A stretch of 64,000 bases of DNA from Acidimicrobiales bacterium (GTDB lineage Bacteria > Actinomycetota > Acidimicrobiia > Acidimicrobiales > DATDAH01). The notes beneath the pieces were generated by a model that ran no database searches, was not told the origin of the DNA, and saw only the letters and a list, made by a program, of their open reading frames with translations. The position numbers and the translations under genes are program-made. The stretch spans positions 127,444 to 191,443 of the forward strand of contig JAEUJM010000026.1 in the NCBI GenBank assembly GCA_016794585.1, read 5' to 3'. Positions 1 to 64,000 of this stretch are shown here, one piece after another (within the stretch, counting starts at the first letter, position 1; every line of letters starts with the position of its first letter).

Positions 1-159
1 GAGCAGAGCGGCCTCCGTGTCGACCACGATTCGGTCCGCCAGGACGGCCCGGACCCGCCGGCGCACCGGTTCGACGTAGGCGACGTCGTCGGGAACCGGA
101 GCGGTGAACCGGCCGGCGGGGTTGCGGGAGAGCGGGCCGCGACCCGACGTGAGGCTCAT
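1..159 (-). CDS. DUF427 domain protein, 3' part beyond window edge
   Basis: Reading leftwards from an ATG at 157-159, the frame stays open to the window edge (53 codons). After a proline-rich start the segment VRRRVRAVLADRIVVDTEAA resembles the opening of DUF427, a small beta-rich domain with no agreed biochemical role. The ATG overlaps the stop of the preceding thioesterase gene in an ATGA arrangement, so the two are probably translationally coupled. That upstream protein also begins with a DUF427-like segment, so the pair shares this domain. Only the N-terminus is visible, so the family assignment is moderate. Confidence 0.6.
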   Translation of the reverse strand, partial: MSLTSGRGPLSRNPAGRFTAPVPDDVAYVEPVRRRVRAVLADRIVVDTEAALL

Positions 160-1331
160 ATCGCGGTCCGGGGGTCGACGGCGGCGCCGGCGGGCGGGGC
201 CATGGCCCGCACCATGGCGTCGACGGTGAAGGACGCGACCAGCACACCGTCCTCGTCGTGGACGCGGCACTCGCTGTGGGTCATGCCGTCGGCGGCGACC
301 GTCGAGTGGTGGTGGTAGAGCAGCCACCGGTCCGCCCGCACGTCGGCGTGGAACGACAGAGCGATGGCGTTGATGCCGGTCGAGAGGGTGACGTGGGCGG
401 CGCTCTGGCCGATCCCGGCGTGGGGGCGCAGGGCGGCGGCGATGGACATGTGACCCGTGAACTGGGCGAGCAGTCCGGCGTGGATGGCGGGGTCGTCCGG
501 GACCTCACGGAAGCGCACCCAGGTGTCGAGCTCGGGCGGCCCGACGGGGGCGTCGGGGTCACCCGTGTAGGCGTCGTCGACGATGCGCAGGTCCCGACCG
601 GTGACGGACATGTCGTAGGCCGGGCAGTCGAGCGGCCCCGGGACGTCGGGCGCGGGCTCGGCGTGGCGGATGAGGTCGGGGGCGGTGGCGTCGAGCAGGA
701 AGGTGCCCGCCGCCACGAGCCGGTCGCCCTGGTGGGTGCGGACCTCGACGGTGGAGAAGGTGCGGCCGGCGCTGAGCTCGTCGACCGCGAAGCGCAGGGG
801 CAGCCGGGCGTCGGCCACCCGCGGCACGACGAGATGGGCGGACACGACGCGTCGACCGCCGGCGTGGCGCATCGCCGCCACGACGCTCTGCCCCAGCATC
901 TGGCTGGCCTCGACCACCGGCCGGCGCCAGTCGCTGCGGGCGCCGCTCACCCAGGCGAGATCGCCGTCGGGCGTGAGGTCGAGCAGGGCGATCAGGTCGG
1001 CGGCGTCACCCCAGAGGGGGAAGCGCTTGGTCGTGACCCCGGGCGCGTCCTCGGCCTCGCCGGGGCCGGCGTCGACCAGCTCGACCCGCAGGAGGTCGTG
1101 GTCGAGGGCGACCAGCCCGGCGGTGCCGTCGGGCGGCGGGGGAGCGTCGGCCCACCGGGCGCCGTCGGGGAGGGCGTCGAGGCGGACGTCGCCCTCGGGG
1201 AACCACAGCGCCGGCGGACCGTCGGCCTGGTCGACGCGCACGGCGCCGGCGCTGTCGGCCACCAGCGCGCCGTCCCACCAGGCTCGCGCCCGGTAGGGGA
1301 CGGGCGTGGCGGTGACCGTCGGATCGCTCAC
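156..1331 (-). CDS. DUF427-TesB fusion, acyl-CoA thioesterase
   Basis: A 391-residue protein with two parts. Residues about 12-60 resemble DUF427 (WWDGALVADSAGAVRV, LWFPEGDVRLDAL). Residues about 115-385 form a double-hotdog acyl-CoA thioesterase of TesB type, with MLGQSVVAAMRHAGGRRVVS, a first hotdog ending in VRTHQGDRLVAAGTFLLD and a second with HVTLSTGINAIALSFHADV and WLLYHHHSTVAADG. TesB enzymes hydrolyse acyl-CoA to free acid and CoA in the cytoplasm. The start is a GTG at 1329-1331 without an obvious Shine-Dalgarno site. It overlaps the next DUF427 gene by four bases. The substrate chain length cannot be read from the sequence; the CoA-transferase upstream fits an acyl-CoA catabolic role. 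Confidence 0.8.
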   Translation of the reverse strand: MSDPTVTATPVPYRARAWWDGALVADSAGAVRVDQADGPPALWFPEGDVRLDALPDGARWADAPPPPDGTAGLVALDHDLLRVELVDAGPGEAEDAPGVTTKRFPLWGDAADLIALLDLTPDGDLAWVSGARSDWRRPVVEASQMLGQSVVAAMRHAGGRRVVSAHLVVPRVADARLPLRFAVDELSAGRTFSTVEVRTHQGDRLVAAGTFLLDATAPDLIRHAEPAPDVPGPLDCPAYDMSVTGRDLRIVDDAYTGDPDAPVGPPELDTWVRFREVPDDPAIHAGLLAQFTGHMSIAAALRPHAGIGQSAAHVTLSTGINAIALSFHADVRADRWLLYHHHSTVAADGMTHSECRVHDEDGVLVASFTVDAMVRAMAPPAGAAVDPRTAI

Positions 1332-1436
1332 GGGCGCGCTGGGGAGTGGGTGTCCTCTGAGCCCGGCGCCGCCGCAGCGGCGACCCGGGTCGGAGGCCGC
1401 GGCGCGGTGGTGACGCCGGACACGGCGGGCGGCCCG

Positions 1437-2654
1437 TCAGGCGACGACGCCACGGACCTTCAGGTCGACGATGGTGTCCCAGTCGAGGCCGAGGCCTTCG
1501 AGGATGGCGTCGCCGTGCTCGTTGAACTCGGGCGCCCGTTGGGCCTGGGCGGGCACCCCGCCGTACTGGACGGGCGCGGTGGCGAGCTGGAAGGGCACGC
1601 CCGCCGAGGTGGCGCAGTCGGACACGTAGCCGTTGGCGACGGCCTGCTGGTCGGCGGCGGCCTCGATGGTGTCCTGCACCATGGCCCACTGGCCGCTGAA
1701 GGTGGACAGGCGCTCGCGCCACTCGTCGGCGGTGCGGGAGGCGATGGCTTCGCGCACGGCGGCAGTGGCCTCGGCGACGTTGCCCATGAGCGACAGCACG
1801 TCGGCGAAGCGCTCGTCGGTGGCCAGCTCGGGGATGCCCAGCTTCTCGCAGGCCTCGGCCCAATAGGCGCCGGGCTGCAGGCAGCACAGCGAGACGAACC
1901 GGCCGTCGGAGGTCTGGTAGGTGTTGACGAGCGGGTTCCCGGGGGGCGAGTTGCGTGGGGGCGGCGCCCAGGGGACGTCGTTCTGGAGGGAGAGGGCGAG
2001 CGCCGCGCCCATCGACCACAGGCCGACGCTGAGCAGCGAGACGTCGACCGTGGTGGCTTCGCCGGTGCGCTCGCGGTGGAACAGGGCGCCCATGATCCCG
2101 CCGGCGATGGTCATGGCCCCGATGGAGTCGCCGAAGGCGGGCGCCGGCGGCGGGGGAGGGGTCTCGTCGTCGGGGTACATCATCCCCTTCGAGACGCCGG
2201 CGCGGTACCAGTAGGCCAGTGCGTCGTAGGCGCCGCGGTCGGCCTCGGGGCCCCGCTCGCCCTGGCCGGTGCCCCGCACGTAGATGATGTCCGGGTTGGC
2301 GGCCCGGATGTCCTCGACGTCGATCTTCAGCTTGGTGCGGACGCTCGGCAGCTTGTTGGTGAGGAACACGTCGCAGGTGGCGGCGAGCTTGGCGAGGATG
2401 TCGAGGCCGTCGGGGGAGGTGAGGTCGAGCCCGAGGCTCTGCTTGCCCCGGTTGGAGTGCTCGAGCAGGACGTGGACGTCCTTGCCCATGACCGCGATGC
2501 CCGACGAAGCCAGGCCGCGCATGGCGTCGCCCCGCTCGACGTGCTCGATCTTGATGACCTCGGCGCCCCAGTCGGCCAGGAGGGCCGAGGCGGCGGGCAC
2601 GAAGGTGTGCTCGGCGACTTCGAGGACGCGGACGCCCTGCATCACTGCGGTCAT
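1437..2654 (-). CDS. CaiB/BaiF family (class III) CoA-transferase
   Basis: A 405-residue protein typical of class III (formyl-CoA/CaiB) CoA-transferases, which move CoA between carboxylic acids through an aspartyl-CoA thioester. It opens with GVRVLEVAEHTFVPAASALL and LADWGAEVIKIEHVERGDAM, the usual family N-terminus. NRGKQSLGLDL follows, and GAYDALAYWYRAGVSKG probably carries the catalytic Asp. The ATG at 2652-2654 is chosen because GGGGGGAT precedes it and the family N-terminus begins at once; the frame is open further upstream but would run through the divergent promoter. It is transcribed divergently from an amidohydrolase gene. Substrate unknown. Confidence 0.88.
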   Translation of the reverse strand: MTAVMQGVRVLEVAEHTFVPAASALLADWGAEVIKIEHVERGDAMRGLASSGIAVMGKDVHVLLEHSNRGKQSLGLDLTSPDGLDILAKLAATCDVFLTNKLPSVRTKLKIDVEDIRAANPDIIYVRGTGQGERGPEADRGAYDALAYWYRAGVSKGMMYPDDETPPPPPAPAFGDSIGAMTIAGGIMGALFHRERTGEATTVDVSLLSVGLWSMGAALALSLQNDVPWAPPPRNSPPGNPLVNTYQTSDGRFVSLCCLQPGAYWAEACEKLGIPELATDERFADVLSLMGNVAEATAAVREAIASRTADEWRERLSTFSGQWAMVQDTIEAAADQQAVANGYVSDCATSAGVPFQLATAPVQYGGVPAQAQRAPEFNEHGDAILEGLGLDWDTIVDLKVRGVVA

Positions 2655-2697
2655 GTGGATCCCCCCGGGGTGTGCGAGAAGCTGTGTCGCCAAATTG

Positions 2698-2726
2698 TTG
2701 ACACAACTGTTAGACAACCATAGCGT
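2698..2726 (+). promoter_or_regulatory. Likely sigma-70-type promoter for a leaderless mRNA
   Basis: A consensus TTGACA (2698-2703) is followed after 17 bp by TAGCGT (2721-2726). Six bases later comes the ATG of the amidohydrolase gene at 2733. That spacing puts transcription start at or next to the start codon, and there is no Shine-Dalgarno site, so the transcript is probably leaderless, as is common in actinobacteria. Confidence 0.55.
2700..2714 (+). promoter_or_regulatory. Candidate operator GACAC-R-A-S-TGTTAGA, copy A
   Basis: GACACAACTGTTAGA overlaps the -35 element between the divergent CoA-transferase and amidohydrolase genes. Thirteen of its 15 bases recur upstream of the P450 gene at 5271-5285 (minus strand). 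The regulator is unknown. Confidence 0.35.
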
Positions 2727-2732
2727 CAGGGC

Positions 2733-3929
2733 ATGGCCCGTACTTGCGACTTCCCGGTCTTCGACGCCGACAACCACTTCTACGAGACGCAGGACGCCTT
2801 CACCCGCCATCTGCCCAAGAAGTACAAGAGCGCCATCGACTACGTCGAGGTGCGGGGCCGCACCAAGATCGCGGTGCGGGGCCAGATCAGCGACTACATC
2901 CCCAACCCCACCTTCGACGTCGTGGCCCGGCCCGGCGCCCAGGAGGAGTACTTCCGCAACGGCAACCCGGAGGGGAAGTCGTACCGCGAGCTCATCGGTG
3001 AGCCCATGCGGGCCATCGAGGCCTTCCGCTCGCCCGGGCCCCGCATCGAGCTGATGGACGAGCTCGGCGTCGACCAGACCCTGATGTTCCCCACCCTCGC
3101 CAGCCTCCTCGAGGAGCGCATGCGTGACGATCCCGAGCTGATCCACGCCGCCATCCACGCCCTCAACGAGTGGATGTACGAGGAGTGGACCTTCAACTAC
3201 GAGAACCGGATCTTCTCCACTCCGGTCATCTCGCTGCCCATCGTCGAGAAGGCCATCGAGGAGCTCGAGTGGTGCCTCGAGCGCGGCGCCAAGACCGTGC
3301 TCATCCGGCCCGCGCCGGTGCCCGGCTTCGGGGGCTCACGCTCGTTCGGCTTCGAGGAGTTCGACCCCTTCTGGCAGGCCGTGGTCGACGCCGACATCCT
3401 CGTGTCGATGCACGCCTCGGACAGCGGCTACTCCCGCTACCAGGGCGACTGGACCGGACCGCAGGAGATGCTGCCGTTCCGCCCCGACCCCTTCCGCTAC
3501 ATGACCGCCCACCACCGCCCCATCCAGGACTCGATGTCGGCGTTCGTGTGCCACGGCGTGTTCGCCCGCTTCCCCGACCTGCGGGTGTGCGTGGTCGAGA
3601 ACGGCGGCGAGTGGGTCCCCGGCTACCTCGAGCAGCTCGCGCACACCCACCGCAACATGCCCCACGCCTTCGACGGCGACCCGGTCGAGCAGTTCAAGCA
3701 CAACATCTGGATCAGCCCGTTCCACGAGGACGACCTCGGCGGTCTGTCCGAGCTGCTGGGCGTCGACCACATCTGCTTCGGGTCGGACTACCCCCACCCG
3801 GAGGGCCTGGCCGAGCCGTGCTCGTACGTCGACCACCTGCCGGCGGACATGCCCGACGAGGACGTCGCCAAGATCATGGGTGGCAACCTCGCCGCCATCA
3901 TGAAGGTCGACACCCCCGCCGGCGTCTGA
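2733..3929 (+). CDS. Amidohydrolase_2 family metal-dependent hydrolase
   Basis: A 398-residue TIM-barrel protein of the amidohydrolase_2 (PF04909) type; members are metal-dependent hydrolases or decarboxylases acting on aromatic or CoA-pathway acids. The N-terminal metal site reads FDADNHFYE, so D-x-D-N-H replaces the commoner D-x-H-x-H. Later signatures are VSMHASDSGY, AFVCHGVFARFPDLRV, ENGGEWVPGYLEQL and the C-terminal FGSDYPHPEGL with the last acidic ligand. It is read divergently from the CoA-transferase, probably from a leaderless transcript, and is followed by a strong hairpin. Two paralogues lie at 21336 and 31412. The actual substrate is not recognisable. Confidence 0.85.
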   Translation: MARTCDFPVFDADNHFYETQDAFTRHLPKKYKSAIDYVEVRGRTKIAVRGQISDYIPNPTFDVVARPGAQEEYFRNGNPEGKSYRELIGEPMRAIEAFRSPGPRIELMDELGVDQTLMFPTLASLLEERMRDDPELIHAAIHALNEWMYEEWTFNYENRIFSTPVISLPIVEKAIEELEWCLERGAKTVLIRPAPVPGFGGSRSFGFEEFDPFWQAVVDADILVSMHASDSGYSRYQGDWTGPQEMLPFRPDPFRYMTAHHRPIQDSMSAFVCHGVFARFPDLRVCVVENGGEWVPGYLEQLAHTHRNMPHAFDGDPVEQFKHNIWISPFHEDDLGGLSELLGVDHICFGSDYPHPEGLAEPCSYVDHLPADMPDEDVAKIMGGNLAAIMKVDTPAGV

Positions 3930-3984
3930 CTCCGACCTGACCCGCCACGGTTGGACCGGCCGCACCTCCACCCGGCCGGCCGAA

Positions 3985-4028
3985 CTGGCTCCCGATTCGA
4001 TCGCCAGGACGATCGAATCGGGAGCCAG
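3985..4028. terminator. Bidirectional hairpin, 19-bp perfect stem
   Basis: Arms 3985-4003 and 4010-4028 are perfect inverted repeats (CTGGCTCCCGATTCGATCG and its complement) around a 6-nt loop. It lies between the convergent amidohydrolase and P450 genes and has no T-tract, as usual for high-GC actinobacteria. Confidence 0.8.
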
Positions 4029-4034
4029 AACCGT

Positions 4035-5231
4035 CTAGGGCGTGATGACGGGGAGGGACTCCCAGCCGCGGACGGTGGAGGTGAGGGCCTGCTTGGCGTT
4101 GGCGGTGTCGACCTCCCACTCGGGCCAGCGCTTCAGCACCTCGTCGAGCGCCACCCGGCCCTCGAGGCGGGCCAGCGCCGCGCCCAGGCAGAAGTGGATG
4201 CCGTAGCCGAAGCTCAGGTGGTGGTCGATGGTGCGGTGGATGTCGAACGAGTCGCCGTCGGGGAAGTGGCGCTCGTCGTGGTTGGCCGACGCGTTGATGA
4301 GCAACATGATGCTGCCGGCGGGCACGGTGTGGCCGTAGTGCTCGACGTCTTTGCTGACGAGCCGGGCCTGCACCGGTGACGGTGCCTCGTAGCGCAGCAG
4401 CTCCTCGATGGCCTGGGGGACGAGGCTGCGGTCGGCCACGATCTCGGCCCGCTGGTCCGGGTGCTCGGCCAGCACCTTGCCCGTCCAGCCGATGAGGCGC
4501 GTGGCGGTCTCGTTGCCGGCGCCGCTGAGCAGGCCGATGTAGGTGAGGACCTCCTCACGGGTGAGGGTGCGGCGCTCGCCGGTCGAGTCCTCGAACTCGG
4601 CGTTGAGGAGCTCGGTCATGAGGTCGTCCGAGGGGTTGTCCTTGCGCCAGTCGATGTACTCCTCGAAGAGCTCGTTGCTGAAGCCCCGCTCGGAGAAGTC
4701 GGGGATCTCGCCTTCCTCCATGCGCAGGCCGTCGTCGGCCGCGTCGCGGATGGCCTCCTGGTCGGACTCGGGGATGCCGAGCAGGTAGCCGATGGTGCGC
4801 ATGGGCATCTGGGCGCCGAGATCGGCGATGAAGTCGAAGCCGCCACTGCCCACCAGCGGGTCGAGCGACCGGGCGCAGAACTCGCGCACCAGCGGCTCGA
4901 TGGCGTTCATCTTCTTGGGGGTGAACACCCGGGAGAGGACGCTGCGGTGCACGTCGTGGTCGGGCGGGTCCTCGAAGAGGATGATGCCGGGCGGCAGCTC
5001 GATGTCGGCCTTGATGAGCTCGAGGATGGTGCCCTTGCCGGACAGGTAGGTCTGCCACTCGACGAGGCCCTTCTCGACGTCGTCGAAGCGGCTCAGGGCA
5101 TAGAACTCGTGGGTCTCGTTCCAGTAGAGCGGCGCCTCGTCGCGCAGCCGCTTCCACACGGGGTACGGGTCGGCGTCGATCTGAGCGTCGTACGGGTCGT
5201 AGTAGACGTCGGTCTCGTTGATCAGCGTCAC
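4035..5231 (-). CDS. Cytochrome P450
   Basis: A 398-residue soluble bacterial P450, a heme monooxygenase using O2 and electrons from a ferredoxin. The I-helix oxygen-activation motif AGNET is at about 238-242, the E-x-x-R pair at 277-280 (EELLR), and the heme-binding loop FGYGIHFCLGAALARLEGR has its Cys at 348. GTG at 5229-5231 is chosen because AGGGGG sits just before it; an in-frame ATG lies upstream at 5319-5321 inside the divergent promoter. No ferredoxin or ferredoxin reductase gene is next to it. The gene is divergent from an SDR-led operon, and a 15-bp motif shared with the 2.7-kb promoter lies about 40 bp upstream. Substrate unknown. Confidence 0.93.
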   Translation of the reverse strand: MTLINETDVYYDPYDAQIDADPYPVWKRLRDEAPLYWNETHEFYALSRFDDVEKGLVEWQTYLSGKGTILELIKADIELPPGIILFEDPPDHDVHRSVLSRVFTPKKMNAIEPLVREFCARSLDPLVGSGGFDFIADLGAQMPMRTIGYLLGIPESDQEAIRDAADDGLRMEEGEIPDFSERGFSNELFEEYIDWRKDNPSDDLMTELLNAEFEDSTGERRTLTREEVLTYIGLLSGAGNETATRLIGWTGKVLAEHPDQRAEIVADRSLVPQAIEELLRYEAPSPVQARLVSKDVEHYGHTVPAGSIMLLINASANHDERHFPDGDSFDIHRTIDHHLSFGYGIHFCLGAALARLEGRVALDEVLKRWPEWEVDTANAKQALTSTVRGWESLPVITP

Positions 5232-5270
5232 GGTTCCCCCTGGTGCGTTCCGGTCGACGGCAGGCGCGAA

Positions 5271-5285
5271 TCTAACACTCGTGTC
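5271..5285 (-). promoter_or_regulatory. Candidate operator GACAC-R-A-S-TGTTAGA, copy B
   Basis: Read on the minus strand this is GACACGAGTGTTAGA, 13 of 15 bases identical to the copy at 2700-2714. It sits 39 bp upstream of the P450 start. The TGTTAGATT portion could also serve as an extended -10 element. Confidence 0.35.
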
Positions 5286-5374
5286 GCGTTTCGGGGGCAC
5301 GGCTCCGACATTTCGTGTCATGCTGCTGGCACCAATACGAGCGGGTGCGAGGGGTGCCCCGGGGGAGCAACGCC

Positions 5375-6109
5375 ATGGGACTTCTGGACGGCAAGTTCGC
5401 GGTGATCACCGGCGCCGGCTCGGGGATGGGTCGAGCCGCCGCGGAGGTGTTCGTGCGGGAAGGGGCACAGGTCGTCGGCGCCGACGTGAGCGGGGCCGAG
5501 GACGAAACCGCGTCGCTGCTCGGCGACGCCTTCGCTCCCGCCCACTGCGACGTCACCAGCGAGGACGAGGTCGAGGCCCTCATCGCCGGCGCGGTCGAGC
5601 GCTGCGGGCGCATCGACGCCGTACTCAACGTGGCCGGCATCGCCGACGCCGCCGAGATCCACCAGATCGACATGGCCCAGTACGACCGCATCATGGACGT
5701 CGACCTGCGCGGGGTGGTGCACGGCACCAAGCACGCCCTGCGGGTCATGCGCGAGCAGAAGAGCGGCAACATCATCAACTGGTCGTCCATCGGCGGTCTG
5801 AACGGCTCGCCCTTCACGGGCTCGTACTCCGCTGCCAAGGCCGGTGTGGTGGCCATCTCGAAGATCGCCGCCATCGAGAACGGTCCCTTCGGCATCCGGG
5901 TGAACTGCATCTGCCCGGGCTTCATCGTCACCAACATGTCGAAGGGCGCCGAGAACATGCCCGGTATCGCCGAGAAGGCGGCGCTGATGCGGGTCGGCCA
6001 GGCCGAGGAGGTGGCCGAGGTGGCAGCGTTCATCGCCAGCGACCGGGCCTCGTACGTGAGCGGCGCGGTGATCCCCGTCGACGGCGGCTGGATCGCCAAG
6101 ATCGCCTGA
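5375..6109 (+). CDS. Short-chain dehydrogenase/reductase (SDR)
   Basis: A 244-residue classical SDR, an NAD(P)-dependent alcohol/ketone oxidoreductase. The cofactor loop TGAGSGMG is near residue 12, NVAG follows, and the catalytic Ser-Tyr-Lys set is read in NWSSIGG and SYSAAKAG. It ends with the usual PVDGGW segment. The ATG at 5375 has GGGGGAG ten bases upstream. Its stop is only 3 nt before the GTG of the molybdenum hydroxylase large subunit, so it heads that operon. This suggests the SDR oxidises an alcohol to a carbonyl that the molybdoenzyme then takes further; that order is an inference. Confidence 0.9.
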   Translation: MGLLDGKFAVITGAGSGMGRAAAEVFVREGAQVVGADVSGAEDETASLLGDAFAPAHCDVTSEDEVEALIAGAVERCGRIDAVLNVAGIADAAEIHQIDMAQYDRIMDVDLRGVVHGTKHALRVMREQKSGNIINWSSIGGLNGSPFTGSYSAAKAGVVAISKIAAIENGPFGIRVNCICPGFIVTNMSKGAENMPGIAEKAALMRVGQAEEVAEVAAFIASDRASYVSGAVIPVDGGWIAKIA

Positions 6110-6112
6110 GCC

Positions 6113-8506
6113 GTGGCCGAGCCCGCAGCCACCGTGACGCCGACGCCGACGCCGACGCCGGCCACCGGCGCCGCGCCCGCCACCCGCTACGCCGGCGCCC
6201 GCATCAACCGGGTGGAGGATGCCCGCCTGCTGACGGGCACGGGGACCTTCGTCGACGACGTGGTCCGGCCCGGGATGCTGCACGCCTGCTTCGTGCGCAG
6301 CCCCTTTGCCCGTGCCCGCATCGAGTCGATCGACACCGCCGATGCCCTCGCCCTGCCCGGCGTCCACGCCGTGTTCACCGCCGCCGAGATCAACGCCGGC
6401 GTCCACGAGCAGTGGTACACGCTCGTCGGCCCGAAGGACCCGGACACGCCCCGACCCCCGTTGGCCGACGGTGAGGCGAAGTTCGTGGGAGACCCCGTCG
6501 CGCTCGTGGTGGCCGAGAGCCGGTACGTCGCCGAGGACGCCGTCGATCTCGTGGTGGTCGACTACGAGCCGCTGCCGGCGCTGGCCGACTACGCCGCCGC
6601 GGTCGGCGTCGACGAGCTCGTCCACGACGCCTACCCGGGCAACCTCGCCGCCGACCTCGGCATCCTCCCACCCGAGACCCTCGACGAGACCTGGGCGGGC
6701 GCCGCCCACGTGGTCGACGCCACCATCCACCAGCAGGCGTACGCCGCCGTCCCCATGGAGACCCGGGGCCTCGTCGCCGAGTGGTCGGCGGCCAGCGGTG
6801 AGCTGACGGTGTGGGCCGCCACCCAGGCGCCGCACGAGACGCGGGCCTTCGCCGCCCGCCTGCTCGGCATCCCCGAGCACAAAGCGCGGGTGCTGATGCG
6901 CGACACCGGCGGCGGGTTCGGCCAGAAGGTCATCCCCATGCGGGAGGACATGGCCGTCCTCATCGCCTCGAGGCTGGTGCCCGGGCCGCTCAAGTGGATC
7001 GAGGACCGCCGGGAGAACCTGCTCGGCGCCGGCCAGGCCCGCCACGAGCACGGCCGGGTGCGGATGGCGTTCGACGCCGACGGCACCTTCATCGCCGCGC
7101 AGCTCGACCACGCGCAGGACGTCGGCGCCTACCCGACGCCGGCGCCGGGCCAGGCGGCGTTCGCGGTCGGCCTCATGTTCCCGGGGCCCTACCGGATCCC
7201 CGCCGGCAACTTCACCACCAAGCTCGTGTTCTCGAACACGCCCGGGCGCACCGCCTACCGGGGTCCGTGGCAGTTCGAGTCGGTCGCCCGCGAGGTGATG
7301 CTCGACCGGGCCGCCCGGGCCATGGGGATGGACCCCGTCGAGCTGCGGCGCCGCAACCTCCTGCGCCGCGACGAGCTTCCCTACTCGAACATGCTCGGGA
7401 TGCCGTACTCGGACATCTCGCCCACCGAGACCTTCGAGCAGGCCCTCGGGATCCTCGACTACGAGGCGTTTCGGGCCGAGCAGGCCGCCGCCCGCGCCGA
7501 GGGCCGCTACCTGGGCGTCGGCACCTGCACCTACGTCGAGCCGACCGCCTCGGGCATGGGCTTCTACGGCACCGAGGGCGCCACCATCCGCATCGAGCCC
7601 TCGGGCATGGTCAACGTCTACGTGGCCGGCGGGTCGACGGGCAACAGCCTCGAGACCACCGTCGTGCAGCTCACCGCCGACGCCCTCGGCGTGGCGATCG
7701 ACCAGGTGAACACCATCCAGGGCGACACCGCGGTGACGCCCTTCGGCGCCGGCACCGGCGGGTCCCGCAGCGGCCCCATGACCGCCGGTGCGGTGGCCCA
7801 GGCGGGCGGGACGCTGCGGGAGAAGCTCGTGGCCATCGCCGCCCACCGCCTCGAGGCGGCCGAGGACGACATCGAGCTGGCCGAGGGTCGGGCCACGGTG
7901 CGGGGCACGCCGGCGGTCGGGATCACGGTCGCCGAGCTCGCCAACGTGGCCTACTTCCAGCCCGCGTCGCTGCCGGCGGGGATGGAGGCGGGCCTCGAGG
8001 CGTCGGCCCGGTTCAGCGCGGCGGCGCCCATGATCTGGGCCAACGCCACCCACGTCTGCACCTGCGAGGTCGACATCGCCACCGGCGAGGTGACCATCCT
8101 GCGCTTCATCGTCAGCGAGGACTGCGGGCGCATGATCAACCCGGCGGTGGTCGAAGGCCAGATCGCCGGCGGCACCGTCCAGGGGATCGGCGGGGCACTG
8201 CTCGAGTCGCTCGTCTGGGACGAGGACGGCAACCCGCTCGCGACCACCTTCGTCGACTACCTGCTGCCCACCGCCACCGACGTCCCCGACATCGAGTACG
8301 GCCACGTCGAGACGCCGGCGCCCGGCCCCGGCTACAAGGGCGTGGGGGAGGGCGGCGCCATAGGCGCCCCGCCGGCGGTCATCAACGCCGTGGCCGACGC
8401 GTTGTCGCCCTTCGGCGTCGAGGTCGAGCACCTGCCGCTGACGCCGGCGGCCATCGTCGACCTCCTCGAGGCTGCCGCGGCCGGCGGGACGGAGGGCGTC
8501 GCGTGA
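6113..8506 (+). CDS. Xanthine dehydrogenase-family molybdopterin-binding large subunit
   Basis: A 797-residue large subunit of a molybdenum hydroxylase (aldehyde oxidase/xanthine dehydrogenase superfamily). After a Thr-Pro stretch from a 4x hexanucleotide repeat comes the a/b hammerhead domain (GARINRVEDARLLTGTGTFV). Molybdopterin-binding segments include RDTGGGFGQKV and AYRGPWQFES. The catalytic Glu is expected in KGVGEGGAIGAPPAVINAV near the C-terminus. The position that carries AYxCSFR in form I CO dehydrogenases reads AYRGPW with no Cys, so CO is an unlikely substrate. It starts at GTG 6113 and overlaps the FAD subunit gene by a GTGA. Gene order is L-M-S. Confidence 0.9.
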   Translation: MAEPAATVTPTPTPTPATGAAPATRYAGARINRVEDARLLTGTGTFVDDVVRPGMLHACFVRSPFARARIESIDTADALALPGVHAVFTAAEINAGVHEQWYTLVGPKDPDTPRPPLADGEAKFVGDPVALVVAESRYVAEDAVDLVVVDYEPLPALADYAAAVGVDELVHDAYPGNLAADLGILPPETLDETWAGAAHVVDATIHQQAYAAVPMETRGLVAEWSAASGELTVWAATQAPHETRAFAARLLGIPEHKARVLMRDTGGGFGQKVIPMREDMAVLIASRLVPGPLKWIEDRRENLLGAGQARHEHGRVRMAFDADGTFIAAQLDHAQDVGAYPTPAPGQAAFAVGLMFPGPYRIPAGNFTTKLVFSNTPGRTAYRGPWQFESVAREVMLDRAARAMGMDPVELRRRNLLRRDELPYSNMLGMPYSDISPTETFEQALGILDYEAFRAEQAAARAEGRYLGVGTCTYVEPTASGMGFYGTEGATIRIEPSGMVNVYVAGGSTGNSLETTVVQLTADALGVAIDQVNTIQGDTAVTPFGAGTGGSRSGPMTAGAVAQAGGTLREKLVAIAAHRLEAAEDDIELAEGRATVRGTPAVGITVAELANVAYFQPASLPAGMEAGLEASARFSAAAPMIWANATHVCTCEVDIATGEVTILRFIVSEDCGRMINPAVVEGQIAGGTVQGIGGALLESLVWDEDGNPLATTFVDYLLPTATDVPDIEYGHVETPAPGPGYKGVGEGGAIGAPPAVINAVADALSPFGVEVEHLPLTPAAIVDLLEAAAAGGTEGVA
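6137..6160 (+). repeat. Hexanucleotide tandem repeat ACGCCG x4
   Basis: Four perfect ACGCCG units near the 5' end of the large-subunit gene encode alternating Thr-Pro. It is in frame and lies outside the conserved domain, so length changes would probably be tolerated. Confidence 0.8.
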
Positions 8507-9411
8507 AGCCGGCGCCGTTCACCTACCACCGGCCCGAGACCGCCGCGGAGGCCGTGGGTCTGCTCGCTGACCTCGGCGACGGGGCCAAGCTCCTGGCCGG
8601 CGGCCAGAGCCTCGTGCCGATGCTGAACCTGCGCCTCGCCGTCTTCGACGATCTGGTCGACGTCAGCCGGATCGACGAGCTGTCCGGCATCGAGCGCCGC
8701 GAGGGGCACCTCTGGATCGGGGCGGGCACGACCGAGGCCGCGGTCGAGCGGTCCGCCGAGGTGGCCGCCGCCGTCCCGCTCCTGGCCCGGGCGACACCGC
8801 TCATCGGCCACCGCCAGATCCGCAACCGCGGGACCATCGGCGGTTCGCTGGCGCACGCCGACCCCGCCGCCGAGTACCCGGCGGTCGTGCTGGCCCTCGA
8901 CGCCGAGCTCGAGGCCGTCTCGCCGCGCGGCGCCCGGACCATCGCCGCCGCCGACTTCTTCACCGGCTTCTGGAGCACCGCCCTCGACGAGGACGAGCTG
9001 CTCACCGGCATCCGCCTCCCGGTCCGGGGTGGCGCCGCCACCCGCTGCGGGTTCGGCGTGCGCGAGATCGCGCGCCGCCACGGCGACTTCGCCATCGCCG
9101 GCGCCGCGGTGGCCCTCGAGGTCGACGGCGACGACCGGGTGGTGCGGGCCGCCATCGGGCTCTTCGGGCTCGGCTCGGTGCCCCTGCGCGCGAGCGCGGC
9201 CGAGGCGGCGGCGACGGGACGAGCGCTGGCCGAGATCGACGCCGACGACGTGGGGCGGGTCGCGGTCGCCGACCTCTCCGACGTGCCCTCTGACCTGCAC
9301 GGCTCGGCGGCGTACCGCACGAAGGTCGGTGCGGTGATGGTGGCGCGGGCCTGGGCCGACGCCGCCGCCGAGGCGACGGTCGGCGCGACGGCGGGGGCGA
9401 CCAATGGCTGA
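8503..9411 (+). CDS. FAD-binding subunit of the molybdenum hydroxylase
   Basis: A 302-residue protein of the CoxM/xanthine dehydrogenase FAD-subunit family, which passes electrons from the iron-sulphur subunit to the acceptor. The two FAD pyrophosphate motifs are clear: AGGQSLVPMLNLR near residue 32 and TIGGSLAHADPAAE near residue 112. The C-terminal CO_deh_flav domain ends in AYRTKVGAVMVARA. The GTG start at 8503-8505 overlaps the stop of the large subunit (GTGA), which implies coupled translation and equal stoichiometry. A 107-bp gap separates it from the small-subunit gene. Confidence 0.92.
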   Translation: MKPAPFTYHRPETAAEAVGLLADLGDGAKLLAGGQSLVPMLNLRLAVFDDLVDVSRIDELSGIERREGHLWIGAGTTEAAVERSAEVAAAVPLLARATPLIGHRQIRNRGTIGGSLAHADPAAEYPAVVLALDAELEAVSPRGARTIAAADFFTGFWSTALDEDELLTGIRLPVRGGAATRCGFGVREIARRHGDFAIAGAAVALEVDGDDRVVRAAIGLFGLGSVPLRASAAEAAATGRALAEIDADDVGRVAVADLSDVPSDLHGSAAYRTKVGAVMVARAWADAAAEATVGATAGATNG

Positions 9412-9518
9412 GGTCCAGCGATCCGACCCCGCCGGCACCTGCGCCCTTCCCGAGTCCCCCGCCCGGTTTCTACCGGTACGACGCGGTCACGCCGCCGGTG
9501 ACGCGAAAGGAGTCGACC

Positions 9519-10013
9519 ATGGGTGACGTCCCCGTGCGGGTCACCGTCAATGGCCAGGTGCGGGAGGCCGCGGTCGAGGCCCGCCTCACCCTCGCCGACT
9601 TCCTGCGCGAGCGCTGCGCACTCACCGGCACCCACCTCGGCTGCGAGCACGGGGCGTGCGGCGCCTGCACCGTCCTCGTCGACGGCGCCGCCGTGCGCAG
9701 CTGCCTCATGTTCGCGGTGCAGGCCGACGGGGCCGAGGTCACCACGGTCGAGGGCATCACCGCCGCCGACGGGACACTGTCGCCGGTGCAGGAGGCGATG
9801 CGCGAGTGCCACGGCCTCCAGTGCGGGTTCTGCACGCCGGGCTTCGTGGTGACCATCACCGCCCTGCTCGACGAGAACCCCCACCCCGACGAGGGCGAGA
9901 TCCGCGACGCCCTGTCCGGCAACCTCTGTCGGTGCACCGGCTACCAGGGAATCCTCGCCGCGGTCCGCTCCCTCGCCGGCGACGCCCGCGACGGGGGAGC
10001 GCTGCCGACGTGA
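9519..10013 (+). CDS. 2Fe-2S subunit of the molybdenum hydroxylase
   Basis: A 164-residue small subunit with two [2Fe-2S] clusters. The plant-ferredoxin-type cluster ligands are in CEHGACGACTVLVDG plus a later Cys (RSC). The second, four-helix-bundle cluster uses CGFCTPG and CRCTGY. It relays electrons from the molybdenum site to the FAD subunit. The ATG at 9519 is preceded by AAAGGAG; an in-frame ATG at 9498 lacks such a site. It completes an SDR-L-M-S gene set, with a P450 88 bp downstream. Confidence 0.94.
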   Translation: MGDVPVRVTVNGQVREAAVEARLTLADFLRERCALTGTHLGCEHGACGACTVLVDGAAVRSCLMFAVQADGAEVTTVEGITAADGTLSPVQEAMRECHGLQCGFCTPGFVVTITALLDENPHPDEGEIRDALSGNLCRCTGYQGILAAVRSLAGDARDGGALPT

Positions 10014-10101
10014 GCCCTGCGTTCGGCGGGACGCCGCCGCATCGAGGGTGTCCGTGGCAGGCTGCGGGGGCAGGTCCGGGGGACAACAGGGGGATGCGTC
10101 G

Positions 10102-11307
10102 ATGACCACGACCGCGGTCGAGTTCGATCCGATGTCGGACGAGTACTTCAACGACCCGTCCGAGGTGTACCGCCGCCTGCGGGACGAGGCGCCGGTCTAC
10201 TTCAACGAGCGCTACGGCTTCTACGCCCTCTCGCGCTTCGAGGACGTGGCCGCGGCCCACCGCGACTGGCAGGGCTTCTCCAGCTCGTACGGCGTGGACC
10301 TGTCGACGCTGTCGAAGCACGCCAACTACAGCAGCATGAAGATGATCATCATGATGGACCCGCCCGAGCACGCTCGGCTGCGGGCCCTCGTGAGCCGGGT
10401 GTTCACGCCGCGGGCGGTGGCCGACCTCGAGCCCATGATCCGCCAGGTGGTCGACGAGTTCCTCGCCCCGCTCGACGATCGCGAGTCGTTCGACGCGGTG
10501 GCGGACTTCTCGGCCCTGTTCCCCGTCGAGATCATCAGCCGGATGCTCGGCGTGCCCGAGGGCCGGCGCCAGCAGATCCGCGAGTGGCTGGACCTCAGCC
10601 TGCACCGAGAACGCGGCGAGGTCGACCCCACGCCCGAGGGCGTCGCCGCCATGATCGAGTCGGTCACCTACTACCACGAGCTCATCGCCGAGAAGCGGGA
10701 GCGCCCGACCGACGACATGTTGAGCCGGCTCACGCAGGTGACGGTGGACCGCGGCGACGGCGTGGAGACGGGCCTCGACGACGGCGAGATCGCGGGCTTC
10801 GCCGGCCTGCTGGGCGGCGCCGGCGCCGAGACGGTGACGAAGCTCATCGGCAACGCCGTCGTGCTCTTCGACCGCCACCCGGACCAGTGGCAGCGCATCC
10901 TGGACGACCCGTCGGCCATCCCTGCCGCGGTCGAGGAGATCCTGCGCCTGCTGCCGCCCTCGCAGTATCAGGGCCGCTACAGCGTGGAGGACCGCACCTT
11001 CGAGGGCGGCACGATCCCCGCCGGGTTCCCCGTCCTGCTGGTCACGGGCGCGGCCACGCACGACCCGCGGGCGTTCGACCGCCCCGACGAGTTCGACATC
11101 GACCGCCCGCCGAGCGTGTCCCTCGGGTTCGGCCACGGGATCCACAGCTGCCTGGGCGCGGCGCTGGCCCGCATGGAGAGCCGCATCGCGCTCGAGGAGT
11201 TGGCCCGCCGCTGGCGGCGGCTGGAGGTCGACACCGACGGCCTGCGTCGCGTGCACATGTCGAACGTGGCCGGCTACTCGCACGTGCCCGTCGCCGCCGT
11301 CCGCTGA
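10102..11307 (+). CDS. Cytochrome P450
   Basis: A 401-residue bacterial P450 with the I-helix motif GGAGAET at about 238-244, E-x-x-R in VEEILR near 278-282, and heme loop LGFGHGIHSCLGAALARMES with Cys350. It is only distantly similar to the P450 at 4035-5231; both begin with a YF/YY...DPYPVY-like segment found in actinobacterial CYPs of steroid, terpene and fatty-acid metabolism. ATG 10102 follows AGGGGGA. It lies in the same direction as the molybdenum hydroxylase genes and 68 bp before a SnoaL-like gene, so it is probably part of the same transcription unit. No redox partner is adjacent. Confidence 0.93.
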   Translation: MTTTAVEFDPMSDEYFNDPSEVYRRLRDEAPVYFNERYGFYALSRFEDVAAAHRDWQGFSSSYGVDLSTLSKHANYSSMKMIIMMDPPEHARLRALVSRVFTPRAVADLEPMIRQVVDEFLAPLDDRESFDAVADFSALFPVEIISRMLGVPEGRRQQIREWLDLSLHRERGEVDPTPEGVAAMIESVTYYHELIAEKRERPTDDMLSRLTQVTVDRGDGVETGLDDGEIAGFAGLLGGAGAETVTKLIGNAVVLFDRHPDQWQRILDDPSAIPAAVEEILRLLPPSQYQGRYSVEDRTFEGGTIPAGFPVLLVTGAATHDPRAFDRPDEFDIDRPPSVSLGFGHGIHSCLGAALARMESRIALEELARRWRRLEVDTDGLRRVHMSNVAGYSHVPVAAVR

Positions 11308-11375
11308 GGTCGGTGGCGCCCGGCGCCTCCGCCATCCGCTAGACATCGGTGTTCGCCGAGACGGGGGAGCCGCAC

Positions 11376-11714
11376 ATGTCGACCGAGCAGACCAAGGCCA
11401 TCATGGACCACCACTCGGAGGCGCTCGCCGCCGAGGTGATGGACGACGCCGCGCTGGACGAGATCGCCGCGGACTACCACGACGACGCCGTGTTCATCAG
11501 CAACCTGGGTGGCGTGGTGACGGGGGTCGAGGCCATCAAGGCCATCTTCTCGAGCGCCGGCGACCTCCCTGGGTTCGAGCAGACCAGCCAGCACGTCGAC
11601 GGCGACGTCGGCTACGTCACCTGGAAGGCCGACGGCATCCCCTTCGGCACGGACACCTTCCTGGTCCGCGACGGCAAGATCGCGGTCCAGACCGTCGCCC
11701 TCCACTTCGGCTGA
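11376..11714 (+). CDS. SnoaL/NTF2-like protein
   Basis: A 112-residue protein with the cone-shaped NTF2/SnoaL fold: helix-rich start (IMDHHSEALAAEV), DEIAADYHDDAVFISNLGG, then VTGVEAIKAIFSS and a curved sheet ending in FLVRDGKIAVQTVALHF. Such proteins include ketosteroid isomerases, polyketide cyclases and non-enzymatic partners, so function cannot be fixed. The ATG at 11376 has GGGGGAG seven bases upstream and is preferred over an upstream in-frame GTG. It is the last gene before a strong hairpin shared with the convergent SDR operon. Confidence 0.75.
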   Translation: MSTEQTKAIMDHHSEALAAEVMDDAALDEIAADYHDDAVFISNLGGVVTGVEAIKAIFSSAGDLPGFEQTSQHVDGDVGYVTWKADGIPFGTDTFLVRDGKIAVQTVALHFG

Positions 11715-11746
11715 CCGGGCGGCGCCGGCCGGACCCGGTGAACCGT

Positions 11747-11791
11747 TCTCGAGGCAACAGCGCGCCGAAGGCGCGCGTCATTGCCTCGAGA
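11747..11791. terminator. Bidirectional hairpin, nested stems
   Basis: Outer arms 11747-11757 and 11781-11791 (TCTCGAGGCAA and its complement) enclose an inner GCGCGCC/GGCGCGC stem at 11760-11766 and 11770-11776. It separates the convergent SnoaL-like and SDR genes. Confidence 0.75.
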
Positions 11792-11818
11792 TCGTGCGGT
11801 CCGAGGCGTCGCCGCTGC

Positions 11819-12583
11819 TCAGGTGTTGCGGCCGCCGTTCACGCCGATGATCTGGCCGGTGATGTAGGACGCGTCGTCCCGCACGAGGAAGGCAGTCGCG
11901 GCGGCGATGTCCTCGGGGAGGCCGATGCGGCGGACGGGGGTGGCGGCGATGGCCGCGTCGACGCCGGGGCCGAGCTGGCCCTCCGCCTCGCTCCGGCGGA
12001 GCATCGGGGTGTCGATGAAGCCGGGCGGGATGGTGTTGACGGTGATGCCCTTGCGTCCGAACTCGAGGGCGAGGGACTTGGTCAGCCCGATGACGCCCGC
12101 CTTGGACGACACGTAGGCGGCCATGAGCTGCTGGCCGCCCTGGGCGCTGGACGACGAGATGTTGACGATGCGCCCCGTGCCCGCCTCGATCATGTGGGGG
12201 ATCACGATCTGGCAGCAGTGGAACGTGCCCGTGAGGTTGACGTCGATGACCCGGTGCCAGGTGTCGAGGTCGAGCTTCAAGAACGAGCCGAACTGGGGCA
12301 GACCGGCGTTGTTCACGAGGATGGTGGGGGCGCCGAGCCGGTCGACGACGGCGGCGACGGCCGCCTCGACGCCGGCCCGGTCGGTCACGTCGACGGCCAC
12401 GCCGATGGCGTCGGCGCCGGCGGCCTTGATCGAGGAGGCGGCGGCGTCGGCGGCCGTGCCGTCGAGGTCGAGGACCGCGACCGCGGCGCCGTCGGCCGCG
12501 AGCCGGGTGGCGATGGCCAGGCCGATGCCCGAGGCGCCGCCCGTGACGATCGCGACCTTGTCGTCCAGTGGGCCGGCGCTCAT
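11819..12583 (-). CDS. Short-chain dehydrogenase/reductase (SDR)
   Basis: A 254-residue classical SDR: TGGASGIG cofactor loop, VLDLDG with an acidic residue after beta-2 that favours NAD(H), NNAG, and catalytic Ser/Tyr/Lys in NISSSSAQ and AAYVSSKAG. It ends TGQIIGVNGG. The ATG at 12583 is preceded by a near-perfect AAGGAGGT; longer in-frame starts lack this. It is the last gene of a minus-strand operon SnoaL - LLM - TauD - SDR and probably oxidises a hydroxylated intermediate made by the upstream enzymes. The exact substrate is unknown. Confidence 0.9.
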   Translation of the reverse strand: MSAGPLDDKVAIVTGGASGIGLAIATRLAADGAAVAVLDLDGTAADAAASSIKAAGADAIGVAVDVTDRAGVEAAVAAVVDRLGAPTILVNNAGLPQFGSFLKLDLDTWHRVIDVNLTGTFHCCQIVIPHMIEAGTGRIVNISSSSAQGGQQLMAAYVSSKAGVIGLTKSLALEFGRKGITVNTIPPGFIDTPMLRRSEAEGQLGPGVDAAIAATPVRRIGLPEDIAAATAFLVRDDASYITGQIIGVNGGRNT

Positions 12584-12668
12584 GCCGCCTGCACCTCCTT
12601 CGTCGGTGTCCCTTCGGGATCTGGTTCGTTCCACTGCGCCGCTCCGCTCCGCTCCGCGACCTTCCTCG

Positions 12669-13505
12669 TCATTGGATCGCCTCGTCGCCGGTGAAGGTGG
12701 TGCGGTGCATGTCCCGCGGGGACTTCTCGTCGTAGGGGAGGGCGCGGTGCAGCACGCCGCGGTTGTCCCAGATCACGAGGTCGCCCACCACCCACTCGTG
12801 GCGGTACACCTTCTCGGGAGCCGTCGCCCGGGCCAGGAGGCTGTCGAGCAGTGCTCGGCTCTCGTCGGCGGCCATGCCCTCGACGTGGTCGGCGGTGGCG
12901 CCGAGCACGAGCGACTTGCGCCCCGAACGGTGGGTCCAGACCAGCGGGTGGTTCTTGGCGGGCCGCTTGCGCAGCATGTCGAGGACGGCTTCGGGCGGGT
13001 CGGGGTCGATCAGCCGGTAGGACGCCTCGATGGTGTGGACGACCCGCAGCGTCTCGCAGTGGGCCTTCTCGTCGTCGGACAGGTCGTCGTAGGCCTGATA
13101 GCTGCTGGCGAACTCCGTCTCGCCGCCGGTCTCGGCCACCGCGTGGGCACTGAGCATGGTGGCCATGATGGGGATGTCGTCGGTACAGCCGTCGATGTGC
13201 CAGTGCACCGTGGCCTTGAGGTAGGCGGCCGACTTGGAGCGCTCGGGATCCATCGTGACCACGAAGATCTCCGGCCACTCGCCCTCGCCGAAGACCTCGA
13301 CCTTGCCGAGCTTGCGGCTGAACCGCACCTGGGCCTCGTCGTCGAGGTGCAGACCCGGGAAGACCAGTGCGCCGTTGGCCTCCAGGGCGTCGAGGGTCCA
13401 GTCCGGCAGCTCGTCGTCGTGGAGCAGCCGGTCCCGGTCCACGCCGTGGACGGCGGCGCCGACGCTGTCGGTGAGCTTCTCGAGGGTGAGGTCGTCGGTG
13501 GTCAC
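12669..13505 (-). CDS. TauD/TfdA-family 2-oxoglutarate dioxygenase
   Basis: A 278-residue Fe(II)/2-oxoglutarate-dependent dioxygenase. The facial triad is read as HxD in VHWHIDGCTDD and the distal His in RGVLHRALPYD; the Arg that binds 2-oxoglutarate is probably in MHRTTFTG. Members hydroxylate taurine, 2,4-D, alkyl sulphates and many small acids, often causing C-S or C-O cleavage. The start is GTG at 13503-13505 with GGAGG upstream. It lies between an LLM oxidoreductase and an SDR in one operon. A second TauD-type enzyme is encoded at 27918-28862. Confidence 0.85.
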   Translation of the reverse strand: MTTDDLTLEKLTDSVGAAVHGVDRDRLLHDDELPDWTLDALEANGALVFPGLHLDDEAQVRFSRKLGKVEVFGEGEWPEIFVVTMDPERSKSAAYLKATVHWHIDGCTDDIPIMATMLSAHAVAETGGETEFASSYQAYDDLSDDEKAHCETLRVVHTIEASYRLIDPDPPEAVLDMLRKRPAKNHPLVWTHRSGRKSLVLGATADHVEGMAADESRALLDSLLARATAPEKVYRHEWVVGDLVIWDNRGVLHRALPYDEKSPRDMHRTTFTGDEAIQ

Positions 13506-13556
13506 GGGATCCTCCGGGGCGGGGGTGCAGGCAGGCGCTCGGCGAGCGAGCGCGGG

Positions 13557-14384
13557 TCAGTCGGTCAAGTCGGGCAGGATGTCGCGAGTGAAGGCCTCGA
13601 CCTGGGCGGCGCCGGCCTCGGGCCAGCCGCAGACCAGGTAGCCGTAGCCGGCGTCGATGAACTTCTCGGCGTGCTTGCGAGCGGTGTCGAGGTCGTCGAG
13701 CGACAGCGAGCTGGCCCGCGTGATGTCGGACGGGGCGCGGCCCGCCTCGACGGCGAGCTCGTCGATGCGCTGGTTGGCCTCGCGCAGCGAGTTGGGCGAT
13801 CCCCACGCGTGCCAGACATCGGCGTAGCGGGCGACGAGGGGGAGCGTGCGCTTGGGGCCCTGCCCGCCGATCCAGATCGGGGGGTGGGGGCGCTGCACCG
13901 GAGCCGGGCCGAGGCGGGCGTCCTGGAGGGAGACGACCTTGCCCTCGTAGGAGACGGTCTCGCCCGAGAGCAGGCGGGTGACGATCTCGAGGGTGTCCTC
14001 CAGCAGGTCGAAGCGCTCGCCCGTGGGTGGGAAGGGGATGCCGAGCTCGGTGTGCTCCTTGTCGAACCAGGCCGCGCCGAGCGAGAGCTCGAGGCGCCCG
14101 TGCGAGGCGTGGTCGATGGTCATGGCCTGGGCGGCGAACACCGAGGGGTGGCGGTAGGTGGCGCCGGTGACGAGCAGGCCGAGGCGGATGGTGGAGGTGA
14201 GGCCGGCGAGCGCCGCCAGCGTGGTCATGCCCTCGAAGGTCTCGCCGGGGCCCTCGCCGTACATGGGCTGGAAGTGGTCGAAGCCCCACGCGCCGTCGAA
14301 GCCGAGCTCCTCGGCCAGTTGCACCCGCCGGACGACCTCGTCCCACGGCATCCGCTGCTGCGCCACGTCGAGTCCGAACCTCAT
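13557..14384 (-). CDS. LLM-class (F420-dependent type) oxidoreductase
   Basis: A 275-residue luciferase-like TIM-barrel protein. Family marks are FGLDVAQQRMPWDEV, LGFDGAWGFDHFQPMYG, TIRLGLLVTGATYRHPSVFA, GRLELSLGAAWFDKEH and PPIWIGGQGPKRTLPL. Actinobacterial LLM proteins of this length mostly use coenzyme F420, a few FMN; the sequence does not settle which. The ATG at 14384 is preceded by GAGGAGG. It sits in a minus-strand operon with SnoaL-like, TauD-like and SDR genes, consistent with a catabolic redox step. Confidence 0.88.
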   Translation of the reverse strand: MRFGLDVAQQRMPWDEVVRRVQLAEELGFDGAWGFDHFQPMYGEGPGETFEGMTTLAALAGLTSTIRLGLLVTGATYRHPSVFAAQAMTIDHASHGRLELSLGAAWFDKEHTELGIPFPPTGERFDLLEDTLEIVTRLLSGETVSYEGKVVSLQDARLGPAPVQRPHPPIWIGGQGPKRTLPLVARYADVWHAWGSPNSLREANQRIDELAVEAGRAPSDITRASSLSLDDLDTARKHAEKFIDAGYGYLVCGWPEAGAAQVEAFTRDILPDLTD

Positions 14385-14439
14385 GACTGCCTCCTCGTCG
14401 CTCTCGTCGAGCCGGTCGTTGCGGGTGCCGGGTGCACCG

Positions 14440-14880
14440 TCAGTCCAGGAAGCTCGCGCGTCGGGCGTGGAAGCGCCACCGGTTCTCGTCGCTGGCGCGC
14501 GCATCGGCGTCGTCGCGGTGCAGGACGTCGTCGTAGCGACCGACCACCTGCACGGCCCAGCCGTCCTCGCCCTTCAGGAGGAAGACGAGGTCGCTGGTGG
14601 CGTGGGCCTCGTCGGCGGTCCACTCGGTGACCAGGGTGTTGAGGACGAGGTGGCGCTGGGGGCGGCGGGGCGCCCAGGCCGCGTAGGCCTCGCGGATGGC
14701 GTCGGTGCCGACGTGGGTGCCCATGCCGGGGATCTCGACGGTGGCGTCGGCGCAGAAGGTGGCCACGACGTCGTCGGTGCGGCCGTCGTCGAGGGCCTGG
14801 GTGTAGGCGGCGATGGCCCGCCGCACGCCGGCGTCCACCTCGGCGTAGCTCGGCCGGTCGCCGGTGGCGGGCTCGGTCAT
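14440..14880 (-). CDS. SnoaL_4/NTF2-like protein
   Basis: A 146-residue NTF2-fold protein: AYTQALDDGRTDDVVATFCADATVE, then GTDAIREAYAAW, VTEWTADEAHATSDLVFLL and a C-terminal GRYDDVLHRDD with RWRFHARRASF. This pattern matches the SnoaL_4 type found next to Rieske and other ring hydroxylating oxygenases, where beta-subunit relatives share the fold. It is the first gene of the minus-strand operon that continues with the LLM oxidoreductase, 55 bp away. A hairpin separates it from the upstream Rieske gene. Confidence 0.75.
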   Translation of the reverse strand: MTEPATGDRPSYAEVDAGVRRAIAAYTQALDDGRTDDVVATFCADATVEIPGMGTHVGTDAIREAYAAWAPRRPQRHLVLNTLVTEWTADEAHATSDLVFLLKGEDGWAVQVVGRYDDVLHRDDADARASDENRWRFHARRASFLD

Positions 14881-14913
14881 CGTGCTCCTCCCGGACGCAC
14901 GCTCCGCTCGAAC

Positions 14914-14953
14914 TGGAGGAAATAGCAGTCACCTGTGACTGCTATTTCCTCCA
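14914..14953 (-). terminator. Hairpin with 19-bp perfect stem
   Basis: Arms 14914-14932 and 14935-14953 are perfect inverted repeats (TGGAGGAAATAGCAGTCAC and complement) with a 2-nt centre. It lies after the Rieske gene and before the SnoaL-led operon, both on the minus strand, so it should end the Rieske transcript. Confidence 0.75.
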
Positions 14954-14988
14954 AGTAGTCCATGGTTGGGACGGTTGGCGGGGTCACG

Positions 14989-16365
14989 TCAGAGTCCGAG
15001 GTCCACGATGGGGCGCTCCAGGGGGTTGACGTTGACCTCGCGCAGCGCCGGCGCCAGCCGGTCGTGGGGGAGGCCGGCGAGGTAGCCGTCGACGGTGCGC
15101 TCGAAGTTGGCCACGCCGCCCTCGATGCCGGCGGACAGGCGCAGATACTCGAAGCCCCGGCTGTGCAGGCCCCGCTGCTGGCGGGGGAGGTTCGAGAAGT
15201 CCTGGACGGGGATGGGCGGCACGCGGGGATCGTCGTGGGCGAGGGGCTCGGGTGGCATCGGCCTCGGGCGGACCTCGTCGACGGGGTAGCGGGTGAGGGA
15301 CCAGATCTCCATGAGGGTCTCCTCGGGTCCCAGCGGCCGGAAGCGGTAGGACGACGCGCTGCTGTACATGGGCAGCACGAAGAAGTGCGGGAAGCAGTAG
15401 GCCATGGGCTCCTCGAGGCCCTGCGCCTCGAGCTCGTTGAGGTCGACGATGGCGTGGCCGGCGTCGCGGTGCCAGGCGACGACGGCGTCCTTGTACGCCC
15501 GCTCCCATGCTGCGGTGGCGGTGGCGTAGTCGCCGGCGAGGGCGTCGGCGGGGAGGTCGGCGGCCAGACGCTCGGCCACGGCCACGTCGCTGGCGTGGAC
15601 CATGCCGGCCATGCCCTCGTTCATCGTGCGCAGGTAGCGGAGCTGGCCGGCGAGGTAGCGCTGTGGGTCGAAGGCGGCGGGGTCGCGCGGCGGGAAGCGG
15701 TCGACGTCGACGAGCTGCGGGTGGGTCTCGATCACGTGGTACTGCTCGAGGAAGGCGGCCTCGGCCAGCTTCCAGTTCACGGGCAGGCGGAAGGCGTTCC
15801 ACCACTCGACCCGCACGTCGTCGACGCCCCAGGCCTCGAGGATGGAGGCGAAGGGCTCGATGCACTCGCGCAGCGGCGGCGCCTCGGGGTCGAGGTTCAC
15901 GAAGGCCCACCCCGACCACGTCTCGCACCGCACCGGGGTGAGGGCGAGGTCGGCGGGGTCGAGGTTGTGCTCCGCGAAGCTGCTGCGCTTCGACACGTAG
16001 GTGTTGGTGCCGTCGGCGTCGTAGCACCAGCCGTGGAAGGGGCAGGTGAAGCCCGACTCGCAGCGGCCGCGGTCCACCGCGACCTTGACGCCGCGGTGGC
16101 GGCAGGCGTTCTGGAAGGCGGCGACCGAGCCGTCGTCTTGGCGCACGACGAGGACGGACTGGTCGAGGTTCTCGTACTCGACGAAGTCACGCGGCTCGGG
16201 GATCTCCTCCAGCCGGCAGGCCATCTGCCACACGCGGGGCCACAGGCGCTCGGCCTCGAGACGGAAGAACCCCTCGTCGTAGTAGCGCTCCTTCGGGATG
16301 CGGTCGGGGACCTCGATCGCATAGGGGAACGGAGGCGTCGCGGGTGCGTCGTCCACGGTCGCCAT
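14989..16365 (-). CDS. Rieske non-heme iron ring-hydroxylating oxygenase, alpha subunit
   Basis: A 458-residue oxygenase. The Rieske [2Fe-2S] site is read as C88-x-H90 and C108-x2-H111 (ACRHRG, CPFHGW). The mononuclear iron site has H210 and H215 in EQYHVIETH within the usual NWKLAEAAFLEQYH segment; the third, acidic ligand is further on. Such enzymes add O2 to aromatic, terpenoid or steroid carbons. The ATG at 16365 follows AGAGGGGG. No reductase or ferredoxin is adjacent, so electrons must come from elsewhere. It is divergent from a flavin monooxygenase. Confidence 0.92.
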   Translation of the reverse strand: MATVDDAPATPPFPYAIEVPDRIPKERYYDEGFFRLEAERLWPRVWQMACRLEEIPEPRDFVEYENLDQSVLVVRQDDGSVAAFQNACRHRGVKVAVDRGRCESGFTCPFHGWCYDADGTNTYVSKRSSFAEHNLDPADLALTPVRCETWSGWAFVNLDPEAPPLRECIEPFASILEAWGVDDVRVEWWNAFRLPVNWKLAEAAFLEQYHVIETHPQLVDVDRFPPRDPAAFDPQRYLAGQLRYLRTMNEGMAGMVHASDVAVAERLAADLPADALAGDYATATAAWERAYKDAVVAWHRDAGHAIVDLNELEAQGLEEPMAYCFPHFFVLPMYSSASSYRFRPLGPEETLMEIWSLTRYPVDEVRPRPMPPEPLAHDDPRVPPIPVQDFSNLPRQQRGLHSRGFEYLRLSAGIEGGVANFERTVDGYLAGLPHDRLAPALREVNVNPLERPIVDLGL

Positions 16366-16483
16366 GGGTCCCCCTCTCTGCGGCGTCGTGCCCGGACCTG
16401 CCTCGGCCGGCCCTGCTGAGAAGTACGCTACCCCATCAAGGGAATGTCGTTCTCGCCGACGGCGGGGGACAGGGGAGGCGCCG

Positions 16484-18115
16484 GTGGGCGACGATGCGAT
16501 CGACGGACCGGTCGACGTGGACGTGCTCGTCGTGGGCGCCGGCATCACCGGCATCTACCAGCTGTACCGGGCGCTGGAGGTCGGCTTCACCGCCCGGCTG
16601 GTCGAGGCCGGCGACGGCGTGGGCGGCACCTGGTTCTGGAACCGCTACCCAGGGTGTCGCTTCGACTCCGAGAGCTACACGTACGCCTACCTGTTCTCGA
16701 AGGAGCTCTTCGACGAGTGGGTCTGGGAGGAGCACTTCGCCGGCCAGCCCGAGATCGAGCGCTACCTGAACCACGTGGTCGACCGCTTCGACCTGCGCCG
16801 CCACATGTCCCTCGCCACGCGGGTGACGTCGGCGACGTGGGATGACGCCGGCTCGTGCTGGGCGGTGGCGCTCGACGAAAGCGTTCAGCGGAACGCCGGC
16901 GAGGTGGTGCGGGCCAGGTTCCTGGTGTCCGCCACGGGCGTGCTGTCCGTGCCCTTCTCTCCGGACGTGCCCGGGCGAGAGGACTTCGCCGGCGTGTCGG
17001 TGCATACGGGCCGCTGGCCGCAGGAGCCGGTCGACCTCGCCGGCAAGCGAGTCGCGGTGATCGGCACCGGGTCGAGCGGTGTGCAGATCATCCCCAACAT
17101 CGTCGACGAGGTCGCCTCGCTCACCGTCTACCAACGCACCGCCAACTGGTGCACCCCGCTCAACAACCGGCCCATCACCGACGAGGAGCAGGCCGAGCTG
17201 CGGGCGGGCTTCGTGCGGATGAAGGAGATCCTCGACACCTCGGTGGCCGGGTTCCTGCACGAGCCGAGCGGGCGGGCCACCTTCGACGACTCGGCCGAGG
17301 AGCGCCAGGCGTTCTACGAGCAGATGTGGTCGAGCCCCGGGTTCTCGAAGCTGAGCAGCAACTACGTCGACCTTCTGATGGACCCGGCGGCCAACCGCGA
17401 GTGGTGCGACTTCATCGCCACCAAGGTGCGCTCGATCGTGGACGACCCAAAGATGGCCGAGCGCCTGATCCCCGACGACCACGTCTTCGGCGAGAAGCGC
17501 CCGCCCTTCGTCGAGCGCTACTACGAGACCTACAACGACCCGAAGGTGCGTCTCGTCGACCTGAAGGCCACGCCCATCCTCCGTGTCGTCCCCGAGGGCA
17601 TCGAGACCGCCGACGGTCTCGTCGAACTCGACGTCCTCATCTGGGCCACCGGCTTCGACTTCGGCACCGGGGCGTTGCTGCGCATGGGCATCGTCGGCCG
17701 CGACGGCGTGGCGCTGGCCGACCACTGGGCCGACGGCCCGACGACGTTCCTCGGCGTCGGCACCCACGGCTTCCCCAACCTCTTCTTCCCCGGCGGCCCC
17801 CACGCCGCCGCCGGCAACAACCCCCGCTACAACGGCGACCAGGTCGACTTCGTCACCGACCTGCTGTGCGTCGCCCGGGAGCGGGGGGCGACGGTGGTCG
17901 AGCCCACGCAGGATGCCGAGGACCGCTGGACCGCCATGATCGACAAGGCCGCGAACCAGCCCCCGAGCTTCGGCAAGAGCAGCTACTTCTTCGGCGCCAA
18001 CGTCCCCGGCAAGCCCCGCCGCTACCTCCTGAACGCCGGCGGCCGCCCCAAGCTCTTCAAGGAGATGGCGAGGGTGAAGTCCGACGACTGGGCGGCGTTT
18101 ACCCTCTCGCCATAA
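16484..18115 (+). CDS. Baeyer-Villiger-type FAD monooxygenase
   Basis: A 543-residue flavoprotein. It has an N-terminal FAD Rossmann motif (VVGAGITGIYQLYRAL), GGTWFWNRYPGCRFDSES typical of cyclohexanone and steroid monooxygenases, and a second, NADPH-binding motif (VIGTGSSGVQIIP). The Baeyer-Villiger fingerprint F-x-G-x3-H-x3-W-P is complete at 168-179 (FAGVSVHTGRWP). These enzymes insert oxygen next to a ketone to give an ester or lactone. The GTG at 16484 follows GGGGAGG; an earlier in-frame start would reach into the divergent Rieske promoter. Together with the Rieske gene it suggests ring hydroxylation and ring opening; the substrate is not known. Confidence 0.92.
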   Translation: MGDDAIDGPVDVDVLVVGAGITGIYQLYRALEVGFTARLVEAGDGVGGTWFWNRYPGCRFDSESYTYAYLFSKELFDEWVWEEHFAGQPEIERYLNHVVDRFDLRRHMSLATRVTSATWDDAGSCWAVALDESVQRNAGEVVRARFLVSATGVLSVPFSPDVPGREDFAGVSVHTGRWPQEPVDLAGKRVAVIGTGSSGVQIIPNIVDEVASLTVYQRTANWCTPLNNRPITDEEQAELRAGFVRMKEILDTSVAGFLHEPSGRATFDDSAEERQAFYEQMWSSPGFSKLSSNYVDLLMDPAANREWCDFIATKVRSIVDDPKMAERLIPDDHVFGEKRPPFVERYYETYNDPKVRLVDLKATPILRVVPEGIETADGLVELDVLIWATGFDFGTGALLRMGIVGRDGVALADHWADGPTTFLGVGTHGFPNLFFPGGPHAAAGNNPRYNGDQVDFVTDLLCVARERGATVVEPTQDAEDRWTAMIDKAANQPPSFGKSSYFFGANVPGKPRRYLLNAGGRPKLFKEMARVKSDDWAAFTLSP

Positions 18116-18157
18116 ATCTTGTTTGCCTTAAGAGTCGATTAGAGAAAGTATTCTGTC

Positions 18158-18484
18158 ATGGCTCCGCCGGCGCTCTCCTTCGCTACCCGCGAGGCGCTCG
18201 AGCTCCTGGGCACCTCGATCCGGGCCGGACGCCTGCGCCGGCGCTGGACCATCCGGGACCTCGCCGAGCGGGTCGGCGTCTCCCACGTGACCATCCAGAA
18301 GGTCGAGCGCGGCGACCCCGGCGTCGCCCTCGGCACCGCGCTCGAGGCCGCCACCCTCGTCGGCGTCCCCCTCTTCCACCCCGACGCCGACACTCGGGCG
18401 CGGGAGCTGGAGCGCCGGCGCACCGAGTTGGCGCTGTTGCCGTCGCGGGCGCGCGAGTTGGGGCCGATGAACGATGACTACTGA
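18158..18484 (+). CDS. hipB: HipB-type XRE-family antitoxin/repressor
   Basis: A 108-residue protein with a helix-turn-helix of XRE type at about residues 17-65 (IRAGRLRRRWTIRDLAERVG, SHVTIQKVERGDPG), then a charged C-terminal tail. It overlaps the start of the HipA-like gene by 11 bp, the normal HipBA layout. HipB proteins bind their own promoter and neutralise HipA. The 42-bp spacer before it is AT-rich compared with its surroundings and holds TATTCT and TTGTTT elements, but no clean promoter or operator can be assigned. Symbol given by family and position. Confidence 0.82.
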   Translation: MAPPALSFATREALELLGTSIRAGRLRRRWTIRDLAERVGVSHVTIQKVERGDPGVALGTALEAATLVGVPLFHPDADTRARELERRRTELALLPSRARELGPMNDDY

Positions 18485-19691
18485 GCCGACGTCGGCCTTC
18501 GTGTGGATCTGGCTGCCCGATGACGCCGAGCCCGTTGTCTGCGGTCGACTCGAGTACGACGGGGACAGCGCGTCCTTCGCTTACGTCCGCTCGTATCTCG
18601 ATCGGTCCGATGCCGTGCCCATCTACGAGCCCGAACTCCCGCTGCGGAGAGGCCGGCAGCACGCTGCGACAGGACAGGGCCTCCCTCTTTGCATCGCTGA
18701 TGCGATGCCGGACGCCTGGGGTCGACGGCTCGTCAACCACCGACTCGGCTCCTCGACGGCCGAGTTCGGAGAGCTCACGTACCTCTTGGAGTCCGGGTCC
18801 GATCGTTTCGGTGCACTCGATGCTCAGGCCGGTGCCGAGCGGTACGAGCAACGCGGTGACGAACGGCCGACACTCGACGTCCTGGCCACGGCAGCCGAAC
18901 GGATCGAGGCGGGGGAGCCGCTGGGCGCCGATCTCGAGGCGGCCTTGCTCCGGGGCACGTCGATCGGAGGGGCGCGGCCCAAGGCGCTGATCGACGACGG
19001 CGAGCGCCGGCTGATCGCCAAGTTCTCGTCGACAGGCGACCCGTACCCGGTCGTCCAGGGCGAGTTCGTGGCGATGGAGCTTGCCCGCCGGGTCGGCCTC
19101 GACGTCGCCGAGGTCCAACTCACTCGTGCCGCGGGCCGCTACGCGCTGCTGGTCGAGCGCTTCGACCGGGCGGCAGATCGACGAAGGCGCGCCGTGTCGG
19201 CCCTCACCATCCTCGGGCTGGATGCCTTCCCCGGCGGCCGCTACGCCACGTACGTCGGTCTGGCCGACGAGATCCGTGCCCAGTTCGTCCGGCCTGACGC
19301 GAGCCTTCGCGAGCTCTTCGCACGCATCTCGTTCAACATCCTGTGCGGGAACACGGACGACCACGCCCGCAACCACGCCGCCCTGATCGAACCCGCTGGC
19401 CTCGTGCTCAGCCCGGCGTACGACCTGTGTCCTCAAGGTCGGGTCGGCGAGACGGCGTCCCAGGCCATGGCCCTCACCCGTGACGGCGGCCGGGATGCCC
19501 GACTGTCGCTCCTCGTCGATGCCGCCGCCGAGTACCACCTGGATCGGGTCGAGGCGCAGGCGATCGTCGATCGACAAGCGACGGCGATCCGAGGGGAGTG
19601 GAACGAGGTCTGCGACCTGGCCGAGCTCACGGAATCGCAGCGGGACGCCTTCTTGGGGCGCCAGTTCCTCAACCCTCACGCCTTCACGTAG
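18474..19691 (+). CDS. hipA: HipA-type serine/threonine kinase toxin
   Basis: A 405-residue HipA-fold kinase. Visible are the N-terminal subdomain (ADAMPDAWGRRLVNHRLG), the Ser-containing flexible loop GTSIGGARPK (161-170), the ATP-site Lys in IAKF (Lys183), the catalytic loop NTDDHARNH (293-301) and the DFG-equivalent SPAYDLCP (313-320). HipA kinases phosphorylate aminoacyl-tRNA synthetases or other targets and cause dormancy. All key residues are present, so it should be active. The gene and its antitoxin show less extreme G+C at wobble positions than neighbours, hinting at horizontal transfer. Ends next to a convergent VOC gene. Confidence 0.88.
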   Translation: MTTEPTSAFVWIWLPDDAEPVVCGRLEYDGDSASFAYVRSYLDRSDAVPIYEPELPLRRGRQHAATGQGLPLCIADAMPDAWGRRLVNHRLGSSTAEFGELTYLLESGSDRFGALDAQAGAERYEQRGDERPTLDVLATAAERIEAGEPLGADLEAALLRGTSIGGARPKALIDDGERRLIAKFSSTGDPYPVVQGEFVAMELARRVGLDVAEVQLTRAAGRYALLVERFDRAADRRRRAVSALTILGLDAFPGGRYATYVGLADEIRAQFVRPDASLRELFARISFNILCGNTDDHARNHAALIEPAGLVLSPAYDLCPQGRVGETASQAMALTRDGGRDARLSLLVDAAAEYHLDRVEAQAIVDRQATAIRGEWNEVCDLAELTESQRDAFLGRQFLNPHAFT

Positions 19692-19710
19692 GCAAGTCGT
19701 CCGAGTCCGC

Positions 19711-20082
19711 TCAGTCGGCGGGGGTGTGGCAGACGGCTTCTACGTTGTGGCCGTCGGGGTCGCGGACGAAGGCGCCGTAGTAGTCGGGGTGGTACTCGGG
19801 CCAGACCCTCGGCTCGTGGAGGACCTCGGCGCCAGCGGCCACGGCGGCGGCGAAGAAGGCGTCGACCGTCGGCCGGTCGGCGGCGGAGAAGGCGATGTGG
19901 GCCTCGAACAGGCCCTCGTCCTCGCCCAGCGGGGACAGCCAGAAGTCGGGCTTGCCGGCGCCGAAGCCGATGAAGGCGCCAAAGTCCATCATCCGGACGG
20001 CGCCGAGCGGGGCGAGGACGGCGTCGTAGAAGGCGGCGCTGGTGGGGACGTCGCGACAGTGGATCCCGAGGTGGTCGAGCAT
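19711..20082 (-). CDS. VOC (glyoxalase/bleomycin resistance) family protein
   Basis: A 123-residue vicinal-oxygen-chelate protein: MLDHLGIHCRDVPTSAAFYD with the first metal-ligand His, GKPDFWLSPLGE, then HIAFSAADRPTVDAFFAAAV and the C-terminal AFVRDPDGHNVEAVCH with the usual Glu. The fold covers glyoxalases, extradiol dioxygenases and resistance proteins; this short form is usually unassigned. It lies 33 bp downstream of the cyclase-family gene on the same strand, so the two may be cotranscribed. Confidence 0.82.
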   Translation of the reverse strand: MLDHLGIHCRDVPTSAAFYDAVLAPLGAVRMMDFGAFIGFGAGKPDFWLSPLGEDEGLFEAHIAFSAADRPTVDAFFAAAVAAGAEVLHEPRVWPEYHPDYYGAFVRDPDGHNVEAVCHTPAD

Positions 20083-20115
20083 GGTGCCGACGCTACGCCC
20101 AACGGCGGCCCGTGA

Positions 20116-21174
20116 TCAGACCGTCGCCACCGGCGTCACCGGGGAGCCGACGGCGCCCGGCAACCGGAGCGGGGGAGCGGTGAGGAGGAAGCGGCTCCGG
20201 TCGTGCTCGCGGAGCCACGCCGCCAGGTCGTGGAGGTACCAGAGCTCGCCGAGGGGCACGCCCAGCTTGAACAGGCAGAGGTGGTGGAGGGGGAGGAACG
20301 AGTGGCGGCTCGGGTCCTTGTCCTTGCCGAGGAGGCCCTCGACCGCGTAGTTGTCGGCCACGAGGGCGGAGATCTGGGAGGACGCGATCCACTCGAGCAG
20401 CGCCGGGTCGTGGGCGTCGAGGTACGAGCAGAGGGTGAAGATCCGGCGGGGGTCGGGGTCGCGGTCCATGGCGAGGATCTCGGTGGCGAACCCGGTGTGC
20501 AGCAGGAGCATGTCGCCGGGCTCGACCACGACGCCGTCGGCCGCCATGATCGACTGGAGGGTGTCGAGGTCGACCGGCCGCCAGTCGTGGCCGAGGTGGT
20601 GGGCCAGGTCGACGAGCACCCCGCGCCCCTGTACCCCGTGGGCGGCCATGTGCTCGAGGCCGAGGTGGCGGGCGAAGGCCCGGTGACCGCTGCCGTCGCC
20701 CCGGGCATCGTCACTGGGCCCGACGAGGTCGGTCCCCGCCCGCCAGCCGTTGTAGTAGACGGCCTCCTCGACGCCGTCGCCGTCGGCGTCGAACTCGGCG
20801 CCGACGTGGGCCAGCGAGTCCCATTGGGTGGAGTACTGGAGCGAGAGGGTGACCACGTCGTCGGCCCAGACGTCGACGTACTTCGGGTCGCCGAAGTCGG
20901 GCATGGCGCTCATGTGGACGTTGTAGAAGGTGTCCGGGGTGCCCTCCATGTCCTCGGTGGGGGCGAGGCGGGGCGGGTGCCGGCGCTGGTTGAGGGCGGT
21001 GCCGCCGGGGAAATCGAGGGGGAGGCTGAGGCTGAAGCTGATGCCCGCCTGCACCTCGGCCACGCCCTCGCGCACCTTCTCGGCGGTGAGCAGGTTGATG
21101 CGACCGAGCTCGTCGTCGTCGCCCCAGTCCCCCCAGGTCGACCCTTCCGGCCGTCGCGTCCAGCGCTGCGTCAT
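20116..21174 (-). CDS. Cyclase family protein (kynurenine formamidase-like hydrolase)
   Basis: A 352-residue protein of the cyclase (PF04199) family, metal-dependent hydrolases related to kynurenine formamidase and isatin hydrolase. WGDDDELGRINLLTAEKV at the N-terminus is typical of the long actinobacterial branch. The metal-binding strand reads QWDSLAHVGAEFD, a variant of the HxGTHxDxP motif. Later come GRGVLVDLAHHLG, GDMLLLHTGFA and LVADNYAVEGLL. It probably opens a ring or cleaves an amide or lactone; substrate unknown. It is divergent from an amidohydrolase gene, with an inverted repeat between them. Confidence 0.82.
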   Translation of the reverse strand: MTQRWTRRPEGSTWGDWGDDDELGRINLLTAEKVREGVAEVQAGISFSLSLPLDFPGGTALNQRRHPPRLAPTEDMEGTPDTFYNVHMSAMPDFGDPKYVDVWADDVVTLSLQYSTQWDSLAHVGAEFDADGDGVEEAVYYNGWRAGTDLVGPSDDARGDGSGHRAFARHLGLEHMAAHGVQGRGVLVDLAHHLGHDWRPVDLDTLQSIMAADGVVVEPGDMLLLHTGFATEILAMDRDPDPRRIFTLCSYLDAHDPALLEWIASSQISALVADNYAVEGLLGKDKDPSRHSFLPLHHLCLFKLGVPLGELWYLHDLAAWLREHDRSRFLLTAPPLRLPGAVGSPVTPVATV

Positions 21175-21250
21175 CGGTCGTCCCCCTTCGGCCTGCCCGG
21201 CCCGCCCGTTGCGGTGGTCCAGGGCCTGACGTACTCTCGCGAACGGGATT

Positions 21251-21265
21251 CTCGCACAACGCGAG
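21251..21265. promoter_or_regulatory. Candidate operator, CTCGC-N5-GCGAG
   Basis: A perfect 5-bp inverted repeat around ACAAC lies in the 161-bp divergent region between the cyclase-family and amidohydrolase genes. A related CTCGCGAAC lies 16 bp upstream. Size and position fit a TetR-type site, but no regulator is encoded alongside. Confidence 0.35.
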
Positions 21266-21335
21266 CAGGAGTTCCGGGGGGACGACAGACGCCGGGACGG
21301 TGCTGCTCACCCGCCACGCTCAGGAGGTCGCCGCC

Positions 21336-22580
21336 GTGACAGAGAAGGACTTCGTGGTCTCCGCCGACGGCCACCTGCTCGAGCCCGTCGACCTGTTCCG
21401 CACCCGCCTGCCGGAGCACCTGCGTGAGCGGGCGGTCTGGGAGGACGACTTCGAGATCGAGCCGCTCGTGGAGGGCGGCGCCCGCGTGTTCCGGCGCCTG
21501 CACACCCCGGGCTTCGAGGGCTGGACCATTTCGCGCTACCGCCAGACCAGTGGCCGCACGCCCGAGGGCGACCCCGAGATCATCCTCGAGGACATGGCCG
21601 TCGACGGCGTCGACGCCCAGGTCCTCCATCCCAACCTGTCGCTCTTCGGTCTCTACTCCGACGACCACGAGCTCTCGATCGCGCACGCCCGCGTCTACAA
21701 CGACTACGTCGTCGAGCGCTTCTCGCCCTACTTCGACCGGCTGGCGCCCACCGCCCCCATCCCCCTCACCGACGTCGACGACGCCGTGGTCGAGATCGAG
21801 CGGGTGGCCGCGGCCGGCTTCCGCGCCGTCCTACTGCCCGCCACCTCGCCGATGCCCTACTACCGGCGGGAGTACGACCCGGTCTGGGCGGCCATCCAGG
21901 ACGCCGGGATGCTCGTCTGCATCCACACCCAGACCGGCGGCGTGAAGGTCGACGACCCCGAGGCGCTGACCCTCAAGATCGTCATGGAGAACGCGGAGCA
22001 GGTGAACCAGCCCATGACCGAGAAGGCCGCGGCCAAGCGCATGATCACCCAGGCCGTGTACCAGCCCCTCGTCCCCCAGCAGGTCATCTGCCAGCTGATC
22101 GGCGGCGGCGTGCCCGAGCGCTACCCCGGGCTGCACTTCGCGCTCATCGAGTTCAACGCCCACTGGCTGTCGTCGCTCGTGGGGTCGATGGACAAGTGCT
22201 GGATCACCGGCATCGGCCAGGACGCTGACTGGTGGCTCGGCGTCTGGGACGACTCCCGCCCCGCCGACGACCAGCCCGGCATGGCGCAGCTGTTCCGCCT
22301 CAACGAGAAATGGCCGTACCCGCTGATGCCCAGCGAGTACGTGCAGCGCCAGTTCCACATCTCGTTCCAGGACGACCCGGTTGCCGTCGCCTGCCGCCAC
22401 CTCACCGGACTGTCGACCATCGTGTGGGGCAACGACTACCCACACGCCGAGGGCACCTTCCGGGCCAGCCGCGAGCTGCTGGCGAACCTGATGGCCGGCG
22501 TCCCCGACGACGAGCGCCAGGCCATGGTGGGCGGCACCCTCGGCGGCCTGCTCGGCCTCAGCGCCCCCGTCCCGGCCTGA
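21336..22580 (+). CDS. Amidohydrolase_2 family metal-dependent hydrolase
   Basis: A 414-residue amidohydrolase_2 TIM-barrel protein, second of three in the window. The N-terminal metal site is VVSADGHLLEP (D-G-H). Other family segments are DAQVLHPNLSLFGLYSDDHE, MLVCIHTQTGG, HFALIEFNAHWLSSLV and the C-terminal IVWGNDYPHAEGTF with the late Asp ligand. GTG at 21336 is chosen because AGGAGGT lies 8 bases upstream; the frame opens 36 bp earlier. It is followed by a hairpin and then an SDR gene. These enzymes accompany CoA-based degradation clusters in actinobacteria; the substrate cannot be named. Confidence 0.84.
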   Translation: MTEKDFVVSADGHLLEPVDLFRTRLPEHLRERAVWEDDFEIEPLVEGGARVFRRLHTPGFEGWTISRYRQTSGRTPEGDPEIILEDMAVDGVDAQVLHPNLSLFGLYSDDHELSIAHARVYNDYVVERFSPYFDRLAPTAPIPLTDVDDAVVEIERVAAAGFRAVLLPATSPMPYYRREYDPVWAAIQDAGMLVCIHTQTGGVKVDDPEALTLKIVMENAEQVNQPMTEKAAAKRMITQAVYQPLVPQQVICQLIGGGVPERYPGLHFALIEFNAHWLSSLVGSMDKCWITGIGQDADWWLGVWDDSRPADDQPGMAQLFRLNEKWPYPLMPSEYVQRQFHISFQDDPVAVACRHLTGLSTIVWGNDYPHAEGTFRASRELLANLMAGVPDDERQAMVGGTLGGLLGLSAPVPA

Positions 22581-22622
22581 ACTCGGTGGGCGGCGGCGTG
22601 ACCACGACCCTCTCCCCCCGGA

Positions 22623-22665
22623 CCCGCCGAACTCGACGCACTGCCTGTCGGAAAGCGACGGCGGG
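22623..22665 (+). terminator. Hairpin after the amidohydrolase gene
   Basis: CCCGCCG (22623-22629) pairs with CGGCGGG (22659-22665), with an inner GTCG/CGAC stem at 22647-22650 and 22656-22659. Part of it belongs to a dispersed repeat also found at 24281-24328. Confidence 0.5.
22627..22661 (+). repeat. Dispersed palindromic repeat, copy 1 (half element)
   Basis: CCGAACTCGACGCACT at 22627-22642 is an exact 16-base match to the complement of 24313-24328, and CTGTCG/CGACGG continue the match with a 2-base and a loop difference. The right-hand outer arm present in copy 2 is missing here. Confidence 0.55.
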
Positions 22666-22704
22666 CTCAGGTGAAATCGGCGAGCGCTCCTCGTGGGGGG
22701 CGGC

Positions 22705-23616
22705 GTGAGCGGGATGCGCTTCGACGGGCGGGTCGTCGTGGTCACCGGCGCCGGCCGGGGGATCGGGCGGGCGTACGCCCTGCTGCTGGCCGAGCGCGGC
22801 GCCGCCGTCGTGGTCAACGACTTGGGCGCCTCCATCGAGGGCGAGGGTGCCGACGAGGGCCCCGCGGCCGAGGTGGTCGCCGCCATCACCGACGCGGGCG
22901 AGACGGCGACGGTCGACGGCCACGACGTGTCCGACCCCGGCGGCGCCGAGGCGCTGGTGGCGGGCGCCGTCGCCGCCTACGGCCGTCTCGACGCGCTCAT
23001 CAACAACGCCGGGATCATCCGCTGGGCGCCGTTCCCCGACGTCACGTCCGAGGACTTCGACGCGCACCTCGACGTCCATCTCCGCGGCTCGTTCCTCGTG
23101 ACCCGGGCCGCCTGGCCCCACCTCGTCGACTCGGGGAGCGGGCGGGTGGTCATGACCACGTCCACCGGCATCCTCGGCCTCCCGCACAACGCGTCCTACG
23201 CCGCCGCCAAGGGCGGGGTGCTCGGGCTCACCCGCAGCCTCGCCACCCGGGGCGCCAAGTACGGCCTCAAGGTCAACGCCATCGCGCCCGCCGCCAACAC
23301 CCGGATGGCCGACGGCGGGCCCGCCGAGCTCGACCCGGCCCTGGTGGCGCCCCTGGCCGCCTACCTCGCCCACGAGGACTGCCCTGTCACCGGCGAGGTG
23401 TACACCGCCGGCGCCGGCCGCTTCGCCCGCCTCTTCCTGGCCTCGACCCCGGGCTGGGTCGACGGCGGCGGTGCGGACGAGGCTGCTGGTCCGACGCTCG
23501 AGGACGTGGCCGCACACTGGGACGCCATCAACGACGAGAAGGGCTACACCGTCCCCGCCGACCTGATGGCGTGGTCCCGCACGTTCCTCGACCACCTGCC
23601 CCCGCCTGAGCGATGA
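22705..23616 (+). CDS. SDR of the MFE-2/HSD17B4 type, probable 3-hydroxyacyl-CoA dehydrogenase
   Basis: A 303-residue SDR with TGAGRGIGRAYALLLAERGA, VVNDLGASIEGEG, NNAGI, and catalytic TTSTGILG, SYAAAKGG. The VNDLG segment and the long C-terminal tail ending in AHWDAINDEKGYTVP are characteristic of the dehydrogenase domain of peroxisomal-type multifunctional enzyme 2, which oxidises (3R)-hydroxyacyl-CoA. Here the domain is free-standing. GTG 22705 follows GGGGGG; ATG 22714 is an alternative. It probably shares a transcript with the amidohydrolase upstream. Confidence 0.85.
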   Translation: MSGMRFDGRVVVVTGAGRGIGRAYALLLAERGAAVVVNDLGASIEGEGADEGPAAEVVAAITDAGETATVDGHDVSDPGGAEALVAGAVAAYGRLDALINNAGIIRWAPFPDVTSEDFDAHLDVHLRGSFLVTRAAWPHLVDSGSGRVVMTTSTGILGLPHNASYAAAKGGVLGLTRSLATRGAKYGLKVNAIAPAANTRMADGGPAELDPALVAPLAAYLAHEDCPVTGEVYTAGAGRFARLFLASTPGWVDGGGADEAAGPTLEDVAAHWDAINDEKGYTVPADLMAWSRTFLDHLPPPER

Positions 23617-23823
23617 CCACCGCCGGCGGCGTCGTCGCTCGAGCATCACTCCCTCGCCTCAGCCGTCTCCGCGGGTGCCTTGCTCGCGAGGGTTCGCGTC
23701 TGCGACACGGAGGGCGGCGCGTCCGCCGTGTCCTGGGAGCACCCTTGGCGTGTGCCCCGTCGTGAGTGGTCCCGCCCGACGCCAACCTCGACGTCGAGTG
23801 CGTGGTCGTCGGGCGGTCGCCGC

Positions 23824-24231
23824 TCAACTCGAGCGGGTCACGTCGTCACCGAGGACGACCTGGATGACGTTGCAGCGCAGGTCCGCCGGCGGCGAGTCGG
23901 CATCGACGTCGAGGTCGACCTCCCACGCCCACGTGTCGCCGTCGGCGAGGGGCTCGGGGTGCTCGACGCTCTGCGGTCGGCCGAGGTCCACGTCGCCGTC
24001 GAGGAAGCGCACGATCACCCCGAAGCCGGTGTCGCGTCCCGAGTGGTTGGTCAACGTCCCGGTGGTGACGGCTCGCCCGTCCGAGACCCCGCAGGTCTGG
24101 TCGCTCAGCGCGTACTCGTCCTGGGTGGCGAGGCGGCGATCGTTCGGGTCGAAGCTCTCGTTGCACGCTGCCGCGACGAGGCCGGCGCCGAGCGCCAACG
24201 CCGCCGCCACCCCGATCTGCCACCCTCGCAT
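23824..24231 (-). CDS. Small secreted lipoprotein, FxLYD-like domain
   Basis: A 135-residue protein with a short basic start, a hydrophobic stretch and a relaxed lipobox (GLVAAAC, Cys23), so it is probably lipid-anchored outside the membrane. The mature part has one beta-sandwich-like domain: VTTGTLTNHSGRDTGFGVIV, DTWAWEVDLDV, two Cys. This resembles FxLYD domains of unknown function. The ATG at 24229-24231 has no clear Shine-Dalgarno site, and the frame is open further up, so the start is uncertain. The 207 bp between it and the convergent SDR hold nothing recognisable. Confidence 0.6.
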   Translation of the reverse strand: MRGWQIGVAAALALGAGLVAAACNESFDPNDRRLATQDEYALSDQTCGVSDGRAVTTGTLTNHSGRDTGFGVIVRFLDGDVDLGRPQSVEHPEPLADGDTWAWEVDLDVDADSPPADLRCNVIQVVLGDDVTRSS

Positions 24232-24280
24232 CGGCCCGGACCGTACCCGCCACCGCCCGATCGCCCGGAGACCGCTCGTT

Positions 24281-24328
24281 CTCGACGCAATGACCGTCGG
24301 AAATCGACAGCTAGTGCGTCGAGTTCGG
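24281..24328. repeat. Dispersed palindromic repeat, copy 2 (complete); probable terminator
   Basis: Outer arms CTCGACGCA (24281-24289) and TGCGTCGAG (24315-24323) enclose an inner GTCG/CGAC stem at 24296-24299 and 24305-24308. It follows the aldolase gene on the minus strand and may end that transcript. Its right arm on the minus strand matches copy 1 at 22627-22642 exactly over 16 bases. Confidence 0.6.
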
Positions 24329-24349
24329 AGGGACGGGGGGACGGCGGCG

Positions 24350-25117
24350 CTACTCCTCGAGGAAGTCGGGCTGCTGGTCGACGATCCAGTCCCACAGGGG
24401 CTGGAACTGGTGCCAGCCCGTGCGGTGGCCGCCGGTCTGCGTGTAGGTGAGCGCCGCCACGTCGTCGTCGATGGGCAGCACCGTGCCGGCGGCCTCGGCC
24501 ATGAGCTGCACCTCGCAGGTGCGCTCCATGGTGATGAACCACCACGCCGCCTCGTCGACCGAGCGGCCGACGGTGAGCAGCCCGTGGTTGGCGAGGATGG
24601 CCGCCTTGTGGGCGCCGAGGGCGTGGGCGATGCGCTTGCCCTCCTCGAGCTCGAGCACCGCGCCGGTGTAGTCGCCGAAGACCACGTGGTCGCCGTAGAA
24701 GGCGCAGGCGTCCTGGGTGAGGGGATCGAGCGGCCGGCGCAGCGTCGACCACGCCTTGCCGTGCTTCGAGTGGGCATGCGCCGCGGCCACGACGTCGGGT
24801 CGGGCCGCGTGCACCTGCGAGTGGATCACGAAGGCGGCCTTGTTGAGGGGCCAGTTGCCGTCGACCACCTCGCCCTCGTGGTTCACGAGCAGCAGGTCGC
24901 GCACCCGGATGTGCTTGAAGTTCATGCCGAGGGGGTTGACCCAGAAGTGGTCGAGGTGCTCGGGGTCGCGGGCGGTGATGTGGCCGGCCACGCCCTCGTC
25001 GAAGCCGAAGTGCCCGAACAGCCGGAACGCCGCCGCCAGGCGCTGCTTGCGGTGCCGACGCTCGTCCTCGACCGTGGCGAAGGTCGGCGGCGTGGGCGGG
25101 GTGCGGTCGGACGCCAT
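24350..25117 (-). CDS. Class II aldolase/adducin family protein
   Basis: A 255-residue zinc-type class II aldolase/adducin-head protein. GHFGFDEGVAGHITARDPE opens the domain; WVNPLGMNF follows; the metal site uses HxH in AAAHAHSKHGKAW and a third His in ILANHGLLTVG. The family includes fuculose-phosphate aldolases and many unassigned proteins in xenobiotic clusters. ATG 25117 is chosen over an earlier one at 25138 because the conserved region begins soon after; neither has a strong Shine-Dalgarno site. It is divergent from the acyl-CoA ligase gene. Substrate unknown. Confidence 0.85.
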   Translation of the reverse strand: MASDRTPPTPPTFATVEDERRHRKQRLAAAFRLFGHFGFDEGVAGHITARDPEHLDHFWVNPLGMNFKHIRVRDLLLVNHEGEVVDGNWPLNKAAFVIHSQVHAARPDVVAAAHAHSKHGKAWSTLRRPLDPLTQDACAFYGDHVVFGDYTGAVLELEEGKRIAHALGAHKAAILANHGLLTVGRSVDEAAWWFITMERTCEVQLMAEAAGTVLPIDDDVAALTYTQTGGHRTGWHQFQPLWDWIVDQQPDFLEE

Positions 25118-25191
25118 GGCCGCGAGCGTACGCAGCACGGTCGGCGCCGGCTCGGCCGCCGGCGGCGGTCGGGCTCGATCAGGGGGAGCGC

Positions 25192-26859
25192 ATGAGCGAG
25201 GCGATGCAGGCCGACGTCAACTGGTTCGGGGTGCTGGCGCACCACGCCACCGCGGCGCCCGACAAGGCGCTGACCGTGTTCGAGGGCGTCACCACCACCT
25301 ACGCCGAGATGGCGGCACGTTCGGCGGCGCTGTCCGCCGGTCTGCGGGCCCGGGGCGTCGGCGCCGGCGACGTGGTTGCCCTTCTCTCCTACAACTGCCC
25401 CGAGTTCCTCGAGACCGTCTTCGCCGCCAACCACCTCGGCGGCATCGCCATGCCCATCAACTGGCGCCTCGCCGCGCCGGAGGTGCGCTACATCCTCGAG
25501 CACTCCGAGGCCCGGGTCCTGATCTGCGACGAGGCGCTGGTCGAGCTCGCCGCCGAGGCCACGCGGGGGATGGAGGCCATGCCCGTGCGCCTCTGCATCA
25601 CCGTCGACACCGACGTGCCCTACGCATGGGAGCGCCTGGTCGACGTGCGCGGCGGTGACCGCCAGACCGGAGACGTCGACGGGCACGCCCACGGCGGTGT
25701 CGGTGACGCCGGCCAGCCGACCGAAGCCAGCGCCGAGGGCACCCGGGCCGGCGTCGGCACGGGCGCCGCCGGGGTCGAGCCGTGGGCGCTCGCCACCTCC
25801 GACGACGTGCACCGCCTCATGTACACGTCCGGAACGACGGGCCGCCCCAAGGGCGTGATGCTCACCCACGGCAACCTCGCCTGGAAGAACCTGGCCCACC
25901 TCGTCGAGTTCGGCTTCAACGCCGGCGACCTCGGCCTCGCCTGCGGGCCGCTCTACCACGTGGGTGCGCTCGACCTGACCACGACGACCCTGATCGCCGC
26001 CGGCGCCACCGTCATCCTCCACCGGGCCTTCGACGCCGCCGCGGTGGTCGACGAGCTCGAGCGCTCACGGGTCTCCACCGTGTGGCTGGCGCCGGCGATG
26101 GTGAACGCGATCATGGCCCTCCCCGACGTCGAGCAGCGCGACCTCTCGTCGGTGCGGGTGATCATCAACGGCGGCGAGAAGATGCCCATCCCGCTCATCG
26201 AGCGCATCCAGCGCACCTTCCCGTCGGCCTGGTTCGCCGATGCCTACGGGCTGACCGAGACGGTGTCGGGCGACACCTTCCTCGACCGGGACAGCATCAT
26301 CACCAAGCTCGGCAGCGTCGGCCGCCCGTGCCTCCACCTCGAGCTCGACGTATGGGACGAGCAGGGCCGCTCGGTGGCGCCGGGGGAGCGGGGCGAGATC
26401 GTGCTGCGCGGCCCGAAGGTGTTCAAGGGCTACTGGAAGAACCCCGAGGCCACCGCCGAGGCCTTCGCCGGCGGCTGGTTCCACACCGGTGACATCGGCG
26501 TGCGCGACGAGGACGGCTACCTGTTCATCGTGGACCGGTTGAAGGACATGATCGTCTCGGGCGGCGAGAACATCGCCGGCTCGGAGGTCGAGCGCGTGCT
26601 CTACGAGCACCCCGCGGTGCTCGAGGTGGCGGTCGTGGCCCGGCCCGACGAGCGCTGGGGCGAGGTGCCCGTCGCCTACGTCGCGCTGCGACCCGACGCC
26701 GACGGCGCCCCCACCCAGGTCACCGAGGACGAGCTCATCGAGCACTGCCGCGCGCAGCTGGCCAAGTTCAAGGTGCCCAAGGCGGTCACCTTCATCGACG
26801 CCCTTCCCCGCAACCCGTCGGGCAAGGTCCTCAAGCGCGAGCTGCGCGCCGCGCCCTGA
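25192..26859 (+). CDS. AMP-dependent acyl-CoA synthetase/ligase with internal insertion
   Basis: A 555-residue ANL-family adenylating enzyme that activates a carboxylic acid to acyl-CoA via acyl-AMP. All core motifs are visible: YTSGTTGRPKGVMLTHGN (211-228), YGLTET, WFHTGDIG, GGENIAGSEVE and the C-terminal catalytic Lys in NPSGKVLKREL. Between about residues 151 and 196, just before the P-loop, is a Gly/Ala/Thr-rich stretch of some 45 residues not expected in the family. The ATG at 25192 follows AGGGGGAG. It could activate the acid handled by the neighbouring hydrolases and the crotonase. Confidence 0.92.
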   Translation: MSEAMQADVNWFGVLAHHATAAPDKALTVFEGVTTTYAEMAARSAALSAGLRARGVGAGDVVALLSYNCPEFLETVFAANHLGGIAMPINWRLAAPEVRYILEHSEARVLICDEALVELAAEATRGMEAMPVRLCITVDTDVPYAWERLVDVRGGDRQTGDVDGHAHGGVGDAGQPTEASAEGTRAGVGTGAAGVEPWALATSDDVHRLMYTSGTTGRPKGVMLTHGNLAWKNLAHLVEFGFNAGDLGLACGPLYHVGALDLTTTTLIAAGATVILHRAFDAAAVVDELERSRVSTVWLAPAMVNAIMALPDVEQRDLSSVRVIINGGEKMPIPLIERIQRTFPSAWFADAYGLTETVSGDTFLDRDSIITKLGSVGRPCLHLELDVWDEQGRSVAPGERGEIVLRGPKVFKGYWKNPEATAEAFAGGWFHTGDIGVRDEDGYLFIVDRLKDMIVSGGENIAGSEVERVLYEHPAVLEVAVVARPDERWGEVPVAYVALRPDADGAPTQVTEDELIEHCRAQLAKFKVPKAVTFIDALPRNPSGKVLKRELRAAP

Positions 26860-26938
26860 CCACGCTCACGACGACGCGGCCCGTTCTCGTGGACGGGTGG
26901 TGACGTGAGTGTTACAAATGCGCACGAAGGGGGGCACC

Positions 26939-27808
26939 ATGCCGGTGGCAGAACTGGATGGGATCGAGATCGCCTACGAGCTCGTGGGGGAGGGCCAGCC
27001 CTGGGTGCTGACGCCCGGCGGCCGCTTCACCAAGGAGGTCGGCGGTCTGCCCGAGATGGCACGCGCCCTCGCCGACCAGGGCCGTCAGGTGCTCACCTGG
27101 GACCGGCCCAACTGCGGGGCCTCCTCCGTGGTCTTCGAGGGGCCGTCCGAGTCCGAGGTGCAGGCCGACGCCCTCGCCGCCCTCATCCGCCACCTGGACC
27201 TCGGGCCGACGGTGATCGCCGGCGGGTCCGGCGGCGCCCGGGTGTCGCTGCTCACCGCCGCCCGCAACCCCGACATCGCCGCCGGCCTGGCCATGTGGTG
27301 GATCAGCGGCGGCGTGCCCGGCCTGCTCCAGCTCGCCGGCTACTACTGCATGCCCTCGCTCGACGCCGCCTGGCACGGCGGGATGGAGGCGGTGGCCGAC
27401 CTCGACCAGTGGCAGGAGGTGCAGGCGTCCAACCCGTCCAACCGCGAGCGCATCCTCGCGATGGACCGTCAGGAGTTCCTCGACGTGATGGACCGGTGGG
27501 CGATGGCCTACTGCCCGTGCGAGGACACGCTGGTCCCCGGTCTGAGCGCTGACGACGTCGCCCGCCTCGAGGTGCCCGTCCTCGTGTTCCGCAGCGGCGC
27601 CTCCGACATGTCCCACACGCGGGCCACCTCGGAGGCCCTCGCCGCCGGCCTGCCCGGCGCCGAGCTCGTCGAGCCCCCATGGAACGAGGCCGAGTGGAAC
27701 GAGCGCCGAGCCGCGGTCGAGGACACCGGCTCGCTCTTCGTGCGCTGGCCGATGCTCGTCCCCCAGCTCGTCGAGTGGGCCGACCGCACCGTCGGCGCCC
27801 CGACGTGA
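26939..27808 (+). CDS. Alpha/beta hydrolase
   Basis: A 289-residue alpha/beta-hydrolase. LDGIEIAYELVGEG and VLTWDRPNCGASS are the usual N-terminal strands, and the nucleophile elbow is GGSGGARVS. The acid is probably in VFRSGASDMSH. The usual C-terminal catalytic His is not obvious, because the region reads ELVEPPWNEAEWNERR; this may be a divergent loop or an inactive protein. ATG 26939 is preceded by AAGGGGGG; an ATG 21 bp earlier lacks such a site. It is cotranscribed with the ligase upstream or the TauD gene downstream. Confidence 0.78.
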   Translation: MPVAELDGIEIAYELVGEGQPWVLTPGGRFTKEVGGLPEMARALADQGRQVLTWDRPNCGASSVVFEGPSESEVQADALAALIRHLDLGPTVIAGGSGGARVSLLTAARNPDIAAGLAMWWISGGVPGLLQLAGYYCMPSLDAAWHGGMEAVADLDQWQEVQASNPSNRERILAMDRQEFLDVMDRWAMAYCPCEDTLVPGLSADDVARLEVPVLVFRSGASDMSHTRATSEALAAGLPGAELVEPPWNEAEWNERRAAVEDTGSLFVRWPMLVPQLVEWADRTVGAPT

Positions 27809-27917
27809 CGCGCCACCGAAGGACGCGCCCCCACCCGACCGCCCCCGACGGGCGCGACGCCCACCACCCGTCCGGCGCCCACCGATGCCGGATGTGCCCG
27901 ACCAGGAGGACCTTCTC

Positions 27918-28862
27918 GTGAGCACCCTCGACACGCATCCGATCCTCGATGACCCGCCCTTCGGGGCGCGGGTGAGCGGCCTGACCCAGGAGCGCGTGGC
28001 CGACCCCGAGGTGCGGGCCGCGCTCAACGCACTGTTCGAGGCTCGCGGCCTGCTCGTGTTCGAGGACGTCGAGCCGACGCCCGAGATGCAGGTGGCACTG
28101 AGCACGGTGTTCGGCCCGCTGAAGGACCACCCCAGCAAGGCCACGCCCCGCGTAGGCGACGGCGAGCTGCTCGGCGTGATCGAGATCCGCCACGAACCGA
28201 ACGAAGGCGGGGTCGTCCGGGTGGACGGCCAGCTGCTCGCCCAATGGCTCCCGTGGCACTTCGACCACTGCTACAACGACCAGCTCAACCGGGCCGGGGT
28301 GCTGCGCTCGATCGAGGCGCCGCCCGTCGGGGGCCGGACCCGCTTCGTCGACGGCATCGCCCTGTACCAGGCCCTGTCGCCCGACCTGCGGGACCGGATC
28401 GAGGGCGAGACGGTGGCGTACGCCATGGACGTGATCCTCGACAACCTCCACTACGGCCGTCCCGAGGGCTTCGAGGAGATCGAGGCGCCGGGCGCCGCCG
28501 AAGGGGTGATGACCGAGTACGCCGGCCGGCCCCGCGCGCTGCACCCCGCGGTGTGGACCCGGGACTCCGGCGAGAAGGTGCTGCACGTGTCGCCCTGGAT
28601 GGCCAAGGGCCTCGTCGGCCACGAGGACGCCGACGGCGAGGCCCTGCTCGCCGCCGTGTGCGACGAGCTCGTCGTCGTCGCCGAGGGCCTCTGCTACGAG
28701 CACGAGTGGAAGCCCACCGACATGGTCATCTGGGACAACTGGCGGGTGCTGCACTCGGTGTCGGGCTCGCCGCCCGAGTACGGGCGGTGCATGCACCGCA
28801 CGACGATCGCCGGCGACTACGGCCTCGGCCGCTTCGAGGACCTCGCCACCGCCGGCGCCTGA
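27918..28862 (+). CDS. TauD/TfdA-family 2-oxoglutarate dioxygenase
   Basis: A 314-residue Fe(II)/2-oxoglutarate dioxygenase. The iron ligands are H-x-D in LPWHFDHCYND and the distal His in WRVLHSVSGSP; MHRTTIAGDYG carries the likely 2-oxoglutarate Arg. WDNWRVLH is shared with the other TauD enzyme (12669-13505), though overall similarity is low. The start is GTG at 27918 with AGGAGG eight bases upstream; an ATG at 27885 lies before that site. It is followed by a convergent hydrolase gene. Target substrate unknown. Confidence 0.86.
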   Translation: MSTLDTHPILDDPPFGARVSGLTQERVADPEVRAALNALFEARGLLVFEDVEPTPEMQVALSTVFGPLKDHPSKATPRVGDGELLGVIEIRHEPNEGGVVRVDGQLLAQWLPWHFDHCYNDQLNRAGVLRSIEAPPVGGRTRFVDGIALYQALSPDLRDRIEGETVAYAMDVILDNLHYGRPEGFEEIEAPGAAEGVMTEYAGRPRALHPAVWTRDSGEKVLHVSPWMAKGLVGHEDADGEALLAAVCDELVVVAEGLCYEHEWKPTDMVIWDNWRVLHSVSGSPPEYGRCMHRTTIAGDYGLGRFEDLATAGA

Positions 28863-28952
28863 CCGCCTGGGGGTCGGCGGGCTCAGGACTCGGTCGGGCG
28901 CTGGGCTCGGGGGCCCTGGGCCGCGATGGACTCGGGGCGCGTGGGCCGGGAA

Positions 28953-29930
28953 CTACTCGGCGTCGGCCCCGGGCTCGGGCTCGGGGTCGGGGTCGAACAG
29001 CGCCGCCCGCAGCGCGCTGACGTAGCCGGAGCGGAAGGCCCGGGAGACGCCGGCCTTCGCCTGGAGCAGGTCGAAGGCGTGGTAGCCGCCGGGGGTGACG
29101 TGCAGCTCGCAGGCCACGCCGGCGGTGGTGAGGCGGTCGGCGTAGTCGACGTCCTCGTCGTGGAAGAGGTCGCAGGACCCCACGCCGAGCCAGGCCGGCG
29201 GGAGGCCGGAGAGGTCCTCGCGGCGAGCCGGCGCCGCGTAGGCGCTGACCTCGCCCACGCCGGGCTCGGTCCCGAGGTACGCGCCCCACCCGAACCGGTT
29301 GCTGGGCGCGGTCCACATCCGACAGGCGGAGTCGTCGAGGCCCGGGCGCACCACGGTGCGGTCGTCGAGCATGGGGTAGATCAGCAGCTGGAAGGCGAGC
29401 GGCACCTCGGCCCGATCGGCCGCCATCAGCGCCACGCCGGCGGCGAGCCCGCCGCCGGCACTGGCGCCGCCGACCGCGAGGCGGTCCGCTCGGACGCCGA
29501 GCTCGTCGGCGGACCCGTGCAGCCAGCGCAGGGCGGCGTACGCGTCGTCGGTCGCGGCCGGGAAGGGGTCCTCCGGGGCGAGGCGGTAGTCCACGGAGGC
29601 GATCGCGATGCCCAGCTCACGCACGAGGGCGAGGTTGGCGTTCTGGTCCTGGTAGGCGTCGCCGAGCACGTAGCCCCCGCCGTGCAACCAGAGCAGGGCA
29701 GGCACGGGGCCGTCGGGGTCGCGAGGGCGGTACACCCGCACCGGCACGGGTCGACCATCTTCTGGGGCCGGGGCGGCATGGTCCTCCACGACGACGTCGT
29801 CGAGGGCGGGCACCCGGGGCGCCCGGCGCAGGCGGGTGAGGTAGCGGACCACGCCCAGGCGACGGGCGGTCAGGGTTCCCCGAGGGACGAGCCGGGCGAC
29901 CGGCAGCAGATCGGGGTGGAGCGCGCTCAT
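28953..29930 (-). CDS. Alpha/beta hydrolase of the hormone-sensitive lipase (GDXG) family
   Basis: A 325-residue esterase/lipase of HSL type. The oxyanion motif is LWLHGGGYVLG, the nucleophile elbow GGASAGGGLAAG, the acid lies in SCDLFHDEDVDYADR and the His in GGYHAFDLLQA. SVDYRLAPEDPFPAATDDAY is also typical. These enzymes hydrolyse short-chain esters in the cytoplasm. Its ATG at 29930 overlaps the stop of the TetR gene by four bases, so regulator and esterase are translated together and the esterase is probably controlled by that regulator. Confidence 0.9.
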   Translation of the reverse strand: MSALHPDLLPVARLVPRGTLTARRLGVVRYLTRLRRAPRVPALDDVVVEDHAAPAPEDGRPVPVRVYRPRDPDGPVPALLWLHGGGYVLGDAYQDQNANLALVRELGIAIASVDYRLAPEDPFPAATDDAYAALRWLHGSADELGVRADRLAVGGASAGGGLAAGVALMAADRAEVPLAFQLLIYPMLDDRTVVRPGLDDSACRMWTAPSNRFGWGAYLGTEPGVGEVSAYAAPARREDLSGLPPAWLGVGSCDLFHDEDVDYADRLTTAGVACELHVTPGGYHAFDLLQAKAGVSRAFRSGYVSALRAALFDPDPEPEPGADAE

Positions 29931-30622
29931 CGGGAGGTGCGCCCGGTCCGCGACGCCGCGGGGACGTCGGGGAAGAAGCCGTTGATGGTCCGCTCGCTCA
30001 GCGTGTCGAGCGCGCCGTCGGCGTCGAAGCGCTCGTTGTGGTGGTGCTCCAAGGCGGTGATCAGCGCCATGCCCATGACGGCCCGGGCGGAGAGGTCGGG
30101 CGACTCCAGGGGCACACCGAGGCGGTCGGCGGCGGCCTGCCATGCGGCGCCGAGCCGATCCATGGCGGCGGCGAAGCTCTCCCGGTAGAAGCGGTGCGCG
30201 GTCTCCGGGTCGCCGAACAGGACGAGCCCGAGGAGGGGCAGCATCTCGTCGAGCGTCGAGGTGAGCTGGCGGTAGAGGCTCTTCATCGCGGCCTGGCGGC
30301 GCTCTGGGGTGATGGGTCCGTCGCGGTCGACGACCTCGGTGGCCGCCACGAGGGAGTCGACCGCCTCTCGCAGCGGCTCCACGACGGCCTCGAAGAACAG
30401 CTGGTCCTTGCTCTCGAAATGGCGGTAGATCACGCCCTCGCTGATGCCGCCGCGTTCGGCGATGACCCGGATGGTGGTGCCGTTGGCGTCGCCGGTCTCG
30501 GTGAAGGCCTCCCGCGCCGCCTGGAGGATCGACCGCTTGCGCGCCTCGGCCGTCAGGCGCTGGCGAACGGGCGGGACGCCATCGGCGCCCGCCACGACGG
30601 CTCCGCTCGCTCGGTTGGCCAT
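29927..30622 (-). CDS. TetR-family transcriptional regulator
   Basis: A 231-residue TetR repressor. The helix-turn-helix is at about residues 25-75 (ILQAAREAFTETGDANGTTI, GGISEGVIYRHFESKDQLFF). The C-terminal ligand domain contains SLYRQLTSTLDEMLPLLGLV and ALITALEHHHNERF. The ATG at 30622 has GAGGAGGAT upstream. It is cotranscribed with the HSL-type esterase and divergent from a DoxX-family gene; a near-perfect 16-bp palindrome at 30692-30707 in the shared promoter region is a likely operator. Confidence 0.92.
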   Translation of the reverse strand: MANRASGAVVAGADGVPPVRQRLTAEARKRSILQAAREAFTETGDANGTTIRVIAERGGISEGVIYRHFESKDQLFFEAVVEPLREAVDSLVAATEVVDRDGPITPERRQAAMKSLYRQLTSTLDEMLPLLGLVLFGDPETAHRFYRESFAAAMDRLGAAWQAAADRLGVPLESPDLSARAVMGMALITALEHHHNERFDADGALDTLSERTINGFFPDVPAASRTGRTSR

Positions 30623-30691
30623 GCATCCTCCTCGAGGCCCGGGTCGCACGTCGCCGGGCCGCGTCGCCCGCAGACTACGAGATGCACATGA

Positions 30692-30707
30692 GAGGGAGCG
30701 CTTCCTC
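30692..30707. promoter_or_regulatory. Candidate TetR operator palindrome
   Basis: GAGGGAGC followed directly by GCTTCCTC is a 16-bp palindrome with one mismatched pair. It lies 69 bp upstream of the TetR start and 57 bp upstream of the DoxX-family start, so one dimer could control both directions. Confidence 0.5.
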
Positions 30708-30764
30708 ACCTCGGGGCCGGGCCTACGATGACGCCGACCCAGTGGTGGACCGAGGAGGTCGGGC

Positions 30765-31292
30765 GTGCCTGACGCTGATGCCGTGAACCTGGCCCTGTTG
30801 GGCCTGCGCCTCATCCTGGGGGCGGTGATGCTCGCGCACGGCATCAACCACATCTTCGGGGGCGGCAAGATCGCCGGCACCGGTCGCTGGTTCGAGAGCC
30901 TCGGCATGAAGCCGGGCCCGCTGCACGCGTGGACGGCCAGCATCACCGAGATCGCCGGCGGCGCCATGCTCGTGCTCGGCCTGGCCACCCCGCTGGCCTG
31001 TGCCGCGGTCATCGGGGTGATGCTGGTGGCCCTCATCACCAACCACCTGAAGAACGGCTTCTTCATCTTCCGCCCGGGCGAGGGCTACGAGTACGTCCTC
31101 ACCCTCACGGTCGTGGCCCTCTGCCTGGCCATGCTCGGCGCCGGCGAGTGGTCGCTCGACGACGTCCTCGAGCTCAGCGACATGAACGGCTGGACCGGCC
31201 TCGCCATCGCCGCCATCGCCGGCGGCGGGGGAGCAGCCCTGCTCCTCGCCGTGTTCTGGCGCCCGGCCAAGCCGGACGCCGACGCCGGCTGA
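30765..31292 (+). CDS. DoxX-family membrane protein
   Basis: A 175-residue integral membrane protein with four hydrophobic helices, near residues 8-28, 56-80, 82-98 and 108-128, plus a fifth at 145-165. The family segment LRLILGAVMLAHGINHIFGG opens it. DoxX proteins are small quinone-linked or accessory membrane proteins of mixed or unknown function. The GTG at 30765 follows GAGGAGG. It faces the TetR gene and probably responds to the same regulator. Confidence 0.82.
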   Translation: MPDADAVNLALLGLRLILGAVMLAHGINHIFGGGKIAGTGRWFESLGMKPGPLHAWTASITEIAGGAMLVLGLATPLACAAVIGVMLVALITNHLKNGFFIFRPGEGYEYVLTLTVVALCLAMLGAGEWSLDDVLELSDMNGWTGLAIAAIAGGGGAALLLAVFWRPAKPDADAG

Positions 31293-31411
31293 GCTTCCGC
31301 AACCGCACGAATCGCGCCTCGGAGCGCGCCGGCGCGCCCTCCGTGGGTAGGTGCTACCTTGTGAAGTGACGCCGTTGTTAGTTTGCGGCACGAGCCCAGG
31401 GGGGTCCCGTC

Positions 31412-32692
31412 ATGGACATGAACGACATGGTGCTGGTGAGCGTCGACGACCACGTGGTCGAGCCGCCGCACCTCTTCGAAGGGCGCCTGCCCGCCAAGTA
31501 CGTCGACCTGGCGCCGAAGTTCATCACCCGTGACGACGGAACCAACGCCTGGGTCTACGAGGGCCAGGAGATCTCCAACGTCGCCCTCAACGCGGTCGCC
31601 GGCCGGCCCCCCGAGGAGTACGGCATGGAGCCGACCTCGTTCGCGCAGCTCCGGGCCGGCTGCTACGACATCGACGAGCGGGTCATGGACATGAACGCCA
31701 ACGGCGTCCTCGGCTCGCTCTGCTTCCCGTCGTTCCCCCACTTCTGCGGCCAGCTCTTCGCCCGCACCGAGGACAAGGACGTCGCCCTCGCCATGGTGCG
31801 GGCCTACAACGACTGGCACATCGACGACTGGTGCGGCACCCACCCCGGCCGCTTCATCCCCTGCTCGCTCCCCGCCATCTGGGATCCGCAGATCCTCGCC
31901 GACGAGGTGCGCCGCACCGCGGCCAAGGGCGCCCACGCGGTCACCTTCTCGGAGAACCCCTCGAAGCTCGGCTGGCCCAGCTTCCACTCCGACCACTGGG
32001 ACCCGTTCTGGACGGCGTGCTCGGACGAAGGCGTCGTGGTCTGCCTGCACATCGGCTCGTCGTCGCAGCTCGTCATCACCGCCCCCGATGCCCCCATCGA
32101 CTGCCTCATCACCCTCACGCCGATGAACATCGTGCAGGCCGCCGCCGACCTGGTCTGGTCGCCGGTGCTGCGGAAGTTCCCGAACCTGAAGATCGCGCTG
32201 TCCGAGGGCGGCACGGGCTGGATCCCGTACTTCAAGGAGCGCATCGACTACAACTACCGCCGCCACCACGCCTGGACGGGTCAGGACTTCGGCGACAAGC
32301 TCCCGAGCGAGGTGTTCGACGAGCGGGTGCTCACCTGCTTCATCGACGACCGCTTCGGCATGGCCAGCCGGGACTTCCTGAACATGGACCACGTGATGTG
32401 GGAGTGCGACTACCCGCACTCCGACTCCACCTGGCCGTTCGCGCCGGAGGAGGTCATGGGCCACTTCGACGGGGTCGACGACGCCACCATCGACAAGGTC
32501 ACCCACCTCAACGCGATGCGCGAGTTCAGCTACGACCCGTTCACCGCCCTCGGGGGCAAGGAGAACTGCACCGTGGGTGCGCTGCGGGCGCAGGCGCAGG
32601 GCCACGACGTGGCCATCCGCTCGGTGAGCGCCGACACCGTGGGCAAGCACGCCGCCCTCGCCACGGACCTCTACGTCCCGGCCAACGACTGA
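31412..32692 (+). CDS. Amidohydrolase_2 family metal-dependent hydrolase
   Basis: A 426-residue amidohydrolase_2 protein, third of its type here. The N-terminal metal site is VSVDDHVVEPPHLF (D-D-H). LCFPSFPHFCGQLF, VVCLHIGSSSQ, IALSEGGTGWIPYFKERIDY and the C-terminal MWECDYPHSDSTW follow, the last with the late metal-ligand Asp. The ATG at 31412 has AGGGGGG upstream. Immediately downstream (17 bp) is an enoyl-CoA hydratase gene, which suggests a hydratase/hydrolase step in acyl-CoA breakdown. GAC-N5-TGTTAG at 31368-31381 recalls the motif upstream of the first amidohydrolase and the P450. Confidence 0.84.
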   Translation: MDMNDMVLVSVDDHVVEPPHLFEGRLPAKYVDLAPKFITRDDGTNAWVYEGQEISNVALNAVAGRPPEEYGMEPTSFAQLRAGCYDIDERVMDMNANGVLGSLCFPSFPHFCGQLFARTEDKDVALAMVRAYNDWHIDDWCGTHPGRFIPCSLPAIWDPQILADEVRRTAAKGAHAVTFSENPSKLGWPSFHSDHWDPFWTACSDEGVVVCLHIGSSSQLVITAPDAPIDCLITLTPMNIVQAAADLVWSPVLRKFPNLKIALSEGGTGWIPYFKERIDYNYRRHHAWTGQDFGDKLPSEVFDERVLTCFIDDRFGMASRDFLNMDHVMWECDYPHSDSTWPFAPEEVMGHFDGVDDATIDKVTHLNAMREFSYDPFTALGGKENCTVGALRAQAQGHDVAIRSVSADTVGKHAALATDLYVPAND

Positions 32693-32709
32693 TCCCCGGT
32701 CCCGCCACC

Positions 32710-33486
32710 ATGGGCGACGACCTCGGCACCTCTGGCCTGCACCTCGAGCGTGAGGGCCCCATCGCCTGGTGCACCATCGACCGGCCCGAGGCGCGCAACG
32801 CGCTGACGCCGGCCATGTACTGGGGCATCAAGCAGGCCGTCCGCCTCGTCAACGCCGACGACGACCTGGCCGCGCTGATCATCACCGGGACGGGCGACGT
32901 CTTCTCGCCCGGGGGTGACCTCGGAGGCCGCTCCCGCGAGGACGAGGCCCTGCCCGAGGGGCTCGGCCAGGAGGTGCTGCCCTTCCTCGCGGTCCGCGAC
33001 AGCCGTGCGCCCGTGATCGCCGCGGTGAACGGGATCTGCCAGGCCGGCGGCCTGCTCATCGCGATGTTGGCCGACATCGCCGTGGTCAGCGACCGCGCCA
33101 CGTTCCGGGTGCCCGAGCTGCTGCGGGGCATCCCCGACGCCACCTACGCCGCCATCCTGCCCGCGCACGTGGGCATGGCCGTGGCCAAGGACCTGCTGTT
33201 GTCGGCCCGGCGCTTCGACGCCGCGGAGGCGCTCCGTCTCGGGCTCATCGCCCGGGTGGTGCCCCACGAGGAGCTCCGCGCCGCCGCCCTCCAGGCGGCC
33301 CGCGAGGTGCTGCAGACCCCGCCCGACGCCCGGGTCCACACCAAGCGCATGCTCCACCAGCACTACGGGGCCATCGACTATCAGACCATGTTCTGGGCCC
33401 TCGAGCACTCGGACGAGCCCCGCGAGGGCATGGCCGCGTTCCTCGAGAAGCGCCCGCCCCGCTGGGTCCCGCCCGAGCCCGACTGA
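32710..33486 (+). CDS. Enoyl-CoA hydratase/isomerase (crotonase) family protein
   Basis: A 258-residue crotonase-fold protein. Visible are IAWCTIDRPEARNALTPAM, the first oxyanion-hole region ITGTGDVFSPGGDL and the second VNGICQAGGLLIAMLADIAV. ATFRVPELLRGI and LLLSARRFDAAEAL follow. The position of the first catalytic Glu of classical hydratases cannot be confirmed, so hydratase versus isomerase or hydrolase activity is open. It lies 17 bp after the amidohydrolase gene and is probably cotranscribed with it. Confidence 0.88.
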   Translation: MGDDLGTSGLHLEREGPIAWCTIDRPEARNALTPAMYWGIKQAVRLVNADDDLAALIITGTGDVFSPGGDLGGRSREDEALPEGLGQEVLPFLAVRDSRAPVIAAVNGICQAGGLLIAMLADIAVVSDRATFRVPELLRGIPDATYAAILPAHVGMAVAKDLLLSARRFDAAEALRLGLIARVVPHEELRAAALQAAREVLQTPPDARVHTKRMLHQHYGAIDYQTMFWALEHSDEPREGMAAFLEKRPPRWVPPEPD

Positions 33487-33638
33487 CCCCACCGAGGCCG
33501 CCCGCCGTACCGGCACGTGGCGTGACCCGCCGGTTCAGATGCGGTGCAGAAAGTGTCACGCGAGGTGTCAGGTGATCGCCTCACGCTGCTGACACGGGCG
33601 ATACGGGCCGGTGATGCCGCCCTCTTACGTTCGGCCTC

Positions 33639-34355
33639 GTGGATACCGGCGTGGACACAAGCTCGTATACAACGCTCCCGCGGCGCGACGTGGCGTACCA
33701 GTTCCTCAAGCAGGGCCTGCTCACCGGTGCCTACCCGCCGGGGGCCCGGTTGGGCGAGGAGCGGGTCGCGGCGGAGCTCGACATGTCCCGCACCCCGGTG
33801 CGCGAGGCCTTCTCCCGCCTCCACACCGAGGGCCTGCTCGAGCGACTCCCCGACGGGGGGTTCGGGCCGACCCTGGTCGACCTGCACCTGATCCGCGAGC
33901 TCTACGAGATCCGCTTCGCCCTCGAGCGGTGCGCGCTGGGCCGGCGCCTCCCGTCGGGCGAGACGGCCCAGGACGAGGAGCAGATCCGGACCCTGCGGGC
34001 CGACTGGGCCGACCTCGAGGCGCCCGCCTCCGACGACGAGGTCGACAGTGACTTCGTCCTCCTCGACGAGGACTTCCACGAGCGCCTCGCCGCCGCCGCC
34101 GGCAACGTCGCCCTCGTCGACGAGCTCCACCGGGTCAACGAGCGCATCCGCATCGTGCGCATGCAGGACTTCCTCACCGCCGAGCGCATCGAACGGACCA
34201 TCACCCAGCACGTCGGCATCCTCGACGTCGTCCTGGCCGATGACTTCGGGACCGCGGACGACCTGCTCGTCGCCCACTTCGACGAGTCGCTGTCCGTGGT
34301 CGAGGAGCGCGCCGCCCTGGCCATCGCCCGCATGTTCAACCGGAGGCACCGCTGA
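33639..34355 (+). CDS. GntR-family (FCD/FadR subgroup) regulator
   Basis: A 238-residue GntR regulator. The winged helix is at about 15-75 ([38 protein letters not shown]), followed by an all-helical FCD ligand domain with the metal-binding pattern D-x3-H ([15 protein letters not shown]) and later His residues (TQHVGIL, HFDESL). The first GTG at 33639 is given; GTG 33651 is possible. Its stop overlaps the ATG of the ABC ATPase (TGATG), so it leads the transporter/hydrolase operon and is the likely sensor of the imported compound. A GTATAC-centred palindrome lies within its first codons. Confidence 0.9.
33663..33672. promoter_or_regulatory. Candidate GntR operator centred on GTATAC
   Basis: TCGTATACAA resembles the TTGTATACAA-type sites bound by FCD-subgroup GntR regulators. 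It overlaps codons 9-12 of the GntR gene itself, so it would act as an internal autoregulatory site, or the true transcript starts nearby. Confidence 0.35.
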
Positions 34356-35944
34356 TGTCGGACCCCGCACCCGTCGATCCCGCCGCCGTCGATCTCGCCG
34401 CCGCCGATCTCGCCGCCGCCGAGGCCCCCCTCGTCGACGCGCCACTCCTCGAGGCCCGGGGCATCACCCAGCGCTTCGGCTCGTTCGTGGCCAACGATCA
34501 CGTCGACTTCACCATCCGCACCGGCGAGGTGCATGCCCTCCTCGGCGAGAACGGGGCCGGCAAGAGCACCCTCATGAAGGTCCTCTACGGGGTGAACCAC
34601 CCGCAGGAGGGCGAGATCCTGATCCACGGCGAGCCCATCGAGCTGGGCTCGCCGGCCTCGGCCCGGTCCGCCGGCATCGGCATGGTCTTCCAGGACCTGC
34701 GTCTCGTCCCCGCACTGACGGTGGCGGAGAACGTCGAGCTGGCCTGCGGCACCGGCCGGTACAAGCGGTCCGAGGCCCGGGCCCGGGTGGCCGAGGGCGC
34801 CGAGAAGTACGGGCTCAAGGTCGAGCCCGGTGCCGTCGTGCGGGACCTGTCCATCGCCGAGCGTCAGCTCGTCGAGATCCTGCGGGTGCTCTTGATGGAC
34901 GCCAAGGTCGTGATCCTCGACGAGCCCACGAGCGCCCTGGCTCCCCAGGAGGTGGAGGCGCTGCTCGACGTGATCCGGCGGCTGCGGTCGGACGGGTTGG
35001 GCATCGCCCTCATCACCCACAAGCTGGCCGAGACCCGGGCCGTGGCCGACCGCCTGACCGTGCTGCGCCACGGCGTGATGGCGCTCTCCGACGCCCACCC
35101 CGACGACCACACCGACGCACAGCTGGTCGAGACCATGGTGGGCAGCGTCCCGCCGCCCCTGCCCGCCGAACGCGAGCCTGTCCGCCACGGCGAGCCCGCC
35201 CTTGCGGTCAGTGGCGTGAGCGCCACGTCCGTCGACGGTCGCTCGAAGATCCACGACGTCACCTTCCTCGTGCAGCCGGGCGAGCTGGTGGGCATCGCCG
35301 GCGTGTCCGGGAACGGCCAGCGCGAGCTCCTCGACGCCATCCTCGGGATGCTGCCCCTCCACAAGGGCGAGATCCACGTCGGCGGCCGCGAGATGAGCAA
35401 GTTGGGCAAGCCGGGCAAGACCCTCGGTGCGGGCGTGGTGTCCGTTCCCGAGGACCCGGTGAACGACGCCGTCGTCGGGGGCCTGGCCGTGCTCGGGCAC
35501 CTGCCCCTGAACGGACGCCCCTTCCCCAAGCGGGGCCCCCGCATCGACTGGAAGGCGGTCCGCGCCGCGGTCGAGTCCAGCGACATCGCCGAGCGCCTCA
35601 ACATGGCGCCTCTCGAGCGCGAGGTGGCCACCCTCTCGGGCGGCAACATCCAACGGGTCGTCCTCACCCGGACGTTCCTCGTCGACGACCCGACGCTGGT
35701 GGTCGTCGCCTACCCGAGCCGGGGCCTCGACGTCGCCTCGGTGCGGGCCACCCAGCAGCTCCTCCTCGACCGGCGGGCGGCCGGTGCCGGCGTGCTCATG
35801 GTGTCCGAGGACATCGACGAGCTCCTCGCGCTGGCCGACCGCATCGTCGTGCTCCACGACGGCGAGGTCGCGGGGATCGTCGATCCGTCCACGACCGACC
35901 GCCAGGCGATCGGTCGCCTCATGCTCCAAGGGGCCGCCGCATGA
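34355..35944 (+). CDS. ABC transporter ATP-binding protein, two-domain (BMP/ribose type)
   Basis: A 529-residue protein with two fused ATPase domains, as in nucleoside and sugar importers. Domain 1 is complete: Walker [17 protein letters not shown], signature [11 protein letters not shown], Walker [12 protein letters not shown]. Domain 2 has a degenerate Walker A ([14 protein letters not shown]), an intact signature [11 protein letters not shown] and an altered Walker B ([12 protein letters not shown]), so only one site should hydrolyse ATP, the usual asymmetry in this class. A short Ala/Asp repeat precedes domain 1. The ATG overlaps the GntR stop and its own stop overlaps the first permease start. 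Confidence 0.93.
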
Positions 35945-37134
35945 CCACCACGCAGGCTGATCTCGTCCCCGACCCGGCGGGCGAGCCCGGTGCCACGACC
36001 TCGTCCGGTCTGACGGTCGAGACGGCCGAGCCGGCGAGCGAGGAGCCCGGGGCGCACTGGGAGCCCGACGGCGAGGCCGCCGAGGCCGACGCCGAGGCCG
36101 CCCACTGGAGCGAGCACCACCTGCTCCGCGCCGCCGTGCGCTGGGTGCTGGTCATCGGCTCGACCATCGTCATCTACTCGGCCTTCCTGCTGGCCAAGGG
36201 AGCCGACCCCCTCGCGGTGCTCCGGTCGATGTGGGACACGGCGCTGGGCAACCCGGATGCCATCGGCGAGACCCTGATCCGCTCGACGCCGCTGCTCATG
36301 GCTGCGCTGGCCGCCGCGGTGCCCGCCCGCGCCGGCCTGTTCAACCTCGGAGGCGAGGGCCAGCTGCTCATGGGCGCCATCGGGGCGTTCCTGGTGGCCA
36401 ACCGCCTCGACGCCGGTGCGCCGAGCGTTCCCACCCTCGTCCTGATGGGCCTGGGCGGCGCCGCCATGGGCTTCCTCTGGGCGGCCCTGCCCGCCCTGCT
36501 GAAGGTGGTCACCCGCACCAACGAGGCCATCAGCAGCCTCCTGCTCAACTACATCGCCGCCCTCGTGGTGACCTGGCTCTGCTTCGAGCCCTGGAAGGAC
36601 CCGACCAGCCTCGGCCAGGCGTACAGCCGTGAGCTCGTCGACGGCGAGCGGTTCCCCGTCATCTGGGGTGCCCGTGTGCACGCCGGCATCTTCGTGGCCC
36701 TGGTCGCCGCGGTGGTCCTGTGGTGGGTGCTGCGCTCGACCACCTGGGGCTTCAAGCTGCGGGTGGTCGGGGGCAACTCGGCCGCCGCCCGCCGGGCCGG
36801 ACTGGCCGTCGGCGGCCTGTCCATCGCCGCCATTGGCCTCGGCGGCGCCCTCGCCGGGCTCGGCGGGATGATCGAGGTGGCCGGCACCGAGGGCCGGCTC
36901 CGTCCCGACCTGCTGGTGGGCATCGGCTTCATCGGCTTCCTCGCCTCGTGGCTCGGCCGTCACGACCCCCTCAAGGCGTGCCTCGCCGCCCTCCTCCTCG
37001 GCGCCATCGCCGTGGGCGGCTCGGGGCTGCGCATCACCGCCGGCCTGTCCGGTGGCGCCGTGAACATCCTCATGGCGCTCGTCCTGATCACGGTCCTCGG
37101 TTGGGGGCCCCGTCGCACCCGGAGCGCTGCCTGA
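35941..37134 (+). CDS. ABC transporter permease (BPD_transp_2)
   Basis: A 397-residue permease with an unusual hydrophilic, acidic N-terminal extension of about 60 residues (rich in Glu, Ala and Pro) before the first membrane helix at about 67-87. The core has some eight to ten helices with [20 protein letters not shown] and [15 protein letters not shown], typical of inner-membrane subunits of BMP-family nucleoside-type importers. It starts in an ATGA overlap with the ATPase and ends in a TGATG overlap with the second permease. It should pair with that permease as a heterodimer. Confidence 0.92.
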
Positions 37135-38033
37135 TGCTCGAGTCCATCCTCGTCGGCGCCGTCGCCGGCGGCACCTGCATGGTCTACGCCGGCCTCGGAG
37201 AGGTGTGCACCGAGCGCTCCGGCGTCATCAACCTCGGGACCGAGGGTTCGATGCTCTGCGGCGCCCTCACCGCCTACGCCATCGGCATCACCACCGGGAA
37301 CCCCTGGCTCGGGGTGGTGGCAGGGATGCTGGCGGGCTCGGCCCTGTCGTCGGTCCACGCCCTGCTCGTGCTCGAGCGGGGCGCCAACCAGATCGCCTCG
37401 GGCCTCGTGGTCACCTTCCTCGGCCTCGGCGTCACCGCCCTGTTCGGCCAGAACTACGTCGGCCAGGGCGTCGTGCCCCTCGAGACCTGGGACATCCCCG
37501 GCCTCTCCGAGCTGCCCTTCCTCGGGCCCGTCCTCTTCCAGCACGACCCGCTGACCTACCTGGCGTTCGCGGCCGTGCCCCTCACCTCCTGGGTGCTGTG
37601 GCGCACCCGGGCCGGCCTCGTGCTGCGGGCCGCGGGCGAGGCCCCGGAGGTCCTCGAGATCTACGGCACCTCGGCCCGCAAGGTGCGGTGGATCACCGTC
37701 CTCGTGGGCGGGGCGATGTCCGGGCTCGGCGGGGCGCAGCTGTCCACCGCCGCCACCCTCAACTGGTCCGAGGGCATGACCGTCGGCCGGGGCTTCGTGG
37801 CCGTGGCCCTCGTCATCTTCGCCGGCTGGAAGCCGCTCAACCTGGCCCTCGGCGCCTATCTCTTCGCCGGCGCCATCGCCTTCCAGCTCCAGCTCCAGGC
37901 CCGGGGTTGGGAGATCTCCCGCTACCTGCTCGAGGCCCTGCCCTACCTGCTGGTCCTCGTCGTCCTCGCCCTGCTCAGCCGCCGCCGCATCCACGGCGGC
38001 CCGGCCACCCTCGAACGGGTCTTCGACCACTAG
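37134..38033 (+). CDS. ABC transporter permease (BPD_transp_2)
   Basis: A 299-residue second permease, shorter and without a hydrophilic extension. SGVINLGTEGSMLCGALTAY matches the conserved loop of the first permease ([15 protein letters not shown]), and LRAAGEAPEVLEIYGTSARK is the EAA-like cytoplasmic loop that contacts the ATPase. Eight or nine hydrophobic helices are visible. The start overlaps the first permease stop. After it comes a 70-bp gap with AAGGAG before the binding-protein gene. Confidence 0.93.
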   Translation: MLESILVGAVAGGTCMVYAGLGEVCTERSGVINLGTEGSMLCGALTAYAIGITTGNPWLGVVAGMLAGSALSSVHALLVLERGANQIASGLVVTFLGLGVTALFGQNYVGQGVVPLETWDIPGLSELPFLGPVLFQHDPLTYLAFAAVPLTSWVLWRTRAGLVLRAAGEAPEVLEIYGTSARKVRWITVLVGGAMSGLGGAQLSTAATLNWSEGMTVGRGFVAVALVIFAGWKPLNLALGAYLFAGAIAFQLQLQARGWEISRYLLEALPYLLVLVVLALLSRRRIHGGPATLERVFDH

Positions 38034-38103
38034 ACGCCCCGGCGCCGTCGAGCCCGCCCCGACCCCCCAAACCAACCACCAACACCCCCATCAAGGAGCC
38101 TCC

Positions 38104-39237
38104 ATGCCCAGATCCCTACGTGTCGCCGCCGTCGTGTGCGGCCTGGCGCTGCTCGCCGGCGCCTGCTCGTCGAGCAGCGACTCGTCCTCCTCCGACACGA
38201 CCGGCGGTGACGACGACGCCACCACGGTCGGGTTCATCTACGTCGGCCCCAAGGACGACTTCGGCTACAACCAGGCCGCCTACGAGGGCAGCGAGGCCAT
38301 GGCCGAGACGGTCGACGGCGTCGAGCTGCTCCAGGCCGAGAACGTCCCAGAGACCGCCGAGTCCGAGCAGGTCATGCAGGACATGATCGACCAGGGCGCC
38401 GAGATCATCTTCGCCACCAGCTACGGGCACCTCGAGTTCGCCCAGAACGTGGCCGAGCGCAACCCCGACGTGACCTTCGTGCACCAGGGTGGCCTCGAGG
38501 GCGACAACCAGCTCGACAACGTGGGCACGTACTTCGGCACCGTGTACGAGCCGGTGTACCTGGCGGGCATCGCGGCCGGTGAAAGCACCGAGACCGACAC
38601 GCTCGGCTACATCTACGCCTTCCCCATCCCCCAGACGCTGGCCAACATCAACGCCTTCACCCTGGGCGCCCAGTCGGTCAACCCCGACGCCGAGGTCATC
38701 ACCATCTCCACCGGGAGCTGGTGCGACCCCGCCGTGCAGGCCGAGGCCGTCGCCTCGCTGCTCGACCAGGACGTCGACGTGATCAGCCAGCACCAGGACT
38801 GCACCAAGACCATCATCGAGGCCACCGAGGCCGCCGGCGCCATGACCGTCGGCTACCACTACGACGCCTCCGAGCTCGCCCCCGAGGGCTGGGTGACCGG
38901 CTCCGAGTGGGACTGGGGCCCGCTCTACAGCGACATCGTCGAGACCATCCAGGCCGGCGAGTTCGCCGAGTCGGACTACAACGGCGACTTCCGGGTCGGC
39001 CTGCAGACCGGTGACAACCCGTTCGTCCAGTCGCCCTTCGGCACGATGGTCTCCGAGGAGACCATCGCCCTCATCGAAGAGGCCAAGCAGCGCTTCATCG
39101 ACGGCGGCTCGCCCTTCGAGGGCGTGGTGAAGAACCAGGACGGCGAGGTCGTCTACGACGAGGGCGAGCAGCCCACCTACGACGAGGTCGAGCAGATGGA
39201 CTTCTTCGTCGAGGGCGTCACCGGGACGATCGGCTAG
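38104..39237 (+). CDS. BMP-family substrate-binding lipoprotein
   Basis: A 377-residue ABC-importer binding protein. The signal peptide ends in the lipobox LLAGAC with Cys21, followed by a Ser/Asp/Thr linker. The BMP (Med/PnrA-like) domain follows: VGFIYVGPKDDFGYNQAAYE, GAEIIFATSYGHLEFA, TDTLGYIYAFPIPQTLANIN and SQHQDCTKTIIEATEAAG. Classical members bind nucleosides or other purine-like compounds. It completes a GntR-ATPase-permease-permease-BMP set. The downstream biuret and allophanate hydrolases suggest the ligand here is a ureide or triazine breakdown product, but this is inference. Confidence 0.93.
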   Translation: MPRSLRVAAVVCGLALLAGACSSSSDSSSSDTTGGDDDATTVGFIYVGPKDDFGYNQAAYEGSEAMAETVDGVELLQAENVPETAESEQVMQDMIDQGAEIIFATSYGHLEFAQNVAERNPDVTFVHQGGLEGDNQLDNVGTYFGTVYEPVYLAGIAAGESTETDTLGYIYAFPIPQTLANINAFTLGAQSVNPDAEVITISTGSWCDPAVQAEAVASLLDQDVDVISQHQDCTKTIIEATEAAGAMTVGYHYDASELAPEGWVTGSEWDWGPLYSDIVETIQAGEFAESDYNGDFRVGLQTGDNPFVQSPFGTMVSEETIALIEEAKQRFIDGGSPFEGVVKNQDGEVVYDEGEQPTYDEVEQMDFFVEGVTGTIG

Positions 39238-39245
39238 CACGTCCC

Positions 39246-40007
39246 GTGCCGGCCACCATCCACCTCGATCGTGGCGAGGGCCCCGGCGTCGTGCTGCTGC
39301 ACGGCGTCGGGGCCGGCCCCGCCACGTTCGCCACGGTCGCCGACGACCTGGCGCACGACCACCACGTGCTGGTGGTGGAGCGTCCGGTCGGCGGCCGGGG
39401 GCACGGCGAGGCCGGCGACCTCGCCGAGCAGGTGGAGCAGGTGGTCGCCCTCCTCAGCCAGGAGCGGGCGGTCGGAGTGGCGGTGGTCGGCGTGAGCGGT
39501 GGGGCAACCCTCGCCCTCGACCTGGCCATCCGCCATCCCGGCGTGGCCACCGGCCTGGTGGTGCACGAGCCCCTGCTCGGTCACCAGGCCCCGACCCTGC
39601 ACCGTCGCTTCGCCGAGGCGGCGGCGCAGGCCGCCGCCGGCGACGACGCCGCACTCGCCGTGGTGCGGTCGGTGATGGGGGAGCCCGCGTGGGCCGCCCT
39701 CGATCCGGCCGTGCGGGCGGACGCGACCGCCGGCGCCGCCCGCTGGCGGGCGGAGATCCCCCAGTTCGCCGCCTTCGACCCGAGCCAGGACGACCTTCGG
39801 GGCCTGGCCGGCCTTCCCATCCTCTGCACCGTCGGCGCCGCCAGCGGCCCCGAGCGCCACGCCGCCGCGGCCGCGCTGGCCCGACTCGCCGGGGCCGAGG
39901 TGGCCGTCGTCGCCGGCGCCGGCAACGCGGTCCAACTCGACGCCCCCCACGCTTTCGCACAGCTCGTGCGCACGTGGCTGGCCCTTCCCGCCGGAGCCCG
40001 ATCGTGA
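39246..40007 (+). CDS. Alpha/beta-hydrolase fold protein with altered catalytic His
   Basis: A 253-residue alpha/beta-hydrolase-fold protein. The oxyanion strand VVLLHGVGAGPATF and the nucleophile elbow VVGVSGGATLALDLA are intact. Where such proteins normally carry the catalytic His (GAGH-x-VQLDAP), this one reads GAGNAVQLDAP, so His is replaced by Asn; a His seven residues later (APHAF) is not in the usual place. The acid position, TVGAASGPERH, also lacks Asp/Glu. It may be inactive or use a rearranged triad. It starts at GTG 39246, eight bases after the BMP gene, and overlaps the next gene by GTGA. Confidence 0.75.
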   Translation: MPATIHLDRGEGPGVVLLHGVGAGPATFATVADDLAHDHHVLVVERPVGGRGHGEAGDLAEQVEQVVALLSQERAVGVAVVGVSGGATLALDLAIRHPGVATGLVVHEPLLGHQAPTLHRRFAEAAAQAAAGDDAALAVVRSVMGEPAWAALDPAVRADATAGAARWRAEIPQFAAFDPSQDDLRGLAGLPILCTVGAASGPERHAAAAALARLAGAEVAVVAGAGNAVQLDAPHAFAQLVRTWLALPAGARS

Positions 40008-40624
40008 CGACCCACCCCATGGCCGCCAACCCCATGACCACCACCCCGCCCCCCGTGGGCGGCCCCGACGCCGGCGCCACGTTCGTGGCCGGCACCGAGC
40101 CGTATCCCTGGCCCTACGACGGTGCGCTGGCGCCCGGGCACCTCGCCCTCGTCCTCGCCGGCTGGGACGACAGCTGGTCGACCCGGGCCCACGACCCCGC
40201 CGCGGCGCGGGCCGCCTGCCTCGAGCTGGCGCTCGCGGTCGAGGCCTACGGCGGCCTCGTCCTCTCGGTCGCCCACGGGCCTGCGTCCGACCCGTCGAGC
40301 GGGCCGGCCCTGCCCGTCGAGGCCATCGCCGTCGTGGCGGCCGGAGTCGACGCGTTCCACGGCAGCCCGCTCGACGCCCTGCTCCGCCGGGCCGGGCGCA
40401 CCCATCTGCTCGTCGCCGGGTTCGGCCTCGAGGGCCCCGTGCACTCGACCCTGCGGTCGGCCAACGACCGGGGGTACGAGTGCCTGCTCGTCACCGACGC
40501 CTCCGCTCCACTCGTGCCCGAGCTGGCCGCGCCCGCCGCACACACCGTGACCATGTCCGGCGGCATCTTCGGCGCCGTCGGCTCCGCCGCCGCCGTCCTC
40601 GCCGCCCTCGACCCTCCCCGCTGA
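40004..40624 (+). CDS. Isochorismatase-fold pseudoenzyme, paralogue of the adjacent biuret-hydrolase-like protein
   Basis: A 206-residue shortened paralogue of the next gene. Shared segments are PYPWPYDGAL at the start, then [20 protein letters not shown] and MSGGIFGAVGSAAAVLAALD. All three catalytic positions of the cysteine-hydrolase triad are changed: the Asp of NIDWQTDF becomes Gly (LAGWDDSW), the Lys of PGKGAF becomes Val (AGVDAF), and the Cys of TTDVCVHTT becomes Pro (LEGPVHST). The middle region with the substrate loop is also shortened. The fold is kept and the frame is open, so this is a maintained non-catalytic protein rather than a decaying gene. The start is GTG 40004 in a GTGA overlap; ATG 40019 is possible. 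Confidence 0.8.
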   Translation: MTTHPMAANPMTTTPPPVGGPDAGATFVAGTEPYPWPYDGALAPGHLALVLAGWDDSWSTRAHDPAAARAACLELALAVEAYGGLVLSVAHGPASDPSSGPALPVEAIAVVAAGVDAFHGSPLDALLRRAGRTHLLVAGFGLEGPVHSTLRSANDRGYECLLVTDASAPLVPELAAPAAHTVTMSGGIFGAVGSAAAVLAALDPPR

Positions 40625-40651
40625 CCGTCCCGACCCGCCAAGGAGCGACCC

Positions 40652-41356
40652 ATGCCCACCTTCGGACCCATCGACGCCCGCCCGTACGCCTGGCCGTACG
40701 ACGGGGCCATCGACCCGTCCACCACGGCCCTCGTCAACATCGACTGGCAGACGGACTTCTGCGGTCCGGGCGGCTACGTGGACGCGATGGGCTACGACCT
40801 GAACCTGACGCGGGCCGGCCTGGCCCCGACGATGGAGGTGCTGGCCGCGTGCCGGGCCGTGGGCATGCTCGTGATCCACACGCGTGAGGGCCATCTCCCG
40901 GACCTCACCGATTGCCCGCCCAACAAGCTCTGGCGCTCGCAGCGCATCGGCGCGGGCATCGGCGATGCCGGCCCCTGCGGACGCATCCTGGTGCGCGGTG
41001 AGCCAGGCTGGGACATCGTCCCCGAGGTGTACCCGGTCGAGGGCGAGGTGGTCATCGACAAGCCGGGCAAGGGGGCCTTCTACGCCACCGAGCTCGACCT
41101 CGTGCTGCGCACCAAGGGCATCACCCACATCATCCTCACGGGGATCACCACCGACGTCTGCGTGCACACGACGATGCGCGAGGCCAACGACCGCGGCTAC
41201 GAGTGCCTGCTGCTCGAGGACTGCACCGGGGCCACCGACGTCGGCAACTACGAAGCGGCGCTGCACATGGTGACCATGCAGGGCGGGGTGTTCGGGGCCG
41301 TGGCCCGATCGAGCGCCCTGCTGGCCGCGCTCGACGCCACCGCGCCCGTTGGCTGA
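40652..41356 (+). CDS. biuH: Isochorismatase-family cysteine hydrolase, probable biuret hydrolase
   Basis: A 234-residue cysteine hydrolase of the isochorismatase fold. The triad is complete: Asp31 in [15 protein letters not shown], Lys140 in [11 protein letters not shown] and Cys170 in [44 protein letters not shown] and [14 protein letters not shown] are the pattern of biuret hydrolases, which convert biuret to allophanate and ammonia. It is directly followed by an allophanate hydrolase gene overlapping by 8 bases, the expected next step, which supports the call. A related ureidoacrylate- or triuret-type activity is the main alternative. AAGGAG precedes the ATG. Confidence 0.78.
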
Positions 41357-43040
41357 GCACGCCGCCGCGGCCGCGCTCGACGCCGGGGTCGCGGGTCTCG
41401 CCGCGGCCTACGGACTGGGGCTCGACCCGGTGACGGTGGTCGAGGAGGTCCTCGCCCGCCTCGACGCCTCTGATGATCCGGCGGTTTGGATCGACGTGGA
41501 GCCGGCCGACGCGCTGCTGCTCGCAGCGAAGGAGCTGACGGCCACGCCGCCGGAGGCCCGGGGCCCCCTCTGGGGGGTGCCCTTCGCGGTCAAGGACAAC
41601 ATCGACGTGGCGGGCCGGGTCACCACGGCGGGGCTCCCCGGGGCGGCCTACCCCGCGGAGGCGACCGCCATTGCGGTGGAGCGCCTCCTCGCCGCCGGGG
41701 CGCTGTACGTGGGCAAGACCAACCTGGACCAGTTGGCCACGGGCCTCGTCGGCACCCGATCCCCCTACGGGACCCCCCGCAACCCCTTCGACCCCACCCT
41801 CGCGCCCGGCGGTTCGTCGTCGGGCTCGGCCGTGGCCGTCGCCACCCGCCAGGTGGCCTTCGCCCTCGGGACCGACACCGCTGGCTCGGGGCGGGTGCCC
41901 GCCGCGCTCTGCGGGATCGTGGGGGTGAAGGGCGCCCCCGGTGCGGTGCCGACCGACGGGGTCGTCCCGGCCAGCCCGACCATCGACTGCGTCTCCACCT
42001 TCGCCCGCTCCGTGGCCGACGGCCTGCTCGTGGAGTCGGCGATGGCCGCCACACCGTGGCCGGTGGCCCAGGGACCCTTCCGGGCGGCGGTGGCGGACGG
42101 CGTGTCGATGGAGAGAGTGGCGCTCGCAGCGGCGGGCCACGAGGTGCTCACCGTCGATCTCGCCCCGTTCCACGAGGCGGGCGACCTCCTCTACGGCGGG
42201 CCATGGCTGGCCGACCGGACGGCGGCGCTGCGCTCGACTCTGGCCGCCGTGCCCGAGGGCCTCGTGGACGTGGTGCGCACGGTGGTCGCCGGTGGGGAGG
42301 CGTACACGGGCACCGAGGTGTTCGGCGCCGTGGAACGTCTCGCCGCCCTCCGTCGCTCGCTCGCGGCGTGGTGGGACGACGTCGACGTGCTCGTCGTGCC
42401 CACGGTGCCGGCCGTCCCCTCCCTCGCCGAGGTCGCCGCCGATCCGATCGGTGTCAACGCCCGGCTCGGGCGCAACACCACCTTCGCCAACCTCCTGGGT
42501 CTCTGTGCCATCACCGTGCCCGCGGCCGACGGGCCCGGCGGGGTCACCGTGCTCGCGCCGGCGGCGGGGGCCGGGGCGGTGGCGGCGATCGCCGGTGCGC
42601 TGCGCGGCGAGGCGCTCGAGCCCGGGCCCCTCGGCGCGGGTGGGCGGGTGCACCTCGCGGTCGTCGGCGCCCATCTGCGGGGTCAGCCCCTCAACCACCA
42701 GCTGGTCGACCGCGGCGGCGTCCTGGTGGCCACGGCCGCCACCGCCCCGTGCTACCGGCTCTACCACCTGCGGGGCGGCCCGCCCGAGCGTCCCGCCCTC
42801 GAACGCGTGGGCCTCAGTGGTCGCGCCATCGAGGTCGAGGTCTGGTCGCTCGACGCCGCCGCCTTCGGGGAAGTCGTGGCCCTGGTGGCGCCGCCCCTCG
42901 GCATCGGATCGGTCGAGCTCGACGGCGGCCGCTGGGTCAAGGGCTTCATCTGCGAGACCCACGGCCTCGCCGACGCCACCGACATCACCGCCAACGGCAG
43001 CTGGCGGCGCTACCTGCGGGGACGTGGCGGCGACGTGTGA
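41349..43040 (+). CDS. atzF: Allophanate hydrolase (AtzF type)
   Basis: A 563-residue amidase-signature enzyme with a C-terminal extra domain. The Ser-cisSer-Lys triad is Lys82 ([10 protein letters not shown]), Ser156 ([12 protein letters not shown]) and Ser180 ([11 protein letters not shown]). The C-terminal domain, from about residue 440, has [31 protein letters not shown] and [18 protein letters not shown], as in AtzF and the hydrolase part of urea amidolyase. Allophanate goes to ammonia and CO2. The best start is TTG 41349, inside the end of the preceding gene, so the two should be translated together. A hairpin follows at 43046. Confidence 0.9.
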
Positions 43041-43045
43041 TCATG

Positions 43046-43067
43046 GTCGCGTGGCACACCACGCGAC
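43046..43067 (+). terminator. Hairpin ending the biuret/allophanate operon
   Basis: GTCGCGTGG (43046-43054) and CCACGCGAC (43059-43067) form a perfect 9-bp stem with a 4-nt CACA loop, five bases after the allophanate hydrolase stop. The threonine dehydratase gene starts 18 bp later, so termination may be partial. Confidence 0.65.
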
Positions 43068-43085
43068 GGGCACGCAGGACTGACC

Positions 43086-44312
43086 GTGTCCGGCGAGGCG
43101 CTGGTCGGGGTCGCCGACATCCGCGCCGCTCGCGTGCGAATCGACGGCGACCTACGGGTGACTCCCGTGTGGCAGCCGGCCTCCCTCTCCACGCTCGCCG
43201 GGCGGCAGGTGTGGCTCAAGGCCGAGAACCTGCAACGCACGGGGTCGTTCAAGCCCCGGGGAGCACTCAGCTTCCTGCGGGCCGATCCGGGGGACCGGCG
43301 CCCGCTGGTCGCGGCATCCGCCGGCAATCACGCGCAGGGCGTGGCATTGGCGGCGGCGATGGCGGGGCGGTCCGTGACGGTGTTCATGCCCACGACGGGG
43401 TCGCTGCCGAAGGTGCGGGCGACCCGGGAGTACGGCGCCGAGGTGCGACAGGTGGGCGACTCGGTGGACGATGCCATCGCCGCGGCGAAGGTCTTCGCCG
43501 AGGAGTCGGGCGCAGTCTTCGTCAGCCCGTTCGACCATCCCCTGGTGATCGCCGGGCAGGGGACCGTCGGCCTGGAGTTGGCCGAGCAGGTGCCCCCCGG
43601 GGCCACGGTGCTGGTGCCCGTCGGCGGGGGCGGGCTGGTCAGCGGGGTGGCGGCGGCGCTGCGGGGCGTCGGCGGGGATTGGACGATCATCGGGGTCGAG
43701 GCCGCAGGGGCGGCCTCGATGGTGGCGTCCCTGGCCGCGGGTCGCCCCACGGCGGTGGCCTCCCCGGCGACGATGGCCGACGGCATCGCCCTGAAGAGCC
43801 CGTCGGAGCTCACCCTCGCCCACGTCGAGGCGCTGGTGGACGACGTGGTCATGGTCAGCGAGGAGGAGATCGCCGCCGCGGTCCTCCTGCTCATGGAGCG
43901 GGCGCGCTGCGTGGTCGAGCCGGCCGGCGCGGTCGGCCTCGCCGCCCTTCTCGGTGATCGTGTCGTGGGTGGCGGGCCGGTGGTCTGCCTGCTCTCGGGC
44001 GGCAACGTCGACCCTCTGTTGCTGACCGCGCTGATCGAGCACGGCCTCAACGTCGCCGGCCGCTACCTGCGTCTGCGCGCGGTGGTGCCCGACCGGCCCG
44101 GGGCGCTGGCACACCTCACGGCCCTCCTGGCCGAGCTCCGCCTCAACGTGACCGACGTCGAGCACCACCGCGCCGGCAGCGTCGTGGGGGTGGCCGAGGT
44201 CGAGGTGCTGGTCACGGTCGAGACCCGGGACCGCCAGCACGGCGACGAAGTGCTCGCTGCGCTGCGGGCGGCCGGAGTGCGGGTCGAGGTGGACGCCGCC
44301 GCCCGACCCTGA
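43086..44312 (+). CDS. Threonine dehydratase, catabolic type with ACT domain
   Basis: A 408-residue PLP enzyme that deaminates threonine (or serine) to 2-oxobutyrate. The PLP Lys is Lys56 in NLQRTGSFKPRGAL, the substrate loop SAGNHAQGVA is present, and the phosphate-binding turn is PVGGGGLVSGVA. A C-terminal ACT-like domain begins near residue 325 (RLRAVVPDRPGALAHLTALL) and probably binds an amino acid effector. The length fits the TdcB/short IlvA class rather than long IlvA. The start is GTG 43086. It follows the allophanate hydrolase by 45 bp with a hairpin between, and is followed by another hairpin. Confidence 0.9.
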   Translation: MSGEALVGVADIRAARVRIDGDLRVTPVWQPASLSTLAGRQVWLKAENLQRTGSFKPRGALSFLRADPGDRRPLVAASAGNHAQGVALAAAMAGRSVTVFMPTTGSLPKVRATREYGAEVRQVGDSVDDAIAAAKVFAEESGAVFVSPFDHPLVIAGQGTVGLELAEQVPPGATVLVPVGGGGLVSGVAAALRGVGGDWTIIGVEAAGAASMVASLAAGRPTAVASPATMADGIALKSPSELTLAHVEALVDDVVMVSEEEIAAAVLLLMERARCVVEPAGAVGLAALLGDRVVGGGPVVCLLSGGNVDPLLLTALIEHGLNVAGRYLRLRAVVPDRPGALAHLTALLAELRLNVTDVEHHRAGSVVGVAEVEVLVTVETRDRQHGDEVLAALRAAGVRVEVDAAARP

Positions 44313-44324
44313 GCGGCGCACGCC

Positions 44325-44346
44325 GGCCGGCCGTCATCGGCCGGCC
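44325..44346 (+). terminator. Hairpin after threonine dehydratase
   Basis: GGCCGGCCG (44325-44333) and CGGCCGGCC (44338-44346) form a perfect 9-bp stem with a TCAT loop, 12 bp past the stop. Confidence 0.6.
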
Positions 44347-44429
44347 CGGGCGCCGGCGGGCGCGGTCGGCGGGTCGGTCCAGGTCGCCTACGCTCAGCGG
44401 CCGCACGCCCGATGCCCGAGGAGATCCCG

Positions 44430-44819
44430 ATGACCCCGCCCACGCCCGAGACGACCCTGAGCGAGCTGGTGCAGCGCGGCACCGTGACGGTGTCGCCGGC
44501 GGCGACGTTGCGCGACGTCGCCGTCGTGATGGAGCGCGAGGAGGTCGGCGCGGTGGTCGTGGTGGTGGACGGCCGGGCCGGTGGCGTGCTCTCCGAGCGT
44601 GACGTGGTGGGCGCGGTCGCCAACGGCGAGGACGTCGACGACGTCCGGGCCGGAGACGTGATGGCCGTCGACGTGGTCAACGCCTCGGTGGAGGACACGG
44701 TCGCGCAGGCCGCCGCGGCGATGCTCGCCGGGAACATCCGCCACCTGCCGGTGGTCGACGGCGACGCGGTCGCGGGTGTGGTCTCGATCCGTGACGTGCT
44801 CGCCGCCCACGTGGGCTGA
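44430..44819 (+). CDS. CBS-domain pair protein
   Basis: A 129-residue protein made of two CBS domains: VTVSPAATLRDVAVVMEREE with GVLSERDVVGAV, then VNASVEDTVAQAAAAMLAGN with VVSIRDVLAAHVG. CBS pairs bind adenine nucleotides and act as energy sensors; stand-alone pairs are usually of unknown target. ATG 44430 is chosen because GAGGAG lies six bases upstream; an ATG at 44412 precedes that site. It is convergent with the secreted sugar dehydrogenase gene, only 18 bp away. Confidence 0.88.
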   Translation: MTPPTPETTLSELVQRGTVTVSPAATLRDVAVVMEREEVGAVVVVVDGRAGGVLSERDVVGAVANGEDVDDVRAGDVMAVDVVNASVEDTVAQAAAAMLAGNIRHLPVVDGDAVAGVVSIRDVLAAHVG

Positions 44820-44837
44820 GGCGCCGACGGCCGGCGA

Positions 44838-46079
44838 TCAGGTGCCGGCGGGCTCGATCCGTGACACGGCGCCGTTGCTGGTGAGCACGTAGAGCTCACC
44901 GTCGGGGCCCTCGCCGAACGAGTACAGGGAGAAGTCGGCGACGGAGATGCCGAGGTCGGTGGCGAACGTCGTCAGCGTCCCGTCGGTAGCCGTGATGGAG
45001 CCGATCACGCCGGTGCAGAAGTCCCCGTGCACGTACTGGCCCACGAGGCCGGGGATGTCCGTCCCCCGGTAGACGTAGCCACCCGTGATCGAGCACCCCT
45101 CGCCGGGGCCGTTGCCGTGGGTGTAGACGAAGGTCGGCTCGGTGTGGTTGGCGGGTTCGGTGCCGTCGAAGGGATCGGGGCCTTCCATCCGGCTCCAGCC
45201 CAGGTTGGCGCCCCGGCCGGCGTTGCGGCCGTCGCCGTCGCTGGGCAGCGCGTTGATCTCCTCGTAGACGTCCTGGCCCACGTCGGCTACGTAGAGGTCG
45301 CCGTTCTCCCGGTCGAACGAGATGCGCCACGGGTTGCGCACCCCGTAGAGCCAGATCTCGCCCCGCCGGGGGGACTGGTTCACGAAGGGGTTGGTGGCCG
45401 GGATCCGGTACGGCCGGCCGCCGCCCGGCGACGGGTTGATGCGCAGCACCTTGCCCAGCAGCACGCCGCGGTTCTGGCCGTTGCCCTGCGGGTCGCCGCC
45501 GCCGCCCCCGTCGCCGACGGCCACGTACAGCCGCCCGTCGGGCCCGAAGGCGAGGGCGCCGCCGTTGTGGTTGGAGAAGGGCTGGTGGCGGATGCTCAGG
45601 ACCACCCGGCGCGTGCCGGGCACGATCGACGGGTCGGTGGCGCCGTCGGCCACCTGGTACTCGGCCACGCGAAGGTTGCCCCGCAGGTTGGTGTGGAACA
45701 CGTAGAGGCGGTCCCCGGCGGGGTTGAAGGCGAGGCCGAGGAGGCCGCCCTCGCCGTCCTCGGAGGTGAGGCTCGACAGGTTCAGCAGCGGGGTCGCCAC
45801 GGGGGTGACGGTGGCGCCGTCCACCTGGAGGCGCCGCACGCGCCCGGCCCGCTCGGCCACGAAGAGGTCGTCGTTGCCGGCGATGGTGGCCATGGCGATG
45901 GGCTGGTCGAGGGTGGCGACCGTGTTGAGGGCCAGTGTGAAGGGGGGCGCGCCCTCGGTCTGGGCCGGGGCCGCGCCACCGGCGGTCCCCGAGGCGAGCA
46001 GCGCACCACTGCCGACGACGAGGGCGAGGGCGGCGGCCACGGCGCGGCGGCCGAAGGGACGGGCGACGACGGGTGACAT
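44838..46079 (-). CDS. Secreted PQQ-dependent sugar dehydrogenase-like beta-propeller
   Basis: A 413-residue exported protein with an N-terminal signal sequence (RPFGRRAVAAALALVVGSG). The rest is a six-bladed glucose/sorbosone dehydrogenase propeller: PIAMATIAGNDDLFVAERAG, DGEGGLLGLAFNPAGDRLYV, NHNGGALAFGPDGRLYVAVG, GDGGGGGDPQGNGQN, VRNPWRISFD and YVADVGQDVYEEIN. Soluble members oxidise sugars using PQQ, but many homologues lack activity, and no PQQ synthesis genes are here. The ATG at 46079 fits the signal peptide. The gene is divergent from the Rpf lipoprotein gene, sharing a 203-bp regulatory region. Confidence 0.87.
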   Translation of the reverse strand: MSPVVARPFGRRAVAAALALVVGSGALLASGTAGGAAPAQTEGAPPFTLALNTVATLDQPIAMATIAGNDDLFVAERAGRVRRLQVDGATVTPVATPLLNLSSLTSEDGEGGLLGLAFNPAGDRLYVFHTNLRGNLRVAEYQVADGATDPSIVPGTRRVVLSIRHQPFSNHNGGALAFGPDGRLYVAVGDGGGGGDPQGNGQNRGVLLGKVLRINPSPGGGRPYRIPATNPFVNQSPRRGEIWLYGVRNPWRISFDRENGDLYVADVGQDVYEEINALPSDGDGRNAGRGANLGWSRMEGPDPFDGTEPANHTEPTFVYTHGNGPGEGCSITGGYVYRGTDIPGLVGQYVHGDFCTGVIGSITATDGTLTTFATDLGISVADFSLYSFGEGPDGELYVLTSNGAVSRIEPAGT

Positions 46080-46156
46080 GGCGGCCAGCGTACGCGCACG
46101 GGCCCCCCGGTCGGGGCACCGCCGGAGCCCCTGGGGACGGCGGGGGTGGGGTGGCG

Positions 46157-46180
46157 ACATATGTCACGTGTGACACATGT
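46157..46180. promoter_or_regulatory. 24-bp inverted repeat, candidate operator
   Basis: ACATATGTCAC-GT-GTGACACATGT is palindromic over 24 bp with one mismatched pair. It lies between the divergent sugar dehydrogenase and rpf-like genes, 78 bp from the first and 103 bp from the second start. The symmetry suits a dimeric regulator; its polarity is the reverse of a CRP-type TGTGA-N6-TCACA site. Confidence 0.55.
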
Positions 46181-46182
46181 CT

Positions 46183-46198
46183 GTAACGAAACCGCAAC
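46183..46198 (+). promoter_or_regulatory. GTAAC/GCAAC direct repeat, possible MtrA box
   Basis: GTAAC (46183-46187) and GCAAC (46194-46198) are spaced 11 bp start to start, one helical turn. MtrA boxes in actinobacteria are direct repeats of GTAAC-like sequence and often lie upstream of rpf and other cell-wall genes. Assignment rests on this resemblance only. Confidence 0.35.
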
Positions 46199-46219
46199 AT
46201 TTGGCCGTTTCGGGGATAA

Positions 46220-46738
<519 letters not shown>

Positions 46739-46757
46739 GCGCCGCCCCCGACTCCCT

Positions 46758-46795
46758 GCTCGGGCCCCCACCCCACCCGGGGTGGGGGCCCGAGC
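46758..46795 (+). terminator. Terminator hairpin, 17-bp perfect stem
   Basis: Arms 46758-46774 and 46779-46795 (GCTCGGGCCCCCACCCC and complement) enclose a 4-nt loop, 20 bp after the rpf-like stop. It is the strongest hairpin in the window. Confidence 0.85.
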
Positions 46796-46910
46796 GCGTT
46801 CCGGCCCTTGCGCCGGCGCCGCCGAGGTGGCACCGTGCGCAGGCTCCCCTGCATCGACCACTCCGGTCGCCCGCGTGTCGCAGGCGGCCCTCACCCAGGA
46901 GCGACGTCCC

Positions 46911-47684
46911 ATGGGGCAGCCCACCGATCCGCCCGACTCCCGAGGCTCGGGTGACCAGCAGCAGGAGCAGAAGGTCCTCGCCCGCGTGCGGGCACTGCTG
47001 GCCAAGGCCGAGTCGACCCAGTTCCCCGAGGAGGCCGAGGCCCTCACGGCCAAGGCGCAGGAACTGATGGCCCGCCACTCGATCGACGCCGCGCTCGCGG
47101 CCGCCGGCGAGGCCCGCACCGGGCGTCCTGACCAGCGGCGGGTGACCATCGAGAACCCGTACGTGTCGCCGAAGGTCCACCTCTTGAGCGCGGTGGCCCG
47201 GGCCAACCGGTGCGAGGCGGTGTGGATGCAGCGGGAGGGCGTGGTCGTGGTGTTCGGCTACCCGGTCGACCTCGAGGCCGTGGAGCTGCTCTTCACCTCG
47301 CTGCTGGTGCAGGCCACGACCGCGGCGCTGGCCGCAGGTTCGCAGGTCGACGTCCTGGGCCGGTCGCGCACCCGGTCGTTCCGCACGTCGTTCCTGCACT
47401 CGTTCGCGGTGCGCATCGGCGAGCGCCTCGCCGAGGCCACCGCCGGCGCGGTCGAAGAGGCGGCCGCGGAAGGCGGCGAGTCCGCCGGCCTGCTGCCGGT
47501 GCTCGCCGACCGCACCGAGGCCGTGCAGGCCGCGCGCGACGAGGCCTTCCCGCACACGCGCACGGCCCGGCCATCGGTGTCCAACGGCCAGGGCTGGCAC
47601 GCGGGACGGGCTGCCGCCGAGCGCGCCTCGCTCACCGGGCAGGGCCAGGTGCGGGGCGGCCCTCGGGGGCGCCTCGGTCGCTGA
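46911..47684 (+). CDS. DUF2786 domain protein
   Basis: A 257-residue protein opening with the DUF2786 signature KVLARVRALLAKAESTQFPE followed by EAEALTAKAQELMARHSIDA. The middle part (YVSPKVHLLSAVARANRCEA and AVELLFTSLLVQATTAAL) is also conserved in DUF2786 proteins, some of which are phage or plasmid encoded. Function unknown; the fold may bind nucleic acid. The ATG at 46911 has AGGAG nine bases upstream. The C-terminus is rich in Arg, Gly and Gln. It is convergent with an enoyl-CoA hydratase gene. Confidence 0.8.
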   Translation: MGQPTDPPDSRGSGDQQQEQKVLARVRALLAKAESTQFPEEAEALTAKAQELMARHSIDAALAAAGEARTGRPDQRRVTIENPYVSPKVHLLSAVARANRCEAVWMQREGVVVVFGYPVDLEAVELLFTSLLVQATTAALAAGSQVDVLGRSRTRSFRTSFLHSFAVRIGERLAEATAGAVEEAAAEGGESAGLLPVLADRTEAVQAARDEAFPHTRTARPSVSNGQGWHAGRAAAERASLTGQGQVRGGPRGRLGR

Positions 47685-47690
47685 GGGGTC

Positions 47691-47714
47691 CGTCCGCCCG
47701 TCCGCCCGTCCGCC
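47691..47714 (+). repeat. Octanucleotide tandem repeat CGTCCGCC x3
   Basis: Three perfect CGTCCGCC units lie just after the DUF2786 stop in the 130-bp convergent gap. No function suggested. Confidence 0.7.
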
Positions 47715-47814
47715 CGGCGAACGGGGCGCAGGTGGCCGGACGACTGCGCCGGGGCGGGACGGGTCCGGGGGCGCGGCCGGCGAGGTGGGGGAGGTGGGGG
47801 AGCGGGCCGCCGGG

Positions 47815-48600
47815 TCAGCGCCCCCGCCACACCGGCGGGCGTCCCTCGGCTCTCGCCGTCCGGCCCTCGGCGGCGTCCTCGGTCTGGGCCGCGACCCGGC
47901 GCATGGTCTCACCGAAGCGGACCGCGTCGGCGAAGGGCAGCTCCTGGGAACGCCACGCCACCTCCTTCGTGGCGCGCGCGGCCAACGGCGCCGCCGCGCA
48001 GAGCCGGTCCGCCCAGGCCCGCGCCTCGTCCAGCAGGGCGTCGTGGGGGACCACCCGCCACGCCAGGCCCATGGCGAGGGCGCGTTCGGCGTCCACGGTC
48101 TCGCCCGTGAGCAGCAGCTCCATGGCGTTGGCCCAGCCGATCCGACCGGGCAGGCGGATGGCCCCGACGATGGTGGGGACGCCGATGGTCACCTCGGGGT
48201 AGGCGAAGGTGGCCCGGTCGCTGGCGATGACGAAGTCGCACGCCGCCACGGCGGTCAGGCCGTAGCCGATGCACGGTCCGTTGATGGCGGCGATGGTCGG
48301 CTTCCAGATCTCCCAGCCGCTCTCGAACGAGTTGTGGGTGGGGATCTCCCAGAACGACCCGGGCCAGGTGCCGACCGACCCCTGGCCGTCCTTCAGGTCG
48401 GCGCCGGCGCAGAACGCCCGGCCGGCGCCGGTGACGATGGCCACCCAGGCGTCCTCGTCCTCGTGGAAGCGGGTCCAGGCGGCGTTGAGCCCCTGGCGCA
48501 TCTCGCCGTTGATGGCGTTCAGGCGTTCGGGCCGGTTGTAGGTGATGGTGGCCACGTGCCCGTCCAGGTCGTAGCCGACCGTCTCGCTCGTCTCCGACAT
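47815..48600 (-). CDS. Enoyl-CoA hydratase/isomerase family protein
   Basis: A 261-residue crotonase. YDLDGHVATITYNRPERLNA opens the domain; the oxyanion hole is formed by IVTGAGRAFCAGADLK and INGPCIGYGLTAVAACD; FAYPEVTIGVPTIVGAIRLP is in the region that carries the first catalytic Glu in classical hydratases. The C-terminal helix region ends TEDAAEGRTARAEGRPPVWR. It hydrates or isomerises enoyl-CoA in beta-oxidation-like pathways. It is divergent from the adenylate cyclase gene by 51 bp. Confidence 0.9.
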   Translation of the reverse strand: MSETSETVGYDLDGHVATITYNRPERLNAINGEMRQGLNAAWTRFHEDEDAWVAIVTGAGRAFCAGADLKDGQGSVGTWPGSFWEIPTHNSFESGWEIWKPTIAAINGPCIGYGLTAVAACDFVIASDRATFAYPEVTIGVPTIVGAIRLPGRIGWANAMELLLTGETVDAERALAMGLAWRVVPHDALLDEARAWADRLCAAAPLAARATKEVAWRSQELPFADAVRFGETMRRVAAQTEDAAEGRTARAEGRPPVWRGR

Positions 48601-48651
48601 GGGCCCGACGCTACGCGGGAGGCGGCCCGCGGGCGCGGCGTACGGTGGGGT

Positions 48652-48738
48652 ATGACCATCGATCGGGGGCGGCTGGCGGATCTGCGGGCGCGCGAGGTGT
48701 TCGCCGACGCGGTGGGCGAGCTGGTCGGCCCCGGGTAG
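48652..48738 (+). CDS. Possible 28-codon leader ORF before the cyclase gene
   Basis: ATG 48652 opens a 28-codon frame (MTIDRGRLADLRAREVF...) ending at TAG 48736-48738. The last base of this stop is the first base of the GTG start of the adenylate cyclase (TAGTG), the layout of coupled translation. TACGGT at 48641-48646 could be a -10 element for a leaderless message beginning at this ATG. The peptide matches nothing I recognise. It might be a regulatory leader peptide or chance. Confidence 0.35.
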   Translation: MTIDRGRLADLRAREVFADAVGELVGPG

Positions 48739-50261
48739 TGCCCCGACTCGTCCGCCGGCGGCGCCGGACCCCGGTGGAGGGCCGCGCCCGACGCCTCACC
48801 ACCCGGGCCAACCTCCGCTTCGCCTTCGCCACCCTGGTGGGGGCGGCGTTGGAGTACGTCTACCTGGTCCACGTGAACCCGCCCTCGGCCGACCTCGAGG
48901 AGGACCTCCCCCTCGTCGTCGCCACCATCGCCGTCCTCGTGACCATCAGTGCGATCGACGGCGTGCTGCACCTGCGCCACCTCCTGCGGCCGGTGGAGGC
49001 GTGGCTCACCGACGGGCGCCCCGCCACGCCCGAGGACCGCGAACGGGTGCTGCGCCTGCCGTGGAACATGGTGACCCGTTCGTACCTGCACTGGGTGCTG
49101 GCCGCGGTGGTCTTCGCCGCGCTCATGGCCGGCCTCGGCTCGCCTCGCCTGGCCATCGGCCGCGTGGTGCTGGCGCTGCTCGTGGGCGGCCTCATCACCT
49201 GTGCCCTGGGCTACCTGGCCATCGAGCAGACCCTGCGGCCGCTGCGGGAGAAGGCGCTCACCGGCGTGGCACCGTCGAGGGCACGACGGCTGTCCATCAC
49301 GATGCGGCTGCTCCTCGGCTGGCTGGTGGGCTCGGCGCTTCCCGTCTGCGGCATCCTCCTGGTGCTCGTCGGCCCCCGTGACGTGTCCGGCAACTTCCGC
49401 GTCTCGGTGGCCTTCCTCTGCCTCGTGGTGCTCGTCGGCGGCGGGCTGCTCCTGTGGGCGACCGCCGGCTCGGTGGCCGAGCCACTCGAGGACCTGCACG
49501 ACGCCCTCGGCGAAGTGGCCGAGGGTGACCTCGACGTGGCCGTCCCCGTGAACGACGGTGGCGAGATCGGCAGCCTCCAGGCGGGGTTCAACGAGATGGT
49601 GGCGGGGTTGCGCGAGCGTCAGCACCTGGAGGACCTCTTCGGCCGTCACGTGGGGGAGGAGGTCGCTCGCATCGCCCTCCAGGAGCAGGTGGGGCTGTCG
49701 GCGCAGATCAAGGTGGCCAGCGCCCTCTTCGTCGACCTGATCGGGTCCACCCGGCTGGCGGTCGAGCTCGCCCCGGTCGAGATGGTGGCCACCCTCAACG
49801 CGCTCTTCGACGCCACCGTGCGGGTGGTCACCGGGAACGGGGGCTGGGTGAACAAGTTCGAGGGCGACGGGGCCCTGTGCGTCTTCGGTGCCCCGGCGGA
49901 CCAGGTCGACCATGCCGACCGGGCCCTGCGCAGCGCCCGTGAGCTGCACGCCGCCGTCGCGGTGCTGCGGGAGGCGTTCGCCCACCTCGACGTGGGCATC
50001 GGCGTCTCGTCGGGCCGGGTGGTGGCGGGCAACGTGGGGGCGGAGGAGCGCTACGAGTACACCGTCCTGGGCGACCCCGTGAACGAGGCCGCCCGCCTCA
50101 CCGACGAGGCCAAGCGGGTGCCCGCCCGGGTCATGGCCGGCGCGGCAGCGCTGGCGCTCGCCTCGGGCGACGAGTCGGCCCACTGGGTGAGCTGCGGCGA
50201 GGTGACGCTGCGGGGCCGCGAGCGGCCGTCCGAGTGCTTCGTGCCCGCCGCCACGGCGTAG
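48738..50261 (+). CDS. Membrane adenylate/guanylate cyclase, six-TM-HAMP-class III catalytic domain
   Basis: A 507-residue protein. Six membrane helices occupy about residues 26-230 (for example FAFATLVGAALEYVYLVHV, VLALLVGGLITCALGYLAI, LLGWLVGSALPVCGILLVLV). A HAMP linker follows (EPLEDLHDALGEVAEGDLDV), then a class III cyclase domain with the metal Asp in ALFVDLIGSTRLA, NKFEGDGALCVFGAP and VGAEERYEYTVLGDPVNEAA. This layout matches the mycobacterial Rv1318c/Rv3645-type cyclases. It should make cAMP at the inner face of the membrane. The GTG start sits against a short upstream ORF. Confidence 0.9.
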   Translation: MPRLVRRRRRTPVEGRARRLTTRANLRFAFATLVGAALEYVYLVHVNPPSADLEEDLPLVVATIAVLVTISAIDGVLHLRHLLRPVEAWLTDGRPATPEDRERVLRLPWNMVTRSYLHWVLAAVVFAALMAGLGSPRLAIGRVVLALLVGGLITCALGYLAIEQTLRPLREKALTGVAPSRARRLSITMRLLLGWLVGSALPVCGILLVLVGPRDVSGNFRVSVAFLCLVVLVGGGLLLWATAGSVAEPLEDLHDALGEVAEGDLDVAVPVNDGGEIGSLQAGFNEMVAGLRERQHLEDLFGRHVGEEVARIALQEQVGLSAQIKVASALFVDLIGSTRLAVELAPVEMVATLNALFDATVRVVTGNGGWVNKFEGDGALCVFGAPADQVDHADRALRSARELHAAVAVLREAFAHLDVGIGVSSGRVVAGNVGAEERYEYTVLGDPVNEAARLTDEAKRVPARVMAGAAALALASGDESAHWVSCGEVTLRGRERPSECFVPAATA

Positions 50262-50378
50262 CCGACGCCCCTCCGCCGAATGGCGAAGCGGCGAGGCCGG
50301 CAGCTCGGGGGCATTGGTGGGCGAGCGGGCGGCGCAGGTACCGTCGAAGGCCTGTCGCTGACGCCTGAGGAGACCGGA

Positions 50379-51587
50379 ATGCCCGAAGCAGTGATCGTTG
50401 CCGCCACGCGGAGCCCCATCGGCCGTGCCAACAAGGGGTCGCTGGTCGACATGCGCCCCGACGACCTCGCCGCTCAGGTGGTCGAGGCGGCCCTGGCCCA
50501 GGTCCCCGAGCTCGACCGCAACGAGGTCGAGGACCTCATCATGGGCTGCGGCCAGCCCGCCGGTGAGGCCGGCTACAACGTCGGCCGGGTCGTGGCCATC
50601 CTCGCCGGCATGCCCGACGTGCCGGGCACCACCGTCAACCGGTACTGCTCGTCGTCGCTCCAGACCACCCGCATGGCCATGCACGCCATCAAGGCGGGCG
50701 AGGGCGACATCTTCATCTCGGCCGGCGTCGAGACGGTCAGCCGCTTCATGATCGGCATGTCCGACGGCGCCCCGGGCAGCACCAACGGCCTCTTCAACGA
50801 CGCCATGGCCCGCACCGCCGAGCGCTCGGGCGAGGGCTCGTCCTCGTGGGAGCCCCCGGCCGGCCTGCCCGACGTCTACATCGCCATGGGCCAGACCGCC
50901 GAGAACGTCGTGCAGTACAAGAACGTGTCGCGCGAGCGCATGGACGAGTTCGCCGCCAACTCGCAGCAGCGGGCCGTGGCCGCCCAGGAGCGAGGCTTCT
51001 TCGAGCGGGAGATCACCCCGATCACCCTGCCCGACGGCACCGTGGTCTCGAAGGACGACGGCCCCCGCGCCGGCACCACCAAGGAGAAGCTGGCCGAGCT
51101 GAAGCCGGTGTTCCGCCCCGACGGTCAGGTCACGGCCGGCAACGCCTGCCCCCTCAACGACGGCGCCGCCGCGCTGGTCATCATGAGCGACACGAAGGCC
51201 GCCGAGCTGGGCATCACCCCGCTGGCCCGCATCATCGCCACCGGCGTGTCCGGCCTGAACCCCGAGATCATGGGCCTCGGCCCCATCGAGGCCGTCAAGC
51301 AGGCCCTCGGCCGGGCCAAGATGACCATCGACGACATCGACCTCGTGGAGATCAACGAGGCCTTCGCCGCCCAGGTCATCCCGTCGGCCGACGAGCTGGG
51401 CATCGACTTCGACAAGCTCAACGTCAACGGCGGCGCCATCGCCCTCGGCCACCCGTTCGGCATGACCGGCGCCCGCATCACCGCCACGCTCATCAACGGC
51501 CTCGAGGACGCCGGCAAGTCCATCGGCCTCGAGACCATGTGCGTCGGCGGCGGCCAGGGCATGGCCATGATCATCGAGAAGCTCTAG
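50379..51587 (+). CDS. Acetyl-CoA acetyltransferase (thiolase)
   Basis: A 402-residue thiolase. The acyl-accepting Cys is Cys90 in NRYCSSSLQT; NEAFAAQVIP carries the conserved NEAF; the catalytic His is in GGAIALGHPFGMTGAR; the second Cys is in CVGGGQGMAMI. It cleaves 3-ketoacyl-CoA or condenses acetyl-CoA. GAGGAG lies six bases before ATG 50379. It ends at a strong hairpin shared with the convergent nfuA-like gene. The crotonases and SDRs of the window could feed it. Confidence 0.95.
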   Translation: MPEAVIVAATRSPIGRANKGSLVDMRPDDLAAQVVEAALAQVPELDRNEVEDLIMGCGQPAGEAGYNVGRVVAILAGMPDVPGTTVNRYCSSSLQTTRMAMHAIKAGEGDIFISAGVETVSRFMIGMSDGAPGSTNGLFNDAMARTAERSGEGSSSWEPPAGLPDVYIAMGQTAENVVQYKNVSRERMDEFAANSQQRAVAAQERGFFEREITPITLPDGTVVSKDDGPRAGTTKEKLAELKPVFRPDGQVTAGNACPLNDGAAALVIMSDTKAAELGITPLARIIATGVSGLNPEIMGLGPIEAVKQALGRAKMTIDDIDLVEINEAFAAQVIPSADELGIDFDKLNVNGGAIALGHPFGMTGARITATLINGLEDAGKSIGLETMCVGGGQGMAMIIEKL

Positions 51588-51614
51588 CTCCTCACCCGCT
51601 CGACGCAGGACCCA

Positions 51615-51645
51615 CGGTGCCCGCGGCCTTCGGTCGCGGGCACCG
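51615..51645. terminator. Bidirectional hairpin, 11-bp stem
   Basis: CGGTGCCCGCG (51615-51625) pairs with CGCGGGCACCG (51635-51645) around a 9-nt loop, between the convergent thiolase and NfuA-like genes. Confidence 0.75.
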
Positions 51646-51663
51646 CCGCGTCCGGGCTCGGGC

Positions 51664-52314
51664 TCAGTAGTAGGGGGTCTCGCCGCTGGCGTGGTCGGTC
51701 ACGTCGACCACCTCGGTGATCTCGGGGATGGCGGCGCGCAGGGCACCCTCGATGCCGTTGCGCAGGGTGGCGGTCGACTGGGCGCAGCCCTGGCAGCCGC
51801 CGCTCAGGCGCAGCTCGACCGTGCCGGTGGCGTCGTCGAAGCGCACGAGGTCGGCGCGGCCGCCGTGGCTGGCGATGCTGGGGTTGATCTGGCCCTCGAG
51901 CACCTGGCGGATGCGCTCGGCGGGCGTGCCGCTCAGCTCCATCCCGGCCGGCGGGGCCGGCGCCGGCGGCACGTTGGGGTTGTTCATCATCAGGCCGGGG
52001 TTGAGCAGGTCCCGGTTGAGGTCGAGGGTGGCGCCCCGCAGCGCGTCGATGCTGTCGGCGGGCACCACGACGTCGAGCTCGCCGAAGCGGGCGCGCTCGT
52101 CGCCGGCGCCGGCCTCGGCGGGGGACTGGAAGTAGATGTCGTAGGCGTACTCGCCGCCGTTGACGCCCATCACCTCGACCCACAGGGCGAGCGAGTCGGG
52201 CTCGTCCTCCTGGGCGCGGATGTCGAGCACCCGGCGCAGGGCCTTGTCGCTCACGGTGAGGACGGGGACGTCGGTGGCCGCCTCGGAGGTCAGGTCGGAC
52301 TCGGTCGTCGTCAT
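51664..52314 (-). CDS. Fe-S biogenesis protein, NfuA-like
   Basis: A 216-residue protein with an N-terminal HesB-like domain (LTVSDKALRRVLDIRAQEDE, WVEVMGVNGGEYAYDIYF) and a C-terminal NifU domain at about 140-205 carrying the cluster-binding C-x-x-C (SGGCQGCAQSTATL). Like NfuA it should bind a [4Fe-4S] cluster between two subunits and pass it to targets. The HesB-like part lacks the usual three Cys, as in NfuA. It would help supply the window's many Fe-S enzymes. The crotonase gene upstream ends 23 bp before it. Confidence 0.87.
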   Translation of the reverse strand: MTTTESDLTSEAATDVPVLTVSDKALRRVLDIRAQEDEPDSLALWVEVMGVNGGEYAYDIYFQSPAEAGAGDERARFGELDVVVPADSIDALRGATLDLNRDLLNPGLMMNNPNVPPAPAPPAGMELSGTPAERIRQVLEGQINPSIASHGGRADLVRFDDATGTVELRLSGGCQGCAQSTATLRNGIEGALRAAIPEITEVVDVTDHASGETPYY

Positions 52315-52337
52315 GCCCCCAGGATACGGGTGGAGGG

Positions 52338-53099
52338 TCAGAAGGTGCCGTGGCGGCCGGCGCCGCCGGCGAAGCGGGTGGCGCCCTCGGCGGTCTCGCC
52401 CGAGCGGATGACCTCGAGGCCGAGATCGGTCTCGAGCGCCAGGGCGTCGTCGAGGGGCAGGCCCCACTGTCGGTAGCTGCTCTCGCGGTCCGAGCGCAGG
52501 CAGCGCTGGGGGAAGGCGGCCAGCTGTCGGGCCAGCTCGATCGCGACCGCGAGAGCATCGCCGGGCTCGACCAGGCGATTGGCCAGGCCCATGCGCAGCG
52601 CCTCCTCGCCCGACACGCCCCGGCCGGTGAGGATGAGGTCCAGCGCGTGGCTCTGGCCGATGAGGCGGGGGAGGCGGATGGTGCCGCCGTCGATGAGCGG
52701 GACGCCCCAACGGCGGCAGTACACGCCGAACACGGCGTCGGTCGCCGCGACCCGCAGGTCGCACCAGCAGGCCAGTTCCAGGCCTCCGGCCACGGCGTGG
52801 CCCTCGACCGCCGCGAGCACCGGCTTGGACAGCAGCATGCGGGTGGGACCCATGGGACCGTCGCCGTCCGTCGTGACGCGGTTGCCCCGCCCCTCCGAGA
52901 TGGCCTTGAGGTCGGCGCCGGCGCAGAAGGTGCCGCCCGCCCCGGTGAGCACCGCGACGGCGAGATCGTCGTCGGCCTCGAAGCGACGGAAGGCGTCGGC
53001 CAGCTCGGCGGCGGTGGGGCCGTCGACGGCGTTGCGCACCTCGGGTCGGTCGATGGTGACGAGGGCGACCGCCCCGTCGGTCTCGTAGCGGAGGGTCAT
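52338..53099 (-). CDS. Enoyl-CoA hydratase/isomerase family protein
   Basis: A 253-residue crotonase. VALVTIDRPEVRNAVDGPTA, the oxyanion-hole regions VLTGAGGTFCAGADLKAI and VEGHAVAGGLELACWCDLRV, and FGVYCRRWGVPLIDGGTIRL are visible. GVPLIDGG instead of a Glu-containing loop suggests the subgroup with modified acid-base residues. ATG 53099 overlaps the stop of the TIGR03084 gene (ATGA), so the two are coupled. It is the third crotonase in the window. Confidence 0.88.
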   Translation of the reverse strand: MTLRYETDGAVALVTIDRPEVRNAVDGPTAAELADAFRRFEADDDLAVAVLTGAGGTFCAGADLKAISEGRGNRVTTDGDGPMGPTRMLLSKPVLAAVEGHAVAGGLELACWCDLRVAATDAVFGVYCRRWGVPLIDGGTIRLPRLIGQSHALDLILTGRGVSGEEALRMGLANRLVEPGDALAVAIELARQLAAFPQRCLRSDRESSYRQWGLPLDDALALETDLGLEVIRSGETAEGATRFAGGAGRHGTF

Positions 53100-53905
53100 C
53101 CGGCGGCGTCCGAACGTGCGCCCGGCTCGGGGCCGAGCGTGGCCCCGCCGGCGAAGCACTGGGCGATGAGCATCCACTCGTTGGCTCCCGGGCCCATCAC
53201 CGCCAGCTCGGTGTCGTCGACGTGGCGGCGCTGGGTGACGACGAGGCAGAAGTCCAGCGCCGTGCCCATCACCCACTCCGCGGCGTCCTCGGGCCCCCAG
53301 TTCCAGAGCTCGCCACGGGGGCCCGTCAGTTCGACGAGTACGTCGTCGGTGGGCGGTTCGAGGCCGCGCACGGCGTAGCTGAAGCTCCTGGTGCGCACGC
53401 CGAGGTCGGCGATGTGGCGGAGGCGCTCGGTGGCGGGGCGCTCGGCACCGAGGGCGTCGACCACGTCCTGGCCGTGGGCCCAGGTCTCCATGAGGCGGGC
53501 GGTGATGAACGAGCGGGCGCCCATCGACGGCCCGTACCAGGGCAGTCGTGCCTTCGGGTCCAGCGGCTCCGCCGCGGCCAGCAGAGCGGCCCGGCCCTCC
53601 CGCCACCACGCCAGCAGGTCGGCGGGCGGCAGCGTGCGACCCCGCACCTCGGTGGCATCGAGGAACTCCGTGAGGTCGCCGGACAGCGCCGCCTCGAGGT
53701 CGGCGGCGAAGCGCTCGGGGTCGACGATGGCCTGGGTGGCGGTCTCGTCGAAGTAGGCGAGGTGGCCGATCTGGTCGCGCACGGCCCAGCGGTCGGAGGC
53801 CGTCGGCGTGTCCCAGCCGGCGTCGTCGAGGTCGGCCACCACCGCGTCGAGGGCGGCGTGCTCGGCGGCGAGGTCGGCGCAGAGGTCGCGGAGGTCGTCA
53901 GCCAT
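53096..53905 (-). CDS. TIGR03084-type metal-binding (DinB/mycothiol-transferase-like) protein
   Basis: A 269-residue actinobacterial protein of the TIGR03084 group. The N-terminal four-helix bundle carries metal-binding His residues in RDQIGHLAYFDETA and in ARLMETWAHGQDVVDAL, the same layout as mycothiol-dependent maleylpyruvate isomerases and DinB-fold enzymes. A C-terminal sterol-carrier-like domain follows (VLVELTGPRGELWNWG). Its reaction is unknown. It overlaps a crotonase gene by four bases, which suggests a CoA-linked pathway. Confidence 0.83.
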   Translation of the reverse strand: MADDLRDLCADLAAEHAALDAVVADLDDAGWDTPTASDRWAVRDQIGHLAYFDETATQAIVDPERFAADLEAALSGDLTEFLDATEVRGRTLPPADLLAWWREGRAALLAAAEPLDPKARLPWYGPSMGARSFITARLMETWAHGQDVVDALGAERPATERLRHIADLGVRTRSFSYAVRGLEPPTDDVLVELTGPRGELWNWGPEDAAEWVMGTALDFCLVVTQRRHVDDTELAVMGPGANEWMLIAQCFAGGATLGPEPGARSDAAG

Positions 53906-53929
53906 GGCAGCAGCATGACAGGCTGGACC

Positions 53930-54178
53930 ATGGCCGACGACGGGCTCCTGGCCGACGGCACCTACGACGTGATCGTGGTCGACGCCGACGAGGTGGCCTC
54001 CGGCCCGGGGGAGCCGACGGCGGTGTCGCTCGACCTCACCATCCTCGCCGGCGACGCGAAGGGCGAGATCGTCTCGGTGCGGGCCGTCGGCCTCGCCGGT
54101 GACCCCATTCTGTTGCTCGGCGTCCCGGGCACCCTCACCGTCACCGACGGCGTCCCCAGCGTCCAGCTCGAGCCCTAG
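53930..54178 (+). CDS. Small conserved-looking protein, unknown function
   Basis: An 82-residue acidic protein with alternating beta-strand character: DGTYDVIVVDADE, VSLDLTILAGDAKGEIVSVR, PILLLGVPGTLTVTDGVPSV. It has no membrane segment. The ATG at 53930 is only 24 bp from the divergent TIGR03084 gene, without a clear Shine-Dalgarno site, so a leaderless transcript is possible. The regular pattern and coding-like composition support a real gene. I do not recognise a family. Confidence 0.6.
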   Translation: MADDGLLADGTYDVIVVDADEVASGPGEPTAVSLDLTILAGDAKGEIVSVRAVGLAGDPILLLGVPGTLTVTDGVPSVQLEP

Positions 54179-54228
54179 ACGCCGAGATTTCCGGCGGGTG
54201 GCCCGGCGGGGCCGGTCAAACTGGGGCG

Positions 54229-54903
54229 ATGGGGCACCCCTACTGGCCGTTGTTCGACCTGGTGATCCGCACGCCGCGGATCGAGCTGCGGCCGCCCGCC
54301 GACGACGACGTCGTGGCCATCGTGGCGCTGTCCGACGAGGGGATCCACGACCCCGCCACCATGCCGTTCTCCGTGCCCTGGACCGACTGGGAGCCGCCCT
54401 TCCGCCACCGCCAGACCATGCAGTGGTGGTGGCGCCAGCGGGCCGAGTGGACGCCCGAGAACTGGATCCTCGGCCTGATGGTCAGCGAGATCGGGCCCGA
54501 CGGCGAGCGCACCCTCGTCGGCGCCCAAGACGTGCTGGCCGACGACTTCGGGCGTTCGCGGACGGTCACCACGGGCTCGTGGCTCGGCCGCGCCCACCAG
54601 GGCCGGGGCCTCGGCAAGGAGATGCGGTCGGCGGTCCTCCACCTCGCCTTCGCCGGCCTCGGCGCGGTCCGCGCCCAGACCTCCGCATGGCACGACAACG
54701 CCGCCTCCATCGGGGTCACCACCTCGCTCGGCTACCGGCCCAACGGCGACCACGTCCAGCTCCGCCGCGACGTCTACGACCGCCAGGTGGACTTCGTGCT
54801 CGATCGCGGGGACTGGGAGCGCCGGCGCCGCGACGATGTCGTCATCGAGGGCCTCGACGCCTGCGTCGGACTCTTCGGGGTGGGGGACGAGCCCGCCTCC
54901 TAA
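54229..54903 (+). CDS. GNAT-family (RimJ/RimL-like) N-acetyltransferase
   Basis: A 224-residue acetyltransferase. IRTPRIELRPPADDDVVAI is the typical RimJ/RimL opening, WILGLMVSEIG the middle strand, the acetyl-CoA loop is GRAHQGRGLGKEMRSAVL, and AWHDNAASIGVTTSLGYRPN closes the domain. The unusual tail RGDWERRRRDDVVIEGLDAC is also seen in actinobacterial relatives. Targets could be protein N-termini or small amines. ATG 54229 follows a weak GGGG. Confidence 0.88.
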   Translation: MGHPYWPLFDLVIRTPRIELRPPADDDVVAIVALSDEGIHDPATMPFSVPWTDWEPPFRHRQTMQWWWRQRAEWTPENWILGLMVSEIGPDGERTLVGAQDVLADDFGRSRTVTTGSWLGRAHQGRGLGKEMRSAVLHLAFAGLGAVRAQTSAWHDNAASIGVTTSLGYRPNGDHVQLRRDVYDRQVDFVLDRGDWERRRRDDVVIEGLDACVGLFGVGDEPAS

Positions 54904-54978
54904 GCTGCCCGCGGCACGACCAAATCGCGCAACACCAGCAACCGACACCTGCACGCACGACACGCCGGGGGGCGACGC

Positions 54979-56385
54979 ATGCAACGACTCACTGGCCTTG
55001 ACGCCGGCTTCCTCTCGATGGAGACGCCGACGAGCCCCATGCACGTGGCCGGCCTCGCCGTGTTCGATCCCAGCGACGTCGAGGGGGGCTGGTCCCTCGA
55101 CCAGGTGAAGTCGCTGTACGCCGAGCGCCTTCACCTGGCCGCTCCGTTCCGCCGCCGCCTCGTCAACGTCCCCCTCGGCCTGCACCACCCACTGTGGATC
55201 GAGGACCCCGACTTCGACCTCGACTGGCACATCCGCCACATCGCGGTGCCGGCGCCCGGCGGCCCTCGGGAGCTGGCCGAGCTGGCCGGTCACCTCGTGG
55301 CCCTGCCCCTCGACCGCTCCCGCCCGCTGTGGGAGATGTGGGTCATCGAGGGTCTCGAGCACGGCCACGTGGCCGTCCTCAGCAAGGTGCACCATGCCGC
55401 CATCGACGGGGCGTCCGGCAACGAGATCATCGTCGCCACCCTCGACCTCGAGCCCAACCCGCCGCCCACGCCGCCGCCCGACGAGCCGTGGGTGCCCGAC
55501 CGGGTGCCGTCCGACGTCGAGCTGCTCAGCTATGCCGCCACCTCGCTGGCCCGCCAGCCGTTCCGGGTGGCGAAGGCCACGACCCGCACGGTGCGCTCGA
55601 CCATCGACCGCCAGCGCCTGCCGGGGCACCCCGGCGCCACGCCGCCGCCGTCGATGTTCAGCGCGCCCCGCACGTCCATCAACACCGCCATCACCGGCCA
55701 CCGCAGCTACGCCATGGCCACGCTGTCGTTGCCCGAGGTGAAGGCCATCAAGAACACCTTCGGGGTCACGGTCAACGACGTGGTGCTGGCCCTGTGCGGC
55801 GGCGCCCTCCGACGCTACTTCGACGCCCGGGGCGAGGTGCTCGACGCCCCCCTGGTGGCCATGGTGCCGGTGTCGGTGCGCACTTCCGATCAGGAAGGGA
55901 CGCTGGGCAACCGGGTGTCGTCGATGCTCGCCACCCTGGCCACGGACCTCGACGACCCCGTCGAGCGCCTCCAGGCCATCCACGAGGCCATGGCCACGGG
56001 GAAGGAGCGCCACGCGGTGGGCGCCGACTCCCTCCAGGACTGGGCCGAGTTCGCGGCGCCGGCCCTGCTCGGGCGCGCCGCCCGCCTCTACTCGGGCATG
56101 CGGGTGGCGGGACTGCACCGGCCGGCGTTCAACGTCACCATCTCCAACGTGCCCGGTCCGCCCTTCCCGCTGTACTCGGCGGGCGCCCGCCTCGTGGCCA
56201 ACTACCCCGTGGGGCCCATCTTCGACGGCGCCGGCCTGAACATGACGGTGATGAGCTACCAGGAGAACCTGGACTTCGGCTTGCTGGCCTGCCCGGACGT
56301 GCTGCCCGACGTCTGGTCCCTGGCTGACGGCCTGGCCGACGCGCTGGCCGAGCTGTCGAAGGCGGCCGAGAAGGCCGACGCCTGA
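54979..56385 (+). CDS. WS/DGAT wax ester synthase/diacylglycerol acyltransferase
   Basis: A 468-residue acyltransferase that makes wax esters or triacylglycerol from acyl-CoA. The catalytic motif HHxxxDG is HHAAIDG at 138-144; FLSMETPTSPMHVAGLAVFD opens the protein; NDVVLALCGGALRRY, the PLW motif in RPLWEMWVIEGL and FNVTISNVPGP are all present. It implies storage-lipid formation. ATG 54979 follows a GGGGGGCG. A double hairpin separates it from the convergent HIT gene. Confidence 0.95.
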   Translation: MQRLTGLDAGFLSMETPTSPMHVAGLAVFDPSDVEGGWSLDQVKSLYAERLHLAAPFRRRLVNVPLGLHHPLWIEDPDFDLDWHIRHIAVPAPGGPRELAELAGHLVALPLDRSRPLWEMWVIEGLEHGHVAVLSKVHHAAIDGASGNEIIVATLDLEPNPPPTPPPDEPWVPDRVPSDVELLSYAATSLARQPFRVAKATTRTVRSTIDRQRLPGHPGATPPPSMFSAPRTSINTAITGHRSYAMATLSLPEVKAIKNTFGVTVNDVVLALCGGALRRYFDARGEVLDAPLVAMVPVSVRTSDQEGTLGNRVSSMLATLATDLDDPVERLQAIHEAMATGKERHAVGADSLQDWAEFAAPALLGRAARLYSGMRVAGLHRPAFNVTISNVPGPPFPLYSAGARLVANYPVGPIFDGAGLNMTVMSYQENLDFGLLACPDVLPDVWSLADGLADALAELSKAAEKADA

Positions 56386-56403
56386 CGCCGTCCGACGCGT
56401 TCT

Positions 56404-56445
56404 GGCACCGGATCTCGGTGTCAGGGCACCGAAAACCCGGTGCCC
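56404..56445. terminator. Two tandem hairpins between convergent genes
   Basis: GGCACCG/CGGTGTC (56404-56410, 56416-56422, one mismatch) is followed by GGGCACCG/CGGTGCCC (56424-56431, 56438-56445, perfect, loop AAAACC). They lie between the WS/DGAT and HIT genes. Confidence 0.7.
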
Positions 56446-56456
56446 GTTCGTTCCGG

Positions 56457-56891
56457 TCAGGTCCCTTCGGCCTCGGCGGCGGCCACGCCGGCGCGCAGGC
56501 GCTCGGCGAACGCCGCCATTTCCGCCTCGTCGACGTAGGGGTGGCGGGGCCAGAAGAAGCCCTTCAGCCCGTCCTTGGGGTTGCGGGGCACCACGTGCAC
56601 GTGCAGGTGGGGCATGCTCTGGCTGATCCGGTTGTTCATGGCCACGAACGAGCCGGCCGCGCCGAGGGCTGCTTCCACCACCGCCGCCAGCTGCTGGGCC
56701 CGGGCGAACACCGGGACGAGGAGGTCGCCGGGGAGGTCGGCCAGGGTCTCGTGGTGCGCCTTGGGGACCACGAGGGTGTGACCGGCGAAGAGGGGCCGAC
56801 GGTCGAGGAAGGCGAGGGTGTACTCGTCCTCGGCCACGACGTGGGCGTCGAGCTCGCCGGCGACGATGGCGCAGAACACGCACGGAGCCAT
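56457..56891 (-). CDS. HIT-family nucleotide-binding hydrolase
   Basis: A 144-residue histidine-triad protein. The C-x-x-C start (CVFCAIVAGELDAHVV), AFLDRRPLFAGHTLVVPKAH and the HIT motif HLHVHVVPR are all visible. Family members hydrolyse purine nucleoside phosphoramidates or dinucleoside polyphosphates. The tail contains GFFWPRHPYVDEAEM as in actinobacterial Rv1262c-like HIT proteins. The ATG at 56891 is 57 bp from the divergent LmeA-like gene. Confidence 0.92.
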   Translation of the reverse strand: MAPCVFCAIVAGELDAHVVAEDEYTLAFLDRRPLFAGHTLVVPKAHHETLADLPGDLLVPVFARAQQLAAVVEAALGAAGSFVAMNNRISQSMPHLHVHVVPRNPKDGLKGFFWPRHPYVDEAEMAAFAERLRAGVAAAEAEGT

Positions 56892-56948
56892 GGCGCAGGA
56901 TGCCACGAGGCGGGTGGGCCGGCGACGACCACGTACCATCGGCGGGCC

Positions 56949-57731
56949 ATGGCGGACACGGGGGACACCTTGGACACCGGGGAGAGCGGGGAGCGAGCGG
57001 AGAGCGGGGCCGGCCGGACCGAGCGGTCGGCGGCCGAGCCGGACGCGCCCGACATCGAGTTCGAGCCCGTCGAGCCGGCCCGGACGCTCCCCGGCGCCGA
57101 GTCGGCGTACGCCCCCGTCCTCTGGCTGGTCGACCGCATCGCCACCCGGGTGTTCGGCCAGCCCACCACCCTGCGGTGGACGGCCAACCCCGCCGACGCC
57201 CTGCGGGGCGAGGTCGAGGTGGTCACCGTCGGCGTGCCCGCCATGCGCATGGCCGGTCTGCGCCTGGAACGGGTCGTCGGACGGGTCGAGCGGGTGCGCA
57301 TCCAGCCCGGCCTGTTGCCCCGCCTGAAGGGCGGCCCGGTCTCGGTGAAGGCCACCGTCACCCAGGAGAGCGTGGACCGCTGGGTGGGCTCGGCCAACCT
57401 GCCCCTGCGCCTCGAGCTCACCGCCGACGGCATCCTCAGCAGCACCGGCATCGGCTCGCTTCGGGTGGGCCACGTGCTCACCGAACTGGAGGTCGGCGGC
57501 CGTTGGCTGCGCCTCCGGCCCCGCCAGGTGGCGGCCCGCGAGCTGCCGGCGTCGATCCGCCAGTTCCTCGTGGGCAACCTCCCCCTGCCGCCGCTGCCGG
57601 CCGGCGCCCGCCTCGCCCACGTCTCCCACGCCGACGGCGAGTTGGCCGTGCGGGTGGCCCTCGAGGACATCGACGAGGCCATCACCCCGAGCCTCCCCAC
57701 CCGCATGCAGCGCCGCCTCGGCGGGCGCTGA
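56949..57731 (+). CDS. DUF2993/LmeA-like lipid-binding protein
   Basis: A 260-residue protein with an acidic, disordered first 50 residues and then a DUF2993 (LmeA) domain: LRWTANPADALRGEVEVVTV, LRLERVVGRVERVRIQPGLL, VSVKATVTQESVDRWVGSAN, then LRLRPRQVAARELPASIRQF. Mycobacterial LmeA binds phospholipid and supports lipomannan growth in the periplasm. Here there is no signal peptide or lipobox, so it may act on the cytoplasmic side. Gene is divergent from the HIT gene. Confidence 0.72.
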   Translation: MADTGDTLDTGESGERAESGAGRTERSAAEPDAPDIEFEPVEPARTLPGAESAYAPVLWLVDRIATRVFGQPTTLRWTANPADALRGEVEVVTVGVPAMRMAGLRLERVVGRVERVRIQPGLLPRLKGGPVSVKATVTQESVDRWVGSANLPLRLELTADGILSSTGIGSLRVGHVLTELEVGGRWLRLRPRQVAARELPASIRQFLVGNLPLPPLPAGARLAHVSHADGELAVRVALEDIDEAITPSLPTRMQRRLGGR

Positions 57732-57836
57732 CCCCTTTCCAACGCCGCCTCGGCGATCTACCCTCGGCCCTCCGGGGCTCGCGACCCCCTCTGCTGTCCG
57801 GGTCGCCTCTGTGCACACCACCAGAGGAGGGCCCCG

Positions 57837-58739
57837 ATGGCCACCGTTCCCGTTCCACCCGTCCCCGCGGTTCCCCCCGGGCCTGTCCCGAGCCGACCGA
57901 CCCTGCGCGAGCTCGTCGACCAGCTCGAGCGGGTGCTCGAGCCCATGGGCTGGGACCAGCCCCCCGTCGCCGTCGGCATCGGCGCCGACGGCGAGATCGA
58001 GTTCGCCCTGGCCACCGCCGACATGGTCGATCCCATCGGCTCGCTCGTGGGCATCGACGCGAAGCGCTCCTGGATCGCCTACGGCGTGGTGGCCAGCGGG
58101 CGCGTCCACGACCTCGAGGAAGAGGCGGGTCGCTGCTACGGCCGCCGTCGGCCGGTCGAACAGCGGGCCCGCATGGGGCACTTCGTGGACCGCACCGGCG
58201 CGGTCACCGCCTACTTCCGGCTCCAGGACGGTCCCGACCGGGTGAGCGAGGAGCCGTCGATCGGGCGGGTCGACGACATCTGCCGTCGGGCGCTGGGCCT
58301 GCCGACGCCGGCACCGGCCAGTGCCGTCGAGCTGCTCTGGGCCTGCCACTGGCTCGAACGGGTGCTGTCGGCCGCCGCCGCGCACCCGAGCGAGGTGGGC
58401 ACCTGGCCCAGGGTGGCCGCGCACCATGCGGCCGTGGCCCGTGCGGCGGCGGCCGGTCGTCCCGCCCCCGACACCGTCGACGACCTCGTCCTGGCCGGGC
58501 GTTGGTACGCCGAGCAGGCGCCGTGGGAGTCCCTGCGCACCCAGACCGCGCGGGGCGAGCGCCGCTTCGATGCCGTCACCGCACCCCAGGCCCGTTGGAT
58601 GGACGCGGGGATGTTCTCACGCTGGATGCTCATGGATGTGGCCCCACTGGCCTATCTGCGTGAGGCGGTCGCCGTGGCGCTCTCCGCCGACGTCGCCGTC
58701 GCGGTGGACGAGACGCTCGACGGGTGGGGTCTCCCCTAG
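57837..58739 (+). CDS. Hypothetical protein, unknown function
   Basis: A 300-residue soluble protein that I do not recognise. After a Pro-rich first 20 residues comes LRELVDQLERVLEPMGWDQP and VGIGADGEIEFALATADMVD, then a mostly helical C-terminal half (AVELLWACHWLERVLSAAAA, WPRVAAHHAAVARAAAAG) with several His and Trp. There is no signal peptide or membrane helix. GAGGAGGG precedes ATG 57837. It lies between an LmeA-like gene and a membrane-protein gene with only 11 bp before the latter, so they may be one transcript. Confidence 0.72.
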   Translation: MATVPVPPVPAVPPGPVPSRPTLRELVDQLERVLEPMGWDQPPVAVGIGADGEIEFALATADMVDPIGSLVGIDAKRSWIAYGVVASGRVHDLEEEAGRCYGRRRPVEQRARMGHFVDRTGAVTAYFRLQDGPDRVSEEPSIGRVDDICRRALGLPTPAPASAVELLWACHWLERVLSAAAAHPSEVGTWPRVAAHHAAVARAAAAGRPAPDTVDDLVLAGRWYAEQAPWESLRTQTARGERRFDAVTAPQARWMDAGMFSRWMLMDVAPLAYLREAVAVALSADVAVAVDETLDGWGLP

Positions 58740-58750
58740 GGTGTCGGCCC

Positions 58751-59521
58751 ATGAGCGACCCCTTCGACCCCACCCAGGCCGGCGGCGTCCCCACGCCGCC
58801 CGCCGGGAACCCCTCCGTCGGTGGACCGGGCACCGGCGCGCCGGTTCCTCCGGACGCGCCGCCGACGGTGGCGTCGCCGTCCATCTACACCGATCCGCCG
58901 GTGACCGCCGCCGGAGCGGCGCCGGGCGGGCCCGGCGGCCCGGGAGGTCCGAACGACCCCAACGACCCGCTCGGTCCCGACGATCAGGAGCCGCCCGACG
59001 ATCGCTGGAAGATCTACCTGCTGGTCGGCCTCGCGGTGGTGGTCATCGCCCTGCTGATCGGCGGGATCATCCTGAGTCAGAGCGGCGACGACGACGGCGG
59101 GGACACCACCACCAGCTCGTCGTCCACGAGCAGCTCCACCACCACGTCGTCCACCAGCACCTCCACCACGAGCACGTCGACCACGACGACGACGGCACCG
59201 ACCACCACCACGGCGGCGCCGACCACCACCACGGCGGCCGGGCCCGCGGGAGCGTCCAGCCCCGAGGCGGCCTCCGCCAGCCTCTACGACGCCTGGACCG
59301 CGGGGGACCAGGCCAACGCCGGCACGTTCGCCGACCCTGATGCGGTGACGACGCTGTTCAGCCGGGACGGCGTGGGCAACGACCTCGACTTCCAGGGCTG
59401 CGACGCCGCCGGCAGCGGGTTCGACTGCACCTACAGCAACGACTCGGAGATCGTGCTGTTCACCGTGGACGAGGTGCCACGCGGCTACCGGGTCACCGCG
59501 GTGGCGTTCCCGAACGACTAG
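58751..59521 (+). CDS. Single-pass membrane protein with Ser/Thr stalk
   Basis: A 256-residue protein: Pro/Gly-rich cytoplasmic segment (1-93), one membrane helix at about 94-116 (YLLVGLAVVVIALLIGGIIL), a stalk of some 50 residues made almost only of Ser and Thr, and an extracellular domain of about 85 residues (PEAASASLYDAWTAGDQANA, FQGCDAAGSGFDCTYSN) with two Cys. The stalk may be O-mannosylated. The layout matches that of the convergent PknB-like kinase ectodomain, so a role at the envelope is likely. No known family. Confidence 0.78.
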   Translation: MSDPFDPTQAGGVPTPPAGNPSVGGPGTGAPVPPDAPPTVASPSIYTDPPVTAAGAAPGGPGGPGGPNDPNDPLGPDDQEPPDDRWKIYLLVGLAVVVIALLIGGIILSQSGDDDGGDTTTSSSSTSSSTTTSSTSTSTTSTSTTTTTAPTTTTAAPTTTTAAGPAGASSPEAASASLYDAWTAGDQANAGTFADPDAVTTLFSRDGVGNDLDFQGCDAAGSGFDCTYSNDSEIVLFTVDEVPRGYRVTAVAFPND

Positions 59522-59527
59522 GCCGCG

Positions 59528-59565
59528 GGGGACGGGCGCGCCGCCGCGCGGGCGCGCCCGTCCCC
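59528..59565. terminator. Bidirectional hairpin, 15-bp perfect stem
   Basis: GGGGACGGGCGCGCC (59528-59542) pairs with its complement at 59551-59565 around an 8-nt loop, between the convergent membrane-protein and kinase genes. Confidence 0.8.
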
Positions 59566-59572
59566 GTGCCCG

Positions 59573-61240
59573 TCAGCCCAGGACGCTCTCGCAGCTCCCG
59601 GACTGGTTCACGTCCGAGCGTCCACCGCACGTCGTGCCGAAGAGCTCGAGCTTCGAGCCCACCGGCGTGATGCGGAAGAGCTCGTCGCAGGCGGCGTTGT
59701 CGCCACCGCCGCAGGAGGCGATGAGGCTGTCGATGCTGCTGCCGGTGTCGGCGGTGGTGCCGCAGGTGCCGTTGGCCCCGGGGCTCGTGTCGCCGCAGCT
59801 GGACCCGAAGTCCTGCTGGGTCGACCCGGCCTCGGCCTCGAAGAACAGGAAGTCGCAGCGCAGGAGCTCCTGGGGATCGCCGGCCGCCGCCGCGCAGCGG
59901 GACTCCTCACCGTCGAGCGAGGCCTGATCGAGCAACGGCGGCGTGTCCGAGCCGGTGCCGGGATCGAACGCCGGCACGGTGGTCGTGGTGTTGTCGACCG
60001 AGGTGGTGGGCGGCGCCGCGGTGGTGCCGGGCGGGTCGTCACCGCCTCCGCCGCCGCCCAGGGCGACGACGAGGACGCCGACGATCAGGATGACCACGGC
60101 CGCGGCCCCGGCGCCGATGGCCCACACGGGCACCTTGGACTTCGTCGGCGGGGGCGGGGTGGGAACGGCGTAGCCCCCGGACGTGGCCGGTGGTGGTGTC
60201 GGCGGGATGGCGTAGCCCCCGGAGGTGGCCGGCGGCGGCGTGGGCGGGATGGCGTGCCCACCGGAGGTGGCCGGCGGCGGGGTGGCGGGGATGCCGGGGC
60301 TGGTCCGGCCGACGACCGTCGAGTTCGGGTCCATCGGCGGCGGTGGCGTCGCCGGGATCCCCGGGAGCGCCCCGGTGACGATGGTGCCGTCGGGGGCCGG
60401 CGCCCGCAGGGCCTGCATCGCCCGGGCGCCCAGCTCGCCGCAGCTGTCGAAGCGCTCGGCCGGGTCCTTGGCCATGGCTTTGGCGATCACGGCGTCGATG
60501 GCGGGCGGCAGCGTGGGCACCTTGTCGGTGGCCTTCGGCGCCTCACGGGTGAGGTGGGCGCCGATGATGGCCTGCACGTCGCCGACGAAGGGCGGCTCAC
60601 CGGTCAGGGACTCGTAGAGCAGGCAGCCGAGGGCGTACTGGTCACTGCGGCCGTCGAGGTCCTTGCCCTGGATCTGCTCGGGGGCGGCGTAGTACAAGGT
60701 GCCGAGGAACTGGCCGACCTGGGTGAGGCTCTGCTCGGCCGCCGTCTCCTTGGTGAGCCCGAAGTCGGCCAGGTAGACGTGGTCGGGGTCGCCCCCGGGC
60801 AACAGCACGTTGCCGGGCTTGACGTCCCGGTGCACCAGACCGGCCTGGTGGGCGAGGTCGAGGGCGCTCGCCACCTGGGCGACCACGGAGACCGCCTCGT
60901 CCGGGTCGAGCGGCCCGGTCTTGAGCTTCTCCTTGAGGTCGATGCCGTCGATGTAGCGCATGGCGATGTACAGGTGGCCGTCCGACTCGCCGGCGTCGTA
61001 CACGGGGACGATGTTGGGGTGGTGGTCGAGCTGGACGGCGAGCAGCGACTCGCGCTGGAAGCGGTCCCGGAAGTCCTCCTGGGCGCTCAGCTCGCTGCGC
61101 AGCACCTTGAGAGCGACCTTGCGGCGCATGGCGGGACGGAGGTCCTCGCCCAGGTAGACGGTGGCGAACCCCCCGGACCCGATGATCTCCAGGATGCGGT
61201 AGCCGGCGAACTCCGCGCCGACCTCGAACGTGTTGGACAT
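59573..61240 (-). CDS. PknB-like Ser/Thr protein kinase with cysteine-repeat ectodomain
   Basis: A 555-residue receptor kinase. The kinase domain (about 12-275) is complete: GSGGFATVYLG, Lys45 in VALKVL, HRDVKPGNVLL (137-147), DFG (159-161) and APE (186-188). A Pro-rich linker follows with three 14-residue repeats (I-P-P-T-P-P-P-A-T-S-G-G-Y-A). One membrane helix lies at about 374-395. The ectodomain has no PASTA repeats; it has eight Cys in two copies of a C-D-x-L-F...G-S...F-G-x2-C-G...G-x-C pattern. It probably senses an envelope signal and phosphorylates FHA partners such as the neighbouring Hsp70-FHA protein. Confidence 0.92.
   Translation of the reverse strand: MSNTFEVGAEFAGYRILEIIGSGGFATVYLGEDLRPAMRRKVALKVLRSELSAQEDFRDRFQRESLLAVQLDHHPNIVPVYDAGESDGHLYIAMRYIDGIDLKEKLKTGPLDPDEAVSVVAQVASALDLAHQAGLVHRDVKPGNVLLPGGDPDHVYLADFGLTKETAAEQSLTQVGQFLGTLYYAAPEQIQGKDLDGRSDQYALGCLLYESLTGEPPFVGDVQAIIGAHLTREAPKATDKVPTLPPAIDAVIAKAMAKDPAERFDSCGELGARAMQALRAPAPDGTIVTGALPGIPATPPPPMDPNSTVVGRTSPGIPATPPPATSGGHAIPPTPPPATSGGYAIPPTPPPATSGGYAVPTPPPPTKSKVPVWAIGAGAAAVVILIVGVLVVALGGGGGGDDPPGTTAAPPTTSVDNTTTTVPAFDPGTGSDTPPLLDQASLDGEESRCAAAAGDPQELLRCDFLFFEAEAGSTQQDFGSSCGDTSPGANGTCGTTADTGSSIDSLIASCGGGDNAACDELFRITPVGSKLELFGTTCGGRSDVNQSGSCESVLG
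60167..60292 (-). repeat. 42-bp tandem repeat x3 in the kinase linker
   Basis: Units 60167-60208, 60209-60250 and 60251-60292 encode the Pro/Thr-rich 14-residue repeats of the juxtamembrane linker. They are in frame and nearly identical, so the copy number may vary between strains. Confidence 0.85.
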
Positions 61241-61379
61241 CGCTCCCTCTCGCTCAGAACTGCCCGGCTCGCCCGGGCGTGAGTGTACCGATTGGCCGGT
61301 GTGCGCCTGGTGGCGGCGCCGTGCCCGTCAGACGAGGTGGGGGAGCGGTGTGGTTCCCGCGGCCGGGATCAGGGGGTGA

Positions 61380-62513
61380 TCAGGGCCGGCCGTAGCCGAC
61401 GGGCGTGCCCACGTAGCCGAGGCTGGCCGTACGCACGACGTCGCCGCTGTGGGGGGCGTGCACGGTCATGCCGCCGCCGATGTACATGCTCACGTGGTGG
61501 ATGGGGCTGCCGTAGAACACGAGGTCGCCGGGCTGGAGGTCGCTGGCCGAGACCCGTCGGGTGGCGCCGTACTGGGCCGCCGAGCTGTGGGGGAGCGAAC
61601 GGCCGGCACGGGCCCAGGCCCACATCATCAGGCCCGAGCAGTCGAACCCGCTCGGGTCGGCACCGCCCCAGCGGTAGGGCACGCCCTGCATGCTCATGGC
61701 CGCGGCCACCGCACCTGCGGCACCCGCCGCCGGCGGAGCCGGCGTGGGGGTGGGGCCCGGCGTGGTGCCGCCACCGCCGGTGTCGCCACCGCTGCCACCG
61801 TCCCCGGTGGGGGCGGTGGGGTTCTGGGCGGCGGCTTGCGCCGCGGCGGCGTCGAGGGCCGCCTGGCGGGCGGCGGCCTCGGCGGCGCGCTGCTGCTCGA
61901 TGAGGTCGGCGAGCTCGGCGTCGATCTGCGACTGGAGCTGCTCCTGCTCGTCGATGGCCTGCTGGGCATCGGCGGCGGACTGGTCGATCTGGGTGACGAG
62001 CTCCTCGGCCGCGGCCCGGTTCTCCTCGAGGTCGACCATGCGGTCTTCCACGTCCTGCTCGGTGGCCTGGAGCTGGTCGATGAGCTGGGCCCGGTTGCCG
62101 GTGACGGTGTCGAGGTAGCCGAGCCGCACGGGCATCTCTCGCTCGTCGCTGCTCTCGACGGCCACGGAGAGCGCTGAGTTGTCGGGGCCCCCGAGGTAGG
62201 CGCCCACGGCGTAGCTCTGGAGCTCGGTGCGGCGCTGGTCGCGCTCGGCCACGGTGGCGTCGAGGCGGTCCTGGGCCTGACCGATGCGCTCCTGCACCTC
62301 GGCCAATTCGGCGCGGGCCTCGTTGGCCCGGTCGGAGAGGCGCTCGTAGCGGGCACTCAGCTCGTCGAGGCGGGCCGCCACCTGGCGGGCCTCCTCGCGC
62401 TTGTCGTCGATGGGCGACTGGCCTGAGGCCGGGGTCGAAGCGAACAGCGTGAGGCCGGCGAGCAATGCTGCGATCACCACCACCGCGGTGCGCAGACGGG
62501 ATGTGTGCGTCAA
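61380..62513 (-). CDS. NlpC/P60 peptidoglycan endopeptidase with coiled coil (RipA/RpfB-partner type)
   Basis: A 377-residue secreted protein. A signal peptide (AVVVIAALLAGLTLF...PASG) is followed by a long coiled coil (about 36-230) like that of FtsX-dependent hydrolases, then a Gly/Pro/Thr linker and a C-terminal NlpC/P60 domain from about 265. The catalytic Cys is Cys292 in PSGFDCSGL, the His is His340 in IHHVSMYIG, and a third polar residue is His352. It cuts stem peptides in peptidoglycan and probably acts at division under autoinhibition by the coiled coil. The gene lies between a PknB-like kinase and an FHA protein. Confidence 0.92.
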   Translation of the reverse strand: MTHTSRLRTAVVVIAALLAGLTLFASTPASGQSPIDDKREEARQVAARLDELSARYERLSDRANEARAELAEVQERIGQAQDRLDATVAERDQRRTELQSYAVGAYLGGPDNSALSVAVESSDEREMPVRLGYLDTVTGNRAQLIDQLQATEQDVEDRMVDLEENRAAAEELVTQIDQSAADAQQAIDEQEQLQSQIDAELADLIEQQRAAEAAARQAALDAAAAQAAAQNPTAPTGDGGSGGDTGGGGTTPGPTPTPAPPAAGAAGAVAAAMSMQGVPYRWGGADPSGFDCSGLMMWAWARAGRSLPHSSAAQYGATRRVSASDLQPGDLVFYGSPIHHVSMYIGGGMTVHAPHSGDVVRTASLGYVGTPVGYGRP

Positions 62514-62640
62514 GACAGCGAGCTCCTACCAGCCATGTTGCGAAAGTGTGTCATTTCGAAACGAACAATGCCAGTACCGTCGGCCGGCGCCGACCGCGAC
62601 TGGAGCGCGTCTCGTCGCCTTCGGTCGCCCACGGGTGTGC

Positions 62641-64000
<1,360 letters not shown>

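Follow-up and report, generated by a model that had tools for sequence, protein, structure and literature searches.

Why should an intact gene for biuret hydrolase be directly preceded by a second gene of the same fold, whose product has no catalytic site? The question is raised by the window, i.e., the whole analysed stretch of 64,000 nucleotides from a contig of an Acidimicrobiales bacterium. The first of the two genes encodes a protein of 206 aa, designated here as P (40004–40624, on the + strand, like all other features of the window described below), and the second encodes the biuret amidohydrolase BiuH (40652–41356). The earlier note on this DNA described P as a catalytically dead paralogue, kept in the operon possibly as a regulatory or structural subunit, a substrate sensor or a scaffold.

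The P frame is open, its GTG start lies within the GTGA which it shares with the alpha/beta-hydrolase gene ahead of it (39246–40007), and 27 bp separate its end from the BiuH start at 40652. These features are present as the earlier note gave them, and the blocks which it saw in both proteins (PYPWPYDG, GGIFGAV and others) are indeed shared. P is 31% identical to the adjacent BiuH (E 2e-27, single comparison). It matches the Pfam Isochorismatase family (PF00857) with E 1.8e-12 and 48.1 bits, against a curated cut-off of 27, and scores 87.2 bits with the NCBIfam BiuH model NF050097, under the equivalog cut-off of 370. The AlphaFold2 model of P (pLDDT 90.9, pTM 0.84) has a Rossmann-like fold with a parallel sheet, and its closest PDB structure is BiuH (Z 26.0, rmsd 2.1 over 181 residues). 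The start codon of P is uncertain: most homologues start about 5–20 residues ahead of PYPWPYDG, so residues 1–25 of the window protein may go untranslated.

The catalytic triad of the BiuH of R. leguminosarum consists of Asp36, Lys142 and Cys175 (PMC5806882). In the alignment to this enzyme, the three positions are occupied in P by Gly53, Ala112 and Pro145. The replacement of Asp by Gly and of Cys by Pro, as first noticed, is thus correct; the catalytic Lys aligns with Ala112 and not with Val115, the residue named originally. The counterpart of the latter in BiuH is Lys145, another lysine, which binds the substrate and is not the catalytic one. P is also shortened, lacking a loop of 14 residues and most of the substrate lid (about 79–127 of BiuH). 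Of the three helices at the BiuH interface, alpha2 is missing as well, so a P-BiuH pair cannot exactly copy the homodimer. The presence of an intact isochorismatase-fold paralogue without the catalytic Asp, Lys or Cys next to BiuH is therefore confirmed.

The loss of the site is a property of the whole family. None of the P proteins that extend over the Asp and Lys columns has the catalytic residue there, and the two columns vary freely; no other conserved Cys/Asp/Lys set was found in the active site. The column of the nucleophile holds Pro, Thr, Gly, Ser, Ala or Leu in 27/32 proteins and Cys in the remaining 5/32 (those of L005, L036, L038, L040 and L052), where it stays despite the loss of Asp and Lys. 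Near the old nucleophile loop, Glu143 (40430–40432) is invariant in P and aligned with the Asp of the BiuH TTDVC motif. P lacks the Asp-Lys-Cys triad of a cysteine hydrolase or BiuH. Neither is it a TrtA (triuret hydrolase), as the triad is absent and Ser185 replaces the trans-acting Gln202. The reading of P as a degenerate TrtA was also considered and ruled out, because BiuH is the better match to P in both score and superposition, and the TrtA sequences branch as a clade of their own.

In the window, the operon of P comprises a GntR/FCD-family regulator (33639–34355; PF00392, PF07729), followed by an ABC ATP-binding protein (34355–35944, identified as an ORF), ABC permease 1 (35941–37134) and permease 2 (37026–38033), all in conserved gene order, and by a BMP-family (PnrA-like) ABC substrate-binding protein (38104–39237; PF02608, E 3.7e-42), which is conserved upstream of P in other loci. 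Some P operons lack the alpha/beta-hydrolase gene that stands here between the transporter and P. BiuH has the intact triad D31/K137/C170, corresponding to Asp36/Lys142/Cys175 of R. leguminosarum BiuH, together with Q210 (NF050097, 415.7 bits, cut-off 370; PDB 6xjm, E 5e-119), and a Shine-Dalgarno-like AAGGAG (40640–40645) lies 6 nt ahead of its start. The BiuH stop is overlapped by the start of an allophanate hydrolase of the AtzF type with an AH_C domain (41349–43040; TIGR02713, 548.8 bits, cut-off 511). Where the contig is long enough, the same order is found in the other loci: GntR, ABC ATPase, two permeases, BMP binding protein, in some of them the alpha/beta-hydrolase, P, BiuH and an amidase. 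The last gene is an allophanate hydrolase or another amidase, and the GntR gene is relocated in a few loci. An example of such a variation is L032:7325–8797, where BiuH is followed by an AtzE-like amidase and not a full allophanate hydrolase (AtzF match of about 110 bits), likewise in some other P operons. The profile of cyanuric acid hydrolase (PF09663) has no match in the window genome, nor in any control genome, so the enzyme may still be encoded there.

The search for the pair in other genomes, which the earlier note proposed, gave 36 P-BiuH pairs, carried by 35 genomes of Actinomycetota, including Acidimicrobiia, Cellulomonas, Demequinaceae, Microbacterium, Microbispora and MAGs. Cellulomonas fimi and Microbispora are carriers available in culture. 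The pairs comprise 32 loci, with the window among them, from a scan of a genome collection and searches of relatives, plus L131–L133 and L136 from later searches. P stands directly upstream of BiuH in every pair, and many loci show abutting or overlapping start and stop codons. Among 396 genomes drawn from the whole phylum, P occurs in 3, each time beside BiuH, and BiuH occurs without P in other genomes. A plasmid search for P returned only distant hydrolases of <60% identity, none covering 80% of the query. In the tree, all P sequences form one clade with a support of 100/100.

No frameshifts or internal stops are found among the full-length members of the P family, and 17 columns are invariant in the 33-row alignment, which does not fit absent, frameshifted or randomly diverged homologues. 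The dN/dS of close pairs is 0.18–0.49 for P and 0.03–0.16 for BiuH; judged by these ratios, P is under purifying selection, weaker than that acting on BiuH. The mean pairwise difference is 0.58 for P versus 0.22 for BiuH. The mirror-tree correlation between P and BiuH is 0.57 (partial correlation 0.39 given the binding protein), which weakly favours a coupling of the two. The suggestion that P is a pseudoenzyme kept as a subunit is supported by its intact state beside BiuH in 35 genomes and by these ratios. The distribution of conservation along the chain is uneven. Around the lost Asp and Lys and in the loop and lid regions, the column entropy is 1.8–2.8 bits, and helix alpha5 is moderately conserved with 1.88 bits, while helix alpha4 reaches 0.45 bits and the segment aligned with 215–222 of BiuH has a mean of 0.13 bits, matching the low value in BiuH. 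As estimated from the alignment, conservation in P is concentrated where BiuH dimerises, i.e., in helix alpha4 and the 215–222 segment.

The last segment contains the residue which is central to the interpretation. According to the crystal structures of BiuH and of TrtA, the partner subunit contributes a glutamine (Gln215 in BiuH, Q202 in TrtA), which completes the active site and grips the far end of the substrate (PMC5806882, PMC7948467). With the exchange Gln215Ala in BiuH, the KM rises from 79 to 2073 uM for biuret, and the choice between biuret and triuret is attributed to where Q202 lies (PMC5806882, PMC7948467). TrtA itself is a paralogue found with biuH (PMC7948467). In P, the residue aligned with Gln215 of R. 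leguminosarum BiuH is Ser185, the first residue of the invariant segment Ser185-Gly-Gly-Ile-Phe-Gly-Ala191 (codons at 40556–40576). The column holds Ser in 32/32 P proteins, Gln in 31/31 partner BiuHs and Gln in 119/121 of the BiuH/TrtA homologues in hand. Ile at the 218 position was considered as a TrtA-like mark and dropped, as some solo BiuHs also have it.

Both exceptions to the glutamine column (INTERMEDIATES) are the first copies of tandem BiuH pairs, L098 and L068, located in the same BMP operon. The first copy of L098:5920–7304 (Rokuibacteriota) has Ser at the trans position and keeps Asp, Lys and Cys, while that of L068:5923–7368 (Candidatus Manganitrophus, Nitrospirota) has Ser, keeps Asp and Lys, and has Ala in place of Cys. 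The motif is MSGGIFGAV in the first copies and MQGGVFGxV in the second ones. It should be considered that the second BiuH of L068 is split across frames in the MAG assembly, possibly by sequencing error, and that L098 has masked stretches. In the tree, both first copies group with P and apart from all Gln-type enzymes (92/77), a provisional placement in view of the long branches, including the one leading to P. The two copies are apparent intermediates toward the P family. Since Ser is present in a copy with an intact triad (L098) and in one that has lost only Cys (L068), the swap from Gln to Ser probably predates the loss of catalysis. The simplest story would be a duplication, after which the upstream copy exchanged its Gln for Ser and then lost its catalytic residues, with Ser retained throughout.

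The separation of the two genes is removed altogether in one family. In 5/5 pairs found in the bacterial family of L034, L045 and L051 (L034, L045, L051, L131 and L136), P, a linker and BiuH form a single in-frame chain; all five fusions come from this one family, and that of L051 is partial at the 5′ end. The linkers span 40–47 codons with 0 in-frame stops, compared to 2–5 stops in each of the two other frames. The chance of a stop-free linker estimated by shuffling is 0.04–0.18 per linker, and the five values cannot be simply multiplied because the linkers are related. The Shine-Dalgarno sequence and the ATG of BiuH are retained inside the fused frames, so the fused genes may yield both the long P-BiuH chain and free BiuH, and the cell is not bound to the fused form. 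One genome (G446) carries two P-BiuH fusions (L045/L134 and L131). The natural fusion is the strongest sequence evidence that the neighbours form one working complex.

How could a dead protein be useful in such a complex? The answer preferred here, and considered rather probable, is that P is a non-catalytic subunit of BiuH, which would lend a serine in trans and so change the specificity of the enzyme. P would be made beside BiuH and bind it by the surface which BiuH uses for dimerisation. Within a homodimer of BiuH, the Gln215 of each subunit enters the site of the other and grips biuret at its far end. When P takes the place of one BiuH, it would insert the invariant Ser185 of the SGGIFGA segment into the active site of the remaining BiuH, and the dead pocket of P would receive the glutamine of that BiuH. 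As P has no live pocket, such a pair would work only at the site of BiuH, completed by serine. The complex would then have an altered substrate preference or affinity, with any BiuH-BiuH pairs keeping the ordinary Gln-type site for biuret. The role of a scaffold alone gives no reason for an invariant Ser; with the sole live pocket completed by it, selection seems to keep a Ser-type site. Modelling of the window pair as a single chain, with the TGA of P read as Trp into BiuH (33 rows, 8 of them on the BiuH half), gave pLDDT 82.1 and pTM 0.63, with a poorly modelled lid and domains not fixed relative to each other. A mixed alignment of 56 rows was discarded, as the P rows in it were all placed on the half of BiuH. 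The loop with the conserved Ser could instead serve the fold of P itself or a P-P dimer.

Other explanations of the same evidence have to be weighed. P may be a regulatory or stabilising subunit, which activates, inhibits, solubilises or caps BiuH without forming a Ser-type site, and this possibility deserves attention as a less likely one. Precedents of this kind are well described. Trypanosomatid prozymes of AdoMetDC and deoxyhypusine synthase are dead paralogues with which the active enzyme has to form a heteromer (PMC5201418, PMC3663545). AtzG is a non-catalytic obligate partner of the 1-carboxybiuret hydrolase AtzE, needed for its solubility (PMC6219798), and in the metformin hydrolase MetCaCb, a dead paralogue (34% identical) caps the site of the active subunit in a proven heterohexamer (PMC11271267). 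The adjacent, partly overlapping genes and the fusions would suit any obligate partner; however, regulation or stabilisation alone leaves unexplained why Ser is invariant at exactly the position of the residue that BiuH donates, and why the Ser-type copy of L098 has an intact triad. From the roles listed originally, the regulatory or structural subunit stands and is narrowed by the fusions and the invariant Ser to one acting in trans, while the substrate sensor and the scaffold received no specific support.

The remaining explanations place P outside the enzyme or deny it the role of a partner. An action apart from BiuH, as a ligand-binding sensor or as a partner of the transporter or the regulator, could be read from the intact fold and from the position of P directly after the BMP binding protein or the alpha/beta-hydrolase. 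It is nevertheless improbable, as P is fused to BiuH and not to the transporter or GntR, its pocket residues vary among the P proteins, and the same operon exists without P, e.g., in L079 and L102. Even less credit is given to a catalytic P that would use another chemistry: a Cys does remain in five proteins and the invariant Glu143 is next to the nucleophile position, but Asp and Lys are gone in all, Cys is replaced in most, and the site offers no conserved alternative nucleophile. The faster evolution compared to BiuH might suggest a decaying pseudogene without function, the least credible of these explanations in view of the undamaged full-length members, the dN/dS well under 1 and a single origin with a spread across several families.

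If P is a subunit that lends Ser to BiuH, as preferred above, the substrate of the mixed site may be looked for in the distribution of TrtA, which was not found in any of the 35 P genomes. Actinobacterial operons of the same type without P are in genomes with TrtA in 5/5 cases (L007, L008/L097, L064, L079 and L102). Within the BMP-BiuH operon type, the mutual exclusion of P and TrtA has a Fisher p of 1.5e-6, which is only indicative because the genomes are related. The exclusion as a general rule of BiuH genomes was weakened, as random BiuH genomes without P and without the operon had TrtA in 1/5 cases, and it is thus claimed only within the BMP operon type. As serine is shorter than glutamine, a longer substrate could fit into the site; triuret comes to mind first, and other substituted biurets are equally possible. 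In a less likely extension of this reading, one BiuH would serve two substrates depending on its partner: paired with itself (Gln), it would act on biuret, and paired with P (Ser), on another compound that is probably longer, e.g., triuret. The dead subunit would then stand in for TrtA, a whole second enzyme.

The origin of dead-paralogue subunits is seldom visible. Here, its apparent stages are legible in living genomes, from an intact triad with only the donated residue changed, through the loss of the nucleophile and then of the whole site, but never of the donated residue, to gene fusions. If the proposed role is confirmed, specificity would be switched by changing which subunit lends the residue. 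P would add an unrecognised component to the recycling of biuret and triuret nitrogen in its carriers, soil and water actinobacteria, which is relevant to the impurities of urea fertilisers and the breakdown of s-triazines. Annotation pipelines may label proteins of this type as cysteine hydrolases.

Among the known systems, BiuH (PDB 6AZO/6AZQ, 6XJM; NF050097) is the nearest to P, with the same fold (Z 25–26), the N-terminal block beginning with PYx, the GGxFGAV block and the dimer helix alpha4. P differs from it by the lack of the triad, substrate loop and lid, by Ser in place of Gln215 and by a score of 87 bits versus the cut-off of 370. TrtA (PDB 6XIX/6XJE) belongs to the same superfamily, but it is active and keeps its Gln, and P is nearer to BiuH. 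AtzG acts in the same metabolic pathway; unlike P, it is GatC-related and not paralogous to its enzyme. The prozymes of trypanosomatids are eukaryotic and allosteric, and they are not known to involve a swap of a trans-donated substrate residue. The arrangement of MetCaCb resembles that of P and BiuH, with adjacent duplicate genes of one fold, a role in the catabolism of nitrogen compounds and a dead paralogue conserved beside the active one; however, MetCaCb has the ureohydrolase (arginase) fold with Ni, whereas P and BiuH have the isochorismatase fold and their heteromer is a predicted one. For isochorismatase-like hydrolases, no described case of a dead-paralogue subunit was found in the open-licence literature, in agreement with the initial statement that no such partner of a biuret hydrolase had been described. 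It is established that dead paralogues serve as subunits, as in MetCaCb and the prozymes, and that the non-paralogous AtzG does so in the same pathway. What appears to be new is a dead partner subunit for biuret hydrolase, which would lend a changed substrate residue in trans.

What the first reader, a model, noticed from the sequence alone, without database searches (positions are those of the whole stretch)
59573..61240. PknB-like kinase with a twin cysteine-repeat ectodomain instead of PASTA
The ectodomain holds two copies of C-D-x-L-F...G-S...F-G-x2-C-G...G-x-C with eight Cys in total, behind a TM helix. This suggests a disulphide-stabilised sensor duplicated in tandem. I cannot place it in a named family.
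Basis: seen in the sequence. Interest (0 to 1): 0.55.

Follow-up and report, generated by a model that had tools for sequence, protein, structure and literature searches.

The report
Kinase with unnamed four-cysteine ectodomain repeats
A bacterial membrane kinase carries, on its presumed outer side, two copies of a small four-cysteine domain that has no name in the libraries searched and that also occurs on other actinobacterial surface proteins, which suggests a shared module for docking or sensing in the cell envelope.

Summary
ORF 59573-61240 (-) is a 555-aa Hanks-type Ser/Thr kinase with intact catalytic motifs, a proline-rich linker, one hydrophobic helix and a C-terminal region with two tandem units and eight cysteines. 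No PASTA match was found. In the family the unit is about 50-57 residues, longer than 33: C-x7-C-D-x-L-[FYW]...G-S...E...[FY]-G-x-T-C-G-G-R...C. Copy 2 is canonical; copy 1 has five extra residues between its first two cysteines. Pfam, NCBIfam, PHROGs and PDB sequences gave no convincing match.

The domain is not peculiar to kinases: 8 ORFs of this genome and 138 distinct ORFs read here carry it, in 1-6 copies, mostly (129 of 138, crude rule) with a lipobox or hydrophobic helix. Partners include trypsin-like proteases, DUF4190, LRV_2, DUF2510 and, twice, TIR. A kinase motif was seen in 1 of 138.

Best reading: an undescribed extracytoplasmic docking or sensing module, disulphide-braced as C1-C2 and C3-C4, placed on a receptor kinase by domain shuffling. 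Ligand, sensing and signalling are inferred. Precedent: the PknH sensor domain, also shared with lipoproteins.

The parts
59573..61240 (-). CDS of receptor-type Ser/Thr kinase, 555 aa
60446..61201 (-). Protein kinase domain (residues 14-265), catalytic motifs intact
   Evidence: PF00069 E 5.6e-46; motifs
60146..60289 (-). Proline-rich juxtamembrane linker made of a 42-bp tandem repeat (3.4 copies)
60059..60133 (-). Hydrophobic stretch, presumed single transmembrane helix (residues 370-394)
   Evidence: read from the sequence; no topology predictor was run
59762..59914 (-). Domain copy 1 (residues 443-493), divergent, C-x12-C-x19-C-x10-C
59576..59761 (-). Domain copy 2 with a few residues before it (residues 494-555), canonical, C-x7-C-x19-C-x11-C; three helices plus a short C-terminal one in the model
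61380..62513 (-). NlpC/P60 protein upstream in the same direction (139-bp gap); possibly co-transcribed (inference)
   Evidence: PF00877 E 1.2e-25; arrangement
62641..64000 (-). Hsp70-FHA protein, same direction, runs past the window end (605 aa in L232:6085-7902)
   Evidence: PF00012 E 1.9e-49 and PF00498 E 1.1e-7

Best explanation
This is a receptor-type Hanks Ser/Thr kinase whose extracytoplasmic part is two copies of an undescribed, roughly 55-residue, four-cysteine, mainly helical domain. The domain is a promiscuous envelope module of Actinomycetota that is appended to many kinds of membrane-anchored protein. Shown: the anatomy, the duplication, the family, its spread in the samples searched and its partners. 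Inferred: the topology; two disulphides per unit (C1-C2 closing the helix-helix turn, C3-C4 closing the C-terminal loop); that the domain docks to a partner in the cell envelope (a protein, or less likely a wall polymer) and so places the kinase or changes its dimerisation; and that the kinase then phosphorylates an envelope-related target, with the adjacent Hsp70-FHA protein as a candidate phosphothreonine reader and the adjacent NlpC/P60 protein as a candidate wall-hydrolase output. The kinase may have gained the module by shuffling, since the nearest unit to copy 2 among those compared is in a lipoprotein-like ORF of the same genome.
For: Kinase and motifs. Twin units. Same unit in 8 ORFs / 15 matches of the own genome, the kinase included: three adjacent lipoprotein-like genes, one 4-unit lipoprotein-like gene, one DUF4190 protein and others. 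Spread, own genome counted in: 8 of 296 genomes of the phylum, 17 of 99 relatives, 69 of 397 of the order; with the single ectodomain sequence 4 of 198 (phylum) and 7 of 148 (class); 64 loci in named records, 63 of which the profile also finds (L110 not). Census of 138 distinct ORFs: 129 with a lipobox, one hydrophobic helix or several by a crude rule, 9 with none; 1-6 copies; median 2 residues after the last unit. Partners in 131 of those 138: DUF4190 9, LRV_2 8, Trypsin_2 7, DUF2510 4, kinase 1, TIR 1; a second TIR fusion in L245 (weak matches to TIR-bearing models). Cysteines: 144 of 149 distinct units have four, all 144 with C1-x7-C2; of 14 of 259 units that show only C1 and C2 in the profile columns, 10 lack both C3 and C4, 3 have displaced Cys and 1 is cut by a contig end; the one unit without C1 is cut by a locus edge. 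Single-unit model: blocks of residues 11-50 at pLDDT 90-95, pTM 0.71. Nearest unit to copy 2 of 256 compared: own-genome lipoprotein-like ORF, 58% identity, 71 bits against 62 for the next. Precedent: the PknH sensor domain has two disulphides and recurs in lipoproteins LpqQ, LprH, LppH, LpqA (passages of PMC4118811, and PMC3601408).
Against: No ligand, partner or phenotype is known. The kinase fusion was seen once only (1 of 138 ORFs); none of 28 other kinase ORFs of the order has the domain; the closest kinase relative (55% identity, G310) runs off its contig, so its ectodomain cannot be read, and that 3461-base contig holds no NlpC/P60 or Hsp70-FHA match. Fold searches found nothing above noise. 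Gene neighbours of the domain in the named loci grouped by taxon and gave no functional hint by eye. Units are acidic (median net charge -11, 256 units), which argues against direct binding to anionic wall polymers. Copy 1 is divergent and the arrangement of the two copies is poorly predicted (pTM 0.50). The profile selects for Cys, so the conservation figures lean that way. In two multi-helix proteins the domain is internal, not C-terminal.
Confidence: 0.58

Rival explanations
1. Ligand sensor in the strict sense: a soluble molecule (muropeptide, glycan or small metabolite) binds the twin domain and drives kinase dimerisation, as proposed for PASTA and PknH kinases.
For: Receptor topology; TIR proteins, another signalling type, also carry the domain (L093; L245); NlpC/P60 neighbour; PASTA and PknH precedents (passages).
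Against: Of 131 carriers scanned only the kinase and one TIR protein have a recognised signalling domain; the domain is small and acidic. No cleft was looked for and there are no binding data.
Confidence: 0.2
2. Passive, disulphide-braced spacer or protease-resistant cap at the end of surface proteins, without a specific partner.
For: Usually C-terminal, variable number of copies, low-complexity linkers before it.
Against: Conservation goes beyond the Cys: D23 in 313 of 334, L25 in 329 of 334, G43 in 305 of 326 aligned rows (redundant rows). Part of this could be core packing.
Confidence: 0.15
3. Redox sensor: the disulphides are switchable and report oxidative conditions outside the membrane.
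For: Four conserved Cys per unit.
Against: Fixed spacing and pairwise loss look structural, the unit pattern has no CxxC, and lipoprotein-like ORFs carry the same Cys.
Confidence: 0.05

Closest known systems
PknH of Mycobacterium tuberculosis (PknH-type sensor domain)
   Same: Receptor Ser/Thr kinase with a non-PASTA, disulphide-containing ectodomain whose domain is also found in lipoproteins (passages of PMC4118811; PMC3601408).
   Different: No PknH-type domain among the Pfam families listed at E up to 1 for this protein. Here two small, mainly helical four-Cys units instead of one larger domain with a V-shaped cleft.
PknB/StkP/PrkC PASTA kinases (NF033483)
   Same: Kinase domain, one presumed transmembrane helix, repeated extracellular modules.
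   Different: No PASTA; the NF033483 score is 302 bits against a 450-bit cut-off and covers only residues 14-299. The genome has PASTA domains in two other ORFs that also match the kinase family.
Sel1/Hcp-type cysteine-bridged helical repeats (similarity recalled, not from a call)
   Same: Helix, C-x7-C, helix pattern (the Sel1/Hcp side is recalled).
   Different: No Sel1 match in Pfam for 14 units at E up to 1 or 126 units at E up to 0.1; an extra C3-C4 loop.

Membership tests
Hanks-type Ser/Thr protein kinase | Pkinase profile over its cut-off and intact catalytic motifs | tested here: met
   PF00069 157.5 bits against 31.7; P-loop, K, HRD, DFG, APE
Hanks-type Ser/Thr protein kinase | Kinase activity | not testable with these tools
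   needs an in vitro assay
PASTA kinase (PknB/Stk1, NF033483) | PASTA repeats and score over the family cut-off | tested here: not met
   No PASTA match at E up to 1; 302 bits against a 450 cut-off, residues 14-299 only
PknH sensor domain | Match to the PknH-type domain profile | tested here: not met
   Not among the 6 Pfam families listed at E up to 1; that Pfam holds such a profile is recalled
PknH sensor domain | PknH fold with V-shaped cleft | tested here: inconclusive
   Fold searches gave nothing above noise
Sel1/Hcp-type repeat | Match to the Sel1 repeat profile | tested here: not met
   Searches (14 units, E up to 1; 126 units, E up to 0.1) list no Sel1
Sel1/Hcp-type repeat | Alpha-alpha hairpin solenoid fold | tested here: inconclusive
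   Helical model but no fold match above noise
The unnamed four-Cys domain described here | C-x7-C-x19-C-x9..11-C with CD-x-L and the TCGGR-like block | tested here: met
   Copy 2: x7, x19, x11, CDEL, TTCGGR. Family spacing from 144 four-Cys units. Copy 1 deviates at C1-C2 (x12)
The unnamed four-Cys domain described here | Two disulphides, C1-C2 and C3-C4 | not testable with these tools

The most novel reading that the evidence does not exclude
The four-Cys domain is a shared extracytoplasmic contact module through which lipoproteins, membrane proteases, a receptor kinase and TIR receptors of actinobacteria meet, possibly by domain-domain contact, so that lipoproteins act as co-receptors or ligands of the kinase: a modular envelope signalling code that I found described nowhere in the searches made.
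Probability: 0.17. Interest if true: 0.7.

Novelty: new variant of a known kind. Interest (0 to 1): 0.42.

Why it matters
It marks out a recurrent envelope domain for which the Pfam and NCBIfam copies searched gave no convincing match, present in 1-6 copies per protein and joined to a kinase, proteases and TIR proteins. A model of this domain would annotate the ends of many hypothetical actinobacterial surface proteins and give a testable handle on what a non-PASTA receptor kinase responds to.

Tried and rejected
PASTA substitution of the housekeeping PknB: rejected, PASTA domains are in two other ORFs that match the kinase family.

Known domain: no convincing match. The weak ones were: Itf52_C E 0.13 and DUF282 E 0.57, one of 14 members each; of 126 members DUF6862 in 3 (best 0.0088), DUF281 in 2 (best 2.1e-4), and DUF4440, DUF7348 and DUF2310 in 1 each (0.031 to 0.089); NCBIfam, 8 unrelated families in 1-2 of 61 twin stretches, best 0.0015; PHROGs, 1 of 14 at 0.036; PDB sequences, 0 for the ectodomain, 1 chain at E 1.6, 0 with the deeper profile. 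They are scattered and unrelated, so I take them as chance or composition.

Known fold: Foldseek best E 4.6 (twin model) and 3.9 (single unit); VIA-align best Z 3.5 among 78 chains and 3.7 among 15. TPR-type chains and a copper storage protein are among the rows, but at Z 2 to 3.5, within the noise the tool describes. No Sel1/Hcp or PknH chain is listed; that excludes neither, and it does not show that the fold is new.

Phage or plasmid origin: no match of one 59-residue unit in phages or of the 117-residue ectodomain in plasmids.

Orthologous kinases with the same ectodomain: of 30 kinase ORFs read (28 relatives L179-L206, the window's own, and the cut-off G310 one) only the window's matches the domain profile. 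One search scored at most 9 candidates per genome and gave loci for the best matches only, so kinases can have been missed. G310 was checked for synteny: its 3461-base kinase contig has no NlpC/P60 or Hsp70-FHA match; partial Hsp70-FHA matches lie on two other contigs.

Conserved neighbours of the domain genes: the 25 clusters printed follow taxonomy and looked like housekeeping genes or antisense reading frames by eye; no family scan was made of them.

Anti-phage defence: 35 PADLOC kinase-type models match the kinase (25 shown, mostly PD-T4-6); with so many models matching one kinase domain I do not take this as evidence of defence.

Literature: GDTCGGR, GATCGGR, GSTCGGR, CDDLYFESP and CDDLYYES gave 6 papers, each with GATCGGR once and none of the others; by title they are assay, vaccine or resistance papers, so I presume primers, but I opened none. 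CDDLYF, TCGGR, CDDLYY and GDTCGGR gave 106, of which the 15 listed hold only TCGGR. Topic searches: 0 papers; in the listings I saw no description of this domain. Two papers were seen as passages, the others as listings.

Full report
OBSERVATION. The finding is real and at the stated place. ORF 59573-61240 on the minus strand encodes 555 residues: kinase domain at residues 14-265 (PF00069, E 5.6e-46) with P-loop, lysine, HRD, DFG and APE motifs intact, a proline-rich linker with a 42-bp tandem repeat, a hydrophobic stretch from residue 370, a Thr-rich stretch and then the cysteine region. Eight ectodomain cysteines lie at 449, 462, 482, 493, 510, 518, 538 and 550. Copy 1 and copy 2 align over 33 columns (second to fourth cysteine) with a score reached by 1 of 5000 shuffles, also when the cysteines are held in place. 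A profile that includes copy 2 but not copy 1 finds copy 1 in the whole genome at E 1.2e-5.

THE DOMAIN HAS NO NAME IN THE LIBRARIES SEARCHED. The ectodomain matched nothing in Pfam or NCBIfam at E up to 1 and nothing in PDB sequences at E up to 10. Family members scanned one by one gave only scattered weak hits, the best being DUF281 at 2.1e-4 in 2 of 126 members. A first profile met one PDB chain at E 1.6 and a deeper one none.

THE DOMAIN IS A FAMILY. A 14-row profile found 15 units in this genome, in 8 ORFs: three adjacent genes on C17 (5 units), one on C28 (2), C5 (4), C45 (1), C31 (1) and the kinase on C26 (2). The C17 and C5 proteins begin with lipobox-like signals as read from the translations. 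In samples of whole genomes, own genome counted in, it was found in 8 of 296 of the phylum at E up to 0.001, 17 of 99 near relatives and 69 of 397 of the order at E up to 1e-4; the single ectodomain sequence found 4 of 198 of the phylum and 7 of 148 of the class. These samples overlap, and in most genomes only part of the candidates was scored, so they are lower bounds. The one scan of named genomes returned 64 loci: 61 carry actinobacterial names (Geodermatophilus, Blastococcus, Cellulomonas, Actinotalea, Demequina, Acidimicrobiia and others; placed by name, not looked up) and 3 are records of one unclassified bacterium. The profile finds the domain in 63 of the 64; L110 is the exception. The scan used two short patterns, so absence from other phyla is not proven, and the unnamed-genome searches stayed inside the phylum.

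ANATOMY OF THE UNIT. Of 149 distinct units from the named loci, 144 have four cysteines, all 144 with 7 residues between C1 and C2 and 143 with 19 between C2 and C3; C3-C4 spacing is 9, 10 or 11 in 140 of 144. Among 259 distinct units in all loci read up to then, 216 show all four Cys in the profile columns. Another 28 show three, and in all 28 printed rows a further Cys stands within the next 25 residues. Fourteen show only C1 and C2: ten of these lack C3 and C4 (half-units in L079, L096, L097, L100, L107; L127; two in L028; L095; L085), three in L161 have displaced cysteines, and one (L093) is cut by the contig end. One lacks C1 because the locus ends there (L132). This joint loss of C3 and C4 with C1 and C2 kept is my basis for proposing disulphides C1-C2 and C3-C4; it is inference, and the profile selects for Cys. 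Units are acidic: median net charge -11 over 256 units, -8 and -5 in the window's copies 1 and 2. AlphaFold with 126 rows gives copy 2 as helices 10-18, 22-31, 37-43 and 57-61, pLDDT 90-95 over residues 11-50, pTM 0.71; the twin model has mean pLDDT 81 and pTM 0.50, with the lowest confidence between the copies. Neither model has a fold match above noise.

WHAT CARRIES IT. In 138 distinct ORFs (72 of them from the named loci), a crude rule finds 48 with a lipobox, 61 with one hydrophobic helix, 20 with several and 9 with none. Copies per ORF: 64 with one, 40 two, 28 three, 4 four, 1 five, 1 six. The last unit is usually at the very end (median 2 residues after it, maximum 398). Only one ORF, the window's, has a kinase HRD-type motif, but 17 of the 138 are cut at the N-terminal side by a locus edge. 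In two multi-helix proteins read later the domain is internal (L242, L244). A Pfam scan of 131 of the 138, each given with at most 450 residues before the first unit (7 dropped to stay under the size limit or as fragments: L089 twice, L103, L125, L132, L157, L161), gives DUF4190 9, LRV_2 8, Trypsin_2 7, DUF2510 4, DUF4878 2, kinase 1 and TIR 1. A second TIR protein followed by a hydrophobic helix and the domain turned up later (L245; TIR judged from its likeness to L093 and weak matches to TIR-bearing models).

KINASE CONTEXT. The genome has 18 PF00069 matches over the cut-off, and PASTA domains in two other ORFs that are among them. In 148 genomes of the order, own included, 100 have a match to the kinase at E up to 1e-55; apart from the window's own and G310's best one (55% identity, cut off at its contig end), the listed matches are 37-48% identical. 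None of the 28 relatives whose loci were read carries the domain; by eye most carry PASTA-like ectodomains. So the fusion looks young or rare. Copy 2 is closest, among 256 units, to a lipoprotein-like unit of the same genome (58%, 71 bits against 62 for the next), which suits domain shuffling within the genome but is no tree. Upstream in the same direction lie an NlpC/P60 protein and an Hsp70-FHA protein, with gaps of 139 and 127 bp, so the three may be one operon; FHA domains bind phosphothreonine (general knowledge), which makes that protein a candidate reader of the kinase. Divergently there are two dynamin-type GTPases, the second joined to a kinase-like domain with HQN in place of HRD (read).

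HOW IT MAY WORK. The best precedent is PknH of M. tuberculosis, whose sensor domain with two disulphides is also found in lipoproteins and is thought to bind a small molecule (passages read). By analogy the twin domain would dock to an envelope component or sense it, and place or dimerise the kinase. Because the same domain sits on lipoprotein-like proteins, proteases and TIR proteins, I favour a docking module over a dedicated sensor. The acidic charge argues against simple binding to anionic wall polymers. None of this is shown.

VERDICT. Real; ordinary as a kinase, unusual in its ectodomain. The new element is the domain family and its use across signalling and non-signalling surface proteins. 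I file it as a new variant of a known kind, interest 0.42. On re-checking, the confidence of the best explanation went from 0.60 to 0.58 because 17 ORFs of the census are cut and the rarity of the kinase fusion is therefore less sure.

Noticed in passing
L093:3098-4408; L245:992-1816: TIR domain, one hydrophobic helix, then several copies of the same four-Cys domain: a receptor-like TIR protein in two genomes (one an Acidimicrobiia MAG, one unnamed of the same class as the window).
   Followed up: partly
L232:9580-12660 (beyond the window, C26:193579-196659): Kinase-like domain fused to a dynamin-type GTPase, with HQN instead of HRD in the catalytic loop, next to a second dynamin-type GTPase: a possible pseudokinase-dynamin pair, divergent from the Hsp70-FHA gene.
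   Followed up: partly
window 60146-60289: 42-bp tandem repeat (3.4 copies) encoding the Pro-rich juxtamembrane linker of the kinase.
   Followed up: no
window 58724-59521 (+): Convergent gene for a single-helix protein with a Thr/Ser-rich stretch and a short C-terminal region with two Cys; only a sub-threshold Mucin match in Pfam.
   Followed up: no
L114:1486-2736 (Pfam); L160, L168, L169, L170 (by eye): Trypsin-like proteases with one or two copies of the four-Cys domain at the C-terminal side, in several genomes of the order; 7 of 131 ORFs match Trypsin_2.
   Followed up: partly
L009:7244-9075 (C17): Three adjacent genes for small lipoprotein-like proteins, each with one or two copies of the domain, an apparent tandem gene duplication.
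   Followed up: no
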